Below the pieces are notes generated by a model. That model made no database searches and was not told where the DNA came from. It saw nothing but the letters and a program-made list of their open reading frames with translations. A stretch of DNA of 64,000 bases from NCBI RefSeq assembly GCF_003116135.1, contig NZ_PDOA01000001.1, forward strand, positions 372,001-436,000. Reading direction: 5' to 3'. Source of the DNA: Teichococcus aestuarii. Its GTDB lineage: Bacteria; Pseudomonadota; Alphaproteobacteria; Acetobacterales; Acetobacteraceae. The translations under genes were made by a program, and so were the position numbers. Below are positions 1 to 64,000 of the stretch, in pieces (position 1 is the stretch's first letter; each line of letters begins with the position of its first letter).

Positions 1-765
1 ATTGCCCTCGCCGCGCATCCAGGAGCCGGCATGCACCTCGTAGACAGCCATGGGGCGCGTCGCCGGGTCGCCGGGCGGGATCTCGCGCGGCGCCGCGCGG
101 ATGGCCGCGGTATCGGCCACGATCGAGCCGGTGGCGGGGGCGGGCTCGGCCTGCCAGGCCACGGGGTCGGCCTTCAGCGGCAGGATGCTGCCATTCGGGT
201 CCAGCAGCTCGAACTTGTAGACGGCACCGACGCCGAGGCGGGGGATGAAGATCTCCCACACCCCGCATTCCTGGCGCAGCCGCATCGGGTTGCGGCGGCC
301 ATCCCAGCTGTTGAAATCACCCACCACCGAGACACGCTTGGCATTGGGCGCCCAGACGGCGAAGCGCACGCCGGGCACGCCCTCCACCTCCATCGGGTGG
401 GCGCCAAGGCAGCGGGCGATATCCTGGTGGGTGCCCTCCTTCAGCAGGTGGATGTCCAGCTCGCCGAGGAGCGGGCCGAAGGCGTAGATGTCTTCCGCCT
501 CCTGCACCACGCCGCCCCAGTCGATGTGCAGCCGGTAGTTCCCGGCCGGCACCGGGCCCTCGAACAGGCCGGTGGCGTGGAGCGGCGTCAGCGGATGCAG
601 GGTGCCATTCTCCGCCACCGCCGAGACGGCGGTGGCGCCGGGCAGCATGGTGCGCACCACACGCCCTGCCGGGGTGTCATGCGGGCCCAGCGCGGCGAAG
701 GGGTCGCCATGGCGGCCCTCCGCCAGGGCGTGGATGGCCTCGGGGGGCAGCGTGGTCTCGGCCAT
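1..765 (-). CDS. glgB: 1,4-alpha-glucan branching enzyme, N-terminal part (cut by window edge)
   Basis: The first 255 codons of GlgB are visible; the rest lies outside the window. GlgB cuts alpha-1,4 glucan chains and rejoins them through alpha-1,6 links. The visible part holds the N-terminal carbohydrate-binding fold, with VSVVGDFNSWDGR near residues 135-150, and the start of the GH13 barrel at YEVHAGSWMRGEG at the very edge. The catalytic residues are not in view. It begins 3 bases after the treS-maltokinase stop and is the third gene of the glgE-treS-glgB operon, so it should branch the chains that GlgE extends. Confidence 0.93.
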   Translation of the reverse strand, partial: MAETTLPPEAIHALAEGRHGDPFAALGPHDTPAGRVVRTMLPGATAVSAVAENGTLHPLTPLHATGLFEGPVPAGNYRLHIDWGGVVQEAEDIYAFGPLLGELDIHLLKEGTHQDIARCLGAHPMEVEGVPGVRFAVWAPNAKRVSVVGDFNSWDGRRNPMRLRQECGVWEIFIPRLGVGAVYKFELLDPNGSILPLKADPVAWQAEPAPATGSIVADTAAIRAAPREIPPGDPATRPMAVYEVHAGSWMRGEGN

Positions 766-768
766 GCG

Positions 769-4053
<3,285 letters not shown>

Positions 4054-4056
4054 GGA

Positions 4057-7000
4057 TCAGGCCTTGTCGGCGGCGCGGAGGCGCCAGATGGCGAAGGGCA
4101 TGGCGTGCGGGTCGAGGCGGAGACGGCGGTGGGTGCCCTGCCACACCTCCTCACCGCCCTGCATCAGGTTCTCGGCGACGAGGCCGGCGCCGTTCGGCAG
4201 GCCTATCGCGTACTGGGGCAGCTCGATATGGCTCTCCAGCGCCTGGTGCGGGTCCATCGAGACCGCGACCAGGACGACGTTCTCCCGCTCCGGCGTCATC
4301 TTCACGTAGAGCAGGATGCCCTCGTGGTTGGAGCGCAGGAAGGTGACGCCGAGATGCGAGTGCAGCGCCGGATTCTGCCGGCGGATGCGGTTCAGCGCGG
4401 TGATCTCGCCGGTGATGTTGCCCGGGCGGTCATAGTCCCACACCTTGATCTCGTACTTCTCGCTGTCGAGGTACTCTTCCTTGCCCGGCACGGGCCGCGC
4501 CTCGCACAATTCGAAGCCGTTGTAGACGCCCCAGAGGCCGGAGAGGGTGGCCGCCAGCGCGGCGCGGATCAGGTGCCCGGGCCGGCCGCTGTTCTGCAGG
4601 AAGACCGGGTTGATGTCGGGCGTGTTGACGAAGAAATGCGGCTTGAAGAAGTCGCGCACCGGCGGCTGGTTCAGCTCCTCCAGGTACTGCTGCATCTCCC
4701 AGGCGGTGTTGCGCCAGGTGAAGTAGGTGTAGGATTGGCCGAAGCCCACCTTGGCCAGCCGGTACATCACCTTCGGCCGCGTGAAGGCCTCGGAGAGGAA
4801 CACCACCTCCGGATCGCGCGCCCGCACCTCGCCGATCATCCACTCCCACAAGGGCAGGGGCTTGGTGTGCGGGTTGTCCACGCGGAACAGCTTGACGCCC
4901 TCGCCCACCCAGAACAGCACGATGTCGCGCAGCGTCAGCCACAGGGCCGGCATGGCGCCGGGCTTGTAGAAATCGACGTTGACGATGTCCTCGTACTTCT
5001 TCGGCGGATTCTCGGCGTAGCGGATGGAGCCGTCCGGGCGCCACTCGAACCATTCCGGGTGGTCGCGCAGCCACGGGTGGTCGGGCGAGCACTGGATGGC
5101 GAAGTCCAGCGCCAGCTCCAGCCCGTGCTGCGCGGCGGCGTCCCGCAGGCGGCGGAAATCCTCGATGGTGCCGAGCTCGGGGTGCACGGCGTCGTGCCCG
5201 CCCTCCTCGGAGCCGATGGCGTAGGGGCTGCCCGGATCGTCCGGCCCCGGCGTCAGGGTGTTGTTGCGCCCCTTGCGGTTCTTCTTGCCGATCGGGTGGA
5301 TGGGCGGGAAGTAGAGCACGTCGAAGCCCATGTCGCGCACCCGGGGCAGGGCGCGGATCACGTCGTCGAAGGTGCCGTGGCGGTTGGCGTCGCCGCTCTG
5401 CGAGCGCGGGAAGATCTCGTACCAGGAGGAGAAGCCGGCGGCGCGGCGCTCCACATCCAGCGGCAGCGGGGCCTCGCGCACGCGGAAGGGGCGGTCATCG
5501 GCCAGCGTCATCAGCCGCACCGTCTCGGGCGCGGTGAACAGGGCCACGGCCGTCGCGTCGTCGGCGCTGCGGAGCTGCGCGACCAGCCCGGCCAGCGCCT
5601 CCGCCTCGGCGCCGGAAAGGCGCGGCTGCGCCTTCTCCAGATGGATCAGCCCCTCCTGCCGCTCCAGCGCGATGCGCACGCCGGCGGCATGCTTCTTGGT
5701 GATCTCGTCGCGGAAGGCGGCGTAGTGGTCGACCCAGGCCTCCACCGTGTATTCGTGCCGGCCCACCCGCTCGGGCACGAAGGCGGCGGTGTAGATGTCG
5801 TTCACCGTGTGCACCATCGGCACCTCGCGCCAGCCCTCGGCGTCGGCGGCGCGCCAGAGCAGGCGGACGGCGATCTTGCCGTGCCCCTCGGTGAACACGT
5901 CGGCGGTGACGATCACCGCCTGGCCCACCGGGCGCTTCACCGGGAAGCGGCCCATGTCCACGGCCGGCTGCATGGCCTCGATGGCGATGCGGGGCGCCGA
6001 GATGGCCTGGCCGACGGCCTCTCCCTCATCGGCCAGAGGCAGCTGGATATCGGCCACGTCGTCGATCGGCATGCTGCGGATTTCTCCCGGCGCCAGCGCA
6101 AGCCGGCCCTCGGCGGTGATGGCGTTCTGCGGCAGGCTGCCCGGCCGGGGCAGCAATCCGGTGACCTGCGCGGCGGAGAGCTTCGCGGGGTGGCGCAGGG
6201 AGGGGTTCGCCAGCACCACCATCCGGCTGTCCGCAGCCTCGCGCAGCAGCGCCACCGGCGCGTGCGGGGCGGAGAGCAGGGCTGGCGCGGCGCGGCCCTG
6301 CGCGGCGGGCAGCCGGGCACGCTCCGCATTGGCCTCGCGCACCGCCCCCGTCAGGTCCAGCCTTGGCGCGCGGCGCAGCGCGGCGAAATCGCGGGCCTCG
6401 CCAGCGCCCTGGCCCATGCGATGGATGGCGCCATACTCATAGCCCATCGGCAGCATCCAGGCCGTGCCGGAGAGGGCCGCGAAGCGCAGGGCGCGCAGCG
6501 CGGCGCGGCCAGCCTCGGCACGGTCTGCATGGCGGGTGGCGAGGCGCGGGGCGAAGGGCGCCTCCGGTGCCGCCAGCAGCGGCGCCACGGGGGCGAGGCG
6601 GCTTACCTCGTCCGGCCACCACGCGGCCGAGAAATCCCACCAGGGCAGGGAGGATGCCACGAGGTCGAAGCCAGCGCCCGCCAGCCCCGGCACCGCGCCG
6701 GCCGGCAGGCCGGGCGCCCAGGCGATGAAGGCCGTATCCGGCGCCGCCTCGCGCGTGGCGGAGATCAGCGGCTGCCAGAACGCCTTCCCCGCGCCGGGCG
6801 AAAGGCAACGGAAGCCGGCGATGCCGGCCTGCGCCCATTCCACGAGCCGGGCGGCCCACCACGACCGCAGGGCGGCCGGCGCGGGATCAGCCAGCGCCAC
6901 CCCCGGCTGGCCACGCGGGTCCGGCGGCGCGTCCCGGTCGGGGTCGCCGGCCTTCCAGCCCGGGTTCTGGCGCAGCAGGACGGCGTCGCGCGCCATCCGG

Positions 7001-7389
7001 GCCGTGGGCAGGTCGAGGATCACCGAGAGACCCTGCGCGCGTGCCGCCTCGGCCAGCCCGCGCAGGGCCTCCAGCGCCGCGCCGCCGCCCAGCGCCGGGT
7101 GCAGCCGCGCGAGGTCGCGCGGCTGGAACAGGTCGCCCTCCAGGCCGGGCTCGAAAGGCGGCGCCAGGGCCACGCTGCCGAAGCCCAGCGCGGCGACGCG
7201 CCCAAACTCCTCCTTCCAGAGATCCATCGCTCCGGTGAGGGGTCCGACGGCAAGGGGGTTCATGTAATAGATGGCGTTGGGGAAAGCGGCATCAGGCAAG
7301 AGAGATGCGTCCTTTGTCGCCGGTGGCGTGGAAGGCTGTGGGCTCGCAACGCCGGGCGCCGCCCAAGGTTGCGTGAGGAAGGGCCGCAA
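4057..7389 (-). CDS. glgE: Alpha-1,4-glucan:maltose-1-phosphate maltosyltransferase with extra N-terminal domain
   Basis: GlgE transfers maltose from maltose 1-phosphate to a growing alpha-1,4-glucan. At 1110 residues it is about 430 longer than classical GlgE. The GlgE core begins near residue 460. It holds nucleophile D838 (FRVDNPHTKP), acid/base E867 (FLSEAFTRP) and D925 (NTPDINPVF); the 29-residue spacing of the first two equals that of Streptomyces GlgE. Residues 35-430 look like a second, degenerate GH13-type barrel (FPNAIYYMNPLAVGPLTGAM onward). The start is TTG at 7389, chosen because GGGAGG lies 8 bases upstream on the minus strand. It is first in the glgE-treS-glgB operon and divergent from egtB. 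Confidence 0.95.
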   Translation of the reverse strand: MRPFLTQPWAAPGVASPQPSTPPATKDASLLPDAAFPNAIYYMNPLAVGPLTGAMDLWKEEFGRVAALGFGSVALAPPFEPGLEGDLFQPRDLARLHPALGGGAALEALRGLAEAARAQGLSVILDLPTARMARDAVLLRQNPGWKAGDPDRDAPPDPRGQPGVALADPAPAALRSWWAARLVEWAQAGIAGFRCLSPGAGKAFWQPLISATREAAPDTAFIAWAPGLPAGAVPGLAGAGFDLVASSLPWWDFSAAWWPDEVSRLAPVAPLLAAPEAPFAPRLATRHADRAEAGRAALRALRFAALSGTAWMLPMGYEYGAIHRMGQGAGEARDFAALRRAPRLDLTGAVREANAERARLPAAQGRAAPALLSAPHAPVALLREAADSRMVVLANPSLRHPAKLSAAQVTGLLPRPGSLPQNAITAEGRLALAPGEIRSMPIDDVADIQLPLADEGEAVGQAISAPRIAIEAMQPAVDMGRFPVKRPVGQAVIVTADVFTEGHGKIAVRLLWRAADAEGWREVPMVHTVNDIYTAAFVPERVGRHEYTVEAWVDHYAAFRDEITKKHAAGVRIALERQEGLIHLEKAQPRLSGAEAEALAGLVAQLRSADDATAVALFTAPETVRLMTLADDRPFRVREAPLPLDVERRAAGFSSWYEIFPRSQSGDANRHGTFDDVIRALPRVRDMGFDVLYFPPIHPIGKKNRKGRNNTLTPGPDDPGSPYAIGSEEGGHDAVHPELGTIEDFRRLRDAAAQHGLELALDFAIQCSPDHPWLRDHPEWFEWRPDGSIRYAENPPKKYEDIVNVDFYKPGAMPALWLTLRDIVLFWVGEGVKLFRVDNPHTKPLPLWEWMIGEVRARDPEVVFLSEAFTRPKVMYRLAKVGFGQSYTYFTWRNTAWEMQQYLEELNQPPVRDFFKPHFFVNTPDINPVFLQNSGRPGHLIRAALAATLSGLWGVYNGFELCEARPVPGKEEYLDSEKYEIKVWDYDRPGNITGEITALNRIRRQNPALHSHLGVTFLRSNHEGILLYVKMTPERENVVLVAVSMDPHQALESHIELPQYAIGLPNGAGLVAENLMQGGEEVWQGTHRRLRLDPHAMPFAIWRLRAADKA

Positions 7390-7432
7390 TCCCGCAACCT
7401 CCCGGCGCCGGCACCGTTAGCGCTCAGGCCGG

Positions 7433-8716
7433 GTGTGTGCCCGGCCAACCACGATGAGGGAGGGCGCCCATGCCAGACTTCCATCCCGGCCACTTCCGGC
7501 ACTGGCGGAACGCATCCCGGTGCTGAGCGTCGCGGAGAAGGAGGACGTCGTCCTCGCCGCGCGCTGGCGGCGGGTCAGGCAGCACACCGACCGCCTCGCG
7601 GCCGCCCTCAGCGATGAGGATCAGTGCATCCAGTCGATGCCGGATGCGAGCCCCGCCAAATGGCACCGGGCCCACACCACCTGGTTCTTCGAGCAATTCG
7701 TGCTGGGCCCCAACCTCCCCGGCTACACCCCCTTCGACGAGCGCTTCTCCTACCTGTTCAACTCCTATTATGAACAGGTCGGGCCCCGCCACGCCCGGCC
7801 GCAGCGGGGGCTGCTCACCCGGCCCTCGGCCAGCGAGGTGGGAGAGTACCGCGCCCATGTGGACGCGGCGATGGAGCGCCTGCTGGAGCGCGGCGCGACG
7901 GCGGAGCTGGCCGATCTCGTCGAGCTGGGCCTGCAGCACGAGCAGCAGCACCAGGAGCTGCTGATCACCGATCTGCTGCACGCCTTCTCCTTCAACCCGC
8001 TGCGCCCCGCCATGATCCCGGACTGGCAGGAGCCGGCGCCCCCCTCGCGCGAGAGCGCGGCGATGCAGCCGCTGGAGGGCGGCATCGTGCGCATCGGCGC
8101 GCTGCATTCCGGCTTCGCCTTCGACAATGAGCGGCCCTGCCACGACGCGCTGGTGCCCACCGGGCGCATCGCCTCGCAGCTGGTGCGCAACGCCGAGTGG
8201 TGTGCCTTCATCGCCGATGGCGGCTACCGCCAGCCATTGCTCTGGATGGCCGAGGGCTGGGGCGCGGCGCAGCAGGGCGGCTGGGAAGCCCCGCTCTACT
8301 GGGAGAAGCGCGGCGGCCAGTGGTGCCAGATGACGCCCGGCGGGCTGCGCCCGCTCGATCCGGCGGCGCCGGTGCGGCATGTCAGCTGGTACGAGGCGGA
8401 TGCCTTCGCCCGCTGGGCCGGCAAGCGCCTGCCGACGGAGGAGGAGTGGGAGGCCGCCGCCCGCCGCGGCCTGCTGGAGGATGCCGGCCGCTTCGTCTGG
8501 GAATGGACCGGCAGCGCCTACCGCCCCTATCCCGGCTTCCGCCCGCCGCCGGGCGCGGTGGGCGAGTACAACGGCAAGTTCATGATCAACACCATGGTGC
8601 TGCGCGGCGGCTCGCTCGCCACGCCGCCCGATCATGCGCGGCTGACCTACCGCAATTTCTTCCATCCCGACCGGCGCTGGCAGTTCACCGGCCTCCGCCT
8701 CGCCGAGGAGCAGTGA
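7433..8716 (+). CDS. egtB: Ergothioneine biosynthesis iron-dependent sulfoxide synthase EgtB
   Basis: EgtB joins the sulfur of cysteine or gamma-glutamylcysteine to trimethylhistidine using iron and oxygen. The DinB-like N-terminal part carries the probable iron ligands H81 (HRAHTTWFFE), H169 and H173 (QHEQQHQE). The C-terminal part is a formylglycine-generating-enzyme fold ending in NFFHPDRRWQFTGLRLAEE. The start is unclear: GTG 7433 opens the frame, ATG 7454 and GTG 7520 are alternatives, and none has a good ribosome site. The only strong one (GAGGGAGG, 7456-7463) serves a short frame from ATG 7470. The stop overlaps the egtD region, giving a two-gene operon. Confidence 0.93.
   Translation: MCARPTTMREGAHARLPSRPLPALAERIPVLSVAEKEDVVLAARWRRVRQHTDRLAAALSDEDQCIQSMPDASPAKWHRAHTTWFFEQFVLGPNLPGYTPFDERFSYLFNSYYEQVGPRHARPQRGLLTRPSASEVGEYRAHVDAAMERLLERGATAELADLVELGLQHEQQHQELLITDLLHAFSFNPLRPAMIPDWQEPAPPSRESAAMQPLEGGIVRIGALHSGFAFDNERPCHDALVPTGRIASQLVRNAEWCAFIADGGYRQPLLWMAEGWGAAQQGGWEAPLYWEKRGGQWCQMTPGGLRPLDPAAPVRHVSWYEADAFARWAGKRLPTEEEWEAAARRGLLEDAGRFVWEWTGSAYRPYPGFRPPPGAVGEYNGKFMINTMVLRGGSLATPPDHARLTYRNFFHPDRRWQFTGLRLAEEQ
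7470..7526 (+). other. Possible 18-residue leader ORF overlapping the 5' end of egtB
   Basis: ATG 7470 follows GAGGGAGG at 7456-7463 and opens an 18-codon frame that stops at 7524-7526. The stop overlaps GTG 7520 of the egtB frame as GTGCTGA. This could be a coupled leader peptide. It could also be the true egtB N-terminus displaced by a one-base sequence error. No function is recognised. Confidence 0.3.
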
Positions 8717-8721
8717 CCCGC

Positions 8722-9669
8722 ATGCGTGCCGTCGCCACCGCCAAGGCCAGCGCCTTCGACCCGCTGGTTGCCGAGACCGCGCTGCGCGGCCTCGCCGCCC
8801 CGCGCAAGACCCTGCCGCCGCATCTGCTCTACGATCCCGAGGGCTGCCGGCTGTTCGAGGCCATCACCACCCTGCCGGAATACTATGTGACCCGCACCGA
8901 GCTCGCGCTGCTGCGGCAGGTGGGGCCGGAGCTGCGCGCACGCATCGGGCGCGGCGCCTCGGTGGTGGAATACGGCGCGGGCTCCGCCACCAAGGCGGCA
9001 TTGCTGCTCTCCGCCCTGGAGGCGCCGGCCGCCTACGTGCCGCTCGACATCGCGGAGGGGGCCGTGAAGGCCTCGGCGCGGGAGATCCGCGCGCGCTTCC
9101 CCGCCGTCGCGGTGCATCCGCAGGTGTGCGACTTCAACCGGCGCATCGCTCTGCCGCCGCTGCCGGCACCGCTGCTGGGCTTCTTCCCCGGCTCCACCAT
9201 CGGCAATCTCGACACCGAGGCGGCGCTGGCCTTCCTGGGCGCGGTGCGCGCCTCGCTCGGGCAGGGGGCGCGCTTCCTCGTCGGGGTGGACCTGCCGAAA
9301 TCGCCGGCGGTGCTGATCCCCGCCTATGACGACGCCGCCGGCGTCACAGCCGCCTTCAACCTCAACCTGCTGCACCGGCTGAACCGCGAGGCGGCGGCGG
9401 ATTTCGACCTGGCGCGGTTCTCACACCAGGCGGTGTGGAACGTGGCGGAGAGCCGCATCGAAATGCATCTGCGCAGCGACACCGCGCAATCCGTCTCGGT
9501 GGCCGGCGAGACGATCCATTTCAGCGCCGGCGAGAGCATCCATACCGAGAACAGCTACAAGCGCGCACCGGAGGCCTTCCAGGCCATGGCGCGCGAGACG
9601 GGTTGGCGGCCCGAGGCAGTGTGGCAGGACCCGCAGGGCCTGTTCTCCCTGCACCTCCTGGCGGCCTGA
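8722..9669 (+). CDS. egtD: L-histidine N(alpha)-methyltransferase EgtD
   Basis: EgtD methylates histidine three times with S-adenosylmethionine to give hercynine, the substrate of EgtB. The 315-residue protein shows the SAM-binding loop VVEYGAGSATK, the YVPLDIAEGAVKASA strand, the family signature FFPGSTIGNLDTEAALAFL and, near the C-terminus, SIHTENSYKR. ATG 8722 is preferred because GAGGAG at 8705-8710 sits 11 bases upstream. GTG 8713 would overlap the egtB stop but lies too close to that site. No egtC or egtE is nearby, and EgtB-EgtD pairs are common in proteobacteria. Confidence 0.95.
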   Translation: MRAVATAKASAFDPLVAETALRGLAAPRKTLPPHLLYDPEGCRLFEAITTLPEYYVTRTELALLRQVGPELRARIGRGASVVEYGAGSATKAALLLSALEAPAAYVPLDIAEGAVKASAREIRARFPAVAVHPQVCDFNRRIALPPLPAPLLGFFPGSTIGNLDTEAALAFLGAVRASLGQGARFLVGVDLPKSPAVLIPAYDDAAGVTAAFNLNLLHRLNREAAADFDLARFSHQAVWNVAESRIEMHLRSDTAQSVSVAGETIHFSAGESIHTENSYKRAPEAFQAMARETGWRPEAVWQDPQGLFSLHLLAA

Positions 9670-9694
9670 GCCGCAGGAGGGGAGGCCGGCGGAT

Positions 9695-9717
9695 GGGGGG
9701 AGGCGCTGCCTTCCCCC
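9695..9717. terminator. Hairpin between convergent egtD and DUF2383 gene
   Basis: GGGGGGAGGC (9695-9704) and GCCTTCCCCC (9708-9717) pair over 10 positions, one of them a G-T wobble, around a 3-base loop. It sits between two convergent genes with no T-run on either side, so a bidirectional terminator is only inferred. Confidence 0.42.
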
Positions 9718-9727
9718 TGCATCCTGC

Positions 9728-10366
9728 TCAGCGGTAGCGGTGGGAGGAGCGGCTCCGCAGCAGCCGCGCCGTCAGCACGGACACGGCGGTGACGACGATG
9801 GCGGAGAGGATCGGGTTGCTCGTCACCGGCTGGGTCAGGCGGTTGAAGCGCGCGACCAGCCCGCTGCCTTGCAGGGCCAGCGCCTGCTCCTGCGGCTCGT
9901 CATGGTCCAGCATGGCGGCATAGCGGTCGCGCGTGGCGCGCACCTGGCGGTGCTGGCGCTGCAGCAACTGGCGTGCCTCCATCGGCAGGTCGGCGGCCAG
10001 GGCCTCGTCATACGCATCTTCCAGCGCCGCCTCGCCGCGCACCACCTCGCGCAGCACCCGCAGCCGGCCCTGGCCGAACAGCGTACCCTTCAGGTCGAGG
10101 AAGGCACGGTGCGCCGCCCCCAGCGTGCTGCCGCCCTTGCGCGGCGCCTCGTCATGCTGCCGCAGCAGGGCATCCACATCCTGCGCCATCTTCTCGCGCT
10201 TCTCCGCGAGTTCCGTGAACTCGATACGGAGGAACCGGTCATGGGTCAGGCGGCGGCCCTGGTCGTAGCCGCGGTGGCTGTCATGCAGGTAGGCGCTGAG
10301 GGTCTTGAGGGCGGAGGGCTCGATCCCGTCGGCGGCGGCGACCATCTTATCTTCGCTTGTTGTCAT
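9728..10366 (-). CDS. DUF2383 (PA2169-type) four-helix-bundle stress protein
   Basis: This 212-residue protein begins MTTSEDKMVAAADGIEPSALKTLSAY and has the long helical, ferritin-like pattern of DUF2383 proteins over about residues 15-150. One hydrophobic helix lies near the C-terminus (NPILSAIVVTAVSVLTARLL), suggesting a membrane anchor. Its biochemical role is unknown. ATG 10366 is chosen over the longer open frame because GGAG lies just upstream and because an EcfG-type promoter lies 53 bases before it (10444-10419). It appears to be part of the general-stress set with the neighbouring small genes. Confidence 0.85.
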   Translation of the reverse strand: MTTSEDKMVAAADGIEPSALKTLSAYLHDSHRGYDQGRRLTHDRFLRIEFTELAEKREKMAQDVDALLRQHDEAPRKGGSTLGAAHRAFLDLKGTLFGQGRLRVLREVVRGEAALEDAYDEALAADLPMEARQLLQRQHRQVRATRDRYAAMLDHDEPQEQALALQGSGLVARFNRLTQPVTSNPILSAIVVTAVSVLTARLLRSRSSHRYR

Positions 10367-10418
10367 GCCTGTTCTCCAGCTTACAGGGCCATGCTGGGCA
10401 CGGCCGCTCTGCCGGAAG

Positions 10419-10444
10419 AACGCCCGAGACCCGCCGATCGTTCC
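10419..10444 (-). promoter_or_regulatory. EcfG-type stress promoter upstream of the DUF2383 gene
   Basis: On the minus strand GGAAC (10444-10440) is followed after exactly 17 bases by CGTT (10422-10419). This matches the GGAAC-N16/17-CGTT consensus of alphaproteobacterial EcfG sigma factors. The implied leader before ATG 10366 is about 50 bases. Confidence 0.65.
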
Positions 10445-10571
10445 AGCTTGGCCGCCCACGAGCGTGATCTCGGCAGGGCCGGAGGCGGTAGAAGATGAGG
10501 CCCTGCCGGCCCGGCACCCTGCCGGCCCGGCACAGGGCATGGCCGCGGGCGCGCCTCCCCGATTCCGCTCC

Positions 10572-10874
10572 TCAGGGCTTGGTCGTCTCGGGGGGCGGGT
10601 TCATCGGGCCGGCCTTGCCGTACTGGGTGTCGGGCAGTTGCCGCTGCGCCCCTTCCGGCAAGGGCTTCGGATCGGGGTCCTGCTCGTGCGAGGTGCCGGG
10701 CGAGGGAGGTTCCGGGCTGGGTTCCGAGGGAGCATTGGCTGGGTCCCTCGGCGCCACGCCACCGGCTCCGGTTTCCGGCGTCAGCTGGGCCTGCTTCGCC
10801 GCGCGCTGCCCCTCCGGGGCCTCAGCCTCGCCATCGCCATGGGGCGGACGCGGCGGGGGGCGGGTGTTGGACAT
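10572..10874 (-). CDS. Small proline-rich hypothetical protein
   Basis: This 100-residue protein is not recognised. It is hydrophilic and very rich in Pro, Glu and Gly (MSNTRPPPRPPHGDGEAEAP at the start), has no membrane segment and is probably disordered. AAGGAG lies at good spacing before ATG 10874, which supports translation. It follows the 70-residue gene by 19 bases and is probably co-transcribed with it and with the KGG-repeat gene. A stress-related role is inferred from position only. Confidence 0.6.
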   Translation of the reverse strand: MSNTRPPPRPPHGDGEAEAPEGQRAAKQAQLTPETGAGGVAPRDPANAPSEPSPEPPSPGTSHEQDPDPKPLPEGAQRQLPDTQYGKAGPMNPPPETTKP

Positions 10875-10893
10875 GTCTGGCTCCTTGCCCCGT

Positions 10894-11106
10894 TCAGGCG
10901 GCGCTGGCCACTTTGGCCGGCATCAGGGCCATGCCGCGGTCGCGCTCCACCTCAGGGCGCGGCCGCAGCTGCGTCAGCACGGCGCCGGCTTCCCGCGCCA
11001 TCTGCCGATGCGCCGCCAGACGCTCCGCCAGCGCGGCGCGCAGAGCGTAGGAGGGGCTGTCGGCGGCGGAACGGGTGGTCAGGGGCACGATGCTGTCGAT
11101 GGCCAT
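10894..11106 (-). CDS. Small hypothetical protein (70 residues)
   Basis: This protein is not recognised. It is a short, mostly helical, positively charged protein (AALAERLAAHRQMAREAGAV in the middle) with no cysteine and no membrane segment. AGGAG precedes ATG 11106. It lies 62 bases after the KGG-repeat gene and 19 bases before the proline-rich gene, and no separate EcfG-type promoter is seen in front of it. It is therefore probably read from the promoter at 11572-11548. Confidence 0.6.
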   Translation of the reverse strand: MAIDSIVPLTTRSAADSPSYALRAALAERLAAHRQMAREAGAVLTQLRPRPEVERDRGMALMPAKVASAA

Positions 11107-11168
11107 GGAAGGCTCCTGCGGGGCCGGTTGGGGGAGGGCGGACCGGCGCTGCCGCGCCGGCCAGCGTC

Positions 11169-11459
11169 TCAGGTTTCGTCGGAAGGCGGGCTCTTCTGCT
11201 GCGTGCGGCCGTGCGTGGCCTGGCCGCCCTTGCGGCCCGCCTGCGCGGCGAGGGTGCGATCGCGCGAGAAGGACCGGTCGGCAGCCTGCACGGCCTGGCC
11301 ACCCTTGCGGCCGGCCTCGGCGGCGAGGGCCGGATCCTGCGCGAAGCTCCGCTTGGCGGCGGGCACGCTCTGGCCGCCCTTGGAAGCAATGGTGCGCTGC
11401 TTCGCCTCATCCATTGATGCGAAGCCTTGCTTGCCACTGCCGGTGCGGGACTGGGACAT
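11169..11459 (-). CDS. KGG-repeat stress-induced protein
   Basis: This 96-residue hydrophilic protein contains three KGG motifs (ASKGGQSV, AGRKGGQAV, AGRKGGQAT). The last two sit in a repeated unit of about 24 residues, and the protein is rich in Gly, Ala, Gln and Lys. This is the pattern of the KGG/Con-10 family of general-stress proteins such as E. coli YciG, whose mechanism is not settled. ATG 11459 is chosen over an upstream in-frame start because AAGGGAG lies before it. An EcfG-type promoter lies about 90 bases upstream. It probably leads a three-gene unit. Confidence 0.85.
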   Translation of the reverse strand: MSQSRTGSGKQGFASMDEAKQRTIASKGGQSVPAAKRSFAQDPALAAEAGRKGGQAVQAADRSFSRDRTLAAQAGRKGGQATHGRTQQKSPPSDET

Positions 11460-11547
11460 GGGAAACTCCCTTCGGGAGCCGCGCGGCTTGCCACACGGCC
11501 GGAGGTGGACAACGAAGCCCGGCACCGCTTGGCCCAGGCTTGCCATC

Positions 11548-11572
11548 AACCGCTCCGCCGTGGCCAAGTTCC
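11548..11572 (-). promoter_or_regulatory. EcfG-type stress promoter upstream of the KGG-repeat gene
   Basis: On the minus strand GGAAC (11572-11568) is followed after 16 bases by GGTT (11551-11548). The -35 element is exact and the -10 keeps the GTT core. It lies 89 bases before ATG 11459. Confidence 0.55.
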
Positions 11573-11643
11573 GGTTGCAGGGCCAGCTCGGCCACTCCCC
11601 CCGAAAACTTCCCTGTGATTGGTCCCGCAGCCATCGCCTTCGG

Positions 11644-11847
11644 TCAGCTGAAGGCGGCGGCCAGCGCGAAGGCGACGATCACCAGCACGAGCGAGATCAG
11701 CAGCACCCAGCGCATGTGGCCGAAGGTGACGCCCTGGCGTGCCTGGGTGGTGTCGATGGGCTTGTCCGGCATCGGGGCGCTGTGATGTCCCGGCGGCGGC
11801 TCGATCACCCGCTCGCGCGCGGGAGGGTCATTCTTGGTATCGGACAT
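11644..11847 (-). CDS. Small single-pass membrane protein
   Basis: This 67-residue protein has a hydrophilic, proline-rich N-terminal part of about 40 residues followed by one transmembrane helix (RWVLLISLVLVIVAFALAAA) that ends the protein. The family is not identified. ATG 11847 is preferred over the longer frame because GAGGAG precedes it. It is divergent from the PRC-barrel gene. No GGAAC promoter was found on its own strand. Membership of the stress set is inferred from position. Confidence 0.65.
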   Translation of the reverse strand: MSDTKNDPPARERVIEPPPGHHSAPMPDKPIDTTQARQGVTFGHMRWVLLISLVLVIVAFALAAAFS

Positions 11848-11947
11848 ACCTGTGGAACTCCTCTGGCAGACGGGATGCTCCCGCGAAAGGGATGCGCCCG
11901 TGATGCTGGGAAAAAGCCTCGGCCTGGGCAGAGTTGCAGGTTGCGGT

Positions 11948-11972
11948 GGAACCATGAACCGGCCGCCGCGTT
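11948..11972 (+). promoter_or_regulatory. EcfG-type stress promoter upstream of the PRC-barrel gene
   Basis: GGAAC (11948-11952) is followed after exactly 16 bases by CGTT (11969-11972), a full match to the EcfG consensus. The implied leader before ATG 12011 is about 35 bases. Confidence 0.7.
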
Positions 11973-12010
11973 ATTCCCCGCGAGACAAACAACCAGTGGG
12001 AGAGGTTTCC

Positions 12011-12418
12011 ATGTCAGAACCGATCCAGAATCAGCCCGGCGCCGCTGCCCGTCAGGATCGCGCCGCGCTCATTGCCTCCGACCGGGTAGAGGGCACCGCG
12101 GTCTACGACACCTCCGGCAACCGGCTGGGCTCGATCGACACGCTGATGATCGACAAGGTGCAGGGCCGGGTCGAGTACGCCGTCCTGTCCTTCGGCGGCT
12201 TTCTCGGCTTCGGGGGCTCGCATTTTCCGCTGCCCTGGAACCAGCTCCGCTACGATGTCGGGCTGGGCGGATACGTGGTCGACGTGACGGAAGAGCAGCT
12301 GGCCGATGCGCCCTCCTACAAGGCGGGCGAGACGGTGGACTGGTCCGATGAGCTGTGGAGCGGCCGAGTGCGCGGCTATTACGGCCCCTCGCCCTACGGA
12401 TCCCGTGACGGCCTCTGA
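12011..12418 (+). CDS. PRC-barrel domain protein
   Basis: This 135-residue protein has a PRC-barrel domain over about residues 20-110: VEGTAVYDTSGNRLGSIDTL, then a strand pattern ending HFPLPWNQLRYD. Such stand-alone PRC-barrel proteins are common in alphaproteobacteria and are often stress-induced; their ligand is unknown. The start at ATG 12011 is supported by GGGAGAGG just upstream and by a consensus EcfG promoter 39 bases before it. It is convergent with the sigma-factor gene that probably controls it. Confidence 0.88.
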   Translation: MSEPIQNQPGAAARQDRAALIASDRVEGTAVYDTSGNRLGSIDTLMIDKVQGRVEYAVLSFGGFLGFGGSHFPLPWNQLRYDVGLGGYVVDVTEEQLADAPSYKAGETVDWSDELWSGRVRGYYGPSPYGSRDGL

Positions 12419-12453
12419 GGCCGGCGGGGGACGAGGAGGGAAATGCCTCCACG

Positions 12454-12485
12454 CTGCCCCGGACTACCCGGGACCATGGGGGCAG
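12454..12485. terminator. Hairpin between convergent PRC-barrel and sigma-factor genes
   Basis: CTGCCCC (12454-12460) pairs with GGGGCAG (12479-12485), and further weak pairing is possible inside the loop. There is no T-run. A terminator role is suggested by its place between two convergent genes. Confidence 0.3.
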
Positions 12486-12503
12486 ACCGAAGCAGGGGAG
12501 GTT

Positions 12504-13073
12504 TCAGAAGCTCAGCCGGCGCTGTTCCTCGGCGGCCAGGGCGCGGGCGCTGGGACGGAGCGCCATGCGGCGCTGTGGCACGGAACGCTGGAGCTTTTCC
12601 TCCTCCAGCAATGCCAGCAGGGCGGAGCGGGCGCGGTGGACGCGGCTCTTGACGGTTCCCACGGCGCAGTTGAGCACCCTCGCCACATCTTCGTAGGGCA
12701 TGTTGGAGCCGGCGACGAGGGTGAGGATCGAACGCTGGTCCTCCGGAAGCCGGTGGAAGATCCGCTGGAAATCTGAAAGCTCCAGCCCGTCCTCCTGCCG
12801 TGCCCCGACCGGCACGCGCTCCATCTCCCCTTCGTCGAACTCCCGGGTGGCTTTGCGCTTGGCGACGAATTCGTTGAGGAAGCGGTTGCGGAGGATCGTG
12901 AACGCCCAGGCCTTGAAGTTTGTTCCTGGCTGGTAACGATCGGCCGCGTGGAGGATGCGAAGCACGGCATCCTGCACCAGATCATCCGCATCATGACGGT
13001 TGCGCGTCAGAGAACGTGCATAGGCGCGGAGATCAGGGAGACAGCCGAGAAGCTCGTCGTCGATCTGAATCAT
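12504..13073 (-). CDS. ECF sigma factor, EcfG (general stress response) type
   Basis: This 189-residue sigma-70 family protein has region 2 (DADDLVQDAVLRILHAADRY and FKAWAFTILRNRFLNEFVAKR) and region 4 (LPEDQRSILTLVAGSNMPYE and NCAVGTVKSRVHRARSAL). The ELSDFQRIFHRLPEDQRS linker and the CAVGTVKSRV helix fit the EcfG (ECF15) group, which drives the alphaproteobacterial general stress response under PhyR-NepR control. No phyR or nepR is in the window. ATG 13073 (MIQIDDELLG) fits the usual length. Three EcfG-type promoters lie within 3 kb, which supports the subgroup call. No such promoter was found for the gene itself. Confidence 0.85.
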   Translation of the reverse strand: MIQIDDELLGCLPDLRAYARSLTRNRHDADDLVQDAVLRILHAADRYQPGTNFKAWAFTILRNRFLNEFVAKRKATREFDEGEMERVPVGARQEDGLELSDFQRIFHRLPEDQRSILTLVAGSNMPYEDVARVLNCAVGTVKSRVHRARSALLALLEEEKLQRSVPQRRMALRPSARALAAEEQRRLSF

Positions 13074-13287
13074 TGTGACCTGTCTTGCAGCGGAGACAAA
13101 CGGGAAACACCCCCCGGCGTGGGAAGTTGCGGAAAGAGGGCGAAGCTGCCGCGATGCGGCGTGGGCGCGCAGGCGCCGCACGACGCTAGGATGGCGCCAG
13201 CGAGCTTCGCCTTCACATCTGCCGGCGGTCGGCGGATGGGCGTCTCGTCCAACAGGGGCGGCACGGCCGTCCCGCAGGAGAATCCGC

Positions 13288-14247
13288 ATGTACTTCGATC
13301 GCACCACCGCTCCGCAGGCCGACAGCAACGCCACCGGCCGCGAGGCCGCCCTGGGCGCCGCTTCCAGCCCGCTGCCGATGGAGGCACGCCTCGACAACCT
13401 CGAGCTGCGGCTGGAGGCCGGGACCCGCACCGCCTGGTGCACCATGCGCCCGCAGGGCCGCCCGAGCTACACCCTGGCCCTGATGCAGGACGTGCACCGC
13501 ATGCAGGATATCATGGCCCGCTTCCACGCCGAGCACGCGGCGGCGGGGCAGGCGCCGTCCGAGTGGTTCGTGATGGCCTCGGCGGTGCCGGGCATCTACA
13601 ACCTCGGCGGCGACCTAGCCCATTTCGCCGAGCGCATCCGCTCGCGCGACCATGCCTCCCTGGTGCGCTACGGCCACATCGCCGTCGAGGCCATCCACCG
13701 CAACCACATCGCCTTCGGCCTGCCCATGGTGACCATGGCGCTGGTGCAGGGCGACGCGCTGGGCGGCGGATTCGAGCACGCCCTCTCCTTCGACCTGATC
13801 GTGGCCGAGCGCAGCGCCAAGCTCGGCCTGCCGGAGATCCTGTTCAACATGTTCCCCGGCATGGGCGCCTACAGCTTCCTCTCGCGCCGGCTGGACCGGA
13901 AGCGGGCGGAGGAGATGATCACCTCCGGCCGCCTCTACGGCGCCGAGGAGCTGCACGCGATGGGCGTGGTGGACGTGCTGTCCGAGGATGGCGAGGGCGA
14001 GGCGACGGCGCGCGACTACATCGCCCGCCACAGCCGCAAGCACAACGCGCACACCACCCTCTACCGCGCCCGCCGGCGGGTGAACCCGGTGACGCTGGAG
14101 GAGCTGCGCGACGTGGTGGAGATGTGGGCCGCCGCCGCGATGAACCTCGGCGAGACGGACCTGAAGAAGATGGGCCGCCTGGTGGCGGCGCAGGAGCGGC
14201 GCCTGGGCGGGATCGGCTCCCCCGGCCTCGCGACCGCGGCGGAGTGA
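13288..14247 (+). CDS. rpfF: RpfF-type diffusible signal factor (DSF) synthase, crotonase family
   Basis: RpfF makes cis-2-unsaturated fatty-acid signals by dehydrating 3-hydroxyacyl-ACP and releasing the free acid. This 319-residue protein keeps both catalytic glutamates of Xanthomonas RpfF. They are E163 in ALGGGFEHAL and E183 in GLPEILFNMFPGMGAYSFL, 20 residues apart as in E141/E161 of the known enzyme. An EIWxxxAMQLGE-like region is also present (VEMWAAAAMNLGETDLKKMG). ATG 13288 has CAGGAG upstream. It is convergent with rpfC, the same arrangement as in Xanthomonas. An ordinary enoyl-CoA hydratase is unlikely given this signature and the rpfC neighbour. Confidence 0.9.
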   Translation: MYFDRTTAPQADSNATGREAALGAASSPLPMEARLDNLELRLEAGTRTAWCTMRPQGRPSYTLALMQDVHRMQDIMARFHAEHAAAGQAPSEWFVMASAVPGIYNLGGDLAHFAERIRSRDHASLVRYGHIAVEAIHRNHIAFGLPMVTMALVQGDALGGGFEHALSFDLIVAERSAKLGLPEILFNMFPGMGAYSFLSRRLDRKRAEEMITSGRLYGAEELHAMGVVDVLSEDGEGEATARDYIARHSRKHNAHTTLYRARRRVNPVTLEELRDVVEMWAAAAMNLGETDLKKMGRLVAAQERRLGGIGSPGLATAAE

Positions 14248-14310
14248 AGGCAACGCGCCGGACGGGCGCCCGCCAGGGTCGGTCGGGGCTGCGCGCCAGG
14301 GGAGGGGCGC

Positions 14311-16884
14311 TCAGCCGCGGTGACTTTGCGGGTCCACTTCCTGGAGCAAGGCGCGGCGCGTGCGGTCCAGCTCGGCCCTGGCGCGCAGCGCGAGCTCCGC
14401 CCCCTCCCGCATCAGCGCCTCCCGCCCCATCTTGCGCCACTCCTCGCACAGGCGGCACAGCGCGGCGGCGCCGATGTTGGCGGCGCTGCTGCGCAGGGCG
14501 TGCGCCTCCGCATGGAAGCGCGGCGCATCGCCGGCGATGGCGGCGGCGGAGATCGACTCGATCAGCTCCGCCGCGTCGGACAGGAAGTCCCGCGCCAGCC
14601 CGTCCACGAACTCCTCGCCGCCGAGCTTGCGGAGATTCTCCAGCGTCTCGGTGTCCAGCGCCGGGGTGGTCATGCGGAAGCGGGGATGGGAGGCGATGTC
14701 GGCCACCGGCGCCGCGGCCCCGGCCGTGCCGCCGCGCGGCGGCCGGGCATTGGCCTCGACGATCCGCAGCAATTCCTCCGGCTGCACGGGCTTGATCACA
14801 TGCCCGTCCATGCCCGCCTCGGCACAGCGGCGGGCGCTTTCCTCCGTGGCGTCTGCGGTCAGCGCCAGGATAGGCAGGTGCGGCTGGCCCAGCGCCATGA
14901 CGCGGAACAGCTTGGTCGCCTCGATGCCGTCCAGCCCCGGCATGTTCACGTCCATCAGCACCAGGTCGAAGCTGTCCGCCTCCTGCTCCAGCATGTCGAG
15001 CGCGGCGTCGCCATCATCGGCCAGCCGGGCCTCGTGGCCGGCGCGCTCCAGGATCTTGGCGACGACGCGCTGGTTCACCCGGCTGTCATCCGCGACCAGC
15101 ACGCGCAGGCGCCGCCCCGGCAGCGCAATGGGAGCACCGGGCTGAGCCGTGCCCGGCTGGGCGGGGCCCGGCTGGGCGGAACCCGGCGCCGCCGCGCCCT
15201 CTGGCCCGGCGGCGGGAGCGGCTTCCGCCGGCGCGGCGGGGCGGGGGCTGAGCGCCAGGGCCAGGCGCAGCGCATGGGCGATCTCGTCCGGCGCGGCCTC
15301 GGGCCGCAGCGCCGTGACATGCTCGCGCCGCATCGGCTCCGGCGCCAGCCCCTGGGGCAGGGGGGTGATCAGCACGCGGGGATGCGCCGGCGTCTCGGGC
15401 GGCAGGATGTTGCCGGGGCCGTCATAGGTGAGCAGCAGGCAGCGCCCCTCCGGCCCCTCGGGCCGGGCGCGCAGCAGGGTGGCGGCCTCGGCCGGGGTGG
15501 CGGCGTGGCGAACCTCGATGCCGAGGCTGGCCAGCGTCTCGGTCAGCGCGGCGGCGCGGATCGGCGCCGGGTCCAGCAGCACCGCGGCCAGCCCCGCCAG
15601 GCTCGCGGGCGCCACCGGCTCCGCCGGGTCCAGCAACAGGTCGAAATGGAAGGTGCTGCCGAGGCCGGGGCTGGAGCGGACGCCGATCTCGCCCCCCATC
15701 AGCCGCACCAGCCGGCGGCAGATGGCCAGGCCCAGCCCGGTGCCGCCGAAGCGGTTGATGATGCTCGGATCGGCCTGGGTGAAGGTCTCGAAGATGCGCT
15801 CCTGCGCCTCGGGCGCGATGCCGATGCCGGTGTCGGTCACCTCGGCGCTCAGGCGCAGGCGGCGGCCGGTGGCATCGGCGGGGGTGGCGTCCAGCGTCAC
15901 CGTCACCCCGCCGGTCGCGGTGAATTTCACCGCGTTGCTGGCCAGGTTCAGCAGCACCTCGAGCAGGTGCCGCCGGTCGCCGCGCAGCCGCAGCGGGGTG
16001 CGGGCGCTGGCATGGACGGAGAAGCGCAGCCCCTTCTCGCGGCACTGGCTGGCCATCAGGGCGCGCAGCTCGGCCAGCATCCCGGCCACCTCGAAGGGCG
16101 CGTCATCCGTCGGCATCCGCCCCGCCTCGATGCGGGACAGGTCGAGGATGTCGTCGATCAGCGCCAGCAGGGAGCGCGCGGCGCTGTCCACCGTGCGCGT
16201 CATCTCCTGCTGCTCGGCATCGAGCCTGGTGCCGCGCAGCAGGCCACCCATGCCGATGATGGCGTTGAGCGGGGTGCGCAGCTCATGGCTGACGCTGGCC
16301 AGGAAGAGGGATTTGGCGCTGTTCGCCTCCTCCGCCTGCTGCTTGGCGAGGGAGAGCTTGCGGATCAGCGTGCCGGCGTAGAGCGGCAGGATCATCAGCC
16401 CGATCAGCAGCCCGACGGCCAGGTGCGGCTGCCCGGACCAGTAGGGCGTGGCGAGGATGACCCCGCCGAAGCCGGCCAGCGCCGCGGCCATGGCAATGCG
16501 CAGCCAGCGCAGCCCGAAGCGGAAGCCGTTGCCGAACACCACCCACAGATAGATGGGCCAGAACATGGCCACCGGCTCGCCGCCCAGGAAGAGCTGCCAG
16601 GACAGGAAGCCGCAATCGAGCAGCAGGGCGGCGAGGCGGCGCGGCTGGGAGATGCCGGGGGAGACCAGGATATGCCCCAGCACGCCCAGCGCCAGCGTGA
16701 CATAAAGCGCCATCACCAGCAGCGCGCTGCGGGACTCCGCCGAGCCGTCTACCAGCAGCACGAGGATGATGATCACCGCGAAGGCCAGGCGGTTGAAGCT
16801 CATCTCGTGCTCGCTGTCCGGCCGGCCGCGCAGCCGTGCGCGCAGGCGGGACAGCAGGCCGCGCCGGGGGGGCGGGGCGCTCAT
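14311..16884 (-). CDS. rpfC: RpfC-type hybrid sensor histidine kinase for DSF
   Basis: This 857-residue kinase has an N-terminal input region of about five membrane helices (residues 30-175) that resembles RpfC. It includes [14 protein letters not shown] and [19 protein letters not shown], the parts that detect DSF in Xanthomonas. Then come HisKA with H200 ([11 protein letters not shown]), HATPase ([28 protein letters not shown]), a receiver with D645 ([11 protein letters not shown]) and a C-terminal HPt with H795 ([14 protein letters not shown]). Every phosphorelay residue is present. It starts 7 bases after the GGDEF-EAL regulator gene and is surely co-transcribed; an RpfF partner lies downstream. 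Confidence 0.9.
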
Positions 16885-16891
16885 GGCACCC

Positions 16892-19123
16892 TCAGGGCCC
16901 GCGCAGCAGTTGCGGGCCGGCGTCCTGGCCCTTGCTCTCCGGCAGCTCCGGCCGGGCGGCCGCCGCCAGGCTGGCACGCGGGATGGCGACGGGATGGCCC
17001 ATCAGCTCGGCGAAATCCGCGGGTGGCACCGCCTCGCTGTAGTAGAAGCCCTGCACCTCGTCGCAGCCCTCGGCCTTCAGCTGCAGCAGCTGCGCCTCGG
17101 TCTCCACACCTTCCGCGATCACCTGCAGGCGCAGCATATGGCCGAGCTCCACGATGGTGCGCACGATGGCCGCGTCGTTCGGCTCCGTGGTCATGCCGCG
17201 CACAAAGGACTGGTCGATCTTGAGCCGGTCTATCGGAAAGTTCTTAACATAGTTCAGCGAAGAGTACCCGGTTCCGAAGTCATCGACCGAAATCCGCACC
17301 CCGCGCGTGCGCAGCGTCTGCAGCACGGCCGCCGTCTCCGGCGCCTGCTCCATCAGGATGCCCTCGGTCAGCTCGAGGTCGAGCTGCGCCGGGTTCATCC
17401 CGCTTTCCGCCAAAGCCCGCAGGACCATCGCCGCCACGTCCTGCCGGCGGAACTGGATGGGGGAGAGGTTCACCCCCATGCGGATCGGCGGCAGGCCGGC
17501 CTCCCGCCAGCGCACTGCCTGGCGGCAGGCCTCGCCCAGCACCCATTCGTTGATGGGGCCGATCAGCCCGCTCTCCTCCGCCACGGGCAGGAAGCGGCCA
17601 GGGCCCATCAGCGTCTGGCCGGAGCGCTGCCAGCGCAGCAGCGCCTCGGCGCCGGTGATGCGGCCGGTGCGCAGGTCCACCTGGGGCTGGTAGTGCAGCA
17701 GGAACTCGCCGCGGGCGAGGCCCTCGCGCAGCGCCGCCTCGATCTGCATCGCCTCGCGTGCCCGCGCATCCATGGCGGCGGCGAAGAAGCGCCAGCCATT
17801 CCGCCCCTCCGCCTTGGCCCGGTACATGGCGAGGTCGGCGTTGCGCAGCAGCTCGGCGGCGTCCGTGCCGTCCCGCGGGTAGAGGGTGATGCCGATGCTG
17901 GCGCCCACCGTCAGCGTCTGGCCGCCGCAGTGGAAGGGTTCCGACAGGCTGGCCACCACCTTCTCGGCCAGGGTGGCGGCCTCCTCCGCCTGGCTGATGC
18001 CGGTCTGCACGATGGCGAACTCGTCGCCGCCCAGACGGGCGATGATGTCGTTCTCCTGCGTGACGTGGCGCAGGCGCTCGGCCACGGCGCGCAGCAGCTC
18101 GTCGCCCAGGTGGTGGCCGAAGACGTCGTTCACCGGCTTGAAGCGGTCGAGGTCGAGGAAGAGGAGGGCGAAGATGTGGTCGCCCCGGCGGCCGCGCGCC
18201 AGCTCCCGCCGCAGCCGGTTGCGCAGGAAGGCGCGGTTGGGCAGGCCGGTGAGCGGGTCGTGGTGGGCCAGGTGGCCCAGCCGCTGCTCGGCATGCTTGC
18301 GGTCGGTGATCTCGAGCGAGGTGGTCAGGACGGATTCGATCTCGCCGCGGGCGCCCCGCAGCGGCGCCTTGGTGGTGATGAAGATGCGCGCCTGGCCATC
18401 GGCGTCCACCGCCTCCTCCTCGCGGCCCGGCAGGGCCTCGCCGGATTCGAAGACCAGCAGGTCGAGCGCGCGGGAGCGGCGGCCGCGCTCGGGGCCGAAC
18501 AGGGCTTCCACCGGGTTGCCCACCAGCGCATCGGGCGTGGAGCCGGAGAAGCGGGCCTGCCAGGCATTGACGAAGACGCAGCGCCCCTGCCGGTCGGCCG
18601 CGCTGATCATGGCCGGGACCGTGTCGATCACCTGCGCCAGGGCGCGGCGGCTGTGGCGCAGCAGCTCCTCCTGGCTGCGGGCGCTGTCCTCCAGCTCCTG
18701 CTCCAGCGAGGCGGCGCGGCGCTGGATGATCTGCTGCTGCCAGCGCATCCGCAGCAGGTTGCGCGCCCTCGTCATGAACTCGTAATGGTCCACGGGGCTG
18801 AGCAGGAAGTCGGTGGCGCCCGCCTCCAGGGCGCGCAGCCGGTAGGCACGGTCGTTGTAGGCGGTGATGACGATCACCGGCACATCCGCGGCACCCGAGC
18901 CGGGCCCGAGGCTTCGCAGCTGGCGCGTGAACTCCGCCCCGTCCATTTCCGGCATGCGGAAGTCGGTGACCACCAGATCGGCGCTGTTGTCACGCAGCCA
19001 ATCGAGGGCCCGCCTCGGGTCGCCGAAAGCCTCGACCCTCACATCCTTGTCGAGCGACACGGCCAGTCTGGCGAAAATGTCCCGGTTGGTCGTCCTGTCG
19101 TCCAGGATCAGGATCGTTGCCAT
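16892..19123 (-). CDS. REC-PAS-GGDEF-EAL response regulator, probable output of the DSF system
   Basis: This 743-residue protein has four parts. They are a receiver (1-125, phosphoacceptor D54 in [12 protein letters not shown]), a coiled linker and PAS domain (about 130-285), a GGDEF domain with intact GGDEF at 365-369, and an EAL domain with intact EAL (493-495), [17 protein letters not shown] and GVET. Both cyclic-di-GMP synthase and phosphodiesterase sites look usable. The inhibitory I-site reads QEND instead of RxxD, so product inhibition may be lost. It heads the operon with rpfC and takes the place of RpfG, which uses HD-GYP in Xanthomonas. Which activity dominates cannot be read from sequence. 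Confidence 0.93.
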
Positions 19124-19316
19124 ATCTTTGAATCTTTAGCCTGCAGCCGTGCTGCGTCCACTGAAGGTGGGCGCGGGAGAGAGTGACGCTATACGATCCG
19201 GCCGCATCTTGCACGAAGCAAGGCATCCACAATCCGGTGCATTTCGTGAGCGTTCGTAAACCAATGGTGGCCGGAAGGGCGGGCGGTTCTCCCGCCGCCC
19301 CGACTCGGGCCGCCGT

Positions 19317-20567
19317 TCAGGACGGCCGGGCGCCTGTTCCGAGCAGCACCAGCCCGCCGCTGAAGGGCAGCAGCGCCACGGCGAGAAAGGCCGGCCCATA
19401 GCCGGTGCCCAGCGCCAGGCAGGCGCCGACCAGCGCCGGCCCCAGCACATAGCCGATGAAGGTAACGAAGGTGGTGGCCGCCGTGGCCTCGCCCACCTGC
19501 TGCTCCGGCACCAGGCTGCTGACCTCGGCCATGAAGACGCCGTTCCAGCTGGCGATGGCGATGCCCCCCAGCGCGCTCAGCCCCACCACCGCGGCGGGCG
19601 GCCAGGCAGGGCCGACCGCCGCCAGCAGCGCGGTGACGGCGGCGGAGGCGAAGGCCAGCAGCACCAGCATGCGGCGGGCCGAGCCCATCCGGTCCGCCAG
19701 CCAGCCCACCAGGATGCGCCCCGCCACGCCGGCGCCCTGCATGGCGGCGAAGGCGGTGCCCGCCTCGGCCAGGGTGAAGCCCTGCCGTGCCGTCAGGTAG
19801 AGGACGAGAAAGGCGAAGACGCTGCCCTGGGCCACCGCGAAGCCGAGGCTTACATAGCTGATGCCGAGCAGGGCCGGCCGCCGCGCCAGCAGCCGGAAGG
19901 GCGCCGCCATCTGCGCCGGCCGCAGCGCGGCGCGCAGCGAGAAGCGGCGCGGGCCGGGCGGGTCGATGCGGCGGCGGAAGGCCTCGGACAGCAGGGTTGC
20001 GGCCAGCGCCGGCAGGGCGATGCCAAGGCAGGCCCACCGCCAGTCGCCGCTTTGCAGCAGCAGCGGCACGGCGATGCCGGCGACCGCCCCGCCCAGCGGA
20101 ACGCCGGATTGCTTGATCGAGAACACCAGGGAGCGGTGCCGCGCCGGCGCATAGCGGCGCAGCAGGTCGCTGCCCGCGGGCGGGGAGGGGCCATAGCCCA
20201 GCCCGATCAGCAGCGAGGCCGCCAGCAGCGCCGGCCAGCCGCCGCCCGTCGCCAGCAGCAGCCCCGCCACCCCCAGAACGGCGCCGAGCTGCAGCGTGCG
20301 CACGGCGCCGAGCTGCGCCATCACGCCATTGCCCAGCACCAGCCAGAGCATGGTGCCGGCCGAGCCCACCGAGGCGAGCAGCCCGATGCTGCTCTCCGGC
20401 ACGCCGGCCGCCTCGGTCAGCGCCGGCGCCAGCACCGGGAAGACGCGGGTGAGGCAGGCGCTCACCGTCTGCATCAGCAGCGCCACGCCGAGCGCCGCGA
20501 CCCAGGCCGGGCGTGGTTCCGCCCCCGGCGCCCGGGCGGGGCCTTCAGACGTTGTACTGGAAGCCAT
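19317..20567 (-). CDS. MFS transporter
   Basis: This 416-residue protein has about 12 hydrophobic helices and MFS loop signatures (LVGWLADRMGSARRMLVL between the helices of the second half, FSIKQSGVPLGGAVAG in the first). ATG 20567 overlaps the end of the SDR gene by 23 bases, so the two are translationally coupled. A longer frame starts at 20639 but would extend further into the SDR. The substrate is unknown; pairing with an SDR and an IclR regulator suggests import of a small organic compound. Confidence 0.85.
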   Translation of the reverse strand: MASSTTSEGPARAPGAEPRPAWVAALGVALLMQTVSACLTRVFPVLAPALTEAAGVPESSIGLLASVGSAGTMLWLVLGNGVMAQLGAVRTLQLGAVLGVAGLLLATGGGWPALLAASLLIGLGYGPSPPAGSDLLRRYAPARHRSLVFSIKQSGVPLGGAVAGIAVPLLLQSGDWRWACLGIALPALAATLLSEAFRRRIDPPGPRRFSLRAALRPAQMAAPFRLLARRPALLGISYVSLGFAVAQGSVFAFLVLYLTARQGFTLAEAGTAFAAMQGAGVAGRILVGWLADRMGSARRMLVLLAFASAAVTALLAAVGPAWPPAAVVGLSALGGIAIASWNGVFMAEVSSLVPEQQVGEATAATTFVTFIGYVLGPALVGACLALGTGYGPAFLAVALLPFSGGLVLLGTGARPS

Positions 20568-21288
20568 CGACGACGAAGTCCTGGCCGGTGATGAAGCAGG
20601 GCTCCGAGGCGGCGAGGAAGGCCACGATGTTGGCGACATCCGCCGGCTTGCCGAGCCGCTGCAGCGCGATGCCGCGCGCCAGCTCCGGCCCGCGCGCGCG
20701 GGTGATGCTGTTGCCCAGCTCCGTCTCGATCACGCCCGGGCAGATGGCGTTGACCAGGATCTCCGGCCCCAGCTCCTTGGCCAGCGCGCGCGTCATGCCG
20801 AGGATGCCGGCCTTGGCGGCAGCGTAGGAGAAGCGGCTGACCGCGGCGGTGACACCGCCCGAATGCGCGTTCAGCGAGGACATGCTGATGATGCGCCCCG
20901 ACCCTTGCGCCTTCATCAGCGGCGCCACGTGGCGGATGTAGTTGAAGCAGCTCTTGAGGTTGACCGCGATGGTGCGGTCGAACTCCGCCTCGGTGATCTC
21001 GAGGATGCCGGTCGGGTTGCCGCGTCCGGCATTGTTCACCAGCACGTCGATGCGGCCATGCCGCTCCATCACCGCCGCCACGACCTCGCCGGCGCGCGCG
21101 AACTCCGCCACATCCGCCTCGTGGACCGAGACCTCGCGGCCGAGCGCCGCGATCTCGCCTTGCGTGCGCTGCATCTCCGGCAACAGCAGGTCCACCAGCG
21201 CGATGTCGAAGCCCTGCTGCGCGAGGGCGAGGGCACAGCCGCGCCCGATGCCGCGCGCGCCGCCGGTGACGATCGCAAGCTTGCTCAT
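20545..21288 (-). CDS. Short-chain dehydrogenase/reductase
   Basis: This 247-residue classical SDR has the NAD(P)-binding motif TGGARGIGRG near residue 8, NNAG near residue 88, catalytic Ser in SMSSLNAHSGG and the YAAAK motif (FSYAAAKAGILGM), then NAICPGVIETE. D45 after the second strand (ALVDLLL) hints at NAD preference. The substrate is unknown. ATG 21288 has GAGGGA upstream. It is the first gene of an SDR-MFS pair and is divergent from the IclR gene, which may control both directions. Confidence 0.9.
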   Translation of the reverse strand: MSKLAIVTGGARGIGRGCALALAQQGFDIALVDLLLPEMQRTQGEIAALGREVSVHEADVAEFARAGEVVAAVMERHGRIDVLVNNAGRGNPTGILEITEAEFDRTIAVNLKSCFNYIRHVAPLMKAQGSGRIISMSSLNAHSGGVTAAVSRFSYAAAKAGILGMTRALAKELGPEILVNAICPGVIETELGNSITRARGPELARGIALQRLGKPADVANIVAFLAASEPCFITGQDFVVDGFQYNV

Positions 21289-21395
21289 GGAACCATCCCT
21301 CTCGACGGCGCCCCGCTCGATGACGCCGGGTTCATTTTGCCTTGACATCGCTACTGTCCGCCAACGAACCTCATTCAGCAACGGGATTGGCATTC

Positions 21396-22184
21396 ATGTC
21401 CATGAATCTGGAAGTGAAGTCCGCGGGGCGGATCCTGGAGTTGCTGGAGTTCCTCGCCGCTGCGGCGGAGCCTGTCTCCCTCAAGGAAGTGGCGCTCGAA
21501 CTCGGCTTTCCGCGCAGCAGCACGCACGGCCTGCTGCAGACGCTGGTCGGGCGCGGCTACGCGCTGCGCGAGGAAGGCGACCGCTACGTGATGAACCCCG
21601 CCTGCCGCAGCGGCCCCGGCTGGAGCGGAGGGCCCACCGCGCATCTCGTCGCCGTCGCCAGGCCGGTGATGGAGAAGCTGCGCGATGAGAGCGGCGAGAC
21701 CGTCGTGCTCGGCGTGCGCATGCGCAACCAGGACGTGAAGCGCTGCGCCAAGCTCGTGAGCCTGCAGGCGGTGCGTTACGACACCACGCGCGAGACGCAG
21801 ATGCCCGCCTACTGCACCGCCATGGGCCGCGTGCTGCTGGCCTACGCCGAGCCCGGCGTGGTGGATGCCTATCTGGCGCGGCTGCAGCCGGAGAGGCTGA
21901 CGCCGCGCACGGTGACCGACCGTGCCGCGCTGCGCGGCCTGATCGAGGCAGCGCGGCGGGATGGCTACGCCATCAGCGACGAGGAGATGGTGCTCGGCGG
22001 CACCGGCATCGCCGCCCCCGTGCGGACCCGCAGCGGGCGGGTGGAGGCGGCGATCAACCTCGGCGTCGTCACGCCGCGCTACGCGGCCAACCGCGAGCGC
22101 ATGATCGGGCTGGTGGTGGCCGCCGCGCGGCAGCTCAGCTTCCGCATGGGGCACATGTCCGCGGTGGAGAGTGCCGCGGCATGA
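21396..22184 (+). CDS. IclR-family transcriptional regulator
   Basis: This 262-residue protein has an N-terminal winged helix-turn-helix (about residues 8-65, VSLKEVALELGFPRSSTHGL) and a C-terminal IclR effector domain (TAMGRVLLAY, then GYAISDEEMVLGGTGIAAPV). ATG 21396 is chosen, and ATG 21402 is possible. It is divergent from the SDR-MFS genes across about 107 bases and overlaps the next SDR by an ATGA junction, so it leads the ABC-transporter operon. The effector is unknown. A TTGACA at 21342-21347 may be a -35 box, but no convincing -10 was found. Confidence 0.9.
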   Translation: MSMNLEVKSAGRILELLEFLAAAAEPVSLKEVALELGFPRSSTHGLLQTLVGRGYALREEGDRYVMNPACRSGPGWSGGPTAHLVAVARPVMEKLRDESGETVVLGVRMRNQDVKRCAKLVSLQAVRYDTTRETQMPAYCTAMGRVLLAYAEPGVVDAYLARLQPERLTPRTVTDRAALRGLIEAARRDGYAISDEEMVLGGTGIAAPVRTRSGRVEAAINLGVVTPRYAANRERMIGLVVAAARQLSFRMGHMSAVESAAA

Positions 22185-22945
22185 GGATCGCATTCGCGGG
22201 GCGCACGGTTCTGGTGACGGGCGCGGCGCGCGGCATCGGCGGCGGAATCGCCGCCGCCTTCGCGGAACGTGGCGGCCGCGTCATCGCGACCGATGTGCTG
22301 GAGGCGGAGCTGGCGGCGCTGCCCGCGCATGTGGCGCCGGCCGGGGGCGGCAGCCTGGAGACGCGCCGGCTGGACGTGACCGATGCCGCCGCCATCGCTG
22401 CGCTGATCGGCGAGACCGGCACGCCGGACATCCTGGTGCATGTCGCCGGCGGCGTGCGCGGCCAGAGCCCGAAGCCCTTCGAGGACGTCACCGAGGCGGA
22501 GTGGGACGCGATCCAGGATGCCAACCTGAAGGGCGCCTTCCTCGCCGCCCGCGCCGTGGTGCCGGGGATGAAGGCGGCCGGACGCGGGCGGATCGTGGTC
22601 ATCTCCAGCCGGGCGGGGCTTGGCGTCAGCCGCACCGGCATCCAGTCCTATGCCACGGCCAAGGCGGCGCAGCTCGGCCTGGTGCGGCAGCTCGCGCATG
22701 AGCTGGGGCCGTACGGCATCACGGTGAATTCCGTGGCGCCCGGCTTCCTGCGCACCAGCCCCGATTACGAGCGGCAGTGGAATTCCTACGGCGCCGAGGG
22801 CCAGCGCGCCATGGTCGAGGGCATCGCCATGCGCCGGCTCGGCGAGCCGGAGGATATCGCGCATGCGGTGCTGTTCCTGGCCTCCGACTATGCCTCCTGG
22901 ATCACCGGGCAGGTGCTGCCGGTGACGGGAAGCCCCATCGCCTGA
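22181..22945 (+). CDS. Short-chain dehydrogenase/reductase
   Basis: This 254-residue SDR has TGAARGIGGG at residues 14-23, an HVAGG motif in place of NNAG, catalytic Ser in VISSRAGLGVSR and a YATAK motif (QSYATAKAAQLGLV), then NSVAPGFLRTS. The C-terminus ends WITGQVLPVTGSPIA. It is a different subgroup from the SDR at 20545-21288. It overlaps the IclR gene by 4 bases and precedes the ABC importer by about 50. A step in breakdown of the imported compound is a reasonable guess. Confidence 0.9.
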   Translation: MRIAFAGRTVLVTGAARGIGGGIAAAFAERGGRVIATDVLEAELAALPAHVAPAGGGSLETRRLDVTDAAAIAALIGETGTPDILVHVAGGVRGQSPKPFEDVTEAEWDAIQDANLKGAFLAARAVVPGMKAAGRGRIVVISSRAGLGVSRTGIQSYATAKAAQLGLVRQLAHELGPYGITVNSVAPGFLRTSPDYERQWNSYGAEGQRAMVEGIAMRRLGEPEDIAHAVLFLASDYASWITGQVLPVTGSPIA

Positions 22946-22994
22946 CGGCCGCGCGCCGACACGACTGCAACCACCAGACGGAAAGGTGCCTGTG

Positions 22995-24554
22995 ATGATA
23001 CCGATCTCCCGGCGACCCCTCCTCGGGCTTGCCGCCGCCGCCGCGGCCACCGCCGCCATGCCGCGCGAGGCGCACGCCGCCGACCGCTTCGTCTACGCCA
23101 ACAACAGCAATTTCGACACGCTGGACCCGCATGTGGTGTTCGACACCGCGCGCGTGGCAGTGCGCCTGAACTTCTACGATGGCCTCTACCGCTGGGTGGA
23201 CAACCCGCCGAAGCTGATCCCCTGGCTGGCCGAGAGCCACGAGACCAGCGCCGACGGGCTGGACTGGGTGTTCAAGCTGCGCCGCGACGTGAAGTTCCAC
23301 GACGGCAGCCCTATGACGGCCGAGGACGTGGTCTACAGCATCGAGCGCATCCTGGCGCTGAACCTCGGCGCCGCGCCGCTGTTCCGGCCTCTGCTGGAAG
23401 CCGGCGCCACCACGGCGCCCGATGCGCACACGGTGCGCTTCCGGCTGAAGGAACCCTCCGCCATCTTCGGCTCTCTGGTGCCGGACATCACGGTGGTGAA
23501 TTCCAAGCTGGTGAAGCGCAATGAGCGCGACGGCGACTGGGGCCGCGCCTGGCTGGCGCGCAACGTGGCCGGCACCGGCAGCTTCCGCCTGCGGCGCTAC
23601 GACCCGGCGGTGGGCTTCATCGCCCAGCGCTTCCCCGACCATTTCGCCGGCTGGGGGCCAAAGTATCTCGACGAGATCGAGTTCCGCACGGTGCTGGAGA
23701 CCAACACCCGCGTGCTGGGCATGATCCGCGGCGACTACCACGGCACGGACGGCTACATGACGCCCGACCAGATCGACCGCTTCCGCGCCTCGGACACGGT
23801 GCAGATCCTGGAACAGGAGTCGATGCGGGTGTTCCACTTCTGCATCCACAATGCCCGCGCACCGATGAACGACATCCACTTCCGCAAGGCGCTGGTGCAC
23901 GCCTTCGACTATGACGGATTCATCAATGACGTGCTGAAGGGCTCGGTGGTGCGCAACCCCACCATCATCCCGAACAACATGTGGGGCGCGCCGCAGGGCC
24001 TCGAGGGCTACAAATTCGACCTCGACCTGGCGAAGGCGGAGTTGGCCAAGGTGCAGGCGCCGCTGCGGCCCATCACCATCGGCACGCTGGCGGGCTTCAG
24101 CGAGACGGAGCAGGCGGCCTCGGTGTTCCAGGCCAACCTGCGCAAGATCGGCATCGAGGCGCGCATCGAATCCGCGCCCTGGCCCACCGTCTCCTCGCGC
24201 ATGCGCAACAAGGACCAGCAATACGACATGGTGCCCTACTGGAAGAGCACCTACTACGCCGACCCCAACAACTGGCTGGGCGAGCTCTACGGCTCCCGCT
24301 ACCTCGGCGGCGGCAACGTCTCCTACTACAGCAACCCGGAAGTCGATCAGCGCATCGAGCGCGCGCTGGTCTCGACCGACCAGGAGGAGCGGCAGCGGCT
24401 GAACGAGGAAGCGGCCCGCATGGTGTTCGACGATGCCGCCGGCGTCTGGATCTACAACACCAAGTGGTTCGGCCCGTACTCGAAGCGCATCGCCGGCATC
24501 CGCTTCTGCCCGGTGGGCAGCGGGCAGGACATGCGCTGGGCGCATTTCGCCTGA
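22995..24554 (+). CDS. ABC transporter substrate-binding protein, family 5 (dipeptide/oligopeptide type)
   Basis: This 519-residue periplasmic protein captures the substrate for the importer that follows. It begins MIPISRRPLLGLAAAAAATA, a twin-arginine-like signal ending near AHAAD. The mature part has the family 5 pattern (NFDTLDPHVVFD, then LIPWLAESHETSADGLDWVFKL and VKFHDGSPMTAEDVVYSIERI). ATG 22995 is preferred over GTG 22986 for its spacing to GAAAGG. The family carries peptides, nickel, opines and sugars; the actual ligand cannot be told here. Confidence 0.92.
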   Translation: MIPISRRPLLGLAAAAAATAAMPREAHAADRFVYANNSNFDTLDPHVVFDTARVAVRLNFYDGLYRWVDNPPKLIPWLAESHETSADGLDWVFKLRRDVKFHDGSPMTAEDVVYSIERILALNLGAAPLFRPLLEAGATTAPDAHTVRFRLKEPSAIFGSLVPDITVVNSKLVKRNERDGDWGRAWLARNVAGTGSFRLRRYDPAVGFIAQRFPDHFAGWGPKYLDEIEFRTVLETNTRVLGMIRGDYHGTDGYMTPDQIDRFRASDTVQILEQESMRVFHFCIHNARAPMNDIHFRKALVHAFDYDGFINDVLKGSVVRNPTIIPNNMWGAPQGLEGYKFDLDLAKAELAKVQAPLRPITIGTLAGFSETEQAASVFQANLRKIGIEARIESAPWPTVSSRMRNKDQQYDMVPYWKSTYYADPNNWLGELYGSRYLGGGNVSYYSNPEVDQRIERALVSTDQEERQRLNEEAARMVFDDAAGVWIYNTKWFGPYSKRIAGIRFCPVGSGQDMRWAHFA

Positions 24555-24613
24555 TCCGCCTTTCCTGAATTTCCCCCGGCGCCCACCCGCGCCGGGGCCT
24601 GCCGGGGCGCCGC

Positions 24614-25618
24614 ATGAAAAGGCTGGAACTGATCCTGTCACGGCTGCTGTGGCTGGTGCCGACGCTCATCGGGCTGGGCGTCATCACCTTTGCCATCAGC
24701 CATGTCATCCCGACCGATCCGGTCGCCATCCTGGCGGGCGAGAACGCGACGGCCGAGCAGATCGCGGCGCTGCGCACGCAGCTCGGCTTCGACCGGCCGC
24801 TGCCGGTGCAACTCCTGGCCTACTTCCAGGATCTGCTGCGCGGCGACATGGGCGTCAGCCTGTTCAGCCAGCAGCCGATCGCCGAGGAGCTGGCCACCCG
24901 CCTGCCGGCGACGCTGGAGCTGACCTTCGCCGCCGTGCTGCTGGCCTCCGTCCTCGGCATCCCGCTCGGCGTGGTCTCGGCGTTGCGGCGCAACAGTGCC
25001 ATCGACCACGCGCTGCGCATCGTCACCGTCTCCGGCCTCGCCATCCCGAGCTTCTGGCTGGCCATCCAGCTGCAGTACCTGTTCGCCATGCAGATCGGCG
25101 TGGCGCCGCTGAACGGGCGGATCGACGGCTTCGGGCCGGAGCCGGTCACCGGCCTGATGCTGCTGGACTCGCTGCTGCAATGGGACTGGGAATCGTTCTG
25201 GGGCGCGCTGCGGCACATCGCGCTGCCGGCCATCACCCTGGCGCTGCCGGCGGCGGCCACCATCGCCCGCTTCACCCGCGCCGGCGTGCTGGAGGTCGTC
25301 ACCAGCAACTACGTCCTCTACGAACGCGCCATGGGCCTGCCCGGCGCGCTGGTGACGTGGAAATACGTGCTGCGCAACGCGCTGATCTCCACCGTGACGC
25401 AGATCGGCCTGATCTTCGGCGTGCTGCTCTCGGGCGCGGTGGTGGTGGAGGCGGTGTTCGACTGGCCGGGCCTCGGCGCCTTCGCCGTCATCTCCATCAT
25501 CCAGTCCGACCACCGCGCGGTGATGGGCTTCACCCTCTGGGCCGGCGCCATCTTCGTCATCGTCAACCTGATCGTCGATGTGCTGCACACGCTGATCGAC
25601 CCCCGGAGCACGCGATGA
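24614..25618 (+). CDS. ABC transporter permease (DppB/GsiC type)
   Basis: This 334-residue inner-membrane permease has the DppB pattern: an N-terminal helix (RLLWLVPTLIGLGVITFAIS), a periplasmic loop (LGFDRPLPVQ, GDMGVSLFSQQP) and the coupling loop around YVLYERAMGLPGALVTWKYV that contacts the ATPase. It ends in an ATGA overlap with the second permease. Its place between the binding protein and the ATPases completes the importer. Confidence 0.93.
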   Translation: MKRLELILSRLLWLVPTLIGLGVITFAISHVIPTDPVAILAGENATAEQIAALRTQLGFDRPLPVQLLAYFQDLLRGDMGVSLFSQQPIAEELATRLPATLELTFAAVLLASVLGIPLGVVSALRRNSAIDHALRIVTVSGLAIPSFWLAIQLQYLFAMQIGVAPLNGRIDGFGPEPVTGLMLLDSLLQWDWESFWGALRHIALPAITLALPAAATIARFTRAGVLEVVTSNYVLYERAMGLPGALVTWKYVLRNALISTVTQIGLIFGVLLSGAVVVEAVFDWPGLGAFAVISIIQSDHRAVMGFTLWAGAIFVIVNLIVDVLHTLIDPRSTR

Positions 25619-26499
25619 GCGCGCCGAACCACGGCTTCCTCGCCGGCGCGGCGGATATCGCGCGGCGCCTGCTGCGCGACCGCGCCGCGATGGTCGGCTT
25701 TACGCTGATCCTGCTGCTGGTGCTGGCGGCCATCTTCGCCCCCTGGCTCGCCACCCACCCGAACGACGTGTACGAGATCCACACCGCCCGCCGCCTGACG
25801 CCGCCCGGCGCCGAGCACTGGATGGGCACCGACCGCATGGGCGCCGACATCTACAGCCGCCTGCTGTTCGGCGCGCGCATCACCATCCTGATCGCGGTCA
25901 TCGCCGTCGGTACGGCGGTGCTGGTCGGCGTGCCGATCGGGCTGGTGGCGGGCTACTACCGCAATTGGTTCAGCGACCTGCTGATGCGGCTGTCGGACAT
26001 CTTCCTCGCCGTGCCGCAGATCGTGCTGGCCATCGCCATCGCGCAGACGCTGGGGCCGTCGATCGAGAACGTCATCCTGGCGCTCAGCGCCACCTACTGG
26101 CCCTTCTGGGCGCGGCTGGTCTATGCCGAGACGCGTTCGATCAAGAACGAGACCTTTGTCGAGGCCGCCATCGCCCTCGGCGCCTCGGCGCCGCGCGTCA
26201 TGATCCTGCACATCCTGCCCAACATCGCCTCGGCCATCATCGTGCGCACCTCCATCGGCATGGGCGCCACCATCCTGACGGCGGCGGCGCTGGGCTTCCT
26301 CGGCCTCGGCGCGCCGCCGCCGACGCCGGAATGGGGCCGCACCATCGCCGAATCCCGCGAATACCTGCCCGAGGCCTGGTGGTACGCGCTGGCCCCGGGC
26401 ATCGCCATCTTCCTCGTCGTCATGGGTTTCAACCTGCTGGGCGATGGCCTGCGGGACATCCTCGACCCGCGCATCCGCCGTGGCGGGCGCGGGCCATGA
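25615..26499 (+). CDS. ABC transporter permease (DppC/GsiD type)
   Basis: This 294-residue permease is the usual DppC partner, with MVGFTLILLLVLAAIFAPWL as the first helix, GTDRMGADIYSRLLFGARI, and the coupling loop VEAAIALGASAPRVMILHIL. It overlaps the preceding permease by 4 bases and the following ATPase by 4 bases (ATGA at 26496), which indicates tight translational coupling across the operon. Confidence 0.93.
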   Translation: MSAPNHGFLAGAADIARRLLRDRAAMVGFTLILLLVLAAIFAPWLATHPNDVYEIHTARRLTPPGAEHWMGTDRMGADIYSRLLFGARITILIAVIAVGTAVLVGVPIGLVAGYYRNWFSDLLMRLSDIFLAVPQIVLAIAIAQTLGPSIENVILALSATYWPFWARLVYAETRSIKNETFVEAAIALGASAPRVMILHILPNIASAIIVRTSIGMGATILTAAALGFLGLGAPPPTPEWGRTIAESREYLPEAWWYALAPGIAIFLVVMGFNLLGDGLRDILDPRIRRGGRGP

Positions 26500-27518
26500 G
26501 CGGGCTTCTCCTGGAGGTGGACCGCCTCACCCTCGGCTTCCGCACCGAGCGTGGCCTGGCGCGCATCCTGGATGGCGCCAGCCTGCGCATCGCACCGGGG
26601 GAGGTGATGGGGCTGGTGGGCGAATCCGGCTGCGGCAAGACCACGCTGGCGCGCGCCATCCTTGGCGTGCTGCCGGCGGGCGGCGCGCAGGTCGATGGCG
26701 GGCGCATCAGCTTCCGTGGCCGCGACCTGCTGCGCGAGGATCCCGCCACCCTGGCGCGCGACCTGCGCGGCCGCGCCATCACCTTCATCCCGCAGGACCC
26801 GTTCAGCAGCTTCAACCCGGTCTTCACCATCGGCGAGCAGTTGATGGACCTGATGAAATGGAAGTCCCCCCGTCGTCAGGGGGAGGGGCGCTGGCCCACC
26901 CTGCTGCAACCCTATCCGCGCGCACGCCGGAAGGCCGACCGGGAGGCGGTGCTGGAGATGCTCGCCGCCGTGCAACTCCCCAATCCGGCCGCCATCCTGC
27001 AAAAATACCCGCACGAGGTCTCGGGCGGGCAGCGGCAGCGGCTGATGATCGCCATGGCGCTGCTGCCGGAGCCCGACCTCGTCATCGCCGACGAGCCTAC
27101 CACGGCGCTCGACGTCACCATCCAGGCGCAGATCCTGGGCGTCATCCGCCGCCTCGCCACCGAGCGGCGCGTGGCGGTGCTGCTGACGACGCACGACCTC
27201 GGCTCCGCCTGGGAGATCTGCGACGCGGTGACGGTGATGTATGCTGGGCAGGACGTGGAATCGGCGCCGATCGACCGCTTCTTTGCCGCCCCCGCCCATC
27301 CCTACACCACCCGCCTGCTGGAGAGCCTGCCCAGGGAAGGCGCCGATGTCGCGGGCATTCCCGGCGAGGTGCCGAGCCCGCTCGCCCAGCCGCCCGGCTG
27401 CCGCTTCTATCCGCGCTGCGACCGCGCCACGGAGGCGTGCCGCGCCACCCGGCCGGAGGAGACGCTGCTGGCCGAGGGCCACCGCCTGCGCTGCTACCAT
27501 CCGAGGCTGCCCGCATGA
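26496..27518 (+). CDS. ABC transporter ATP-binding protein (DppD/OppD type)
   Basis: This 340-residue ATPase has Walker A GESGCGKTT, the Q-loop (FIPQDPFSSFNPVF), signature VSGGQRQRLMIAMAL, Walker B LVIADEPTTALD and the H-loop TTHDLG. The C-terminus has the oligopeptide-transporter cysteine motif (GCRFYPRCDRATEAC), which in this family binds an iron-sulfur cluster or metal. A somewhat long insertion with a short charged stretch lies after the Q-loop (WKSPRRQGEGRW). It overlaps both neighbours by 4 bases. Confidence 0.93.
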   Translation: MSGLLLEVDRLTLGFRTERGLARILDGASLRIAPGEVMGLVGESGCGKTTLARAILGVLPAGGAQVDGGRISFRGRDLLREDPATLARDLRGRAITFIPQDPFSSFNPVFTIGEQLMDLMKWKSPRRQGEGRWPTLLQPYPRARRKADREAVLEMLAAVQLPNPAAILQKYPHEVSGGQRQRLMIAMALLPEPDLVIADEPTTALDVTIQAQILGVIRRLATERRVAVLLTTHDLGSAWEICDAVTVMYAGQDVESAPIDRFFAAPAHPYTTRLLESLPREGADVAGIPGEVPSPLAQPPGCRFYPRCDRATEACRATRPEETLLAEGHRLRCYHPRLPA

Positions 27519-28501
27519 CCCCGACGAGCCCCATCCTGGAGCTGCGCCACCTCGTCAAGCACTTCCCCATCCGTGGCTTCATGGGCCGCCGGGTGGGAGC
27601 GGTGAAGGCGGTGGACGATATCTCCTTCACCCTGGAGAAGGGCGAGATCCTCGGCCTGGTGGGCGAATCCGGCTGCGGCAAGTCGACGCTCGGCAAGACG
27701 GTGATGGGCATCCAGCAGCCCGATGCCGGCGAGATCCTGCTCGATGGCGAGCTGCTCGCCGGCCCTGGCCAGCGCCACCGCACCGAGCGCCGGAAGGACC
27801 TGCAATACGCCTACCAGGATCCCGGCGCCTCGCTCGACCCGCGCTGGAAGATCGGCCGCTCGCTGGAGGAGCCGCTGGTCATCCACACGAAGCTCGACGC
27901 CGCCGCGCGCCGTGCCCGGGTGCGCGAGATCCTGCGCGCCGTGGGGCTGCCGGAAGGGCATCTGGAACTGTATCCGCACGAGATCTCGGGCGGGCAGCAG
28001 CGCCGCGTGGGCCTCGCGCGCATCCTGACGCTGCACCCCAAGGTGGTGATCCTCGACGAGCCGACCTCGGGGCTGGATGTCTCGGTGCAGGCCACGGTGC
28101 TGAAGCTGTTCCGCGAGCTGCGCGACCGCTTCGACCTCACCTATGTCTTCGTCAGCCACGACCTCGCGGTGGTGCGGATGATGTGCACGCGGGTGGCGGT
28201 GATGTATCTCGGCCGCATCGTCGAGATCGGCCCCACCGCCGCGATCTTCGCCGACCCGCAGCACCCCTACACCCAGTCCCTGCTGGCGGCGATCCCGCAG
28301 ATCGGCGGCCGGCGCGTGACCGAGAATTTCAGCCTCCAGGGCGAGCCGCCCGATGCCGGGCGCCTGCCGGGCGGCTGCCGCTTCCGCACCCGCTGCCCGC
28401 GCGCCACGGCACTCTGCGCCGCGCAGGAGCCGGCGCTGGCGCCGCATGGCGGGCAGATGGCAGCCTGCCATTTTCCGGGGCGGGATGCGCGGGCGGCGTG
28501 A
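27515..28501 (+). CDS. ABC transporter ATP-binding protein (DppF/OppF type)
   Basis: This 328-residue second ATPase has Walker A GESGCGKSTLGK, signature ISGGQQRRVGLARIL, Walker B VVILDEPTSGLD and the H-loop VSHDLAVV. It also has the C-terminal cysteine motif (GCRFRTRCPRATALC). It is the last gene of the operon and is followed by a perfect hairpin at 28562-28582. With the first ATPase it forms the heterodimeric motor of the importer. Confidence 0.93.
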   Translation: MTPTSPILELRHLVKHFPIRGFMGRRVGAVKAVDDISFTLEKGEILGLVGESGCGKSTLGKTVMGIQQPDAGEILLDGELLAGPGQRHRTERRKDLQYAYQDPGASLDPRWKIGRSLEEPLVIHTKLDAAARRARVREILRAVGLPEGHLELYPHEISGGQQRRVGLARILTLHPKVVILDEPTSGLDVSVQATVLKLFRELRDRFDLTYVFVSHDLAVVRMMCTRVAVMYLGRIVEIGPTAAIFADPQHPYTQSLLAAIPQIGGRRVTENFSLQGEPPDAGRLPGGCRFRTRCPRATALCAAQEPALAPHGGQMAACHFPGRDARAA

Positions 28502-28561
28502 CCCGCGCCGCCGGGGCCGGCTTGCCGCGGGGCAGGGGGCTTTGTAGCGTCCCGCCCCGGA

Positions 28562-28582
28562 GCGGTGGCGCTGCGCCACCGC
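28562..28582. terminator. Perfect 9-bp hairpin after the ABC operon
   Basis: GCGGTGGCG (28562-28570), loop CTG, then CGCCACCGC (28574-28582) pair perfectly. No T-run follows. It may end or protect the ABC operon transcript, or act on the small frame that begins 17 bases later. Confidence 0.4.
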
Positions 28583-28598
28583 GTGGGAGCTGCCAGCG

Positions 28599-28709
28599 AT
28601 GACCGAACCGCATTCTGCGATGACGCCGAGCCAGCCTGGGGCCGCACGCTGCCTGAAGGGGGGCGCGCTGCACGGCCTGCCCCTGCGCCGCGGCGTCCGG
28701 GCCGGCTGA
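28599..28709 (+). CDS. Possible small protein (36 residues) before the GST gene
   Basis: This 36-codon frame has ATG 28599, GGGAG at about 8 bases upstream, and ends 6 bases before the GST start. It is basic, with one cysteine (AARCLKGG) and no membrane segment, and is not recognised. The ribosome site and spacing make it plausible, but its composition is not distinctive. It may be only a leader frame. Confidence 0.3.
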   Translation: MTEPHSAMTPSQPGAARCLKGGALHGLPLRRGVRAG

Positions 28710-28715
28710 GCGGCG

Positions 28716-29405
28716 ATGGCGCGCGAACTCTACGAGCTGGCCGGCTCCGACCCGCAGCGCCGCTTCAGCCCCTATTGCTGGCGCAGCCGCATGGCGCTGG
28801 CGCACAAGGGGCTGGAGGCGGATTGCGTCCCCTGGCGCTTCACCGAAGGCCAGGCCATCGCCTTTTCGGGCCAGGACAAGGTGCCGGTGCTGGTGGACGG
28901 GGACCATGTGGTCGCGGATTCCTGGGCCATCGCCGAGTATCTGGAGGACCGCTACCCCGAGGCCCCTTCGCTGTTCAACGGCGCCCGCCAGCCGGTGCGC
29001 TTCATCAATGCCTGGGCCGACACGGTGCTGAACCTGCATCTGGCACGGATGATCGTCAGCGACATCCCGCAATGGCTGGATGAAAGCCACCGGACCTATT
29101 TCCGCGCCAGCCGCGAAGCGCGCTTCGGCATGGCCCTGGAGCAGGTGACACAAGGGCGTGAAGCACGGCTGCCCGAGTTCCGCGCGGCCCTGCAACCGCT
29201 GCGGGTGATCCTGCGTGCCCAGCCCTTCCTGGGCGGTGCAGCGCCGGATTATGGCGACTATGCCGTGTTCGGAAGCTTCCAATGGGCGCGCTGCGTGTCG
29301 TCATTCCCGCTTCTGGAAGCCTCGGACGCGGTCCATGCCTGGCGCGAGCGCATGCTGGACCTGTTCGGGGGGCTGGCCCGGCACGTGCCGCACGGCGCGC
29401 CCTGA
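28716..29405 (+). CDS. Glutathione S-transferase family protein
   Basis: This 229-residue protein has an N-terminal thioredoxin-like domain (residues 3-85) with RFSPYCWRSRMALAHKGLE holding the likely catalytic Ser/Cys, and VPVLVDGDHVVADSWAIAEYLEDRYP as the glutathione-binding strand-helix. An all-helical C-terminal domain follows. The FSPYCWRSRMAL pattern is typical of the beta-etherase-like bacterial GSTs. The electrophilic substrate is unknown. It is a single gene after the ABC operon, and a link with that operon is not shown. Confidence 0.88.
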   Translation: MARELYELAGSDPQRRFSPYCWRSRMALAHKGLEADCVPWRFTEGQAIAFSGQDKVPVLVDGDHVVADSWAIAEYLEDRYPEAPSLFNGARQPVRFINAWADTVLNLHLARMIVSDIPQWLDESHRTYFRASREARFGMALEQVTQGREARLPEFRAALQPLRVILRAQPFLGGAAPDYGDYAVFGSFQWARCVSSFPLLEASDAVHAWRERMLDLFGGLARHVPHGAP

Positions 29406-29518
29406 AGGCCGGCGGGGCTGGGTAAAGCGGCTCCGCCATCCTATCTACGCCGCCCCATGCTGAGGCGGAACAGAAATGCAGGCTCCCGTGCTCCCCGGCT
29501 TTCCGCCGGGGCGGGGGC

Positions 29519-30673
29519 ATGATCACGCGGCGCGGCCTGCTGGCGGGCCTGCCTGCGGCGTTGGCCGCCGGGCTGCCGCGCCGCCGCGCCGCCGCCGGGA
29601 CCCCCCTCGACGGGGCCGCCGCCCTGTTGTGGGAGGCGCTGCGCCAGAACGCCTGGGGCCGTACCCTCCGCTTCCACCTGACTGCCGAGGATCCGGGCCT
29701 GGAGGGCTTCCTGGGCTGGATGGCGGCCGAGCTGGCGGCCCGCCACGGCATCGGCCTCGACATCGTGCCGCTGCGCGACGAGGCGGAGGCGGTCTCGCGC
29801 GTCGCATCGGGGGAGGGGGTGGATCTGGTGGCGCTGGATGCGGGCGCGCTGCTCGCCCTGCGGCAGCAGGACCTGCTGCTGCCGGCTCGCTCGGCCCTGC
29901 CCAACGCCGCGCCGCCGCCGCCCGGGGCGCCGGAAGGCGGCTTCGGCGTGCCCTGGCATGGCGGCGGGCTGGTGCTGGTGCACGATGCGGCGCAGGTGCC
30001 GGAGCCGCCGCCCGGCATGCTGGCGCTGCCGGATTGGGCGCGGGCCCGGCCAGGCCGGCTGGCGCACCCGACGCCACGCCACGCGCTGGGCGCCGCCTTC
30101 CTGCTGCAGGCCTTGCACGAGCTGGTGCCGCATCCGCGCCTTCTGGAGAGCCCCGCCACCGACCGGAACTTCACCCTTTTCACCGCGCCCTTCTGGGAGT
30201 GGTATGGCTCGCTTCGCCCTTTCCTGTGGCGCCAGGGCCAGGCCTTCCCCGAAGGGGCCGCGGCCTTGCGGCGCCTGCTGCGGAGCGGCGAGATCGCCCT
30301 GATGCCGGCGCTGCATCCCATCGCGCTGCCGCGCCTGGTGCGGCTGGGGGAATGGCCGCCCTCCAGCCGCGCCCAGACGCTGGGGCGCGGCAGCATGGCC
30401 CATGCCGCGCTGCTGGCCGTGCCGCGCGCCGCGGCGCAGCCCGAGGCGGCGATGCTGGCCGCCAATTTCCTGCTCTCCCCGGAGGCCCAGGCCCGCATGG
30501 CCGACCCGCATCTGCTGGGCCGGCTGGCCCCGCCGGCACCCCGGCCGCGCCCCGAGGCGCTGCTGGCCACGCCGCCGCCGCCCGACATGCCCCGCCTGCC
30601 GGAGCCGCACCCAAGCTGGGCCCTGCGCCTGCGGCAGGAATGGGAGCGGCGGATGGGCGCGCTCACGCAATAG
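29519..30673 (+). CDS. Extracellular solute-binding protein, YnjB-like
   Basis: This 384-residue protein has a twin-arginine-like signal (MITRRGLLAGLPAALAAGLP) and a family 1 type binding-protein fold (NAWGRTLRFHLTAEDPGLEG, then DLVALDAGALLALRQQDLLL). It resembles the E. coli YnjB group of poorly known ABC binding proteins, which normally sit beside ynjC-ynjD permease and ATPase genes. Here no such partners are adjacent, so it is either an orphan or served from elsewhere. The substrate is unknown. Confidence 0.72.
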   Translation: MITRRGLLAGLPAALAAGLPRRRAAAGTPLDGAAALLWEALRQNAWGRTLRFHLTAEDPGLEGFLGWMAAELAARHGIGLDIVPLRDEAEAVSRVASGEGVDLVALDAGALLALRQQDLLLPARSALPNAAPPPPGAPEGGFGVPWHGGGLVLVHDAAQVPEPPPGMLALPDWARARPGRLAHPTPRHALGAAFLLQALHELVPHPRLLESPATDRNFTLFTAPFWEWYGSLRPFLWRQGQAFPEGAAALRRLLRSGEIALMPALHPIALPRLVRLGEWPPSSRAQTLGRGSMAHAALLAVPRAAAQPEAAMLAANFLLSPEAQARMADPHLLGRLAPPAPRPRPEALLATPPPPDMPRLPEPHPSWALRLRQEWERRMGALTQ

Positions 30674-30745
30674 CCAAGGCCCTGCTCCGCAACTCGGGCG
30701 CCTTCGATCCCGTTGGCAACGGCAAGGAATACCGGAGACCGGCAG

Positions 30746-31231
30746 ATGCAAAGCGAAACCCTGTGGCTGCCCAGTCAGGAGGCGGTCCCGAACAATCCGC
30801 GGCTGCCCGTCCAGGTGCACCGGAAGGTCTTTCCCGAGGGCAAGGTGGAACGGGCGGAGGCGCTGCTCGCCGGACATGGCTGGCTGCCCGCCTGGCGCGA
30901 CGGGATCCATCCCTATGTGCATTTCCACACCACGGCGCATGAGGCGCTAGCCATCGTGAAGGGATCGGTGGTCGTGCGGCTGGGCGACGAGAGCGGGCCG
31001 GAGGTGCCGGTGAGCGCCGGCGACGTTCTGGTGCTGCCCGCCGGCACCGGGCACCAGCGCGTGGAGGAGAGCGAGGACCTGCTGGTGGTGGGCGCCTATC
31101 CGGAAGGGCAGGAGCCGGACCAGCGCTTGGCCTCCACGGCGCAGGCGGCGGAGGCGCGGGCGCGCATCGCCCGGCTGCCGGACCCGCCCTGCTGCCCCGT
31201 CACCGGCGAGGCCTATCCGCGCCGGCCCTGA
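30746..31231 (+). CDS. Cupin-domain protein, YjlB-like
   Basis: This 161-residue protein has one cupin barrel over about residues 55-130, with the metal-binding set HFHTTAHEAL and, after the turn, VLVLPAGTGHQRVEES. It has the pattern of the YjlB family, whose function is not established. ATG 30746 has GGAG upstream. The C-terminal tail carries CC (PPCCPVTGEAYPRRP). It is convergent with thiE across a hairpin. Confidence 0.85.
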   Translation: MQSETLWLPSQEAVPNNPRLPVQVHRKVFPEGKVERAEALLAGHGWLPAWRDGIHPYVHFHTTAHEALAIVKGSVVVRLGDESGPEVPVSAGDVLVLPAGTGHQRVEESEDLLVVGAYPEGQEPDQRLASTAQAAEARARIARLPDPPCCPVTGEAYPRRP

Positions 31232-31262
31232 GGCGCGGACCCCTAGGCGCGGGTCCGCCTCA
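31229..31262. terminator. Hairpin overlapping the two convergent stop codons of the cupin gene and thiE
   Basis: The arms TGAGGCG-CGGACCC (31229-31242) and GGGTCCGCCTCA (31251-31262) pair with a 2-base bulge around an 8-base loop. The arms include the stop codons of both genes. There is no T-run. A bidirectional end-of-transcript role is inferred. Confidence 0.45.
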
Positions 31263-31916
31263 GGCGGCGGCGATCGCCGCGTTCAGGGCGCGCACCCCGG
31301 CCGCCGGGCCGTCCGGGTGGTTCCACACCGCCCCGACCACGGCCAGGAAATCCGCCCCCGCCCGCACCAGCGGCGCGCAGTTCTCGGCGGTGATGCCGCC
31401 GATGGCAACCGAGGGCAGCTCGAACATCTCCGTCCACCACTCCAAAATCTCGGGCTCGGCCCGGTGCTCGGCCTGCTTGGTGGCGGTGGGGAAGAAGGCG
31501 CCGAAGGCCACGTAGTCGGCGCCCAGCTCGCCCGCCTCCATCGCCAGGTGCCGGCTGGCATGGCAGGTGATGCCGAGCATCCGCTCCGGCCCCAGCAGCT
31601 TGCGCGCCTGGGCGTGGTCGCCATCGGTCTGGCCGAGATGGGCGCCGTCGCAGCCCTGCTGCACGGCGAGGTCGGCGCGGTCGTTCAGCAGGAAGGCGAC
31701 ATCGCGCGACTGCGCCACGGGCCGCAGCACGTCGATGGCGCGCCGCAGCGCGTCCTCGCCCACATCCTTCAGGCGCAGTTGCACGGCGGCCACGTCGCCC
31801 GCGTCGAGCGCGCGGGCGAGGTCGTCGGCGAAGCGCGCCGGCTCCAGCGCGGGCGGCGTGATGAGATAGAGGCGGCAGCCCGGCTCGCCGCCGCCCGCCT
31901 CCGGAGCCGGCGCCAT
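31260..31916 (-). CDS. thiE: Thiamine phosphate synthase family protein
   Basis: ThiE joins hydroxymethylpyrimidine diphosphate and thiazole phosphate to make thiamine phosphate. The 218-residue protein keeps the main motifs: [53 protein letters not shown] and [11 protein letters not shown]. Some positions differ from classical ThiE (ITCH in place of ISTH, GAFF in place of GPIF), as in the alphaproteobacterial form. It begins one base after the aldolase stop, so the two form an operon, an association without an obvious pathway link. thiD lies at 52560. Confidence 0.87.
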
Positions 31917-31917
31917 C

Positions 31918-32841
31918 TCAGGCAGCCGCCTGGTAGACGGCGATGATGTCGGACAGCAGCTTCAGCGCCTCCGCCTTCGGGCGCTGGAAGGTGTTGCGGC
32001 CGATGATCGAGCCGTTGCCGCCGCCGGCATGGATGCCGCGCGCCATCTCGACGATGGATTCGGCCGTGCCGGCCTCGCCGCCCGAGAACACCACGATGCG
32101 CCGGCCGCCGAAGCAGGCCTGGGTGATGTGCCGGATGCGGCCGGAGAGCTGGCCGATCTCCGGCACCGGGGATTTCTCGTAGGTCTTCCTGGCGGCGTCG
32201 AGCGAGATCGCTTCCGTTGGCGGCTTCACCTTGATGATGTGGGCGCCGAGGAGCGCCGCCATGTGCGCGGCATAGGCGCAGATGTCGAGCGCGGTCTCCG
32301 CGGTCTTGTCGAGGTTCGGGCCGCGCGGATAGCTCCACACCACCACGGCAAGGCCGGCGGCCTTCGCCTCCTCGGCCAGCTCGCGCAGCTCCTCCATCAT
32401 CTCGAACTGGTATTCGGAGCCGGGATAGATGGTGAAGCCGATGGCCGAGCAGCCGAGGCGCAGCGCATCCGCCACCGTGGCCGTCACCGCCTGGTCCTTG
32501 GTGGTGGAGAGGCTGTTGGAGGAATTGACCTTCAGGATGGTCGGGATGGCGCCGGCATAGATGGAGGCCCCCGCCTCGATCATGCCGAGCGGCGCGGCAT
32601 AGGCCGAGAGGCCCGCCTCGATCGCCAGCTCGAAATGGTAGCGCGGGTCATAGGCGGCGGGGTTGGGGGCGAAGGAGCGGGCCGGGCCGTGCTCGAAGCC
32701 CTGGTCCACCGGCAGGATCACCAGCCGGCCGGTGCCGCCGAGCTTTCCCTCCATCAGGATGCGCGCCAGGTTGGCCTTGGTGCCGGGATTGTCGCTCTCG
32801 TACCAGGAGAGGATTTCCTTCACGCGGGGCGTCAGCTGCAT
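31918..32841 (-). CDS. fbaB: Class I (DhnA-type) fructose-bisphosphate aldolase
   Basis: It cleaves fructose 1,6-bisphosphate to two triose phosphates through a Schiff base. The 307-residue protein has the archaeal/DhnA pattern ([44 protein letters not shown]), the likely catalytic lysine in [12 protein letters not shown] and the phosphate loop [14 protein letters not shown] 32841 ([11 protein letters not shown]) is chosen over an upstream in-frame start because it fits the family. It is upstream of thiE with a one-base gap. Confidence 0.93.
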
Positions 32842-32957
32842 GACCGTGCTTCCTTCCGTTCGGCGCCCTGCCGCCGGTGCGGGACCAGGCCGCGGGAGGC
32901 GCCCCACGGCGGCGGGCCGTTGCGGCGCCCCGCGCGTCGGCGGGGGCCGTTCCGGCT

Positions 32958-33494
32958 TTACCCGAGGGCCTCCGGACTGTCACCAGGGCCGCTGCCGCCG
33001 GCGGCGGGGCCGGCGCTGCGCGCCGGATCGGCGGCGAGCCATCGGGCAACCTGCTCCTCCGTGGCCGGCCGCCCGGCCGTTCCATGGGCGAGGTCGAGCG
33101 CCGGCGGGGCGGCCGCCAGCACGCGGCCCGGCGCCAGCGCGGCGAGGGTGGGGAAGGCGGGGCATTCCGGCGCCAGCACCACCGCCGCCACCCCGGCGCG
33201 CAGCGCGGCCAGCGCGTGCCCCGGCGCCTGGCCGCAATCGAGCACCGGCCAGGGTTCCGGCCAGGGTTCCGGCGGGGGTTCCAGCGGGGGCTCCAGCCCG
33301 GGCGGCGCCGCACCGCCGGCGCGGATCAGCGCCAGGAAGAGCGGCGCGCCGAGCCAGGAGGCGGCGCCGGGCGGCGAGAGCAGCGGCAGCGGCCCGTGCA
33401 GGCCGCGCCCCCTGGCCGCGCGCAGAGCCAGCGCCACGCCGGCGGCATCGCGCACCACCACCCCGCGCATTCGTGATGCCGCCAGCCTCTCCAT
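32958..33494 (-). CDS. Hypothetical protein with a PEPW tandem repeat
   Basis: This 178-residue protein is not recognised. Residues 1-60 and 85-150 have an Ala/Leu/Gly-rich alternating helix-strand pattern (MRGVVVRDAAGVALALRAAR, then VAAVVLAPECPAFPTLAAL). This recalls a small Rossmann-like fold, perhaps a degraded nucleoside-phosphate enzyme. In the middle is a short repeat PEPWPEPW, coded by a tandem DNA repeat at 33240-33300. The start ATG 33494 has GGCGGA upstream. Codon bias on this strand is stronger than on the opposite frames. Confidence 0.55.
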   Translation of the reverse strand: MERLAASRMRGVVVRDAAGVALALRAARGRGLHGPLPLLSPPGAASWLGAPLFLALIRAGGAAPPGLEPPLEPPPEPWPEPWPVLDCGQAPGHALAALRAGVAAVVLAPECPAFPTLAALAPGRVLAAAPPALDLAHGTAGRPATEEQVARWLAADPARSAGPAAGGSGPGDSPEALG

Positions 33495-33609
33495 GCTCCG
33501 CCTATCCCCATCATAGAGCGTTCCATTGCCCCGCATCCGTTGACCCTGCCCATGGGGGCCGCGTAAAGCCTGAAACCATGAGAGGCACGGCTTGGGTGAA
33601 GGCGTCGGC

Positions 33610-33894
33610 ATGAGCGATGCGGTGAACGCGGCGGCGACACGGTTGGAACAGGCGGTCGAGAAGCTGGCGGCGGCCCTGGCCCGCCCGCCGCAGTCCGCCG
33701 GCGTGACGCCGGACGAGGTGGCGGCCCTTTCCGCGCGGCTGGACGAGACGCTGGTGCGCCTGCGCACCGCCCTGGCCGAGGTGGAAGGCGAGGCCGCCGG
33801 CCACCTGCCCGAGGATGAGGCGGAGCCGGGCGAGGCGGCGGAACCCATGCCCGCCTCCGCTCCGCCGGCAGACGACAGCAGCAAGGGGAGCTGA
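33610..33894 (+). CDS. Small coiled-coil protein preceding zapA
   Basis: This 94-residue acidic protein has a helical, coiled-coil stretch over about residues 5-65 (AATRLEQAVEKLAAALA and VAALSARLDETLVRLRTALA) and a disordered acidic tail rich in Pro and Glu. Small coiled-coil proteins of this type often precede zapA in alphaproteobacteria, and a role near the divisome is inferred. ATG 33610 is the second start in the frame and begins MSDAVNAAATRL. The zapA start follows 2 bases after its stop. Confidence 0.72.
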   Translation: MSDAVNAAATRLEQAVEKLAAALARPPQSAGVTPDEVAALSARLDETLVRLRTALAEVEGEAAGHLPEDEAEPGEAAEPMPASAPPADDSSKGS

Positions 33895-33896
33895 GA

Positions 33897-34226
33897 TTGG
33901 CCCAGGTCACGGTTCGTGTCGGTGGCTATACCCATCCCGTCTCCTGCGAGGATGGCCAGGAAGGGCATCTGATCGCGCTCGCGGCGGATGTGGACCGCCG
34001 CGTCTCCTCCATCCGCGCCATGGGCGGCCAGTTCGGCGAGAGCCGGCTGCTGCTGCTGGCCGCGCTGCTGCTGGCGGACGAGCTGCACGATCTGCGCGTC
34101 GAGATGTCGCGGCTGAAGGCGGCCAGCGCGCAATCCGCCCCCGCCTCGGACCCGCTGCTGGCCGAGCGCCTCGGCCGGCTCGCCGAGCGGATCGAGGGCA
34201 TTGCGGCCTCGCTCGACCATCCCTAA
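33897..34226 (+). CDS. zapA: Cell division protein ZapA
   Basis: ZapA binds FtsZ filaments and steadies the Z ring. The 109-residue protein has the N-terminal ZapA domain (VTVRVGGYTHPVSCEDGQEG, then LAADVDRRVSSIRAMGGQF) and a C-terminal coiled coil (ADELHDLRVEMSRLKAA) for tetramer formation. The start is TTG 33897, backed by AGGGGAG directly upstream. It lies 2 bases after the coiled-coil gene and is followed by 6S RNA and fau, the order found in many proteobacteria. Confidence 0.9.
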   Translation: MAQVTVRVGGYTHPVSCEDGQEGHLIALAADVDRRVSSIRAMGGQFGESRLLLLAALLLADELHDLRVEMSRLKAASAQSAPASDPLLAERLGRLAERIEGIAASLDHP

Positions 34227-34227
34227 A

Positions 34228-34374
34228 TGTGTGTGGCGGAGCTGCCCGGTGCGTCAGGTACATTATCCCTGGGGCCAATAAGCATCCTCCGGGAGCTGGC
34301 TCTGACCGGATCTTGGTCCGGTTACCTGGTGCCCACCTGTTTACACAGGCCTTAGGAGGATAACACGCCAACGG
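34228..34374 (+). ncRNA. ssrS: 6S RNA between zapA and fau (boundaries approximate)
   Basis: The spacer of about 150 bases between zapA and fau is the usual place of 6S RNA, which binds sigma-70 RNA polymerase. It carries the CCCTGGGGCCAATAAGC segment at 34267-34283, matching the conserved CCCTGAGCCGATA region. On the far side, GGCCTTAGGAGGATAA (34348-34363) can pair with TTATCC and GGCC around 34263-34276 to form the closing stem. An inner hairpin is formed by GACCGGA and TCCGGTT (34304-34323). The ends are estimates; no search was run. Confidence 0.72.
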
Positions 34375-34376
34375 CC

Positions 34377-34988
34377 ATGGCGGCTCCGCACTCCCTTTCC
34401 CCATCTCCCGCCGAGACCGATCCGCCCGAGCTCGCCGCCGCCAAGGTGGCGATGCGCCAGGCGGCGCTGGCGGGCCGCGCCGCGTTCGGCCCCGCCGCCC
34501 GCGGCGCGGGCGAGGCGCTGGCGGCCGTGGTGCTGCGCGAATGCCCGCTGGCGGCCGGCGCCTGCGTCGGCGGCTTCTGGCCGATGGGCGACGAGATCGA
34601 CATCCGCCCGCTGCTGCGCGCCCTGGCGGCGGCCGGGCATCCGCTCGCCCTGCCGGTGACGCCGCGGCGCGGCCTGCCGCTCATCTTCCGCCCCTGGCGC
34701 TTCGGCGAGGCGCTGCTGCCCGGCCGCTTCGGCACCTCCGTGCCGGCGGGCGAGGCCGAGGTGATGCCGGATGTGCTGCTGGTGCCGTTGCTGGCCTTCG
34801 ACCGGCGCGGCGCGCGGCTCGGCTATGGCGGCGGCTATTACGACCGCACCCTGGCCGCCCTGCCGGGGGCGCGCGCCATCGGCGTCGCCTATGCGGCGCA
34901 GGAGGTGCCGGCGGTGCCCACCGGCCCCCACGACCAGCCCTTGCCCGGCATCGCGACCGAGGCCGGCTTCATCCGCACCGAAAGGTAG
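34377..34988 (+). CDS. fau: 5-formyltetrahydrofolate cyclo-ligase
   Basis: This ATP-dependent enzyme converts 5-formyltetrahydrofolate to 5,10-methenyltetrahydrofolate. The 203-residue protein has the family motifs GFWPMGDEIDIRPLL, the basic phosphate region (LPVTPRRGLPLIFRPW) and the signature ARLGYGGGYYDRTL near residues 142-155. ATG 34377 is 17 bases from AGGAGG (34354-34359), which lies in the 6S RNA 3' arm, so translation may depend on processing of the joint transcript. It is followed closely by the YmdB-type gene. Confidence 0.93.
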   Translation: MAAPHSLSPSPAETDPPELAAAKVAMRQAALAGRAAFGPAARGAGEALAAVVLRECPLAAGACVGGFWPMGDEIDIRPLLRALAAAGHPLALPVTPRRGLPLIFRPWRFGEALLPGRFGTSVPAGEAEVMPDVLLVPLLAFDRRGARLGYGGGYYDRTLAALPGARAIGVAYAAQEVPAVPTGPHDQPLPGIATEAGFIRTER

Positions 34989-34994
34989 AGAGTT

Positions 34995-35816
34995 TTGCGC
35001 ATCCTGTTCCTGGGCGACGTGGTCGGCCGTTCCGGCCGCGACGCCCTGACCGCCGAGCTGCCCGGCCTGCGCGCCCGGCTGAAGGCCGATCTGGTCGTGG
35101 TGAACGCCGAGAATGCCAGCCACGGCTTCGGCGTCTCGCCCGACATGGTGCGCGCCTTCCTGGCGGCGGGGGCGGATGTGCTGACCCTCGGCAACCATTC
35201 CTGGGACCGCAAGGAGATCATCGGCTTCATCGATGGCGAGCCGCGGCTGATCCGCCCCCTCAACTACCCGCCCGGCACGCCGGGGCGCGGCGCCACGGTG
35301 GTCGAGGTGCCCGGCGGCCGCAAGGCGCTCGTCATCAACGCCATGGGCCGGCTGTTCATGGAGCCGCTGGACGACCCGTTCCGCGCCGTGCAGGCGGAGC
35401 TGGCGAAGCACACCTTGGGCGCCGGCGGCACGGTGCAGGCCATCCTCATCGACATCCACGCCGAGGCCACCAGCGAGAAGATGGCCATGGCGCACAGCTT
35501 CGACGGGCGGGTGAGCCTGGTGGTGGGCACCCACACCCATGTGCCGAGCGCCGACCACCGCATCCTGGAGAACGGCACCGCCTACATGACCGATGCCGGC
35601 ATGTGCGGCGACTATGACAGCGTGATCGGCATGCAGAAGGGCGGCGCGGCGCTGCGCTTCTGGAAGAAGGTGCCGGGCGAGAAGCTGGCCCCGGCCGAAG
35701 GCCCCGCCAGCCTCTCCGGCGTGTTCGTCGAGACGGACGACGCCACGGGGCTGGCGCGGCGGGTGGAGCCGGTGCGCCTGGGGGGGCTGCTCGCCCCCGC
35801 CATGCCGGCGGTGTGA
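34995..35816 (+). CDS. YmdB-family metallophosphoesterase
   Basis: This 273-residue protein belongs to the TIGR00282/YmdB family of two-metal phosphodiesterases; B. subtilis YmdB hydrolyses 2',3'- and 3',5'-cyclic AMP in vitro. Metal-site motifs are present: LGDVVGRSGRDAL, VVNAENASHGFG, LGNHSWDRKEI and GTHTHVPSADHRIL. The start is TTG 34995, 6 bases after fau. Its stop is separated by one base from the stop of the convergent gene. Its role in alphaproteobacteria is unknown. Confidence 0.9.
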   Translation: MRILFLGDVVGRSGRDALTAELPGLRARLKADLVVVNAENASHGFGVSPDMVRAFLAAGADVLTLGNHSWDRKEIIGFIDGEPRLIRPLNYPPGTPGRGATVVEVPGGRKALVINAMGRLFMEPLDDPFRAVQAELAKHTLGAGGTVQAILIDIHAEATSEKMAMAHSFDGRVSLVVGTHTHVPSADHRILENGTAYMTDAGMCGDYDSVIGMQKGGAALRFWKKVPGEKLAPAEGPASLSGVFVETDDATGLARRVEPVRLGGLLAPAMPAV

Positions 35817-35817
35817 A

Positions 35818-36720
35818 TCAGGGGGCGGCGCCGGCCGCCCCGATGGCCTCGCGCGCTGCCCGCTCCTGCGCCAGCCGCTCCTTCTGGGCCTTCAGGAAGC
35901 CGCTGGCGGGGAACAGCCGCAGGCCGCGGTCGACCACCGCCTCGGCCTGCCGCCAGCGCCCGTGCTTCTCCAGCCAGCGCGAGAGGTTGAGCATGTAGTA
36001 GGGCGAGCGGCCCTTCATCCGGCGGAAGGGCGTGACGTTGAAGGCATGGCCGCGCATGAAGTTCAGCACGGCCGGGCGCAGCAGATGCACCTCCGCCAGC
36101 GCCGTCGCGACCGGATGGCCGGTGTGGCGCAGCGAGACATGGGTGAGCTGCGGAAAGGCCGGCTCCACGCATTCCCGCAGCAGCCGCAGGTCGGCATGTT
36201 CCAGCCTGTCGGTGCGCGGGACGGGGTCGTAGACCACGGTCACGCGCTTCGCCCGGCTCTCGCCCGCCTCCAGCGGCTCATGCGTGAAGGGCGTGCCCTG
36301 TGGCCCGCGCCGGCCCAGGACCTCGGCATAGATCGGGTGCAGGCTGTTGCGGGGGGAGAGGGAGAGGATATCGGCCCGCTGCCCGCGGCCGAAATACAGC
36401 GCGGCATAGGCACCGACGCTGGTGCCGTAGAAGCAGATCCGGCGGTAGCGCGACAGGGTCGGCTTCACGGCCTTGTCGAAGGCCTCGCGGCTCATCGACT
36501 GGTAGCCGTTGTTGCTGCGCTTCTGCACGCAGATCAGGTCGTAACCCGCGCCGTGCAGCAGCGTCTCGCCGAAGCCGGGGAGGGTGATGTCGGTCTGGTC
36601 GTAGCCGGGGAAGGTCACGACGATCGAATCCACCGGAGCCGCCTGACGCACCCGGCGCATGACGACGATGCCGTCATCGTAGAGTATCCGGCCTTTGTTC
36701 TGCGCCTTGGGCTGCGGCAT
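35818..36720 (-). CDS. Hypothetical alpha/beta-hydrolase-like protein
   Basis: This 300-residue protein is not firmly recognised. The middle part resembles an alpha/beta hydrolase with a nucleophile elbow GTSVGAYAALYFG (Ser near residue 101). An oxyanion-type loop is seen earlier (IVVTFPGYDQTDITLPGFGE) and a late histidine region (LRHTGHPVATALAEVH). The last 60 residues form a TPR-like helical pair (LSRWLEKHGRWRQAEAVVDR). No signal peptide is seen. Related proteins occur near polysaccharide and glycan genes in alphaproteobacteria, but no such link is visible here. Confidence 0.6.
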   Translation of the reverse strand: MPQPKAQNKGRILYDDGIVVMRRVRQAAPVDSIVVTFPGYDQTDITLPGFGETLLHGAGYDLICVQKRSNNGYQSMSREAFDKAVKPTLSRYRRICFYGTSVGAYAALYFGRGQRADILSLSPRNSLHPIYAEVLGRRGPQGTPFTHEPLEAGESRAKRVTVVYDPVPRTDRLEHADLRLLRECVEPAFPQLTHVSLRHTGHPVATALAEVHLLRPAVLNFMRGHAFNVTPFRRMKGRSPYYMLNLSRWLEKHGRWRQAEAVVDRGLRLFPASGFLKAQKERLAQERAAREAIGAAGAAP

Positions 36721-36876
36721 GTCGGTCTCGTCTCCGGCTCACGGGCAAGGCGCCGGAATAGGATGCCGCAGGGCATGTGGATAGCGCCGGGCCGGCATGG
36801 CGCGGATGCGCCGGCTCAGCCCGGGTCGTGGAAGCCCGCCGCGGCGCCGCCCGCCGGAGCGGGGCGGGTCATCGCG

Positions 36877-37497
36877 TCAGTAGAGGACCTTGCTCACCAG
36901 CGGGGCCGATTCGGCATCGTATTTCCCGGCATCCACCAGCCCGCCGGTGTGGGCGGCCAGCAGCTCGCCCATGCTGGGGGCGGCGCGCGGCCGCTCCCGC
37001 TCGCCCCACAGCCTGGCGCGCAGGATGGCGCGCTGGCACTGCATGAACACCTCGCGCACCTCCACCAGCAGCACGGTGGCCGGCACCTGGCCCTGCATGG
37101 TGTAGCGCTCGCGCAGCGCCGGGTCGGCGGTGAGGCGGCCGGTGCCCGCCACGCGCAGCGTCTCCCCCGCGCCGGGGACCAGGAAGAGCAGCGCCACCGC
37201 CGGGTTGTCGATGATGTCGCGCAGCGCGTCGATGCGGTTGTTGCCGCGGCGGTCGGGCAGGGCGAGCGTCGTCTCGTCCAGCACGTCGATGAAGCCGGGT
37301 GCGTCGCCGCGCGGCGTGCAATGGGGGCCGCGCGCGCCGAAGGTGGCCAGCAGGCAGAAGGGGCTGGCGGCGATGAAGCCGGCGGTGTGGGGGTCGATCC
37401 GGTCGGCCACCTTCTTCATCACCAGCTCGCGCGGCGGGGTGTAGTGCGCCTGCAGCGCCTCGTGGGTGGTGATGGCGTGGGGGTCGTGGCTCATCAT
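36877..37497 (-). CDS. Pyridoxamine 5'-phosphate oxidase family FMN-binding protein
   Basis: This 206-residue protein has a split-barrel fold ([41 protein letters not shown] and [19 protein letters not shown]), as in the MSMEG_1061-type PPOX-like proteins that bind FMN or F420. The start at ATG 37497, or the adjacent ATG 37494, has CAGGAG upstream. It is a single gene, divergent from yebC. The substrate is unknown; true PdxH is less likely because the family signature differs. Confidence 0.82.
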
Positions 37498-37537
37498 CGG
37501 CTCCTGCCCGGGAAGCGGCGGATGCTAGGGCGGCCCT

Positions 37538-37577
37538 TGCGGAGGGGCAATGCGGAGGGGCCAATGCGGAGGGGCAA
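37538..37577. repeat. Three-copy tandem repeat upstream of yebC
   Basis: TGCGGAGGGGCAA (37538-37550), TGCGGAGGGGCCAA (37551-37564) and TGCGGAGGGGCAA (37565-37577) follow each other without gaps. They lie in the divergent space between the PPOX gene and yebC. Confidence 0.85.
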
Positions 37578-37664
37578 TCCTGGCGGCCCCCCTCGCATCC
37601 GGCGCGCGGCGGCGGTATAGGACCAAACCCCCGGAACATCACGAGAATACCGGAGAAGCAGCGC

Positions 37665-38417
37665 GTGGCCGGCCATTCCCAGTTCAAGAACATCATGCAC
37701 CGCAAGGGCGCGCAGGACGCCAAGCGCGCGCGCATCTTCGCCAAGCTGATCCGCGAGATCACCGTCAGCGCCCGCCAGGGCCTGCCGGACCCGGCCGCCA
37801 ACCCGCGGCTGCGCTCGGCGGTGCAGGCGGCGCGCGTCGCCAACATGACCAAGGACACGATCGACCGCGCCATCAAGAAGGCCAGCGGCGGCGCCGGCGG
37901 CGAGGACTATGTCGAGGTGCGCTACGAGGGCTACGGCCCGGCCGGCGTGGCCGTCATCGTCGAGACGCTGACGGACAACCGCAACCGCACCGCCTCCGAC
38001 ATCCGCTCCGCCTTCTCCAAGTATGGCGGCGCGCTGGGCGAGACGGGCTCGGTCTCCTTCCAGTTCGACCGCAATGGGGTGGTGCGCTACCCCGCCGCCG
38101 TGGCGGATGCCGACACCATGCTGGAGGCCGCCATCGAGGCCGGCGCCGCCGATGTGGAGAGCGGCGCGGAAGGCCACGAGATCCGCACCGCCATCGAGGA
38201 CCTGTTCACCGTCCGCGACGCGCTCGAGGAGAAGTTCGGCCCGGCGGAGAGCGCCAGGCTGGAATGGCGCCCCAACATCTCGGTCGAGCTGGATGAGGAG
38301 AAGGCGCGCTCGGTGCTGAAGCTGATCGACGTGCTGGACGAGCATGACGACGTGCAGGCGGTGACGGCCAATTTCGAGCTGCCCGAGGCCGTGCTGGCCA
38401 AGCTCTCGGCGGAATAG
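37665..38417 (+). CDS. yebC: YebC/PmpR-family regulatory or translation factor
   Basis: This 250-residue protein begins [20 protein letters not shown], the hallmark of the family, and has the family strand [20 protein letters not shown] and a C-terminal domain ending [12 protein letters not shown]. Members have been described as DNA-binding regulators and, more recently, as factors that help ribosomes at proline stretches. The tolA product with long proline runs is encoded nearby, though no link is shown. The start is GTG 37665. It precedes ruvC by 6 bases, the usual alphaproteobacterial order. Confidence 0.93.
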
Positions 38418-38423
38418 GCGGCC

Positions 38424-38933
38424 ATGAGCGGTGTGGTCCGCCTGCTGGGGCTCGATCCCGGCCTCCAGCACACCGGCTGGGGGGTGGTGGAGAGCAGCGG
38501 CAACCGGCTGCGCCACATCGCCGATGGCGTGATCTCCACCACCACCGAGCTCTCCCTGGCCGAGCGGCTGTGCCAGATCCACCGCGCGCTGAACGCGCTG
38601 ATGGATCTCTGGCGGCCGGAGGAGGCGGCGGTGGAGCACACCTATGTCAACAAGAACCCCGGCGCGGCGCTGAAGCTGGGGCAGGCGCGCGGCGTGGTGC
38701 TGCTGGCGCCCGCCATGGCCGGGCTGAAGGTGGCGGAATACCAGGCCATGGAGGTCAAGCGCGCCGTGGTCGGCACCGGCCATGCCGACAAGACCCAGGT
38801 GGCCGACATGGTGCGCCGCCTGCTGCCCGGCGCCACGCTGCGCCGCGCCGATGCCTCGGACGCGCTGGCGGTGGCGATCTGCCACGCGCATCACCGCTCC
38901 ACCAACCTGGTGCTGGCGAAGGTCCGCGCATGA
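38424..38933 (+). CDS. ruvC: Holliday junction endonuclease RuvC
   Basis: RuvC cuts Holliday junctions brought by RuvAB. The 169-residue protein has the four acidic catalytic residues D11 (LLGLDPG), E71 (AAVEHTYV), D143 and D146 (RADASDAL). They match D7, E66, D138 and D141 of the E. coli enzyme in order. It overlaps ruvA by 4 bases (ATGA at 38930). Confidence 0.96.
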   Translation: MSGVVRLLGLDPGLQHTGWGVVESSGNRLRHIADGVISTTTELSLAERLCQIHRALNALMDLWRPEEAAVEHTYVNKNPGAALKLGQARGVVLLAPAMAGLKVAEYQAMEVKRAVVGTGHADKTQVADMVRRLLPGATLRRADASDALAVAICHAHHRSTNLVLAKVRA

Positions 38934-39547
38934 TCGGGAAGCTGACCGGACGGCTGGACACGCCGCTGGAGGGTGGCTGCATCTTCGACGTGAACGGGGT
39001 GGGCTACCTGATCGCCTGCTCGGCGCGCACGCTCTCCGCCCTGCCGCGCCCGCCCGGCACCGGCTCGCTGCTGATCGAGACGGTGGTGCGGGAGGATGCC
39101 ATCCTGCTCTACGGCTTCGCCGACGTGGCGGAGCGGGACTGGTACCGGACGTTGACCGCCATCCAGGGCGTCGGGCCCAAGGTGGCGCTGGGGTTGCTCT
39201 CGGCGCTGGCGCCGGCCGACCTCGCCCGTGCCATCATGGCCGGAGACAAGGGGGCGCTGACCCGGGCGCCGGGGGTGGGGGCCAAGCTCGCCATCCGTCT
39301 CGTTTCCGAATTGCGGGAGAAGGTGGGGGCGCTGCCCACCGGCTCGGGCTTCTCCGTGGCCATTCCGGCGCCGGAGCTGCCGCCGGCCGGCCGCGCGCAG
39401 GCGGATGCCATCTCGGCGCTGGTCAATCTCGGCATCCGCCGCCCCGAGGCCGGCGCGGCCGTGGCGCGGGTGACGGAGCGCCTCGGCGACGACGCCGCGC
39501 TGGAGGCCCTCATCCGCGAGGCGCTGAAGGAGCTGGCCCCCCGATGA
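38930..39547 (+). CDS. ruvA: Holliday junction branch migration protein RuvA
   Basis: RuvA forms the tetramer that holds the four-way junction for RuvB. The 205-residue protein has an N-terminal OB fold (MIGKLTGRLDTPLEGGCIFD), two helix-hairpin-helix motifs (TAIQGVGPKVALGLLSAL and TRAPGVGAKLAIRLVSELRE) and the C-terminal RuvB-binding domain (AISALVNLGIRRPEAGAAV). The start overlaps ruvC. Its stop overlaps the start of a 30-codon frame that runs into ruvB. Confidence 0.95.
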   Translation: MIGKLTGRLDTPLEGGCIFDVNGVGYLIACSARTLSALPRPPGTGSLLIETVVREDAILLYGFADVAERDWYRTLTAIQGVGPKVALGLLSALAPADLARAIMAGDKGALTRAPGVGAKLAIRLVSELREKVGALPTGSGFSVAIPAPELPPAGRAQADAISALVNLGIRRPEAGAAVARVTERLGDDAALEALIREALKELAPR

Positions 39548-39636
39548 ACGCCCCCGGGAGATTCCCTGCCCGCCGCCTCGCCGCCGGGCCACGGCGATCC
39601 CTTCACGGCCCTGACCGGCAGCGGACAGAAAAATGA
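39544..39636 (+). other. 30-codon frame linking ruvA and ruvB by ATGA overlaps at both ends
   Basis: ATG 39544 overlaps the ruvA stop as ATGA, and its own stop (39634-39636) overlaps the ruvB start ATG 39633 as ATGA. The 30-residue product would be very basic (RFPARRLAAGPRRSLHG). It is not recognised. It may serve only to carry ribosomes across the 85-base gap from ruvA to ruvB. Confidence 0.4.
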
Positions 39637-40658
39637 GTGACAGGATTTCGGATCCGCAGCGCAGCGAGGAGGATGCGGCCGAGGCCACCCTCCGCCCGCA
39701 GACGCTGGACGACTTCACCGGCCAGAAGGCCTCGCGCGAGAACCTGGCCATCTTCATCCAGGCCGCCCGCACCCGTGGCGAGGCGCTGGACCATGTGCTG
39801 CTGCACGGCCCGCCCGGCCTCGGCAAGACCACGCTGGCGCAGATCGTGGCGCGCGAGATGGGGGTGGGGTTCCGCGCCACCTCCGGCCCGGTGCTGCAAC
39901 GCGCCGGCGACCTCGCCGCGATCCTGACCAACCTGCAGCCGCGTGACGTTCTGTTCGTGGACGAGATCCACCGCCTGCAGCCGGCGCTGGAGGAAACCCT
40001 CTACCCGGCGATGGAGGACTTCCAGCTCGACCTGATCATCGGCGAGGGGCCGGCGGCGCGCACGGTGCGGATCGACCTGCCGCCCTTCACCCTGGTCGGC
40101 GCCACCACCCGCGCCGGGCTGCTGGCGACGCCGCTGCGCGACCGCTTCGGCATCCCGCTGCGGTTGCAGTTCTACACGCCGGAGGAGCTGCTGCTGATCG
40201 TCCGCCGCGGCGCGCAGAAGCTCGGCTTCGCGCTGACCGAGGAGGGGGCGCGCGAGATCGCCAACCGCTCGCGCGGCACGCCGCGCATCGCCGGGCGGCT
40301 GCTGCGCCGGGTGCGGGATTTCGCGCTGGTCTCCGGCCAGGCGGCGGACCGTGCCATGGCCGATGCCGCGCTGCACCGGCTGGAGGTGGATGAGCGTGGC
40401 CTCGACTCGATGGACCGCCGCTACCTCCGCCGCATCGCCGAGCACCACAATGGCGGGCCGGTGGGCGTCGAGACGCTCGCCGCCGCGCTGGCCGAGGGGC
40501 GGGACACGCTGGAGGATGTGGTGGAGCCCTACCTGATCCAGGAGGGCTACGTGCTGCGCACCCCGCGCGGCCGCGTGCTGGGCGATCCCGGCTGGCGGCA
40601 CCTGGGCCTCGCCCCGCCGGCCGGCAGCCAGCCGGACCTGCTGGGAGGCGGGTTTTGA
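39633..40658 (+). CDS. ruvB: Holliday junction DNA helicase RuvB
   Basis: RuvB is the AAA+ motor of branch migration. The 341-residue protein begins with the conserved [12 protein letters not shown] segment and has Walker [15 protein letters not shown], Walker [13 protein letters not shown], sensor 1 [11 protein letters not shown], the arginine-finger region [15 protein letters not shown] and the C-terminal winged helix ([17 protein letters not shown]). Its stop overlaps the ybgC start TTG as TTGA. Confidence 0.97.
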
Positions 40659-41110
40659 GCTGGCCGCACCGCCTGCCGGTCCGGGTTTATTTCGAGGATA
40701 CGGATGCCGGCGGTATCGCCTACCACGCCACCTATCTGCGCTGGGCGGAGCGGGGGCGGACAGAATCGTTGCGTGCCATAAACTTGCCGCATCAACTTCT
40801 CATAGCACGTTACTCTTCGATGCTCGTGGTGCGGCGCGTTGAAGTGGAGTATGTGGCCCCCGCCCGCCTCGACGATTCCCTGATCGTGGAAACCCGCGTG
40901 CTCCGCTCCGGCGGCGCCTCGGTGGACCTCGCCCAGGAGGTGATCGGCGAGGGGGGCGGGGTCAAGGCGCGGCTCCAGGTCGGTCTGGTCTGTGTGCGGG
41001 GGGAGGCTATGCGCCCCGCGCCCATTCCGGAGCCCTGGCGCGGCGTGTTCCGGCAGGCCGCGATGGCGGACGGTCCGGCGAGGGGGCCGGCGGAGACGCC
41101 GGCCGGGTAG
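40655..41110 (+). CDS. ybgC: Acyl-CoA thioesterase YbgC, Tol-Pal associated
   Basis: This 151-residue hotdog-fold thioesterase has the family catalytic motif [20 protein letters not shown] with Asp17 as the active residue. It is the first gene of the classical ybgC-tolQ-tolR-tolA-tolB-pal order. The start is TTG 40655, overlapping the ruvB stop, so ruv and tol genes may share a transcript. Its C-terminal 25 residues extend past the family core. Confidence 0.92.
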
Positions 41111-41125
41111 GAAAAGGAGATTGCC

Positions 41126-41833
41126 GTGGGTGACAGCGTGACAGCGTCCAACCTCGGCCAGATGGCGCACGATCTGTCCCTCTGGGGCCTGTTCCTGCAG
41201 GCGGACTGGGTGGTCAAGACCGTGATGCTGGGCCTGCTGCTGGCCAGCGTCTGGGTCTGGGCCGTGGTGTTCGAGAAGGTGACGAGCCTGCGCCGGGTGA
41301 ACCGCGCGGCGGACGCCTTCGAGGACCGTTTCTGGTCCGGCGGCAGCCTGGAGGCGCTGCACCAGGCCGAGGGCGAGCGCCCCACCCACCCGATCGCCGC
41401 CGTGTTCGGTGCCGCCATGCGGGAGTGGGAGCGCAGCGTCGGCGGTGAGATCGCCACGGTGGGCATGCAGCAGCGCGCCGAGCGCGCCATGACGGTGGCC
41501 ATCCAGCGCGAGATGGACCGGCTGGAGCGCTGGATGGTGTTTCTGGCCTCGGTGGGGTCGGTCGCCCCCTTCATCGGCCTGTTCGGCACGGTGTGGGGCA
41601 TCATGAACAGCTTCTCCGCCATCGCCGGCATGCAGAACACCAACCTGGCCGTGGTGGCCCCCGGCATCGCCGAGGCGCTGTTCGCCACCGCCATCGGCCT
41701 CGTCGCCGCCATCCCGGCGGTGCTGGCCTACAACAAGATCACCACCGACCTGGCGCGCTTCGCAGCGCGGCTGGAGGGCTTTGCCGCCGAGTTCGGCGCC
41801 ATCCTCTCCCGCCAGGCCGAGGAGCGGGGCTGA
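41126..41833 (+). CDS. tolQ: Tol-Pal system protein TolQ
   Basis: TolQ forms with TolR the inner-membrane proton channel that drives outer-membrane constriction at division. The 235-residue protein has three membrane helices (about residues 25-50, 135-160 and 170-200), with the ExbB/MotA signature [20 protein letters not shown] and [20 protein letters not shown]. The start is GTG 41126 with AAGGAGA upstream. It is followed 4 bases later by tolR. Confidence 0.96.
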
Positions 41834-41837
41834 CACC

Positions 41838-42341
<504 letters not shown>

Positions 42342-42363
42342 GCAGGAATACGGCAACATCGCC

Positions 42364-43599
42364 ATGGCCCGTTCCGGCCTTCGTTTCTGGGCTGCGGTCT
42401 CGGCGGCGCTGCACGCGCTGCTGGGGCTGATGCTGCTCATCCGCCTGCCGGGCCGCGAGATCCCGCCGCCGCAGGAAGCCGTTCCCGTCGAGCTGGTGAC
42501 GCCGGACATGCCGCAGGTGGCGCAGGCGCCGCTGCCGCTGCCCGCGCCCGCCCCGCCGGCCCCCGAGCCCACGCCCAACACCACGACGCCGAGCACCGAC
42601 CCGGCGCCGACGCCGCCCACGCCGCCGCCGCCACCCCCGCCGCCGCCGCCCGCGCCGACCCCGGCGCCCGCGCCGCCGACGCCCGTGCCGCCCGCCCCGG
42701 TGCCGCCGACGCCCACCCCCGCGCCGCAGCAGCAGGCCACGGCGCCCACGCCGCCATTGCCCACGCCGCCGCCGCCCACCCCCGCGCCGACGCCGCCGGC
42801 CCCCACGCCGCCCGCGCGCCCGACGCCGGCACCGCCGCCCGACCCGGCGGCCGCGCCTTCGCCCCCCCCGCCGCTGCCGACGCCCCCGCTGCCGGTGCCG
42901 CCGCCGCCCGCGCCCACGCCGCCGCAGCCGCAGCAGGCGCAGCCCGAGCGGCCGCAGCCGCCCGAGCGCCCGCAGCCCACGCCGCCGCAGCAGCAGCAGG
43001 CCGCGGCCCAGCCCGGCCCGCCGCTGCCCCTGCCGCCGCCGCCCGCGCCGCCGGCGCCGCCCACCCCCGCGCCGGCCGCGCCCAGCACCGCGCCGCCGGC
43101 CCGCGAGCCCGCCACCCAGCCGGGCACCGGGCAGACGCCGCCCACGCGCAACACCGCCGAGCGCAGCCAGTCCGTGCTGAGCACGCTGGAGCGGCTGCGC
43201 GCCGCGCAGCAGCAGAACGAGCCGCCGCGCGCCCGCACCAATTCGGGCGGGGCGCCGGCCGCCGGCGGCGGCGCGCCCTCCGGCGCCGCGCTGCTGACGG
43301 CGGGCGAGGTGCGGGGTGTCTCCGAGCGGATCAGCGAATGCTGGTCGGTCGATGCCGGCATGCTCAATCTTGACCAGATCGTGGTCGAGCTGCGGGTGGA
43401 CATCGACGCGGGCGGGGTCATACGCAATGTGCGCCCGGCGGGCAGCGTTCCGTCCGAGCCGCGCGCGCGCGCCGTATACGAAAGCGCCCGCCGCGCGTTG
43501 CTCGACCAGAAATGCAGCCCGCTGCCCGTGCCACGCGAGAAGATCCCGTCGCTGAACGCCGCGACCTTCCGATTCAACCCGAGGGGCCTCGTCCGATGA
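42364..43599 (+). CDS. tolA: TolA-like energy transducer with very long proline-rich linker
   Basis: TolA links the TolQR motor to TolB and Pal. The 411-residue protein has an N-terminal anchor helix ([19 protein letters not shown]), then about 250 residues of Pro/Ala/Thr-rich repeats (residues 45-275), and a C-terminal TolA/TonB-like domain (about 315-411, [20 protein letters not shown], then [20 protein letters not shown]). Most TolA proteins use an Ala/Lys-rich helix in the middle; here it is replaced by a polyproline rod as in TonB. Its stop overlaps the tolB start (ATGA). Confidence 0.9.
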
Positions 43600-44990
43600 C
43601 CCAGCAGAACCTTTCCCTGTCCCGCCGCCTCGCCCTGATGGGTCTGGGCGGGCTGGTGGGCATGCCGATCCTCGGCGCCGCCTCGCGCGCCCGCGCGCAG
43701 GCCCCGGCCCCCGGCGGCACCGCCGCCGGGGGCCAGGTGATCGACATCACCCGCGCCCGCACCGACCCGATCCCGATCGCGCTGCCCGACTTCGCCGGCT
43801 CCTCGCCGGCGGCGCAGCAGCTCGGCCAGAACATCACCCGCGTCATCGCCAACAACCTGAAGAACTCCGGGCTGTTCCGGCCGGTGGAGCGCGCCGCCTA
43901 CATCCAGACGCCGGAGGCCGCCGCCGGCGCGCCCCGCTTCCAGGACTGGCGCGTGATCGGCGCGCAGGCGCTCGTCACCGGCCGCGCCGAGCCGCAGGGC
44001 GACCGCGCGCGCATCGAGTTCCGGCTGTGGGAGGTGAATTCCGAGCAGCAGCTCCAGGGCACCGCCTACACCGCCGCCGCCGCCAACTGGCGGCAGATCG
44101 CCCACGTCATCTCCGACGTGATCTATGAGCGGATGCTGGGCGAGAAGGGCTATTTCGACACCCGCATCGTCTACATCGCCGAGAGCGGCCCGCGCGACCG
44201 GCGCACCCGCCGCCTCGCCATCATGGACCAGGATGGCGAGAACCACCGCTTCCTGACCGATGGCAGCTTCCAGGCCCTGACCCCGCGCTTCCACCCGAAT
44301 GCGCGGCAGATCGCCTTCATGTCCTACAACAACAACCAGCCGCGGGTTTACCTGTTCAACCTGGACAGCGGCCGGCAGGAGGTGCTGGGCAACTTCCAGG
44401 GCATGACCCTCTCGCCGCGCTTCAGCCCGGACGGGCGCAACGTCGTGCTCTCCTCCGCCCGCGGCGGCGACGCCAACATCTATGTTGTGGATCTCGGCTC
44501 GCGGCGGGAGCGGCAGCTCACCTCCGGCGGCGGGCTGGATGTCTCCCCCTGCTACTCGCCGGATGGCAGCCAGATCGTCTTCAACTCCGACCGCGGCGGC
44601 GACCAGCAGCTCTACGTGATGGACGCCAATGGTGGCGGCGCGCGGCGCATCTCCTTCGGCAATGGCCGCTACGCCACCCCCGTCTGGTCGCCGCGCGGCG
44701 ACCTGATCGCCTTCACCCGCATCTCCGGCGGCCGCTTCGGCATCGGCGTGATGCGCCCCGACGGCTCGGGCGAGCGCATCCTCTCCGAAGGCTGGGGCAT
44801 GGAGGGGCCGAGCTTCGCGCCGAACGGCCGGGTGCTGACCTTCTACCGCGAGAGCCCGGCGCGCGATTCCCGCGGCAACGGCTACTCGGCGCGGCTGGCG
44901 ATGATCGACATCGCCGGCTTCAACGAGCGGCAGGTGATCACCCCCACCGACGCCACCGATCCGAGCTGGTCGCCGCTGTTGTCCTCGTAA
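43596..44990 (+). CDS. tolB: Tol-Pal system protein TolB
   Basis: TolB is the periplasmic propeller that binds Pal and TolA. The 464-residue protein has a signal peptide ([20 protein letters not shown], cleaved near ARAQ), an N-terminal domain (residues 45-190) and a six-bladed WD40-like propeller with repeated [30 protein letters not shown] and [13 protein letters not shown] blades. ATG 43596 overlaps the tolA stop. A structured spacer separates it from pal. Confidence 0.96.
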
Positions 44991-45008
44991 CCGAAGGTTG
45001 ATAGACGC

Positions 45009-45055
45009 CATGCCAGGAGCGATGCGTTTGCCGAAGGGCAACCATTCCTGGCATG
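45009..45055. other. Two-level hairpin in the tolB-pal spacer
   Basis: CATGCCAGGA (45009-45018) and TCCTGGCATG (45046-45055) form a perfect 10-bp outer stem. Inside it TTGCC (45028-45032) and GGCAA (45037-45041) form a second stem with a 4-base loop. There is no T-run, and it ends 78 bases before the pal start. It may be an RNA element in the pal leader or a processing site. Confidence 0.5.
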
Positions 45056-45133
45056 CCGGTTTGTCTGCCTTGAACGCGCCTCAATCGCAGCGTAACCGCG
45101 GCCGTAATTCGATCTGACACAGGAATCGAAATT

Positions 45134-45631
45134 ATGCAGACCAAGCTTCTTGGCGCTCTTGCCGCCGCCGCCCTTCTCGCCGCCTGCGCGAGCGAGGATA
45201 CTTCGGGCGCTGCCACCGGCGCCGGCGCTGCCGGCGGTGCCGGCATGGGCGGCCTGGGTGCCGGGCAGATCCGCCCGGGCAGCCAGGAAGACCTGGTCGC
45301 CAATGTCGGCGACCGCGTTTTCTTCGACACCGACAGCAGCAGCGTCCGCGCCGACCAGCGCACCACGCTGGAGCGGCAGGCCGCCTGGCTGGCGCAGTAC
45401 CCGCAGGTGCAGGTCGTGGTCGAGGGTCATGCCGATGAGCGCGGCACCCGCGAGTACAACCTGGCGCTCGGCCAGCGCCGCGCCAGCTCGGCGCGCGACG
45501 TGCTGGTGGCGAACGGCGTCTCCTCCGGCCGCCTGAGCGTGATCTCCTACGGCAAGGATCGCCCGGCGGCGCTCGGCTCCTCGGCCGACGCCTGGGCGCA
45601 GAACCGCCGCGCGGTGACGGTCGTCCGCTGA
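45134..45631 (+). CDS. pal: Peptidoglycan-associated lipoprotein Pal
   Basis: Pal anchors the outer membrane to peptidoglycan. The 165-residue lipoprotein has a short signal with lipobox LLAAC (Cys18 or nearby), a Gly/Ala-rich spacer and an OmpA-type domain (residues 55-165). The domain carries VFFDTDSSSVRADQRTTLER and the peptidoglycan-binding motif VEGHADERGTREYNLALGQRRA. ATG 45134 has CAGGA upstream. A strong intrinsic terminator follows at 45696-45730. Confidence 0.96.
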   Translation: MQTKLLGALAAAALLAACASEDTSGAATGAGAAGGAGMGGLGAGQIRPGSQEDLVANVGDRVFFDTDSSSVRADQRTTLERQAAWLAQYPQVQVVVEGHADERGTREYNLALGQRRASSARDVLVANGVSSGRLSVISYGKDRPAALGSSADAWAQNRRAVTVVR

Positions 45632-45695
45632 GCATGGACCACGCGCGGCCGTGTTGACGCGGTGCGTTGACGCGGGCGCGGGTGGCTGAGAGAAG

Positions 45696-45730
45696 CGGCG
45701 GCACCCGTCTGCGCGGGCGCCGCCGTTTTT
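45696..45730 (+). terminator. Intrinsic terminator after pal
   Basis: CGGCGGC (45696-45702) pairs with GCCGCCG (45719-45725), and CCCG (45704-45707) pairs with CGGG (45714-45717), with one A-C mismatch and a 6-base loop. Five T residues follow (45726-45730). It should end the tol-pal transcript before cpoB. Confidence 0.85.
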
Positions 45731-45771
45731 CGTTCCGCCGACCATTGCCCTGCTACCGGAAGGACAAGGCC

Positions 45772-46647
45772 ATGTTTCGCAAGTTCCTGCTCCTGGCCCC
45801 GCTGCTGCTGCCCCCCATGCTGCTGGCCGCCGGGCCGGCCGCCGCGCAGATGGAGAGCCGTGAGGGCATCGCGTTGCAGAACCAGATCCTGCAGCTGCGG
45901 CAGGAGCTGGACATGATGCGGCGGAGCGGCGGCGGTGGCGGCTATGCCGCGCCGGTGCCAATGGCGCCGCCGGCGGGGCGTGGCGGCGTGGCCGGCGGCT
46001 CGCCCGAGCTGCTCAGCCAGATGCTGGAGCGGGTGGGCGCGCTGGAGGAGGAGGTGCGCCGGCTGCGTGGGCAGGTGCAGGAATCCGAATACCGCGTCCG
46101 CACCACCCAGCAGGCGCTGGAGAAGCTGCAGGGCGACATGGACTACCGGCTGCAGCAGCTGGAGCAGGGGGGCGCCCGCGCCCCGGCCGCCGCACCGGCG
46201 CGCCCGGCCCAGCGCAGCGAGGCCGAGCCCGCCCCGGCCGCGCCGCCCGCCGCCGCGGCGCCGCGCACCGCCGAGCGCGCCCTGGCCGATGGCCAGACGG
46301 CGCTTTCCCGCCGCGACTACGGCGCCGCCGAGGCCGCGGCGCGCGAGGTGATCGCCGCCCGCAACACCGCCCGCGCGCAGGATGCCCAGATCCTCCTGGG
46401 CGATGCCCTGCTCGGCAAGCGGGAGTTCCAGAACGCCGCCCTGGCCTATGACGACGCCTATCGCCGCAACCGCAGCAGCGGCCGCGCGCCCGAGGCGATG
46501 CTGGGCCTGGCCAATTCCTTCCTGGGCTTCGGCGCCAAGCGCGAGGCCTGCGCCACGCTGGATGACCTGCGCAGCGAGTTCCCGCGCCTGTCCGGCGGCC
46601 TTGCCGACCGCGCCGCCGAGGCCCGCAAGCGCGGCGGCTGCCGCTGA
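45772..46647 (+). CDS. cpoB: Cell division coordinator CpoB (YbgF)
   Basis: CpoB links the Tol system to peptidoglycan synthesis at the septum. The 291-residue protein has a signal peptide (FRKFLLLAPLLLPPMLLAAG, cleaved near AAAQ), a coiled-coil segment (about residues 22-50 and 80-125, SQMLERVGALEEEVRRLRGQ), a Pro/Ala-rich linker, and a C-terminal TPR-type domain (170-291). ATG 45772 has AAGGAC upstream; the longer frame would lack a signal. It follows the pal terminator, so it probably has its own promoter. Confidence 0.9.
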   Translation: MFRKFLLLAPLLLPPMLLAAGPAAAQMESREGIALQNQILQLRQELDMMRRSGGGGGYAAPVPMAPPAGRGGVAGGSPELLSQMLERVGALEEEVRRLRGQVQESEYRVRTTQQALEKLQGDMDYRLQQLEQGGARAPAAAPARPAQRSEAEPAPAAPPAAAAPRTAERALADGQTALSRRDYGAAEAAAREVIAARNTARAQDAQILLGDALLGKREFQNAALAYDDAYRRNRSSGRAPEAMLGLANSFLGFGAKREACATLDDLRSEFPRLSGGLADRAAEARKRGGCR

Positions 46648-46730
46648 TCCTGGAAAGCGGGGGCGCCGCCGGCACCCCGAATTTCGAAGCTCGGCTTGGC
46701 GCCCTCGGGCCTTTCGGCCCTGCGCCTCGG

Positions 46731-47894
46731 ATGGCGGTGGGCGTCTCCGGCGGCCCGCATTCCCTGGCCCTGGCGCTGCTGGCCGCGCGCTTCTGCGCCG
46801 CGCGCGGCGGCGACGCGCTGGCGCTCATCGTCGATCACGGGCTGCGTGCCGAGAGCGCGGCGGAGGCCGCCTGGACGGCCCGCACCCTGGCCGGGCGCGG
46901 CATCGCCTCCGAGATCCTGACCCTGGGCCTGCCGCGTGGCCCCGCCCTGCAGGAGCGCGCCAGGGCGGGCCGCCTCGCCGCGATGCTGGCGCGTTGCGGC
47001 GCGTTGGGCCGGCCCTGGCTGCTGCTCGGTCAGCACCGCATGGACCAGGCGGAGACGGTGCTGTTCCGCGCCCTGCGGGGCAGCGGCGCGGCGGGCCTCG
47101 CCGGCATGGCGCCCTGGCGCGCGGCGGAGGCGGCGGTGATCCTGCGCCCGCTGCTGGGCCTCCCCCCGGTGGCGCTGGAGGCGCTGCTGCGGCGCGAGGG
47201 CCTCTCCCCGCTGCGCGACCCCTCCAACACCGACCCGCGCTTCACGCGCGCCGTCCTGCGCGCCGCCCTGGCGGACCCGGATGGCACCGGACCGCGCGTC
47301 GCCGCTCTGGCCCGCGCGGCGGCGGCCTTCGCCCGGCGCCGCGCGCAGCAGGAGGCGGCGGTGGCGGAGCGCCTCGCCGGCGCTCTCCATCTGGCCCCGG
47401 AAGGCTGGGCGCGGCTGGACGCGGCGGCGCTGGGTCGGGACGCGGTGGCGGCCTCCGCCCTGGCGGCGCTGCTGCGGCTGCTCTCTGGCGCCGAGCACGC
47501 TCCGGCTTCGGCGGCGGTGCGGGCCCTGCTGCCGCGTGGGCAGGGCACGCTGCACGGGGTCCTGTGGTCGGGCGGGGTGCTGTGCCGGGAGCCCGCCGCC
47601 TGCGCGCCGCCGGTTCCGGCCGCACCGGGGGCGATGTGGGATGGCCGCTGGCGCCTGCGGGCCACCTGGCGGGCGCCGGAGGCAGAGGAGGGGTTGTGGC
47701 TCGGTGCGCTGGGCGGGGCGGGGGCGGCGGCCCTGCCGCGCGCTGTGCGGCGTGGCCTGCCGGCGCGGGTGCTGGCCGGGCTGCCGGCGCTGTGGCGGGG
47801 CGGGGAGGCGGTCTCGGTCCCGCCGCTCGGCCTCGGATGGCCGGTGGCTGCCGATTTTGCTCCCTCTGGCGGGCCGTTGTGCGCCTATAAATAA
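46731..47894 (+). CDS. tilS: tRNA(Ile)-lysidine synthase TilS
   Basis: TilS converts the wobble cytidine of the AUA-reading tRNA-Ile to lysidine. The 387-residue frame holds the PP-loop ATPase ([19 protein letters not shown]) and the family segments [31 protein letters not shown] and [15 protein letters not shown]. The loop reads SGGPHS where the consensus is SGGxDS. The frame stays open upstream of ATG 46731 and encodes a TilS-like segment ([14 protein letters not shown]), but no ATG, GTG or TTG is found there, so the true start may be a CTG near 46650. It follows cpoB and precedes ftsH. Confidence 0.88.
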
Positions 47895-48010
47895 CGCCGG
47901 TGCAAGATGACGTGCGCGGCAAGGTTTCAGAATGGTGCCGGGCGCCCTATCTTGTCATGGCGCTGGGCCAGGATGCCTCCTCGGGCCGGCACACGGATGG
48001 GAACCGCACG

Positions 48011-49933
48011 GTGAACAATTTCGGCCGCAATCTGGCGCTCTGGGTGATCGTGGCGCTGCTGCTCGTGGCGCTGTTCAATCTCTTTCAACCTTCTTCCTCC
48101 ACCCGCCAGACCGGCCAGCAGGTCGCCTACAGCGACTTCCTGAACGAGGTGAATGGCGGCCGGGTGCGGGACGTGACCATTCAGGGCCGCACCCTCACGG
48201 GGCAGCTTTCGGACGGCCGCACCTTCAGCACCTACACGCCCGAGGACCCCGCCCTGGTCAGCCGCCTGACCGACAAGGGCGTGCGGGTGGTGGCCAAGCC
48301 GGAGGAGAGCGACGTCAACCCGCTCTTCCACTACCTCCTCTCCTGGTTCCCGATGCTGCTGCTGATCGGCGTCTGGATCTTCTTCATGCGCCAGATGCAG
48401 GGCGGCGGCGGCCGGGCCATGGGCTTCGGCAAGAGCCGCGCCCGGCTGCTGACCGAGAAGCAGGGCCGCGTCACCTTCGAGGACGTGGCCGGCATCGACG
48501 AGGCCAAGGGCGAGCTGGAGGAGATCGTGGACTTCCTGCGCGACCCGCAGAAGTTCCAGCGCCTCGGCGGCAAGATCCCGAAGGGCGTGCTGCTGGTGGG
48601 CCCGCCCGGCACCGGCAAGACGCTGCTCGCCCGCGCCATCGCCGGTGAGGCGAACGTGCCCTTCTTCACCATCTCGGGCTCCGACTTCGTCGAGATGTTC
48701 GTGGGCGTCGGCGCCAGCCGCGTGCGCGACATGTTCGAGCAGGGCAAGAAGAACGCCCCCTGCATCATCTTCATCGACGAGATCGACGCGGTGGGCCGCC
48801 ACCGCGGTGCCGGCCTCGGCGGCGGCAACGATGAGCGCGAGCAGACCCTGAACCAGATGCTCGTGGAAATGGACGGCTTCGAGGCGAATGAGGGCGTCAT
48901 CCTCATCGCCGCCACCAACCGGCCGGACGTGCTGGACCCGGCGCTGCTGCGCCCCGGCCGCTTCGACCGCCAGGTGGTGGTGCCCAACCCCGACGTCTCG
49001 GGCCGCGAGAAGATCCTCCGCGTCCACATGCGGAAGGTGCCGCTGGCCTCCGACGTCGATCCCAAGACCATCGCGCGCGGCACGCCGGGCTTCTCGGGCG
49101 CCGACCTCGCCAACCTCGTCAACGAGGCGGCGCTGCTGGCCGCCCGCTCGGGCCGCCGCACCGTCGGCATGCACGAGTTCGAGATGGCCAAGGACAAGGT
49201 GCTGATGGGCGCCGAGCGCCGCAGCCTGGTGATGTCGGACGACGAGAAGAAGATGACGGCCTATCACGAGGCCGGCCATGCCCTCGTCGCCCTGCACGAG
49301 CCGGAATGCGACCCCGTCCACAAGGCCACCATCATCCCGCGCGGCCGGGCGCTGGGCCTCGTCATGTCCCTGCCCGCGGGCGACCGCTACAGCAAGCATA
49401 AGAGCAAGCTGAAGGCGGAGCTGGCGATGGCCATGGGCGGCCGCGTCGCCGAGGAGCTGATCTTCGGCGCCGACAAGGTCTCGAACGGCGCCTCGGGCGA
49501 CATCAAGATGGCCACCAACCAGGCCAAGATGATGGTCACCGAGTGGGGCATGAGCGAGAAGCTCGGCATGATCGCCTATGGCGACAACAGCCAGGAGGTC
49601 TTCCTCGGCCACTCCGTGACGCAGTCGAAGAACGTCTCGGAGGCCACCGCGCGGGAGATCGACAGCGAGGTGCGGGCGATCATCGACGACGCCTATGCCC
49701 GCGCCAAGCACACGCTGCAGACCAACATCGAGGAGCTGCACGCCCTGGCCAAGGGCCTGCTGGAATACGAGACCCTTTCGGGCGACGAGATCCGGCAGGT
49801 GATCAAGGGCGAGCCGGTGGTGCGCAACCGCCCCGACGAGCCGACCGCCGCCGGCCGCGGCAGCGTGCCCAGCTCCGGCCGGCCGACGCGGCCGGGCGGC
49901 TTCGGCAACCCGGCGCCGCAGCCGGGCGCCTGA
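48011..49933 (+). CDS. ftsH: ATP-dependent zinc metalloprotease FtsH
   Basis: FtsH degrades membrane and regulatory proteins. The 640-residue protein has two membrane helices (about residues 8-25 and 100-122), an AAA+ domain with Walker A GPPGTGKT (K203), Walker [21 protein letters not shown], and the second-region-of-homology [20 protein letters not shown]. The zinc motif HEAGH is at 419-423. The start is GTG 48011, giving the typical [11 protein letters not shown] beginning; the frame extends upstream to 47900 but that part is atypical. An AT-rich TATAAAT (47886-47892) and CCTATCTTG (47946-47954, like the -10 of alphaproteobacterial heat-shock promoters) lie upstream. Confidence 0.96.
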
Positions 49934-49970
49934 GGCGCCCCTGGTCCTGCGGCGGGAAGCTGCGATAAGG

Positions 49971-50001
49971 AAAGGGCTCCGGAGACGGGGCCCTTTTTCT
50001 T
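49971..50001 (+). terminator. Intrinsic terminator after ftsH
   Basis: AAAGGGC (49971-49977) pairs with GCCCTTT (49990-49996), extended by three further pairs including one wobble, around a 6-base loop. A T-rich run TTTTTCTTT follows from 49994. Confidence 0.82.
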
Positions 50002-50025
50002 TGGCCGGTCGCGAGGGACGGGAAG

Positions 50026-51078
50026 ATGGTCGAACGTTGGATCGAGCCGGCCGGCCTGCTGCATGGGCCGGTGGCACTCCAGGCGGTGCGCGACGGGCAC
50101 GCCCTGCCGCTGGCCGGCGGCCCCGCCGCCTTCCCGCTGGCGCGGCTGATCGAGGAGGGGCGGGACCTCGGCATCCACCCCGTCGCGGAACTGCCCGGCG
50201 ATGGCTGGGAGGCGCTGCTGCCGCCGCTGACGCGCCGCCCTCTGCCCTTCGCCGGCCTGCCGAACGATCGCCCGCTGGTGATGGGCATCCTCAACACCAC
50301 GCCCGACAGCTTCTCCAATGGCGGGCAGCACCTCGACCCGCGCGCTGCCATCGCCGCCGGCCACGCCATGCTGGAGGCGGGGGCGGACATCCTCGACATC
50401 GGCGGCGAGAGCACGCGCCCCGGCGCCCCGCCCGTCGGCCCGGAGGAGGAGATGGCGCGGGTGCTGCCCGTGGTGCGGGAACTGGCCAAGGCGGCGGTGG
50501 TGAGCGTGGACACCCGCCACCCCGCCACCATGCGCGCCGCCCTGGATGCGGGGGCCGAGATCATCAACGACGTCACCGCGCTGCGGCAGGAGCCCGCCTC
50601 CATCCGGGTGGTGCAGGAGGCACGGGCGCCGGTGGTGCTGATGCACATGCCGGTGCTGGACCCGCGCCGCATGCAGCAGGAGACGAACTACGCCGATGTG
50701 GTGCTGGAGGTGGCCCGCTTCCTGCGCCAGCGGGTGGAGACGGCCGAGGCGCTGGGCATCCCGCGCGGGCGCATCGCCATCGATCCCGGCCTCGGCTTCG
50801 GCAAGACGGGGGCGCAGAACCTGCTGCTGATGCAGCGCCTGCCGCTGCTGGCGGGCATCGGCTGCCGCATCCTGGTCGGCGCCTCGCGCAAGTGCTTCAT
50901 CGGCCAGGTGACGGGGGTGGAGGAGGCGGCCGGGCGGCTGGCCGGCAGCCTGGCCGTCGCCCAGGCCGCGGCCAGCGCGGGGGCCAGCATCCTGCGCGTG
51001 CACGACGTGGCCGAGACGGTGCAGGCGCTGCGCATGTGGCGCGCCTGCACCGACGGCGCCGCGGCCGAGCTGGGCTGA
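50026..51078 (+). CDS. folP: Dihydropteroate synthase with N-terminal extension
   Basis: FolP condenses p-aminobenzoate with hydroxymethyl-dihydropterin diphosphate in folate synthesis. The 350-residue protein has the TIM-barrel core from about residue 82. Its motifs are VMGILNTTPDSFSNGG, DIGGESTRPGAPPVG, SVDTRHPATMRAALDAGAEI, INDVTALR, DPGLGFGKT and ILVGASRKCFIG. About 80 extra residues precede the core (VERWIEPAGLLHGPVALQAV onward) and are not part of classical FolP. It lies in the ftsH-folP-glmM order known widely in proteobacteria. Confidence 0.94.
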   Translation: MVERWIEPAGLLHGPVALQAVRDGHALPLAGGPAAFPLARLIEEGRDLGIHPVAELPGDGWEALLPPLTRRPLPFAGLPNDRPLVMGILNTTPDSFSNGGQHLDPRAAIAAGHAMLEAGADILDIGGESTRPGAPPVGPEEEMARVLPVVRELAKAAVVSVDTRHPATMRAALDAGAEIINDVTALRQEPASIRVVQEARAPVVLMHMPVLDPRRMQQETNYADVVLEVARFLRQRVETAEALGIPRGRIAIDPGLGFGKTGAQNLLLMQRLPLLAGIGCRILVGASRKCFIGQVTGVEEAAGRLAGSLAVAQAAASAGASILRVHDVAETVQALRMWRACTDGAAAELG

Positions 51079-51150
51079 GGGCGGCCTCGCTTGCGCGCGG
51101 CCTCCCGGCGCCGCTACAGCAACCCACGGGGATTGGAGAGGAAGCCCGGC

Positions 51151-52560
51151 ATGAGTGAAGCGGTGCGCCGCCTGTTCGGCACGGACGGCATCCGGGGTGT
51201 CGCCAACCGGGCGCCGATGGACGCCTCCACGGCGCTGCGCCTCGGCCAGGCCGCCGGCCGCTTTTTCAATCGCGGCGCCCACCGGCACCGCGTCGTCATC
51301 GGCAAGGATACGCGCCTCTCGGGCTACATGCTGGAGCCGGCGCTGACGGCGGGCTTCGTCGGCGCGGGCATGGACGTGGTGCTGGTGGGGCCGCTGCCGA
51401 CGCCCGCCATCGCCATGCTGACGCGCTCCCTGCGGGCCGACCTCGGCGTGATGATCTCGGCCAGCCACAACCCGTTCGAGGACAACGGCATCAAGCTGTT
51501 CGGCCCCGACGGGCTGAAGCTCTCCGATGCCGAGGAGGCGGAGATCGAGGCGCTGATGGCGGGCGATCTCTCCGCCCAGCTCGTCGGCCCCTCCCGCCTC
51601 GGCCGCGCCAGCCGGCTGGAGGATGCGCCGGGCCGCTACATCGAGGCGGTGAAGGCGAGCTTCCCCAAGGGCCGCAGCCTCTCCGGCATGCGCATCGTCG
51701 TCGATTGCGCCAATGGCGCCGCCTACAAGGTGGCGCCCACCGTGCTGTGGGAGCTGGGCGCCGAGGTGGTGCCGGTGGGCGTTGCGCCGGACGGCTTCAA
51801 CATCAACCGCGAATGCGGCTCCACCGCCCCTGCCCGCATGGCCGAGCTGGTGCGCGAGCGCCGCGCCGACCTCGGCATCGCCCTCGATGGCGACGCCGAC
51901 CGCCTGGTGCTGGCCGACGAGAAGGGCCAGATCATCGATGGCGACCAGATCCTGGCCGTGGTGGCGCAGTCCTGGGCGAGGCAGAAGCGGCTGCACGGCA
52001 AGGCGGTGGTGGCCACCGTCATGTCCAATCTCGGGCTGGAGCGCTTCCTGAAGGGGCAGGGGCTGGAGCTGCTGCGCACCAAGGTGGGGGACCGCTACGT
52101 CTCCGAGCGGATGCGCGAGACGGGCTGCAACCTCGGCGGCGAGCAGTCCGGCCACATGATCCTGAGCGATTTCGGCACCACGGGCGACGGGCTGGTGGCC
52201 GCGTTGCAGGTGCTGGCCGTGCTGGCGGAGGAGAGGCGGCCGGCCAGCGCCATCTGCCGCTGCTTCACGCCGCTGCCGCAGCGCCTAGTGAATGTCCGCT
52301 ACGCCGGCGTGAGCCCGCTGAAGGACGCCGCCGTGCAGGAGGCGATCACCGCCGCCGAGGCGCGGCTCGCCCAGCGCGGCCGGGTGCTGATCCGCGCCAG
52401 CGGCACCGAGCCGGTGATCCGCGTGATGGCCGAGGCGGAGGAGGAGGCGTTGGTGGAGGAGACGGTGCAGGGCCTTGCCGCGCTGATCCGCGCCCGCGCC
52501 GCCGCCGGCGCCGTGGCCGAGCGCCCCGCGCCCGACGCCACGGTGGAGGGCGGCGCGTGA
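51151..52560 (+). CDS. glmM: Phosphoglucosamine mutase
   Basis: GlmM interconverts glucosamine 6-phosphate and glucosamine 1-phosphate for cell-wall UDP-GlcNAc. The 469-residue protein has the start [14 protein letters not shown], phospho-serine S105 in [14 protein letters not shown], the metal loop DGDADR, GEQSGH and the phosphate-binding [15 protein letters not shown] 51151 has GGAGAGGA upstream. The last 20 residues run past the usual end. It overlaps the thiD start by one base. Confidence 0.96.
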
Positions 52561-53375
52561 TGCGGGGGCGCGTCCTCATCATCGCCGGCTCCGATTCCGG
52601 GGGCGGCGCCGGCATCCAGGCGGACATCAAGGCCTGCACCGCCCTCGGCGCCTATGCGGCCACCGCCATCACGGCCCTGACGGCGCAGGACACGCTGGGC
52701 GTCCATGCCGTCCATGGCGTGCCGCCCGATTTCATCCGCCTGCAGATCCGCCTCAGCCTCGAGGATATCGGCGCCGACGCGCTGAAGACCGGCATGCTGG
52801 CCGATGTGCCGACCATCGAGGCGGTGTGCGACGCGGTCACGGCGCATGGGCGCGGCATCCCGCTCGTCGCCGACCCGGTGATGGTGGCCAAGGGCGGCCA
52901 TGCCCTGCTGGCGCCGGAGGCGGTGGAGACGCTGCGCCGCCGCCTGCTGCCGCTCGCCGCCCTGCTGACGCCCAACCTGCCGGAGGCCGAGGTCATCACC
53001 GGCCAGACGGTCTCCACCGTGGCGGAGATGAAGGCGGCGGCGCGGCGGATGCTGGCGATGGGCACCCCCGCCGTGCTGCTGAAGGGCGGCCACCTGCCGG
53101 GCGAGACGCTGGTGGACGTGCTGGCCACCGCCGAGGGCATCTCGACCTTCGAGAGCCCGCGCATCGACAGCCGCCACACCCATGGCACGGGCTGCACCCT
53201 GGCCTCGGCCATCGCCGCCGGGCTGGCGCAGGGGATGCCGATGCGGGACGCGGTGGCGCGCGGCCGCGCCTATGTGCAGGCGGCGCTGCGCTCCGCGCCC
53301 GGCCTTGGCCGTGGCCACGGGCCGCTGAACCATGCGGTGACGCTGGACCCGGCGCGACTCGCAACCCTGGCATGA
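52560..53375 (+). CDS. thiD: Hydroxymethylpyrimidine/phosphomethylpyrimidine kinase
   Basis: ThiD phosphorylates hydroxymethylpyrimidine twice for thiamine synthesis. The 271-residue ribokinase-family protein has IAGSDSGGGAGIQADIKA at the start, DALKTGMLA, VADPVMVAKGGHALL, LTPNLPEAE, and the anion-hole/catalytic HTHGTGCTLASAIA. ATG 52560 is chosen, overlapping the glmM stop as TGATG; GTG 52557 is adjacent. The partner thiE lies at 31260-31916. Confidence 0.95.
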   Translation: MRGRVLIIAGSDSGGGAGIQADIKACTALGAYAATAITALTAQDTLGVHAVHGVPPDFIRLQIRLSLEDIGADALKTGMLADVPTIEAVCDAVTAHGRGIPLVADPVMVAKGGHALLAPEAVETLRRRLLPLAALLTPNLPEAEVITGQTVSTVAEMKAAARRMLAMGTPAVLLKGGHLPGETLVDVLATAEGISTFESPRIDSRHTHGTGCTLASAIAAGLAQGMPMRDAVARGRAYVQAALRSAPGLGRGHGPLNHAVTLDPARLATLA

Positions 53376-53447
53376 CGCGGCGCCGCCTTCGCGCCTGCGG
53401 CATGGCTCGGGCAAGCTGGGCCGCGACAACGCCCGGACCGAGCCGCC

Positions 53448-54308
53448 ATGAGCCTGCCGCCCCCGCCCACCACCCCGCCGCCTGACCGGCTGCCGCGCAG
53501 CGTCCCGGTCTATCAGGTGGATGCCTTCGCCGAGCGCCCCTTCGCCGGCAACCCCGCCGCCGTGGTGCCGCTCGATGCCTGGCTGCCGGATGCGCTGATG
53601 CAGGCCATGGCGGCCGAGCACAATCTCAGCGAGACGGCCTTCTTCGTCCCCGATGGCCCAGGCCAGTGGCATCTGCGCTGGTTCACCCCCACCACGGAGG
53701 TGGCGCTCTGCGGCCATGCCACCCTGGCCACCGCCTTCATCCTGGCCAGCGAGATGGGGCAGGAGGGGGCGCTGCGCTTCCGCACCGCCTCCGGCATCCT
53801 CGGTGTCAGCCGGGAGGGGGAGCGCTTCGTGCTGGACTTCCCGGCCAACCCGCCGCGCCGCGCCGCCTGCGCGCCGCAGGGCCTCGCCGCCGCCCTCGGC
53901 GCCGTGCCGCGCGAGGTGTGGAAGGCGCGGGACTGGATCTGCCTGTTCGACAAGGCCGAGACGGTGCGCGCCCTGGCGCCGGACCACAACCGCATCGCCA
54001 CCCTGCCGGACCCCGGCGCCGCCGGCTCCCGCGTCATCGCCACCGCGCCGGGGGATGACGGGGTGCACGACATCGTCTCGCGCTACTTCGCCGCCCGCGT
54101 CGGCATCAACGAGGATGCGGTGACGGGGGCGGCGCATGTGCAGCTTGTGCCGCTCTGGGCGGAGCGGCTGGGGCGGGAGCAGCTGGTCTGCCGGCAGGCC
54201 AGCGCGCGCGGCGGCACGCTGTGGTGCGAGCGGGCGGGGGAGCGTATCCGCATGGGCGGGCACGCCGTGCTCTACGCCCGCGGCAGCGTGGTGCTGCCGC
54301 CCGCTTGA
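53448..54308 (+). CDS. PhzF-family isomerase/epimerase
   Basis: This 286-residue protein has the diaminopimelate-epimerase-like fold of PhzF: VYQVDAFAERPFAGNPAAVV, the catalytic glutamate in EHNLSETAFFVP, WFTPTTEVALCGHATLATA and EDAVTGAAHVQLVPLWAERL. Apart from PhzF of phenazine synthesis and a few fungal or bacterial isomerases, members are of unknown function, and no phenazine genes are nearby. It may be co-transcribed with thiD (72-base gap). ATG 53448. Confidence 0.88.
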   Translation: MSLPPPPTTPPPDRLPRSVPVYQVDAFAERPFAGNPAAVVPLDAWLPDALMQAMAAEHNLSETAFFVPDGPGQWHLRWFTPTTEVALCGHATLATAFILASEMGQEGALRFRTASGILGVSREGERFVLDFPANPPRRAACAPQGLAAALGAVPREVWKARDWICLFDKAETVRALAPDHNRIATLPDPGAAGSRVIATAPGDDGVHDIVSRYFAARVGINEDAVTGAAHVQLVPLWAERLGREQLVCRQASARGGTLWCERAGERIRMGGHAVLYARGSVVLPPA

Positions 54309-54368
54309 TCGTGGCGGCCGGCGGGCGCAAACCCGCCCCGCCTTCCTGAAGCAGTGAGTCCCGATCGC

Positions 54369-55544
54369 ATGGCGCAGCCCCAACCCAAGCCGACCCGCCG
54401 CCCGGCCAATCCGTGCTTCTCCTCCGGCCCCTGCGCCAAGCGGCCGGGCTGGTCGCTGGCGGCGCTGGAGGGCGCGCTGCTCGGCCGTAGCCACCGCGCG
54501 AAGGACCCCAAGGCGCGGCTGGCCGAGGTCATCGCCCTGTCCCGCTCCGTGCTGCGCATGCCGGAGGGCTGGCGCCTCGGCATCGTGCCGGCCTCGGACA
54601 CGGGGGCGGTGGAGATGGCGCTGTGGTCGCTGCTCGGGCCGCGCGGGGTGGATGTGCTGGCCTGGGAAAGCTTCTCCGCCGAATGGGCCAACGACATCAC
54701 GAAGCAGCTCCGCCTGCCGGATGTGCGGTTGATCCAGGCGCCCTACGGCCAGCTGCCCGACCTCGCACGGGTGGACCCGGCACGGGATTGCGTCTTCGTC
54801 TGGAACGGCACCACCAGCGGCGTGCGCCTGCCCGATGCCGGCTGGATCAGCGCGGAGCGCGAGGGGCTCGCCATCTGCGATGCCACCTCCGCCGCCTTTG
54901 CCATGGAGCTGGACTGGCGGAAGCTCGATGTCGTCACCTGGTCCTGGCAGAAGGTGCTGGGCGGCGAGGCGGCGCACGGCATGCTGGCCCTCTCGCCGCG
55001 CGCGGTGGAGCGCCTCGAATCCCACAGCCCCGCCTGGCCGCTCCCGAAAATCTTTCGCCTGACCAAGGGCGGCCGGCTGATCGAGGGCATCTTCCAGGGC
55101 GACACCATCAATACCCCCTCCATGCTCTGCGTCGAGGATGCGCTGGATGGGCTGCGCTGGGCCGAGGGCATCGGCGGCCTGCCGGCGCTGGTGGCGCGCT
55201 CCGAGGCCAATCTCGCCGCCGTGGCGGAGTGGGTGGCGGGGCAGGACCGCTTCGCCTTCCTGGCCGAGCGGCCCGAGACCCGCTCCTGCACCTCCATCTG
55301 CCTGAAGCTGGTGGCGCCGTGGTTCGCCGCGCTCGACGAGGCCACCCAGGCCCGGGCCACGAAATCCCTGGCCGCGCGGCTGGAGGCCGAGGGGGCCGGG
55401 CTGGACGTGGCGCCCTATCGCGATGCCCCGCCCGGCCTGCGCCTGTGGGGCGGCGCCACGGTGGAGACGGACGACCTGCGCGCCCTGCTGCCCTGGGTGG
55501 ACTGGGCCATGGATGCGGTCGAGGCCGAGTTCCGCCCGGCTTGA
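54369..55544 (+). CDS. serC: Phosphoserine aminotransferase, alphaproteobacterial type
   Basis: SerC makes 3-phosphoserine and, in vitamin B6 synthesis, 4-phosphohydroxythreonine. The 391-residue PLP enzyme has the start [34 protein letters not shown], and PLP lysine K195 in [16 protein letters not shown]. It then has [20 protein letters not shown], as in the Methanosarcina/alphaproteobacterial subgroup. ATG 54369 is preferred; GTG 54354 is possible. It is usually followed by serA in this class, but here two hairpins and an EamA gene follow. Confidence 0.94.
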
Positions 55545-55549
55545 GGCCT

Positions 55550-55586
55550 GGGAGGCAGGGCTGTTTTGCGGAACAGCCTGCCTCCC
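55550..55586. terminator. Long bulged hairpin after serC
   Basis: The arm 55550-55565 (GGGAGGCAGGGCTGTT) pairs with 55572-55586 (AACAGCCTGCCTCCC), giving 15 pairs with one bulged G and a 6-base loop. No T-run follows. It begins 6 bases after the serC stop, so a transcript-end or stabilising role is likely. Confidence 0.55.
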
Positions 55587-55609
55587 TGGCGCGTGAGCGC
55601 GGAAATATC

Positions 55610-55634
55610 TTCTGCCTTTCAGGAAAAGGCAGAA
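55610..55634. terminator. Second hairpin in the serC-EamA spacer
   Basis: TTCTGCCTTT (55610-55619) and AAAGGCAGAA (55625-55634) form a perfect 10-bp stem with a 5-base loop, 23 bases after the first hairpin. Three T residues follow from 55638. It ends 100 bases before the next gene. Confidence 0.5.
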
Positions 55635-55734
55635 TGGGTTTCTGAATCGCGCCCCCGCCGCCGCCTATTTCGGTAAGAACGCCTGACGCAAATTCCCTAC
55701 CCTGTGGCCACGGATCAACGCCGAGGCCACAGCC

Positions 55735-56664
55735 ATGCGTCTGGCATCATCGCTCGCCAACAGCCCCTCCGGGCCACGCTGGGTCCTGGTGTTCCTGTTC
55801 CTCTGCGCGCCGCTGCTCTTCGCCAGCAACATGGTGGCGGCCCGCTGGCTGAGCGGCTCCGTGCCGCCGGTGACGCTGGGCTTCGGCCGCTGGCTGGTGG
55901 CGGCGCTGGTGCTGCTGCCGGTGGTGTGGGCGCCGCTGCGGCAGGGCGCGCTGCGGCAGGCGCCGCCCGGGGTGCTGGCGCTCCTGGCGCTGCTCGGCGG
56001 CGTGGTCAGCGTGGCGCCGCAATACGGCGCGGCGGCCTATACCAGCGCCGGCAACATCGCCCTCATCGCCGCCATGTCGCCGCTGCTGGTGGCGCTGATT
56101 GAGCGGGTTGTCTGGGGGGTGCGGCTGCGGCTCTCCGTGGTGGCGGGCATCGCCTGCGCCTTCACCGGCATCGCCGTCGCCACCTTCCGGGGCGATCTCG
56201 CCGCGCTGCTGCGGCTGGAGTTCAACCCGGGCGACGCGTTGATGTTCTTCGCCATCCTGGCCTGGGCCGGCTACACGGCGCTGCTGCGGCACCGCCCGGT
56301 GGCGCTGCCGCCGCTGCTGCTGCTGTGGGCGGTGGCGGCGGGCGGCGCGCTCGGCATGGCGCCGCTGATGCTGCTGGAATGGTCCAGCCTCGGCGTGCCG
56401 CACCTGGGCGTGCGGGCGGTCTGGGGCATGCTGTTCCTCGGCCTGGTGGCGGGGGTGGGGGCCTATGGCGCCTTCGCGCGCGTCGTCAGCCAGGTCGGCG
56501 CCGCCCGGGCCAGCATGTCCATGTACCTGATCCCGGCCTATGCGCTGGCGCTGGGCGCCATGCTGCTGGGCGAGAGCCTGCATGGCTACCACGCCGTGGC
56601 CATGGCGCTGGTGCTGGGCGGGGTGGCGCTGGGCACGCTGCGCCCCCGCCCCCTGTCGACATGA
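55735..56664 (+). CDS. EamA-family (drug/metabolite) transporter
   Basis: This 309-residue inner-membrane protein has ten hydrophobic helices in two EamA halves (about 20-150 and 165-300). FASNMVAARWLSGSVPPVTL is in the first, and ILAWAGYTALLRHRPVALPP and YLIPAYALALGAMLLGESLH in the second. Members export amino acids, metabolites or drugs; the substrate is unknown. It stands alone after the serC hairpins. Confidence 0.9.
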   Translation: MRLASSLANSPSGPRWVLVFLFLCAPLLFASNMVAARWLSGSVPPVTLGFGRWLVAALVLLPVVWAPLRQGALRQAPPGVLALLALLGGVVSVAPQYGAAAYTSAGNIALIAAMSPLLVALIERVVWGVRLRLSVVAGIACAFTGIAVATFRGDLAALLRLEFNPGDALMFFAILAWAGYTALLRHRPVALPPLLLLWAVAAGGALGMAPLMLLEWSSLGVPHLGVRAVWGMLFLGLVAGVGAYGAFARVVSQVGAARASMSMYLIPAYALALGAMLLGESLHGYHAVAMALVLGGVALGTLRPRPLST

Positions 56665-56731
56665 GCCGCCGCCGCCCCAGATAAGCCTGGCCGGGCAGGT
56701 TCCGTCCGGCCGGGAAACGGGAGGGAGAGAC

Positions 56732-57121
56732 ATGGCGACGAACCGGTTGCTGCCACGCCTGGCAGGTGGCTTCGCGATGATGGTGCTCGGCGCCTCCGGG
56801 GCGGCCGCCCATCATGGCTGGTCCTGGGCGGAATCGGAGCAGATGGAGCTGCGCGGCACCGTCCGCGAGGTGCGGATCGGCCCGCCGCACCCCACCCTGC
56901 GGGTGGAGACCGCCGATAACGGCGTCTGGACCGTGGAACTCGGCAATCCCTCGCAGACTCAGCGGGCGGGCTTCGCCGAAGGCTCGGCGAAGGTTGGCGA
57001 CAGCATCACCGCCATCGGCAACCGCGCCCGCGAGGGCGACGAGAAGCGGATGAAGGCCGTGCGCCTGCGCACCGCCGACCGCACCTACGACATCTATCCG
57101 GAGCGCATCCGCGGCAACTGA
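56732..57121 (+). CDS. Secreted DUF6152-type protein
   Basis: This 129-residue protein has a signal peptide (LLPRLAGGFAMMVLGASGAA, cleaved before HHGW) and the mature start HHGWSWAESEQMELRGTV, typical of DUF6152. A small beta domain follows (VEIRIGPPHPTLRVE-like strands, VWTVELGNPSQTQRAG). The His pair at the mature N-terminus could bind a metal, but this is a guess. GAGGGAGA precedes ATG 56732. It is followed by a membrane-protein gene after 10 bases, so the two are probably a pair. Confidence 0.82.
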   Translation: MATNRLLPRLAGGFAMMVLGASGAAAHHGWSWAESEQMELRGTVREVRIGPPHPTLRVETADNGVWTVELGNPSQTQRAGFAEGSAKVGDSITAIGNRAREGDEKRMKAVRLRTADRTYDIYPERIRGN

Positions 57122-57131
57122 GGGCGCGGCC

Positions 57132-57599
57132 TTGGAATGGATCGAGGCCCTGGCGGCCTGGCCGGGGGCCGCGCTGCGGCGCTCGGCCATCGCCTACCCG
57201 CTGGCCAATGCGGCGCATATCCTGTCGATCGGGGTGCTGCTGGGCGCCATCGCCACGCTGGACCTGCGGCTGCTGGGAGTGTTCCGCGGCGCGCCGCTGG
57301 TGCATCTGGCCGGGCCGCTGGCGCGGATGGCGGGGTGGGGGCTGGGCTTCGCGCTGCTCACCGGGCTGCTGCTGTTCAGCGTCTCGCCCGGCGCCTATCT
57401 CGGCAACGCCGCCTTCCAGGTCAAGCTGGCCCTGGTGCTGGCCGGCACGCTGAACGCGCTGGCGCTGCACCGCGGCGCCCCCTGGCGCCGCGCCCTGGCG
57501 GAGGGCGAGACGGGCGCCGCGCTGCGCGTGGCGGCGCTGCTCTCGCTGCTGGTCTGGACGCTCGCCGTGCTGGCGGGGCGGTGGATCGGCTTCCTCTGA
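57132..57599 (+). CDS. Small four-helix membrane protein (DUF6644/DUF2214-like)
   Basis: This 155-residue protein has four hydrophobic helices, with SAIAYPLANAAHILSIGVLL and GAIATLDLRLLGVFRG in the first half and VAALLSLLVWTLAVLAGRWI at the end. The His in the first helix recalls heme-binding cytochrome-like membrane proteins of these families. It starts at TTG 57132 or ATG 57138, 10 bases after the secreted DUF6152-type gene. The two occur together in other alphaproteobacteria, which supports a joint role that is not known. Confidence 0.75.
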   Translation: MEWIEALAAWPGAALRRSAIAYPLANAAHILSIGVLLGAIATLDLRLLGVFRGAPLVHLAGPLARMAGWGLGFALLTGLLLFSVSPGAYLGNAAFQVKLALVLAGTLNALALHRGAPWRRALAEGETGAALRVAALLSLLVWTLAVLAGRWIGFL

Positions 57600-57666
57600 G
57601 TTGACGCCCGGCGCCGGGCCCGCGCAGATGGGCTGCTCCCGCGCCCGGGGGTCAGGAGCGCACGCC

Positions 57667-58122
57667 ATGCCCGTAGCACCGGAAGAGGATTTCCCCCGCG
57701 CCGTCCTGGTGCCCGAGCTGCTGGTCGCCAGCCTCGGGGCCAGCCTGCGCTTCTGGCGCGACCTGTGCGGCTTCCGGGTGGCCTATGCGCGGCCCGACGA
57801 AGGCTTCGCCTATCTCGACCGCGGCGGCGCGCAGGTCATGCTGGAGGAACGGGGCAGGGGAAGGAACTGGATCACCGGCCCGCTGGAGGCGCCGCTTGGC
57901 CGGGGGCTGAACCTGGAGATCATGGTGCCCACCCTCGCGCCGGTCCTGGAGGCGCTGGAGCACGAGGGCTGGCCGCTCTTCGTGCCGCCCGAGGAGAAAT
58001 GGTACCGGGCCGGGGAAGCCGAGCTGGGCGTGCGGCAGTTCCTGGTGCAGGACCCGGATGGCTACCTGCTCCGCTTCTCCGCGCCGCTCGGCCGGCGGCC
58101 ATGGGCCGGGCCGGAGGCGTAG
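57667..58122 (+). CDS. VOC-superfamily protein (glyoxalase/bleomycin-resistance type)
   Basis: This 151-residue protein has two beta-alpha-beta-beta-beta units of the VOC fold (LLVASLGASLRFWRDLCGFR, FAYLDRGGAQVMLEERGRG, then LVQDPDGYLLRFSAPLG). It resembles BLMT-type bleomycin-binding proteins, but substrate and activity cannot be told. ATG 57667 (MPVAPEEDFPRAV) has CAGGAG upstream and is preferred over the longer frame. Confidence 0.87.
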   Translation: MPVAPEEDFPRAVLVPELLVASLGASLRFWRDLCGFRVAYARPDEGFAYLDRGGAQVMLEERGRGRNWITGPLEAPLGRGLNLEIMVPTLAPVLEALEHEGWPLFVPPEEKWYRAGEAELGVRQFLVQDPDGYLLRFSAPLGRRPWAGPEA

Positions 58123-58215
58123 GGCCGCATTTTCCGCGCCCCGCGCCGTGCCCCGCGCGCCCCGATCCGCTATAGCTCCGCGCCCTGAACAGGCGGAGCC
58201 CGGGATGACAGTGGA

Positions 58216-59700
58216 ATGACGGTCGGCATCGACATGGGCAGGACGACGGCGGGGCAGGCGGGGATGCTCGACCTGGAGGAGCTGCTCGCCACCCGTCTTC
58301 TCGTGCAGGGCAATTCCGGCTCCGGCAAGTCGCACCTGCTGCGTCGGCTGATGGAGCAGTCCGCCCCCTGGGTGCAGCAGGCGGTGATCGACCCGGAGGG
58401 CGACTTCGTCAGCCTGGCCGACCGCTTCGGCCATCTGGTGATCGACGCCTCCCAGCACACTGAAGGCGCCTTGCAGCGCGCCGCCGACCGCGTGCGGGCG
58501 CACCGCGTCTCGGTGGTGCTGAACCTCGAGGGGCTGGATGCGGACGGCCAGATGCGCCACGCCGCGGCCTTCCTCGGCGGGCTGTTCGATGCCGAGCGCG
58601 ACTACTGGTCGCCGATGCTCGTGGTGGTGGACGAGGCACAGCTCTTCGCCCCCGCCGCCGCCGGCGAGGTGTCGGACGAGGCGCGGCGGGCCTCGCTCGG
58701 CGCCATGGCCAACCTGATGTCGCGCGGGCGCAAGCGGGGGCTGGCCGGCATCATCGCCACGCAGCGCCTGGCCAAGCTGGCCAAGAACGTGGCCGCCGAG
58801 GCCAGCAACTTCCTGATGGGCCGCACCTTCCTCGACATCGACATGGCCCGCGCCGCCGACCTGCTGGGCATGGAGCGCCGCCAGGCGGAGATGTTCCGCG
58901 ACCTGCCGCGCGGCAGCTTCGTGGCGCTCGGCCCGGCGCTCTCCCGCCGGCCGCTGGCCATCCAGATCGGGCCGGTGGAGACGGAATCGCGCGGCACCAA
59001 TCCGGGGCTGGTGCCGCTGCCGCAGACCGCGCCGGAGGATGCCCGCGAGCTGATCCTGGCCGCCACGGCGGAACCCGAGGCGCCGCGCCCGCCGCCGCGC
59101 CGCGCCCCCGCGCCGCCGCCGCCCGACATCCTGGCGCAGCTCGCCCAGGCCCGCCCCACCATGCCCGCCCCGCGCGCCGAGCCGGAGCCGACGCCCGACG
59201 AACGCGCCGCCCGCAAGCGGAGGCTCGACGAGATCCTGCGTCAGGTGCTGGCGGAGCCGGAGGCGTCCTTCCGCAGCACCTCCGTGCTGTACCAGGATTT
59301 CCTGGTGCGGCTGCGCATCCATGCCGTGCCCGGCAAGCCGCCGGAGATCCCCGCCTTCCGCCGCATGCTGGCGGTGGCGCGCGCCGGCATCAGCGCCGAG
59401 GCGGCGGAGGGCGAGGAATGGCAGCAGGCCGAGGCCCGCGCCGGTGCCCTGCCGGAGGACATGCAGGGCGTGTTCCTGATGCTGGCCCGCGCCGCGCTGG
59501 AGCGGCTGCCCTGTCCGCCGGACGCGGCCATCGCCCAGGCCTATGGCACGCGCTCCGTGGGGCGGGCGCGGCGGGTGCTGGCCTATATGGAGGAGCAGGG
59601 GGCCATCGTGCTGCGGCCGGACGCGCAGGGGCGGCGCATCCTGGCGCTGGTGGGCCTTGGCTGGGAGACGGCGCCGGGCGATCCCGGCGCCGCCGTCTGA
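58216..59700 (+). CDS. HerA-like (DUF87) hexameric ATPase with C-terminal helical region
   Basis: This 494-residue protein has an N-terminal HerA/FtsK-type ATPase with Walker A GNSGSGKS (32-39), Walker B LVVVDEAQLF (D139, E140), an ATQRL sensor and a DIDMARAADLLGM region. Residues 290-330 are a proline-rich linker (PPPRRAPAPPPPDILAQLAQ). The C-terminal third is helical and may hold a winged helix (FLMLARAALERLPCPPDAAI to LAYMEEQGAIVLRP). Classical HerA works with NurA nuclease, and no NurA is nearby. Possible roles are DNA repair, translocation or defence. Its stop abuts the convergent PAP2 stop (TGATCA). Confidence 0.8.
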   Translation: MTVGIDMGRTTAGQAGMLDLEELLATRLLVQGNSGSGKSHLLRRLMEQSAPWVQQAVIDPEGDFVSLADRFGHLVIDASQHTEGALQRAADRVRAHRVSVVLNLEGLDADGQMRHAAAFLGGLFDAERDYWSPMLVVVDEAQLFAPAAAGEVSDEARRASLGAMANLMSRGRKRGLAGIIATQRLAKLAKNVAAEASNFLMGRTFLDIDMARAADLLGMERRQAEMFRDLPRGSFVALGPALSRRPLAIQIGPVETESRGTNPGLVPLPQTAPEDARELILAATAEPEAPRPPPRRAPAPPPPDILAQLAQARPTMPAPRAEPEPTPDERAARKRRLDEILRQVLAEPEASFRSTSVLYQDFLVRLRIHAVPGKPPEIPAFRRMLAVARAGISAEAAEGEEWQQAEARAGALPEDMQGVFLMLARAALERLPCPPDAAIAQAYGTRSVGRARRVLAYMEEQGAIVLRPDAQGRRILALVGLGWETAPGDPGAAV

Positions 59701-60411
59701 TCAGAGCAGGATTTCCACCAGCGAGGCGACCTTCTGCCCCAGCTCCCGCGTGGCATCGAAGAAGGTGACCACCTGGTAGGTGGCGACGAACCCGGCCGCG
59801 TAGAACAGGCCGGGCGAGAGGCGCTGGAAGCGCAGCGCCCCCTCGAACAGCCGGCGGGTGAGGCCCGAGCGTATCACCAGCGCCGCCACCGCCAGCCCCA
59901 GCACCGCCCCGCCCAGGATGTCGCTGGGATAATGGAAGCCGGCATAGACGCGCGGGATGCAGGCCACCACCAGCGCCCACAGGAAGGCCAGCGCGCCCAG
60001 CCTGCGCGAGGCCATGAAGATGCCGAGCGCCATGGCGAAGGTCATGGCCGCGTTGTCGCTGGGGAAGGAGCTGTAGTTGGCCAGGTAGCCTTCCTCCAGC
60101 CCCAGCAGCGCGTTGATCCCGAGGTCGAGGTTGTGGATGGGGCGCGGCCGCTCCCACATCACGTTCTGCACCAGGCGGGAGAGCAGCGCGGCCAGGATGG
60201 CGCCGCCCAGCCCGGCGAAGGCCAGGTAGCGGCCGTCCCGCCGGCGGGGGCCGAGATCGGTGAACCACATCCACCAGTAAGCGGCGACGAAGGGCGCCGT
60301 CTTGAACAGGTGATTGTTGGTCAGGGTGAAGATGATCCGGTCGGCGGCGAAGCTCTCGCCGGCAAAGCCGTTGAAGAAGTGGAGAACCCAGAGGTCCAAC
60401 GCCTGCAGCAT
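59701..60411 (-). CDS. PAP2-family membrane phosphatase
   Basis: This 236-residue protein has about six membrane helices and the three PAP2 signature regions: VQNVMWERPRP (K replaced by Q in KxxxxxxRP), YSSFPSDNAAMTFAMALG (PSDN in place of PSGH) and RVYAGFHYPSDILGG with the likely nucleophile His. It may act as an undecaprenyl-diphosphate or lipid phosphatase. ATG 60411 (MLQALDLWVLHFFNGF) has AAGGA upstream and is chosen over ATG 60462 or 60603. The catalytic differences leave activity open. Confidence 0.82.
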   Translation of the reverse strand: MLQALDLWVLHFFNGFAGESFAADRIIFTLTNNHLFKTAPFVAAYWWMWFTDLGPRRRDGRYLAFAGLGGAILAALLSRLVQNVMWERPRPIHNLDLGINALLGLEEGYLANYSSFPSDNAAMTFAMALGIFMASRRLGALAFLWALVVACIPRVYAGFHYPSDILGGAVLGLAVAALVIRSGLTRRLFEGALRFQRLSPGLFYAAGFVATYQVVTFFDATRELGQKVASLVEILL

Positions 60412-60621
60412 ACCCGTTCTTATCCTTGGGCCCGCATTCTGGGCTGCGTGTTGCGCCGCCATGGTCCGGTTTTGCTCGGCACGTTCCGGACCACGGATTG
60501 TCAGGGCCGGGCCGTCCTGCCCGCCATTGTCCTGAAACAATTCCGTCACAATGGGGAAGCCAAACGAAGCTTGGCAAGAAGAGCGGGAGGCATGACCGGT
60601 CACAGCGTGGTCAGGGCCGTC

Positions 60622-61176
60622 TCAGCGGGGCGGCACGACGCCTCGTGCAACCGCCTCGAATTCGCTACGCCTGGTTGCGAAGCGCGTCTTCTCTTCTGTG
60701 CATACAGTTGTGGTGCGGCCGCGGGGCGTTTCCACGATAGCAAAAAGCGTGCGCAATTCCTGGCCGCGTTGCGGAAGGTCGGGACGCGGGCGCAAATCGG
60801 CCACCAGCAGGACGCCTTCATGGCCGCTGTGGGCGAAGGATTCCACGCTGATCACGTTGTAGAGCGGTTGGAGCGTGGCCATCAGCACGCGCTGCCATCC
60901 CGGCGCACGGGCGAGGCGGTTCAGGTCCTCCTGGCGCAGCGATTCGTTTTGCGGCGCGGGCACGAAGGCAACCTGGCAGCCGGTGTCGCTGTCCTGCGGG
61001 CGGCGCACCGCCATGCGGGCCTGCTGCGCGCCCTGCACCGCCATGGGTGTCGCGGCATAGCCGGGCGGCGGATCGACGGCGAGGCCGGTGGCGGCATCTC
61101 GCAGGGGCTGGGCGGCGGCCGGCGCCGCCACCGACAGCGTGGCCAGCAGGAAAGCCGCGGCCGGAAAGGTTCTCAT
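60622..61176 (-). CDS. Secreted hypothetical protein
   Basis: This 184-residue protein is not recognised. It has a signal peptide (MRTFPAAAFLLATLSVAAPA, cleaved near AAAQ). The mature part has two cysteines (GCQVAFVP and TTVCTEEK), which could form a disulfide, and a strand-rich middle (MATLQPLYNVISVESFAHSG, then GVLLVADLRPRP). It lies between the PAP2 and DUF599 genes on the same strand, 59 bases after DUF599. Function is unknown. Confidence 0.7.
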   Translation of the reverse strand: MRTFPAAAFLLATLSVAAPAAAQPLRDAATGLAVDPPPGYAATPMAVQGAQQARMAVRRPQDSDTGCQVAFVPAPQNESLRQEDLNRLARAPGWQRVLMATLQPLYNVISVESFAHSGHEGVLLVADLRPRPDLPQRGQELRTLFAIVETPRGRTTTVCTEEKTRFATRRSEFEAVARGVVPPR

Positions 61177-61235
61177 GCCGCGCAGGGAAGGCCCGGCGGG
61201 CCGGGCTGTAAAGGCCGGCACCGTCGCAGGGCCGG

Positions 61236-61949
61236 CTAGTCCGCGCGGGGTGGCTGGTCCGCCGGCTGTGCGAGGGCGTCGCGCACCACGGAGCGGAACT
61301 CGCGCCGGTGCAGCTCCCGCAGCACCAGCAGGCTGCTCAGGATCAGCGCCACGGGGTGCAGGATCCAGGCCAGCGCGGCCAGCCCGAAATAATAGGCGCG
61401 CAGCCCCGTGTTGAAGTGCCGCGCGGCGCGGTTGGCCACCTCGGCCGCCACCAGCGCCTGCGGGATGGCCGCCGCCGTGCGGTCCAGCCCGCCCACGCAG
61501 ATGCTGCAGTAGTTGAACTGCCGCAGCGCCCAGGTCAGTTCGAAGAAGGCGCGCACGAAGATGAAGATGAGCAGGAAGATCCGGATCTCCCAGGCCGCGT
61601 CGTCGGGCGGCACCTCGGCGAAGGGCACGGCGCCGAAGACGCGGCGGCCGAGATCCGGCGTGCCCAGTATCGCCACCAGCGCGCCCAGGATGAAGATGCT
61701 GGTGTTGGCCAGGAAGGAGGTGGAGGTCATCAGGTTGCCGATGATGCTGATATCGGCGATCCGGTTCTCCCGCTCCGGCACCTGCCGCATCCAGCGGCGG
61801 CGGTGCTCGTCCATCGCGGCGATGACGCTGCGGGCACGGATGCTGGGCACCCGGTCCACCACGGCGGAATAGCCGATCCAGCAGGCGGTGAAGACGGCGA
61901 GGGCGAGCCAGTCGAGGGCGGTCAGCGGCAGGAGCATGACCCGCTGCAT
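61236..61949 (-). CDS. DUF599-family membrane protein
   Basis: This 237-residue protein has four membrane helices (LDWLALAVFTACWIGYSAVV, LANTSIFILGALVAILG, IFLLIFIFVRAFFELTWAL and AYYFGLAALAWILHPVALIL) and the DUF599 pattern (RENRIADISIIGNLMTSTSF, FNYCSICVGGL). The function is unknown. ATG 61949 (MQRVM) or ATG 61937 is the start; neither has a clear ribosome site. It is divergent from the MFS gene over about 97 bases. Confidence 0.85.
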   Translation of the reverse strand: MQRVMLLPLTALDWLALAVFTACWIGYSAVVDRVPSIRARSVIAAMDEHRRRWMRQVPERENRIADISIIGNLMTSTSFLANTSIFILGALVAILGTPDLGRRVFGAVPFAEVPPDDAAWEIRIFLLIFIFVRAFFELTWALRQFNYCSICVGGLDRTAAAIPQALVAAEVANRAARHFNTGLRAYYFGLAALAWILHPVALILSSLLVLRELHRREFRSVVRDALAQPADQPPRAD

Positions 61950-62046
61950 AGCATTGCCGTGACCCCTGCCGCAGCCCTCCAGGCGTGGCTTGTGGCGGGC
62001 GGCCTGGCGGGCCAAGCCGGGGCGCAACCATCCGCCGGAACCCTTC

Positions 62047-63213
62047 ATGCCGATTCCCCCTGATCCGCGCGCGGCGCGGCTGGCCATCCGCCTCGTCTTC
62101 CTGGCCAATGGCGCGGTGCTGGCGGGCTGGGCGCCGCTGGTGCCGCTGGCCAAGGCGCGGCTGGGGCTGGATGAGGGGCAGCTCGGCCTGGTGCTGCTGG
62201 CGCTCGGCGCGGGCGCGATCCTGGCCATGCCGCTGGCGGGGATGCTGATCGCGCGGCATGGCAGCCGGGCGGTGAGCATCGCGGCCGGGCTGGCCTTCGC
62301 CGCGCTGCTGCCGCTGCTGGCGCTGGCGCCCGACTCGCCCGCGCTGGGGGCGCCGCTGCTGGCCCTGGCGCTGTTCGCCTTCGGTGCCGCCAACGGGCTG
62401 ATGGACGTGGCGATGAACGCCCAGGCCGTGGCGGTGGAAGCGAAGGGCACGCGGCCCATCATGTCCTCCATCCACGGCATCTTCAGCATCGGCGGCCTGC
62501 TGGGGGCGGTCTCCGTCAGTCTGCTGCTGCGTGCCGGCCTCTCGCCGGTGGCGGCGGCGCTGGCTCTGGGCATGGCGGCCATGGCGCTGCTGGCGGCGCA
62601 GGCCCGCGCCCTGCTGCCGCGCGCCGAGGACCGGCCGGGCGATGGCCACGGCTTCGCCCTGCCGCGGGGGCCGGTGCTGGCCTTCGGGCTGCTCTGCTTC
62701 ATCATGCTGCTGGCGGAGGGCTCGATGATCGACTGGAGCGCCGTCTACCTGGTGCAGCAGCGCGGCATGGAGGTGGCGCTGGCCGGGCTCGGCTTCGGCG
62801 CCTTCTCGGTGGCGATGGCGGCGGCCCGGCTTTCGGGCGATGCGCTGAACGCCCGGCTCGGGCCGGTGCGGCTGCTGCGGGGCGGGGCGCTGCTGGCGGC
62901 GCTGGGGCTGGCCGTGGTGGTGGTGCTGCCGCAGGCCTGGGGGGCGCTGCTGGGCTTCGTACTGGTGGGGCTTGGCATCGGCAATGCCGTGCCGCTGCTG
63001 TTCAGCGCCGCGGGCCGGCTGCCGGGGGTGGCGCCCGGCACCGCCATCGCCGCAGTGGCGACGCTGGGCTATGCCGGGCTGCTGGCCGGCCCGGCGCTGA
63101 TCGGCTTCGCCGCGCGGCTCACCAGCCTGCCCGTGGCGCTGGCCGGGGTGGCGCTGCTGGTGCTGGCCGTGGCGGCGTGGGCCGGCATCGCGCGCAACGA
63201 GGCCGGCCGCTGA
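62047..63213 (+). CDS. MFS transporter, YbjJ-like
   Basis: This 388-residue protein has about 12 helices. LVFLANGAVLAGWAPLVPLA and the segment FGAANGLMDVAMNAQAVAVE followed by GTRPIMSSIHGIFSIGGLLG are typical of the YbjJ group of the major facilitator superfamily. The substrate is unknown. ATG 62047 (MPIPPDPRAARLAIRLV) is chosen because it lies just before the first helix. It is convergent with the symporter gene over 7 bases. Confidence 0.9.
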   Translation: MPIPPDPRAARLAIRLVFLANGAVLAGWAPLVPLAKARLGLDEGQLGLVLLALGAGAILAMPLAGMLIARHGSRAVSIAAGLAFAALLPLLALAPDSPALGAPLLALALFAFGAANGLMDVAMNAQAVAVEAKGTRPIMSSIHGIFSIGGLLGAVSVSLLLRAGLSPVAAALALGMAAMALLAAQARALLPRAEDRPGDGHGFALPRGPVLAFGLLCFIMLLAEGSMIDWSAVYLVQQRGMEVALAGLGFGAFSVAMAAARLSGDALNARLGPVRLLRGGALLAALGLAVVVVLPQAWGALLGFVLVGLGIGNAVPLLFSAAGRLPGVAPGTAIAAVATLGYAGLLAGPALIGFAARLTSLPVALAGVALLVLAVAAWAGIARNEAGR

Positions 63214-63220
63214 GGGGAGG

Positions 63221-64000
63221 CTACTCCTTCCCCTCCGCCGTGCGGCGGGACCAGATGGCGGTGTCGATGCGCGGCGCCACCTCCGGCATGCTCTGCGCCA
63301 GGAACACCGGCAGCTGGCCGGCTTTGCGCTGTTCCAGATAGTCGCGCGTCAGCCGTGCCACCTGGCCGGAGAGCAGCAGGATGGCGACGAGGTTGATGGT
63401 GGCCATCAGCCCCATCGAGGCATCGGCGGCGTTGAACACGCTGGCCACGCTCTCCATCGCGCCCCAGAACACCATGCCGAGCAGCGCCAGCCGCAGCACC
63501 GCGCGGCCCAGCCGGCCATTGCCGCCGAGGAAGGTGAGGGCGCTCTCGGCATAGGCGTAGTTGCCGATGATCGAGGTGAAGGCGAAGAAGAAGATGGCCA
63601 CCGCCACGAAATAGGGGCCGGAGGCGCCGATATGCGCCTCCATCGCCGCCTGGGTGAGCTGGGTGCCGGTGGGGCCGCCGGCCGGGTCCAGCGTGCCGGA
63701 GAGCAGGATCAGCAGCGCCGTGGCGGTGCAGATCAGCAGCGTGTCGATGAACACGCCGAGCGCCTGCACGAAGCCCTGGCTCGCCGGGTGGTGCGGGTCG
63801 GGCGTGGCGGCGGCGGCGATGTTGGGGGCGCTGCCCATGCCGGCCTCGTTGGAGAACAGGCCGCGCTTCACGCCGTTCAGCATGGCGGCCGCCATGGCGC
63901 CGGCCACGCCGCCCGCCGCCGGCTCCAGCCCCAGCGCGCTGCGGAAGATGAGGCCGAGCATCGCCGGCACCTCGCCCGCATGGGACAGCACCGCGTAGAG
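63221..64000 (-). CDS. Sodium:alanine symporter family protein, C-terminal part (cut by window edge)
   Basis: The last 259 codons of an AgcS/AlsT-type amino-acid:sodium symporter are visible; the 5' part lies beyond base 64000. The segment has several membrane helices and the signature GVKRGLFSNEAGMGSAPNIA of the family, then FFFAFTSIIGNYAYAE and ESVASVFNAADASMGLMATI. The ligand is probably alanine or glycine. The tail (QSMPEVAPRIDTAIW) is cytoplasmic. Confidence 0.93.
   Translation of the reverse strand, partial: LYAVLSHAGEVPAMLGLIFRSALGLEPAAGGVAGAMAAAMLNGVKRGLFSNEAGMGSAPNIAAAATPDPHHPASQGFVQALGVFIDTLLICTATALLILLSGTLDPAGGPTGTQLTQAAMEAHIGASGPYFVAVAIFFFAFTSIIGNYAYAESALTFLGGNGRLGRAVLRLALLGMVFWGAMESVASVFNAADASMGLMATINLVAILLLSGQVARLTRDYLEQRKAGQLPVFLAQSMPEVAPRIDTAIWSRRTAEGKE

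Follow-up and report, generated by a model that had tools for sequence, protein, structure and literature searches.

A probable DSF-type quorum-sensing module of Teichococcus aestuarii with PAS-GGDEF-EAL in the place of the RpfG HD-GYP output

DSF signalling has been described as following two core paths, RpfC-RpfG and RpfR (PMC4504480); Xanthomonas also has RpfS, a histidine kinase with a PAS_4 domain to which DSF binds (PMC4504480). The RpfF synthase of Xcc has catalytic glutamates E141 and E161 and glycines G86 and G138 (PMC9040811), and five residues of RpfC, R15, D17, S18, E19 and Q22, are reported to be essential for DSF sensing (PMC5391125). DSF systems have been reported in Leptospirillum and Acidithiobacillus in a survey that included Acidiphilium (PMC9040811), and a KEGG-based comparison finds that the alpha-proteobacteria contain the RpfC-RpfG pair, the architectures not being given in the part of that paper at hand (PMC8895600). 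Among the literature matches listed, no title or abstract opening names a REC-PAS-GGDEF-EAL architecture in a DSF locus, most subscription journals lying outside this coverage.

We have analysed a stretch of 64,000 nucleotides of the T. aestuarii genome (the window), which includes a locus with an rpfF gene, an rpfC-type hybrid kinase gene and a response regulator gene. We conclude that this locus is probably a DSF-type quorum-sensing module in which the HD-GYP output of RpfG has been exchanged for PAS-GGDEF-EAL, and we count in favour of this reading the homology of the parts, their linkage, the relay residues, purifying selection and the pattern of a lysine in the receiver.

The regulator and its receiver

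The regulator in the place of RpfG (16892..19123, minus strand; 743 aa) contains receiver (residues 4-119), PAS_4 (167-276), GGDEF (286-442) and EAL (463-697) domains, all of which exceed their Pfam cut-offs. It lies upstream of the kinase gene on the same strand, with just 7 bases between the end of its stop codon at 16892 and the kinase ATG at 16884, and the original prediction of a REC-PAS-GGDEF-EAL protein standing ahead of rpfC is borne out. The EAL domain (17033..17737, minus strand) has intact EALLRW, ELTE, DDFGTG and KIDQS motifs, which we take to be the catalytic ones, and the GGDEF domain (17798..18268, minus strand) has an intact GGDEF motif with QEND at the I-site position. The I-site had been read correctly as QEND, but the further proposal that synthesis would not be product-limited is weak, since the site is not conserved (RxxD in 11 and other sequences in 13 of 24 GGDEF-bearing regulators including that of the window, with variation within the genus) and one lineage has lost GGDEF-EAL altogether; we have dropped it as a key feature. 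Against L031, a close relative, dN/dS is 0.07 for the receiver, 0.04 for PAS, 0.10 for GGDEF and 0.07 for EAL, and all four domains are under purifying selection as judged against this one genome; the values are higher against L032, a more distant congener (GGDEF 0.54, EAL 0.32).

The receiver (18767..19114, minus strand) groups with the receivers of HD-GYP RpfG proteins with a support of 100, in a tree of 141 columns in which many forks are unresolved. By receiver sequence and by its position beside rpfC, the regulator is an RpfG whose HD-GYP output has been replaced, in keeping with the kinship first proposed for it. No HD-GYP motif was found in the window or in the 40, 7 and 20 alphaproteobacterial loci scanned, and the one HD_5 hit in the genome belongs to a protein of 238 aa encoded on a different contig. 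A derivation of the output from RpfR was considered and is unsupported: a GGDEF-EAL tree sets three classical-looking RpfR rows apart from the window, with its deep forks unresolved. A search for promoters by sigma-70 consensus found none, in line with shuffled sequences.

Relatives of this locus are more common than had been expected. The original prediction held a full Rpf set to be unusual in the Acetobacteraceae, but RpfF (E 1e-25) is present in 73 of 299 genomes of the family. With an E of 1e-15 for the RpfC-type input, 68 of the 299 have both RpfF and the input, five have RpfF alone, seven the input alone and 219 neither (Fisher p ~1e-52, a value that is overstated because the genomes are related). 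Of the 73 genomes with RpfF, 40 contributed a locus each; 28 of these 40 loci contain all three genes, and in 25 of the 28 rpfF is convergent. The regulator adjoins the kinase in six of eight loci retrieved in which the kinase is far from rpfF; in the other two the kinase has no regulator with it and the regulator is near rpfF. Input-positive genomes lacking an RpfF match have the regulator beside the kinase in all five loci retrieved (of seven genomes).

The domains that follow the receiver are of three kinds: PAS-GGDEF-EAL, PAS alone, or PAS with a histidine kinase. Regulators consisting of REC-PAS only, beside the kinase, account for seven of 31 in the family and form one clade on the RpfF tree (support 98). 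A sample from the wider class, covering 20 of 23 matches other than the window's own (G820, G882 and G728 were left out), contains 16 kinase and three EAL outputs as judged from motif patterns, with Pfam confirming two of the kinases, and one locus, L293, without a matching receiver. The PAS domain is retained in 14 of the 16 kinase versions by tblastn and in a fifteenth by Pfam. As read from these genes, the exchange of outputs on an RpfG-type receiver recurs in related alphaproteobacteria. The PAS-only and PAS-kinase versions and the alphaproteobacterial spread are points beyond the original prediction, as are the lysine loss and the DSF-sensing motif described below.

A further feature of these receivers is new: the switch lysine is missing across the alphaproteobacterial RpfG-type receivers and the phospho-acceptor aspartate is kept. 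In the window D54 is retained (18962-18964) and the lysine position is occupied by S109 (18797-18799). The lysine is absent from all 52 alphaproteobacterial receivers scored (Ser in 47, Thr in three, Ala and Met in one each), comprising 31 of 31 family regulators including that of the window, two of two in the phylum sample and 19 of 19 in the class sample, and the aspartate is present in the same 52; none of 33 aligned rows deviates at D54, at the D8/D9 acid pair or at T87. Only loci retrieved through RpfF or through the kinase input enter the lysine counts, with the receivers inside them picked by similarity to the window's, because the 80 named loci had been seeded in part with a receiver pattern into which Ser/Thr was built. 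The lysine is present in seven of seven HD-GYP RpfG receivers from the same samples and in 71 of the 72 further receivers of the window genome that could be scored, two of 44 matches having been dropped for stopping short of the site. Lysine is not absolute in RpfG, since two Thiobacillus-type HD-GYP loci have Arg there.

With the lysine gone, the receiver may have ceased to be switched by phosphorylation. It might then be a phosphorylation-independent dock that lets RpfC keep the regulator, and RpfF too, at the membrane, the switch being the binding of a fatty acid to PAS_4, as in RpfS or RpfR. The complete absence of the lysine fits this explanation, as do the retention of PAS in the PAS-only and nearly all of the class-sample kinase versions, the existence of a lineage with REC-PAS alone beside the kinase, and the binding of DSF by RpfS through PAS_4 (PMC4504480). 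A pure dock, however, would need neither the invariant Asp54, D8/D9 and T87 nor the phosphorelay residues of the kinase, which are invariant in 27 of 27 rows, and we regard it as rather doubtful. A plain domain swap, with the receiver acting as in RpfG, Ser substituting for Lys without consequence and the output being another phosphodiesterase, is compatible with the RpfG-like gene order, the descent of the receiver and the intact EAL motifs; it has to contend with the near-fixation of Lys in the other receivers of the genome and in HD-GYP RpfG, and with lysine loss accompanying the change of output, and we consider it unlikely.

The hybrid kinase and the synthase

The rpfC-type gene (14311..16884, minus strand) encodes a hybrid histidine kinase of 857 aa with an input region (residues 1-180), HisKA-HATPase (190-418), REC (595-709) and HPt (763-844), the HisKA, HATPase, REC and Hpt domains being recognised by Pfam; H200, D645 and H795 are its phosphorelay residues. 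An RpfC-like kinase convergent with rpfF is what had been predicted, and the similarity of its input to RpfC holds up: the membrane input region (16345..16884, minus strand) has its homologues in the RpfC and RpfH proteins from two xanthomonad loci, at 35-38% identity and E 3e-27 to 9e-32. The roughly 180 residues are hydrophobic, with six segments above threshold in a hydropathy scan, two of them weak, against the five transmembrane helices expected of RpfC and originally predicted here. Against solved structures the kinase receiver finds that of RpfC (3m6m_D) as its third-best match, at 2e-21.

Directly ahead of the first membrane helix, alignment with RpfC reveals a DSF-sensing motif, R21-P-D23-S24-E25-H-E-M28 (16801..16824, minus strand), which keeps R, D, S and E, four of the five residues essential in RpfC, and has Met for Gln22. 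None of 29 aligned inputs has Gln at this position, and the retention of Arg, of Asp and of Ser/Thr stands at only 21 of 29 in each case, so that the ligand may be a different one.

The rpfF reading frame (13288..14247, plus strand; ATG at 13288, stop at 14245-14247) encodes a crotonase-superfamily protein of 319 aa. Both catalytic glutamates had been noted in the original prediction, and E163 and E183, 20 residues apart, are invariant in all 30 aligned rows including the window's, as are G108 and G160, which were matched to G86 and G138 of Xcc by spacing. The top match among solved structures is Xanthomonas RpfF (3m6m, 7e-52), with enoyl-CoA hydratases following at 1e-16 or worse, and the protein scores 365.8 bits against NF006452 (cut-off 177). 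Its 204 bits against the RpfF equivalog NF053515 fall under the cut-off of 550, one attained by three of 398 genomes of the phylum sample, all of a single xanthomonad genus. On the RpfF tree, proposed at the outset as a check on the crotonase, 85 RpfF-family rows split from five hydratases of the window genome with a support of 99, the hydratase branches being long; tree and scores place this protein among the RpfF synthases, apart from ordinary hydratases. Neither of the two outcomes named at the outset as refuting, a crotonase grouping with hydratases and a kinase input unlike RpfC, was observed. That it is instead a catabolic hydratase with unrelated signalling genes next to it, as its superfamily and the missed equivalog cut-off might allow, is very improbable given the tree, the score gap, the catalytic residues, the co-occurrence with the kinase input and the gene order, and we have set it aside.

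Proposed signalling and comparison with described systems

We return to the reading that we prefer, a DSF-type module with an exchanged output. RpfF would make a cis-2-unsaturated fatty acid, to be sensed by the RpfC-type kinase through the RPDSE stretch and the membrane helices, and phosphate would pass from His200 by way of Asp645 and His795 to Asp54 of the regulator. Because the receiver has no switch lysine, it probably hands phosphorylation to PAS and output differently from classical receivers. The PAS_4 domain (18296..18625, minus strand; Pfam) may provide a second input, possibly for DSF itself, as reported for RpfS; a search of solved structures with the PAS for a hint of its ligand gave weak matches only, the best being BvgS (E 0.001). 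The output would be cyclic-di-GMP turnover, and whether its net effect is EAL hydrolysis when signal is present, by analogy with the RpfG and RpfR systems, we rate as evenly balanced. Since relatives join the same receiver to a histidine kinase or to a bare PAS, cyclic-di-GMP is one of several outputs.

More tentatively, these loci may constitute a separate alphaproteobacterial DSF branch, in which the lysine-less RpfG receiver and PAS together would form a two-input gate on outputs of very different kinds (GGDEF-EAL, a histidine kinase, or no output domain), signalling independently of the lysine, with the fatty acid read outside by RpfC and inside by PAS; we consider this possible but on the doubtful side. 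In these relatives the output has been exchanged and sensor and receiver have stayed, and a whole branch that dropped the lysine and kept the phospho-acceptor offers a natural series for examining the role of this residue. DSF-type systems are also extended to many alphaproteobacteria without DSF work among the literature matches listed.

Compared with described systems, the rpfFCG cluster of Leptospirillum likewise places rpfF, rpfC and rpfG together outside the xanthomonads, but has an HD-GYP RpfG and co-directional genes (PMC8357829). The likeness to RpfS is seen at the level of architecture: PAS_4 is a possible fatty-acid sensor in the regulator, and the REC-PAS-kinase versions resemble an RpfS preceded by an RpfG receiver. 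With the RpfF-RpfR systems of Burkholderia, Cronobacter and others the window shares a PAS-GGDEF-EAL protein in the rpfF locus, but here a receiver precedes it, whereas none is present in the five RpfR-like proteins scanned (so named from their position beside rpfF), whose PAS domain matches PAS_9, PAS or PAS_7 in preference to PAS_4. The closest correspondence is with RpfF-RpfC-RpfG of Xanthomonas, which is matched in RpfF, in the RpfC input with its DSF-sensing motif, in a hybrid kinase with REC and HPt, in an RpfG-descended receiver and in the convergent gene order (PMC4504480), and from which the window departs in having PAS-GGDEF-EAL for HD-GYP, no receiver lysine and Met for Gln22. A single locus here joins RpfC-type sensing to a PAS-GGDEF-EAL output.

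Synthase and kinase of the DSF module

The window's rpfF gene (13288-14247, + strand), a crotonase by Pfam, is convergent over 63 bases with a gene for an RpfC-type hybrid kinase (14311-16884, - strand; HisKA-HATPase-REC-Hpt), and a regulator of REC-PAS_4-GGDEF-EAL architecture (16892-19123, - strand) shares the strand of the kinase gene and lies seven bases upstream of it. A sigma-70 family factor (12504-13100, - strand; ECF-like, with a PhyR_sigma2 match) is located upstream of rpfF on the opposite strand, and a histidine-specific methyltransferase at 8716-9669 (+ strand) matches Methyltransf_33 (345 bits), the family to which ergothioneine EgtD belongs.

When compared with solved structures, the window RpfF has top matches that are all RpfF-type (7e-52 to 3e-48), whereas ordinary hydratases score 1e-16 or worse. 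Using a profile of 30 rows, RpfF-like rows score 233 to 525 bits, while the other crotonases of the window's genome (10 of the 12 are matched) reach at most 66 bits; three more loci give weak crotonase matches alone (29-48 bits). A tree of 90 rows separates 85 RpfF-family members from five own-genome hydratases with support of 99, the outgroup branches being long. The two glutamates and two glycines listed as RpfF residues in a published account (PMC9040811) are invariant in 30/30 rows, with the glycines placed by spacing. The window RpfF scores 204 bits and so misses the 550-bit NCBI equivalog cut-off, which is reached by 3 of 398 phylum-sample genomes, all of one genus.

The membrane input of the kinase (residues 1-180) is 35-38% identical (E 3e-27 to 9e-32) to the inputs of RpfC and the adjoining RpfH at two xanthomonad loci, the references being genomes whose RpfF passes the NCBI cut-off. 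RpfC is reported to need Arg15, Asp17, Ser18, Glu19 and Gln22 to perceive DSF, with activity kept in S18T (PMC5391125). The window kinase has R21, D23, S24, E25 and M28 at these sites, and among 29 aligned inputs there is Arg in 21, Asp in 21, Ser or Thr in 21, Glu in 29 and Gln in none. All 27 of 27 aligned rows share the relay residues H200, D645 and H795.

Distribution and linkage

Among 299 Acetobacteraceae genomes RpfF occurs in 73 and the kinase input in 75, with 68 containing both. The three genes are together in 28 of the 40 fetched RpfF loci, with rpfF convergent in 25 of these; two of the other 12 (L036 and L045) lie at contig ends. Where the kinase is distant from rpfF, the regulator still adjoins the kinase in six of eight fetched loci, and is near rpfF in the remaining two. 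Seven input-positive genomes, some of them incomplete, have no RpfF match, and the regulator is beside the kinase in 5/5 loci fetched from this group. Because regulator and kinase stay together away from rpfF, the regulator is most likely the partner of the kinase.

Of seven other genomes sampled from the window's genus, two lack both RpfF and the input and a third carries a version that is more distantly related, so the module is at times lost or exchanged. In the RpfF tree the rows of Kaistia and Ancylobacter fall together with an Acetobacteraceae row (support 98), which suggests transfer. The nearest named relatives of the REC-PAS part of the regulator are Roseomonas sp. 18066 and Pseudoroseomonas deserti (now Teichococcus deserti, Roseomonadaceae), at 80-81% identity.

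L167 (4912-9345) has three RpfC-type inputs in tandem ahead of rpfF; the record is titled Mycobacterium sp. KBS0706, but its RpfF is placed among alphaproteobacterial rows and the title looks wrong. In L309 (8220-11447; genome G186, with no RpfF match) the REC-PAS protein and kinase are kept, and the kinase receiver match is split across two frames, as it is in Siccirubricoccus deserti (L197). An RpfC-type kinase lies by rpfF in L106, with no HD-GYP motif found nearby; no rpf partner was found near rpfF in L110 and L111, and a different kinase adjoins it in L116.

Descent and outputs of the regulator

The regulator receiver matches that of HD-GYP RpfG at 41% (1e-25). A 75-receiver tree places 28 regulators of the window's type on one branch (support 99), and these together with 14 RpfG receivers split from 33 others – 29 further receivers of the window's genome and four kinase receivers – with support of 100. 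Columns are few in this tree and many of its forks are open, but ten branches are starred, these two included. The regulator is thus an RpfG by descent whose output has been exchanged.

What stands behind the receiver is variable. GGDEF and EAL with intact motifs are present in 24 of 31 family regulators (three have ESL for EAL), and the other seven stop after the PAS domain, the PAS-only rows forming a single clade in the RpfF tree (support 98). Of these 24, 11 have RxxD as their I-site and 13, including the window, have another sequence. The GGDEF-EAL version is also found in named alphaproteobacteria including Kaistia soli, Stappia sediminis, Pseudovibrio denitrificans, Microvirga, Gluconacetobacter and Sphingorhabdus. 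In the class sample (Alphaproteobacteria) 24 of 385 genomes, counting the window's own, have the kinase input, and the 20 loci fetched yield 16 regulators with a histidine-kinase motif, three with EAL and one locus with no matching receiver. By Pfam, six proteins (L190, L191, L192, L200, L283 and L290) are REC-PAS-HisKA-HATPase, L224 is REC-HisKA-HATPase with no PAS match, and L227 has HisKA_2. Searches for an HD-GYP motif were negative in the window and in all 40 family loci, seven alphaproteobacterial loci of the phylum sample and 20 loci of the class sample. A further output version, REC-PAS_4-GAF-PAS_3, is seen in Roseomonas populi (L186, 5678-11761), where the regulator is on the far side of rpfF and divergent from it, not ahead of the kinase.

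In ordinary receivers a conserved lysine contacts the phosphoryl group and couples it to output. With loci located by RpfF or the kinase input, and receivers then recognised through similarity to the window's, this lysine is absent from 31/31 family receivers including the window (Ser 27, Thr 2, Ala 1, Met 1), from both phylum-sample receivers of the window's branch (Ser in each) and from 19/19 class-sample receivers (Ser 18, Thr 1), although these counts are not independent and may reflect a single change on the tree. All 52 (33/33 and 19/19) retain the phospho-acceptor Asp. HD-GYP RpfG receivers of the same samples have Lys in 7/7. An HD-GYP motif is present in 17 of 80 named-set loci, two by a looser pattern only, and the 16 with a readable site have Lys in 14 and Arg in two, both Thiobacillus-type. 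As a control, the site was inspected in all 74 other receivers of the window's genome (E 1e-10): Lys is present in 71, a single receiver has Arg and lacks the Asp as well, and the remaining two matches stop short of the site.

Proposed mechanism and relation to known DSF systems

What the analysis shows for the module is homology, residues, gene order, co-occurrence and selection relative to locus L031; dN/dS against L031 is 0.04-0.10 across the four regulator domains, and higher against L032. We propose that the module uses a DSF-type signal, which the kinase would detect, with relay to Asp54 of a regulator whose switch would work without the lysine; the PAS domain may take part in sensing, and the net effect may be c-di-GMP hydrolysis. 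The 5.2 Mb genome (106 contigs) has 12 EAL matches (E 1e-20) and one HD_5 match, so the regulator is one among many c-di-GMP proteins.

The regulator's architecture is not named in any title or abstract opening among the literature matches listed, a set mostly outside subscription journals. A published review describes two core DSF paths, RpfCG and RpfR, and a further DSF sensor, RpfS, that acts through PAS_4 (PMC4504480). The window regulator fits neither the RpfCG nor the RpfR path, and the DSF module is real, conserved and rewired.
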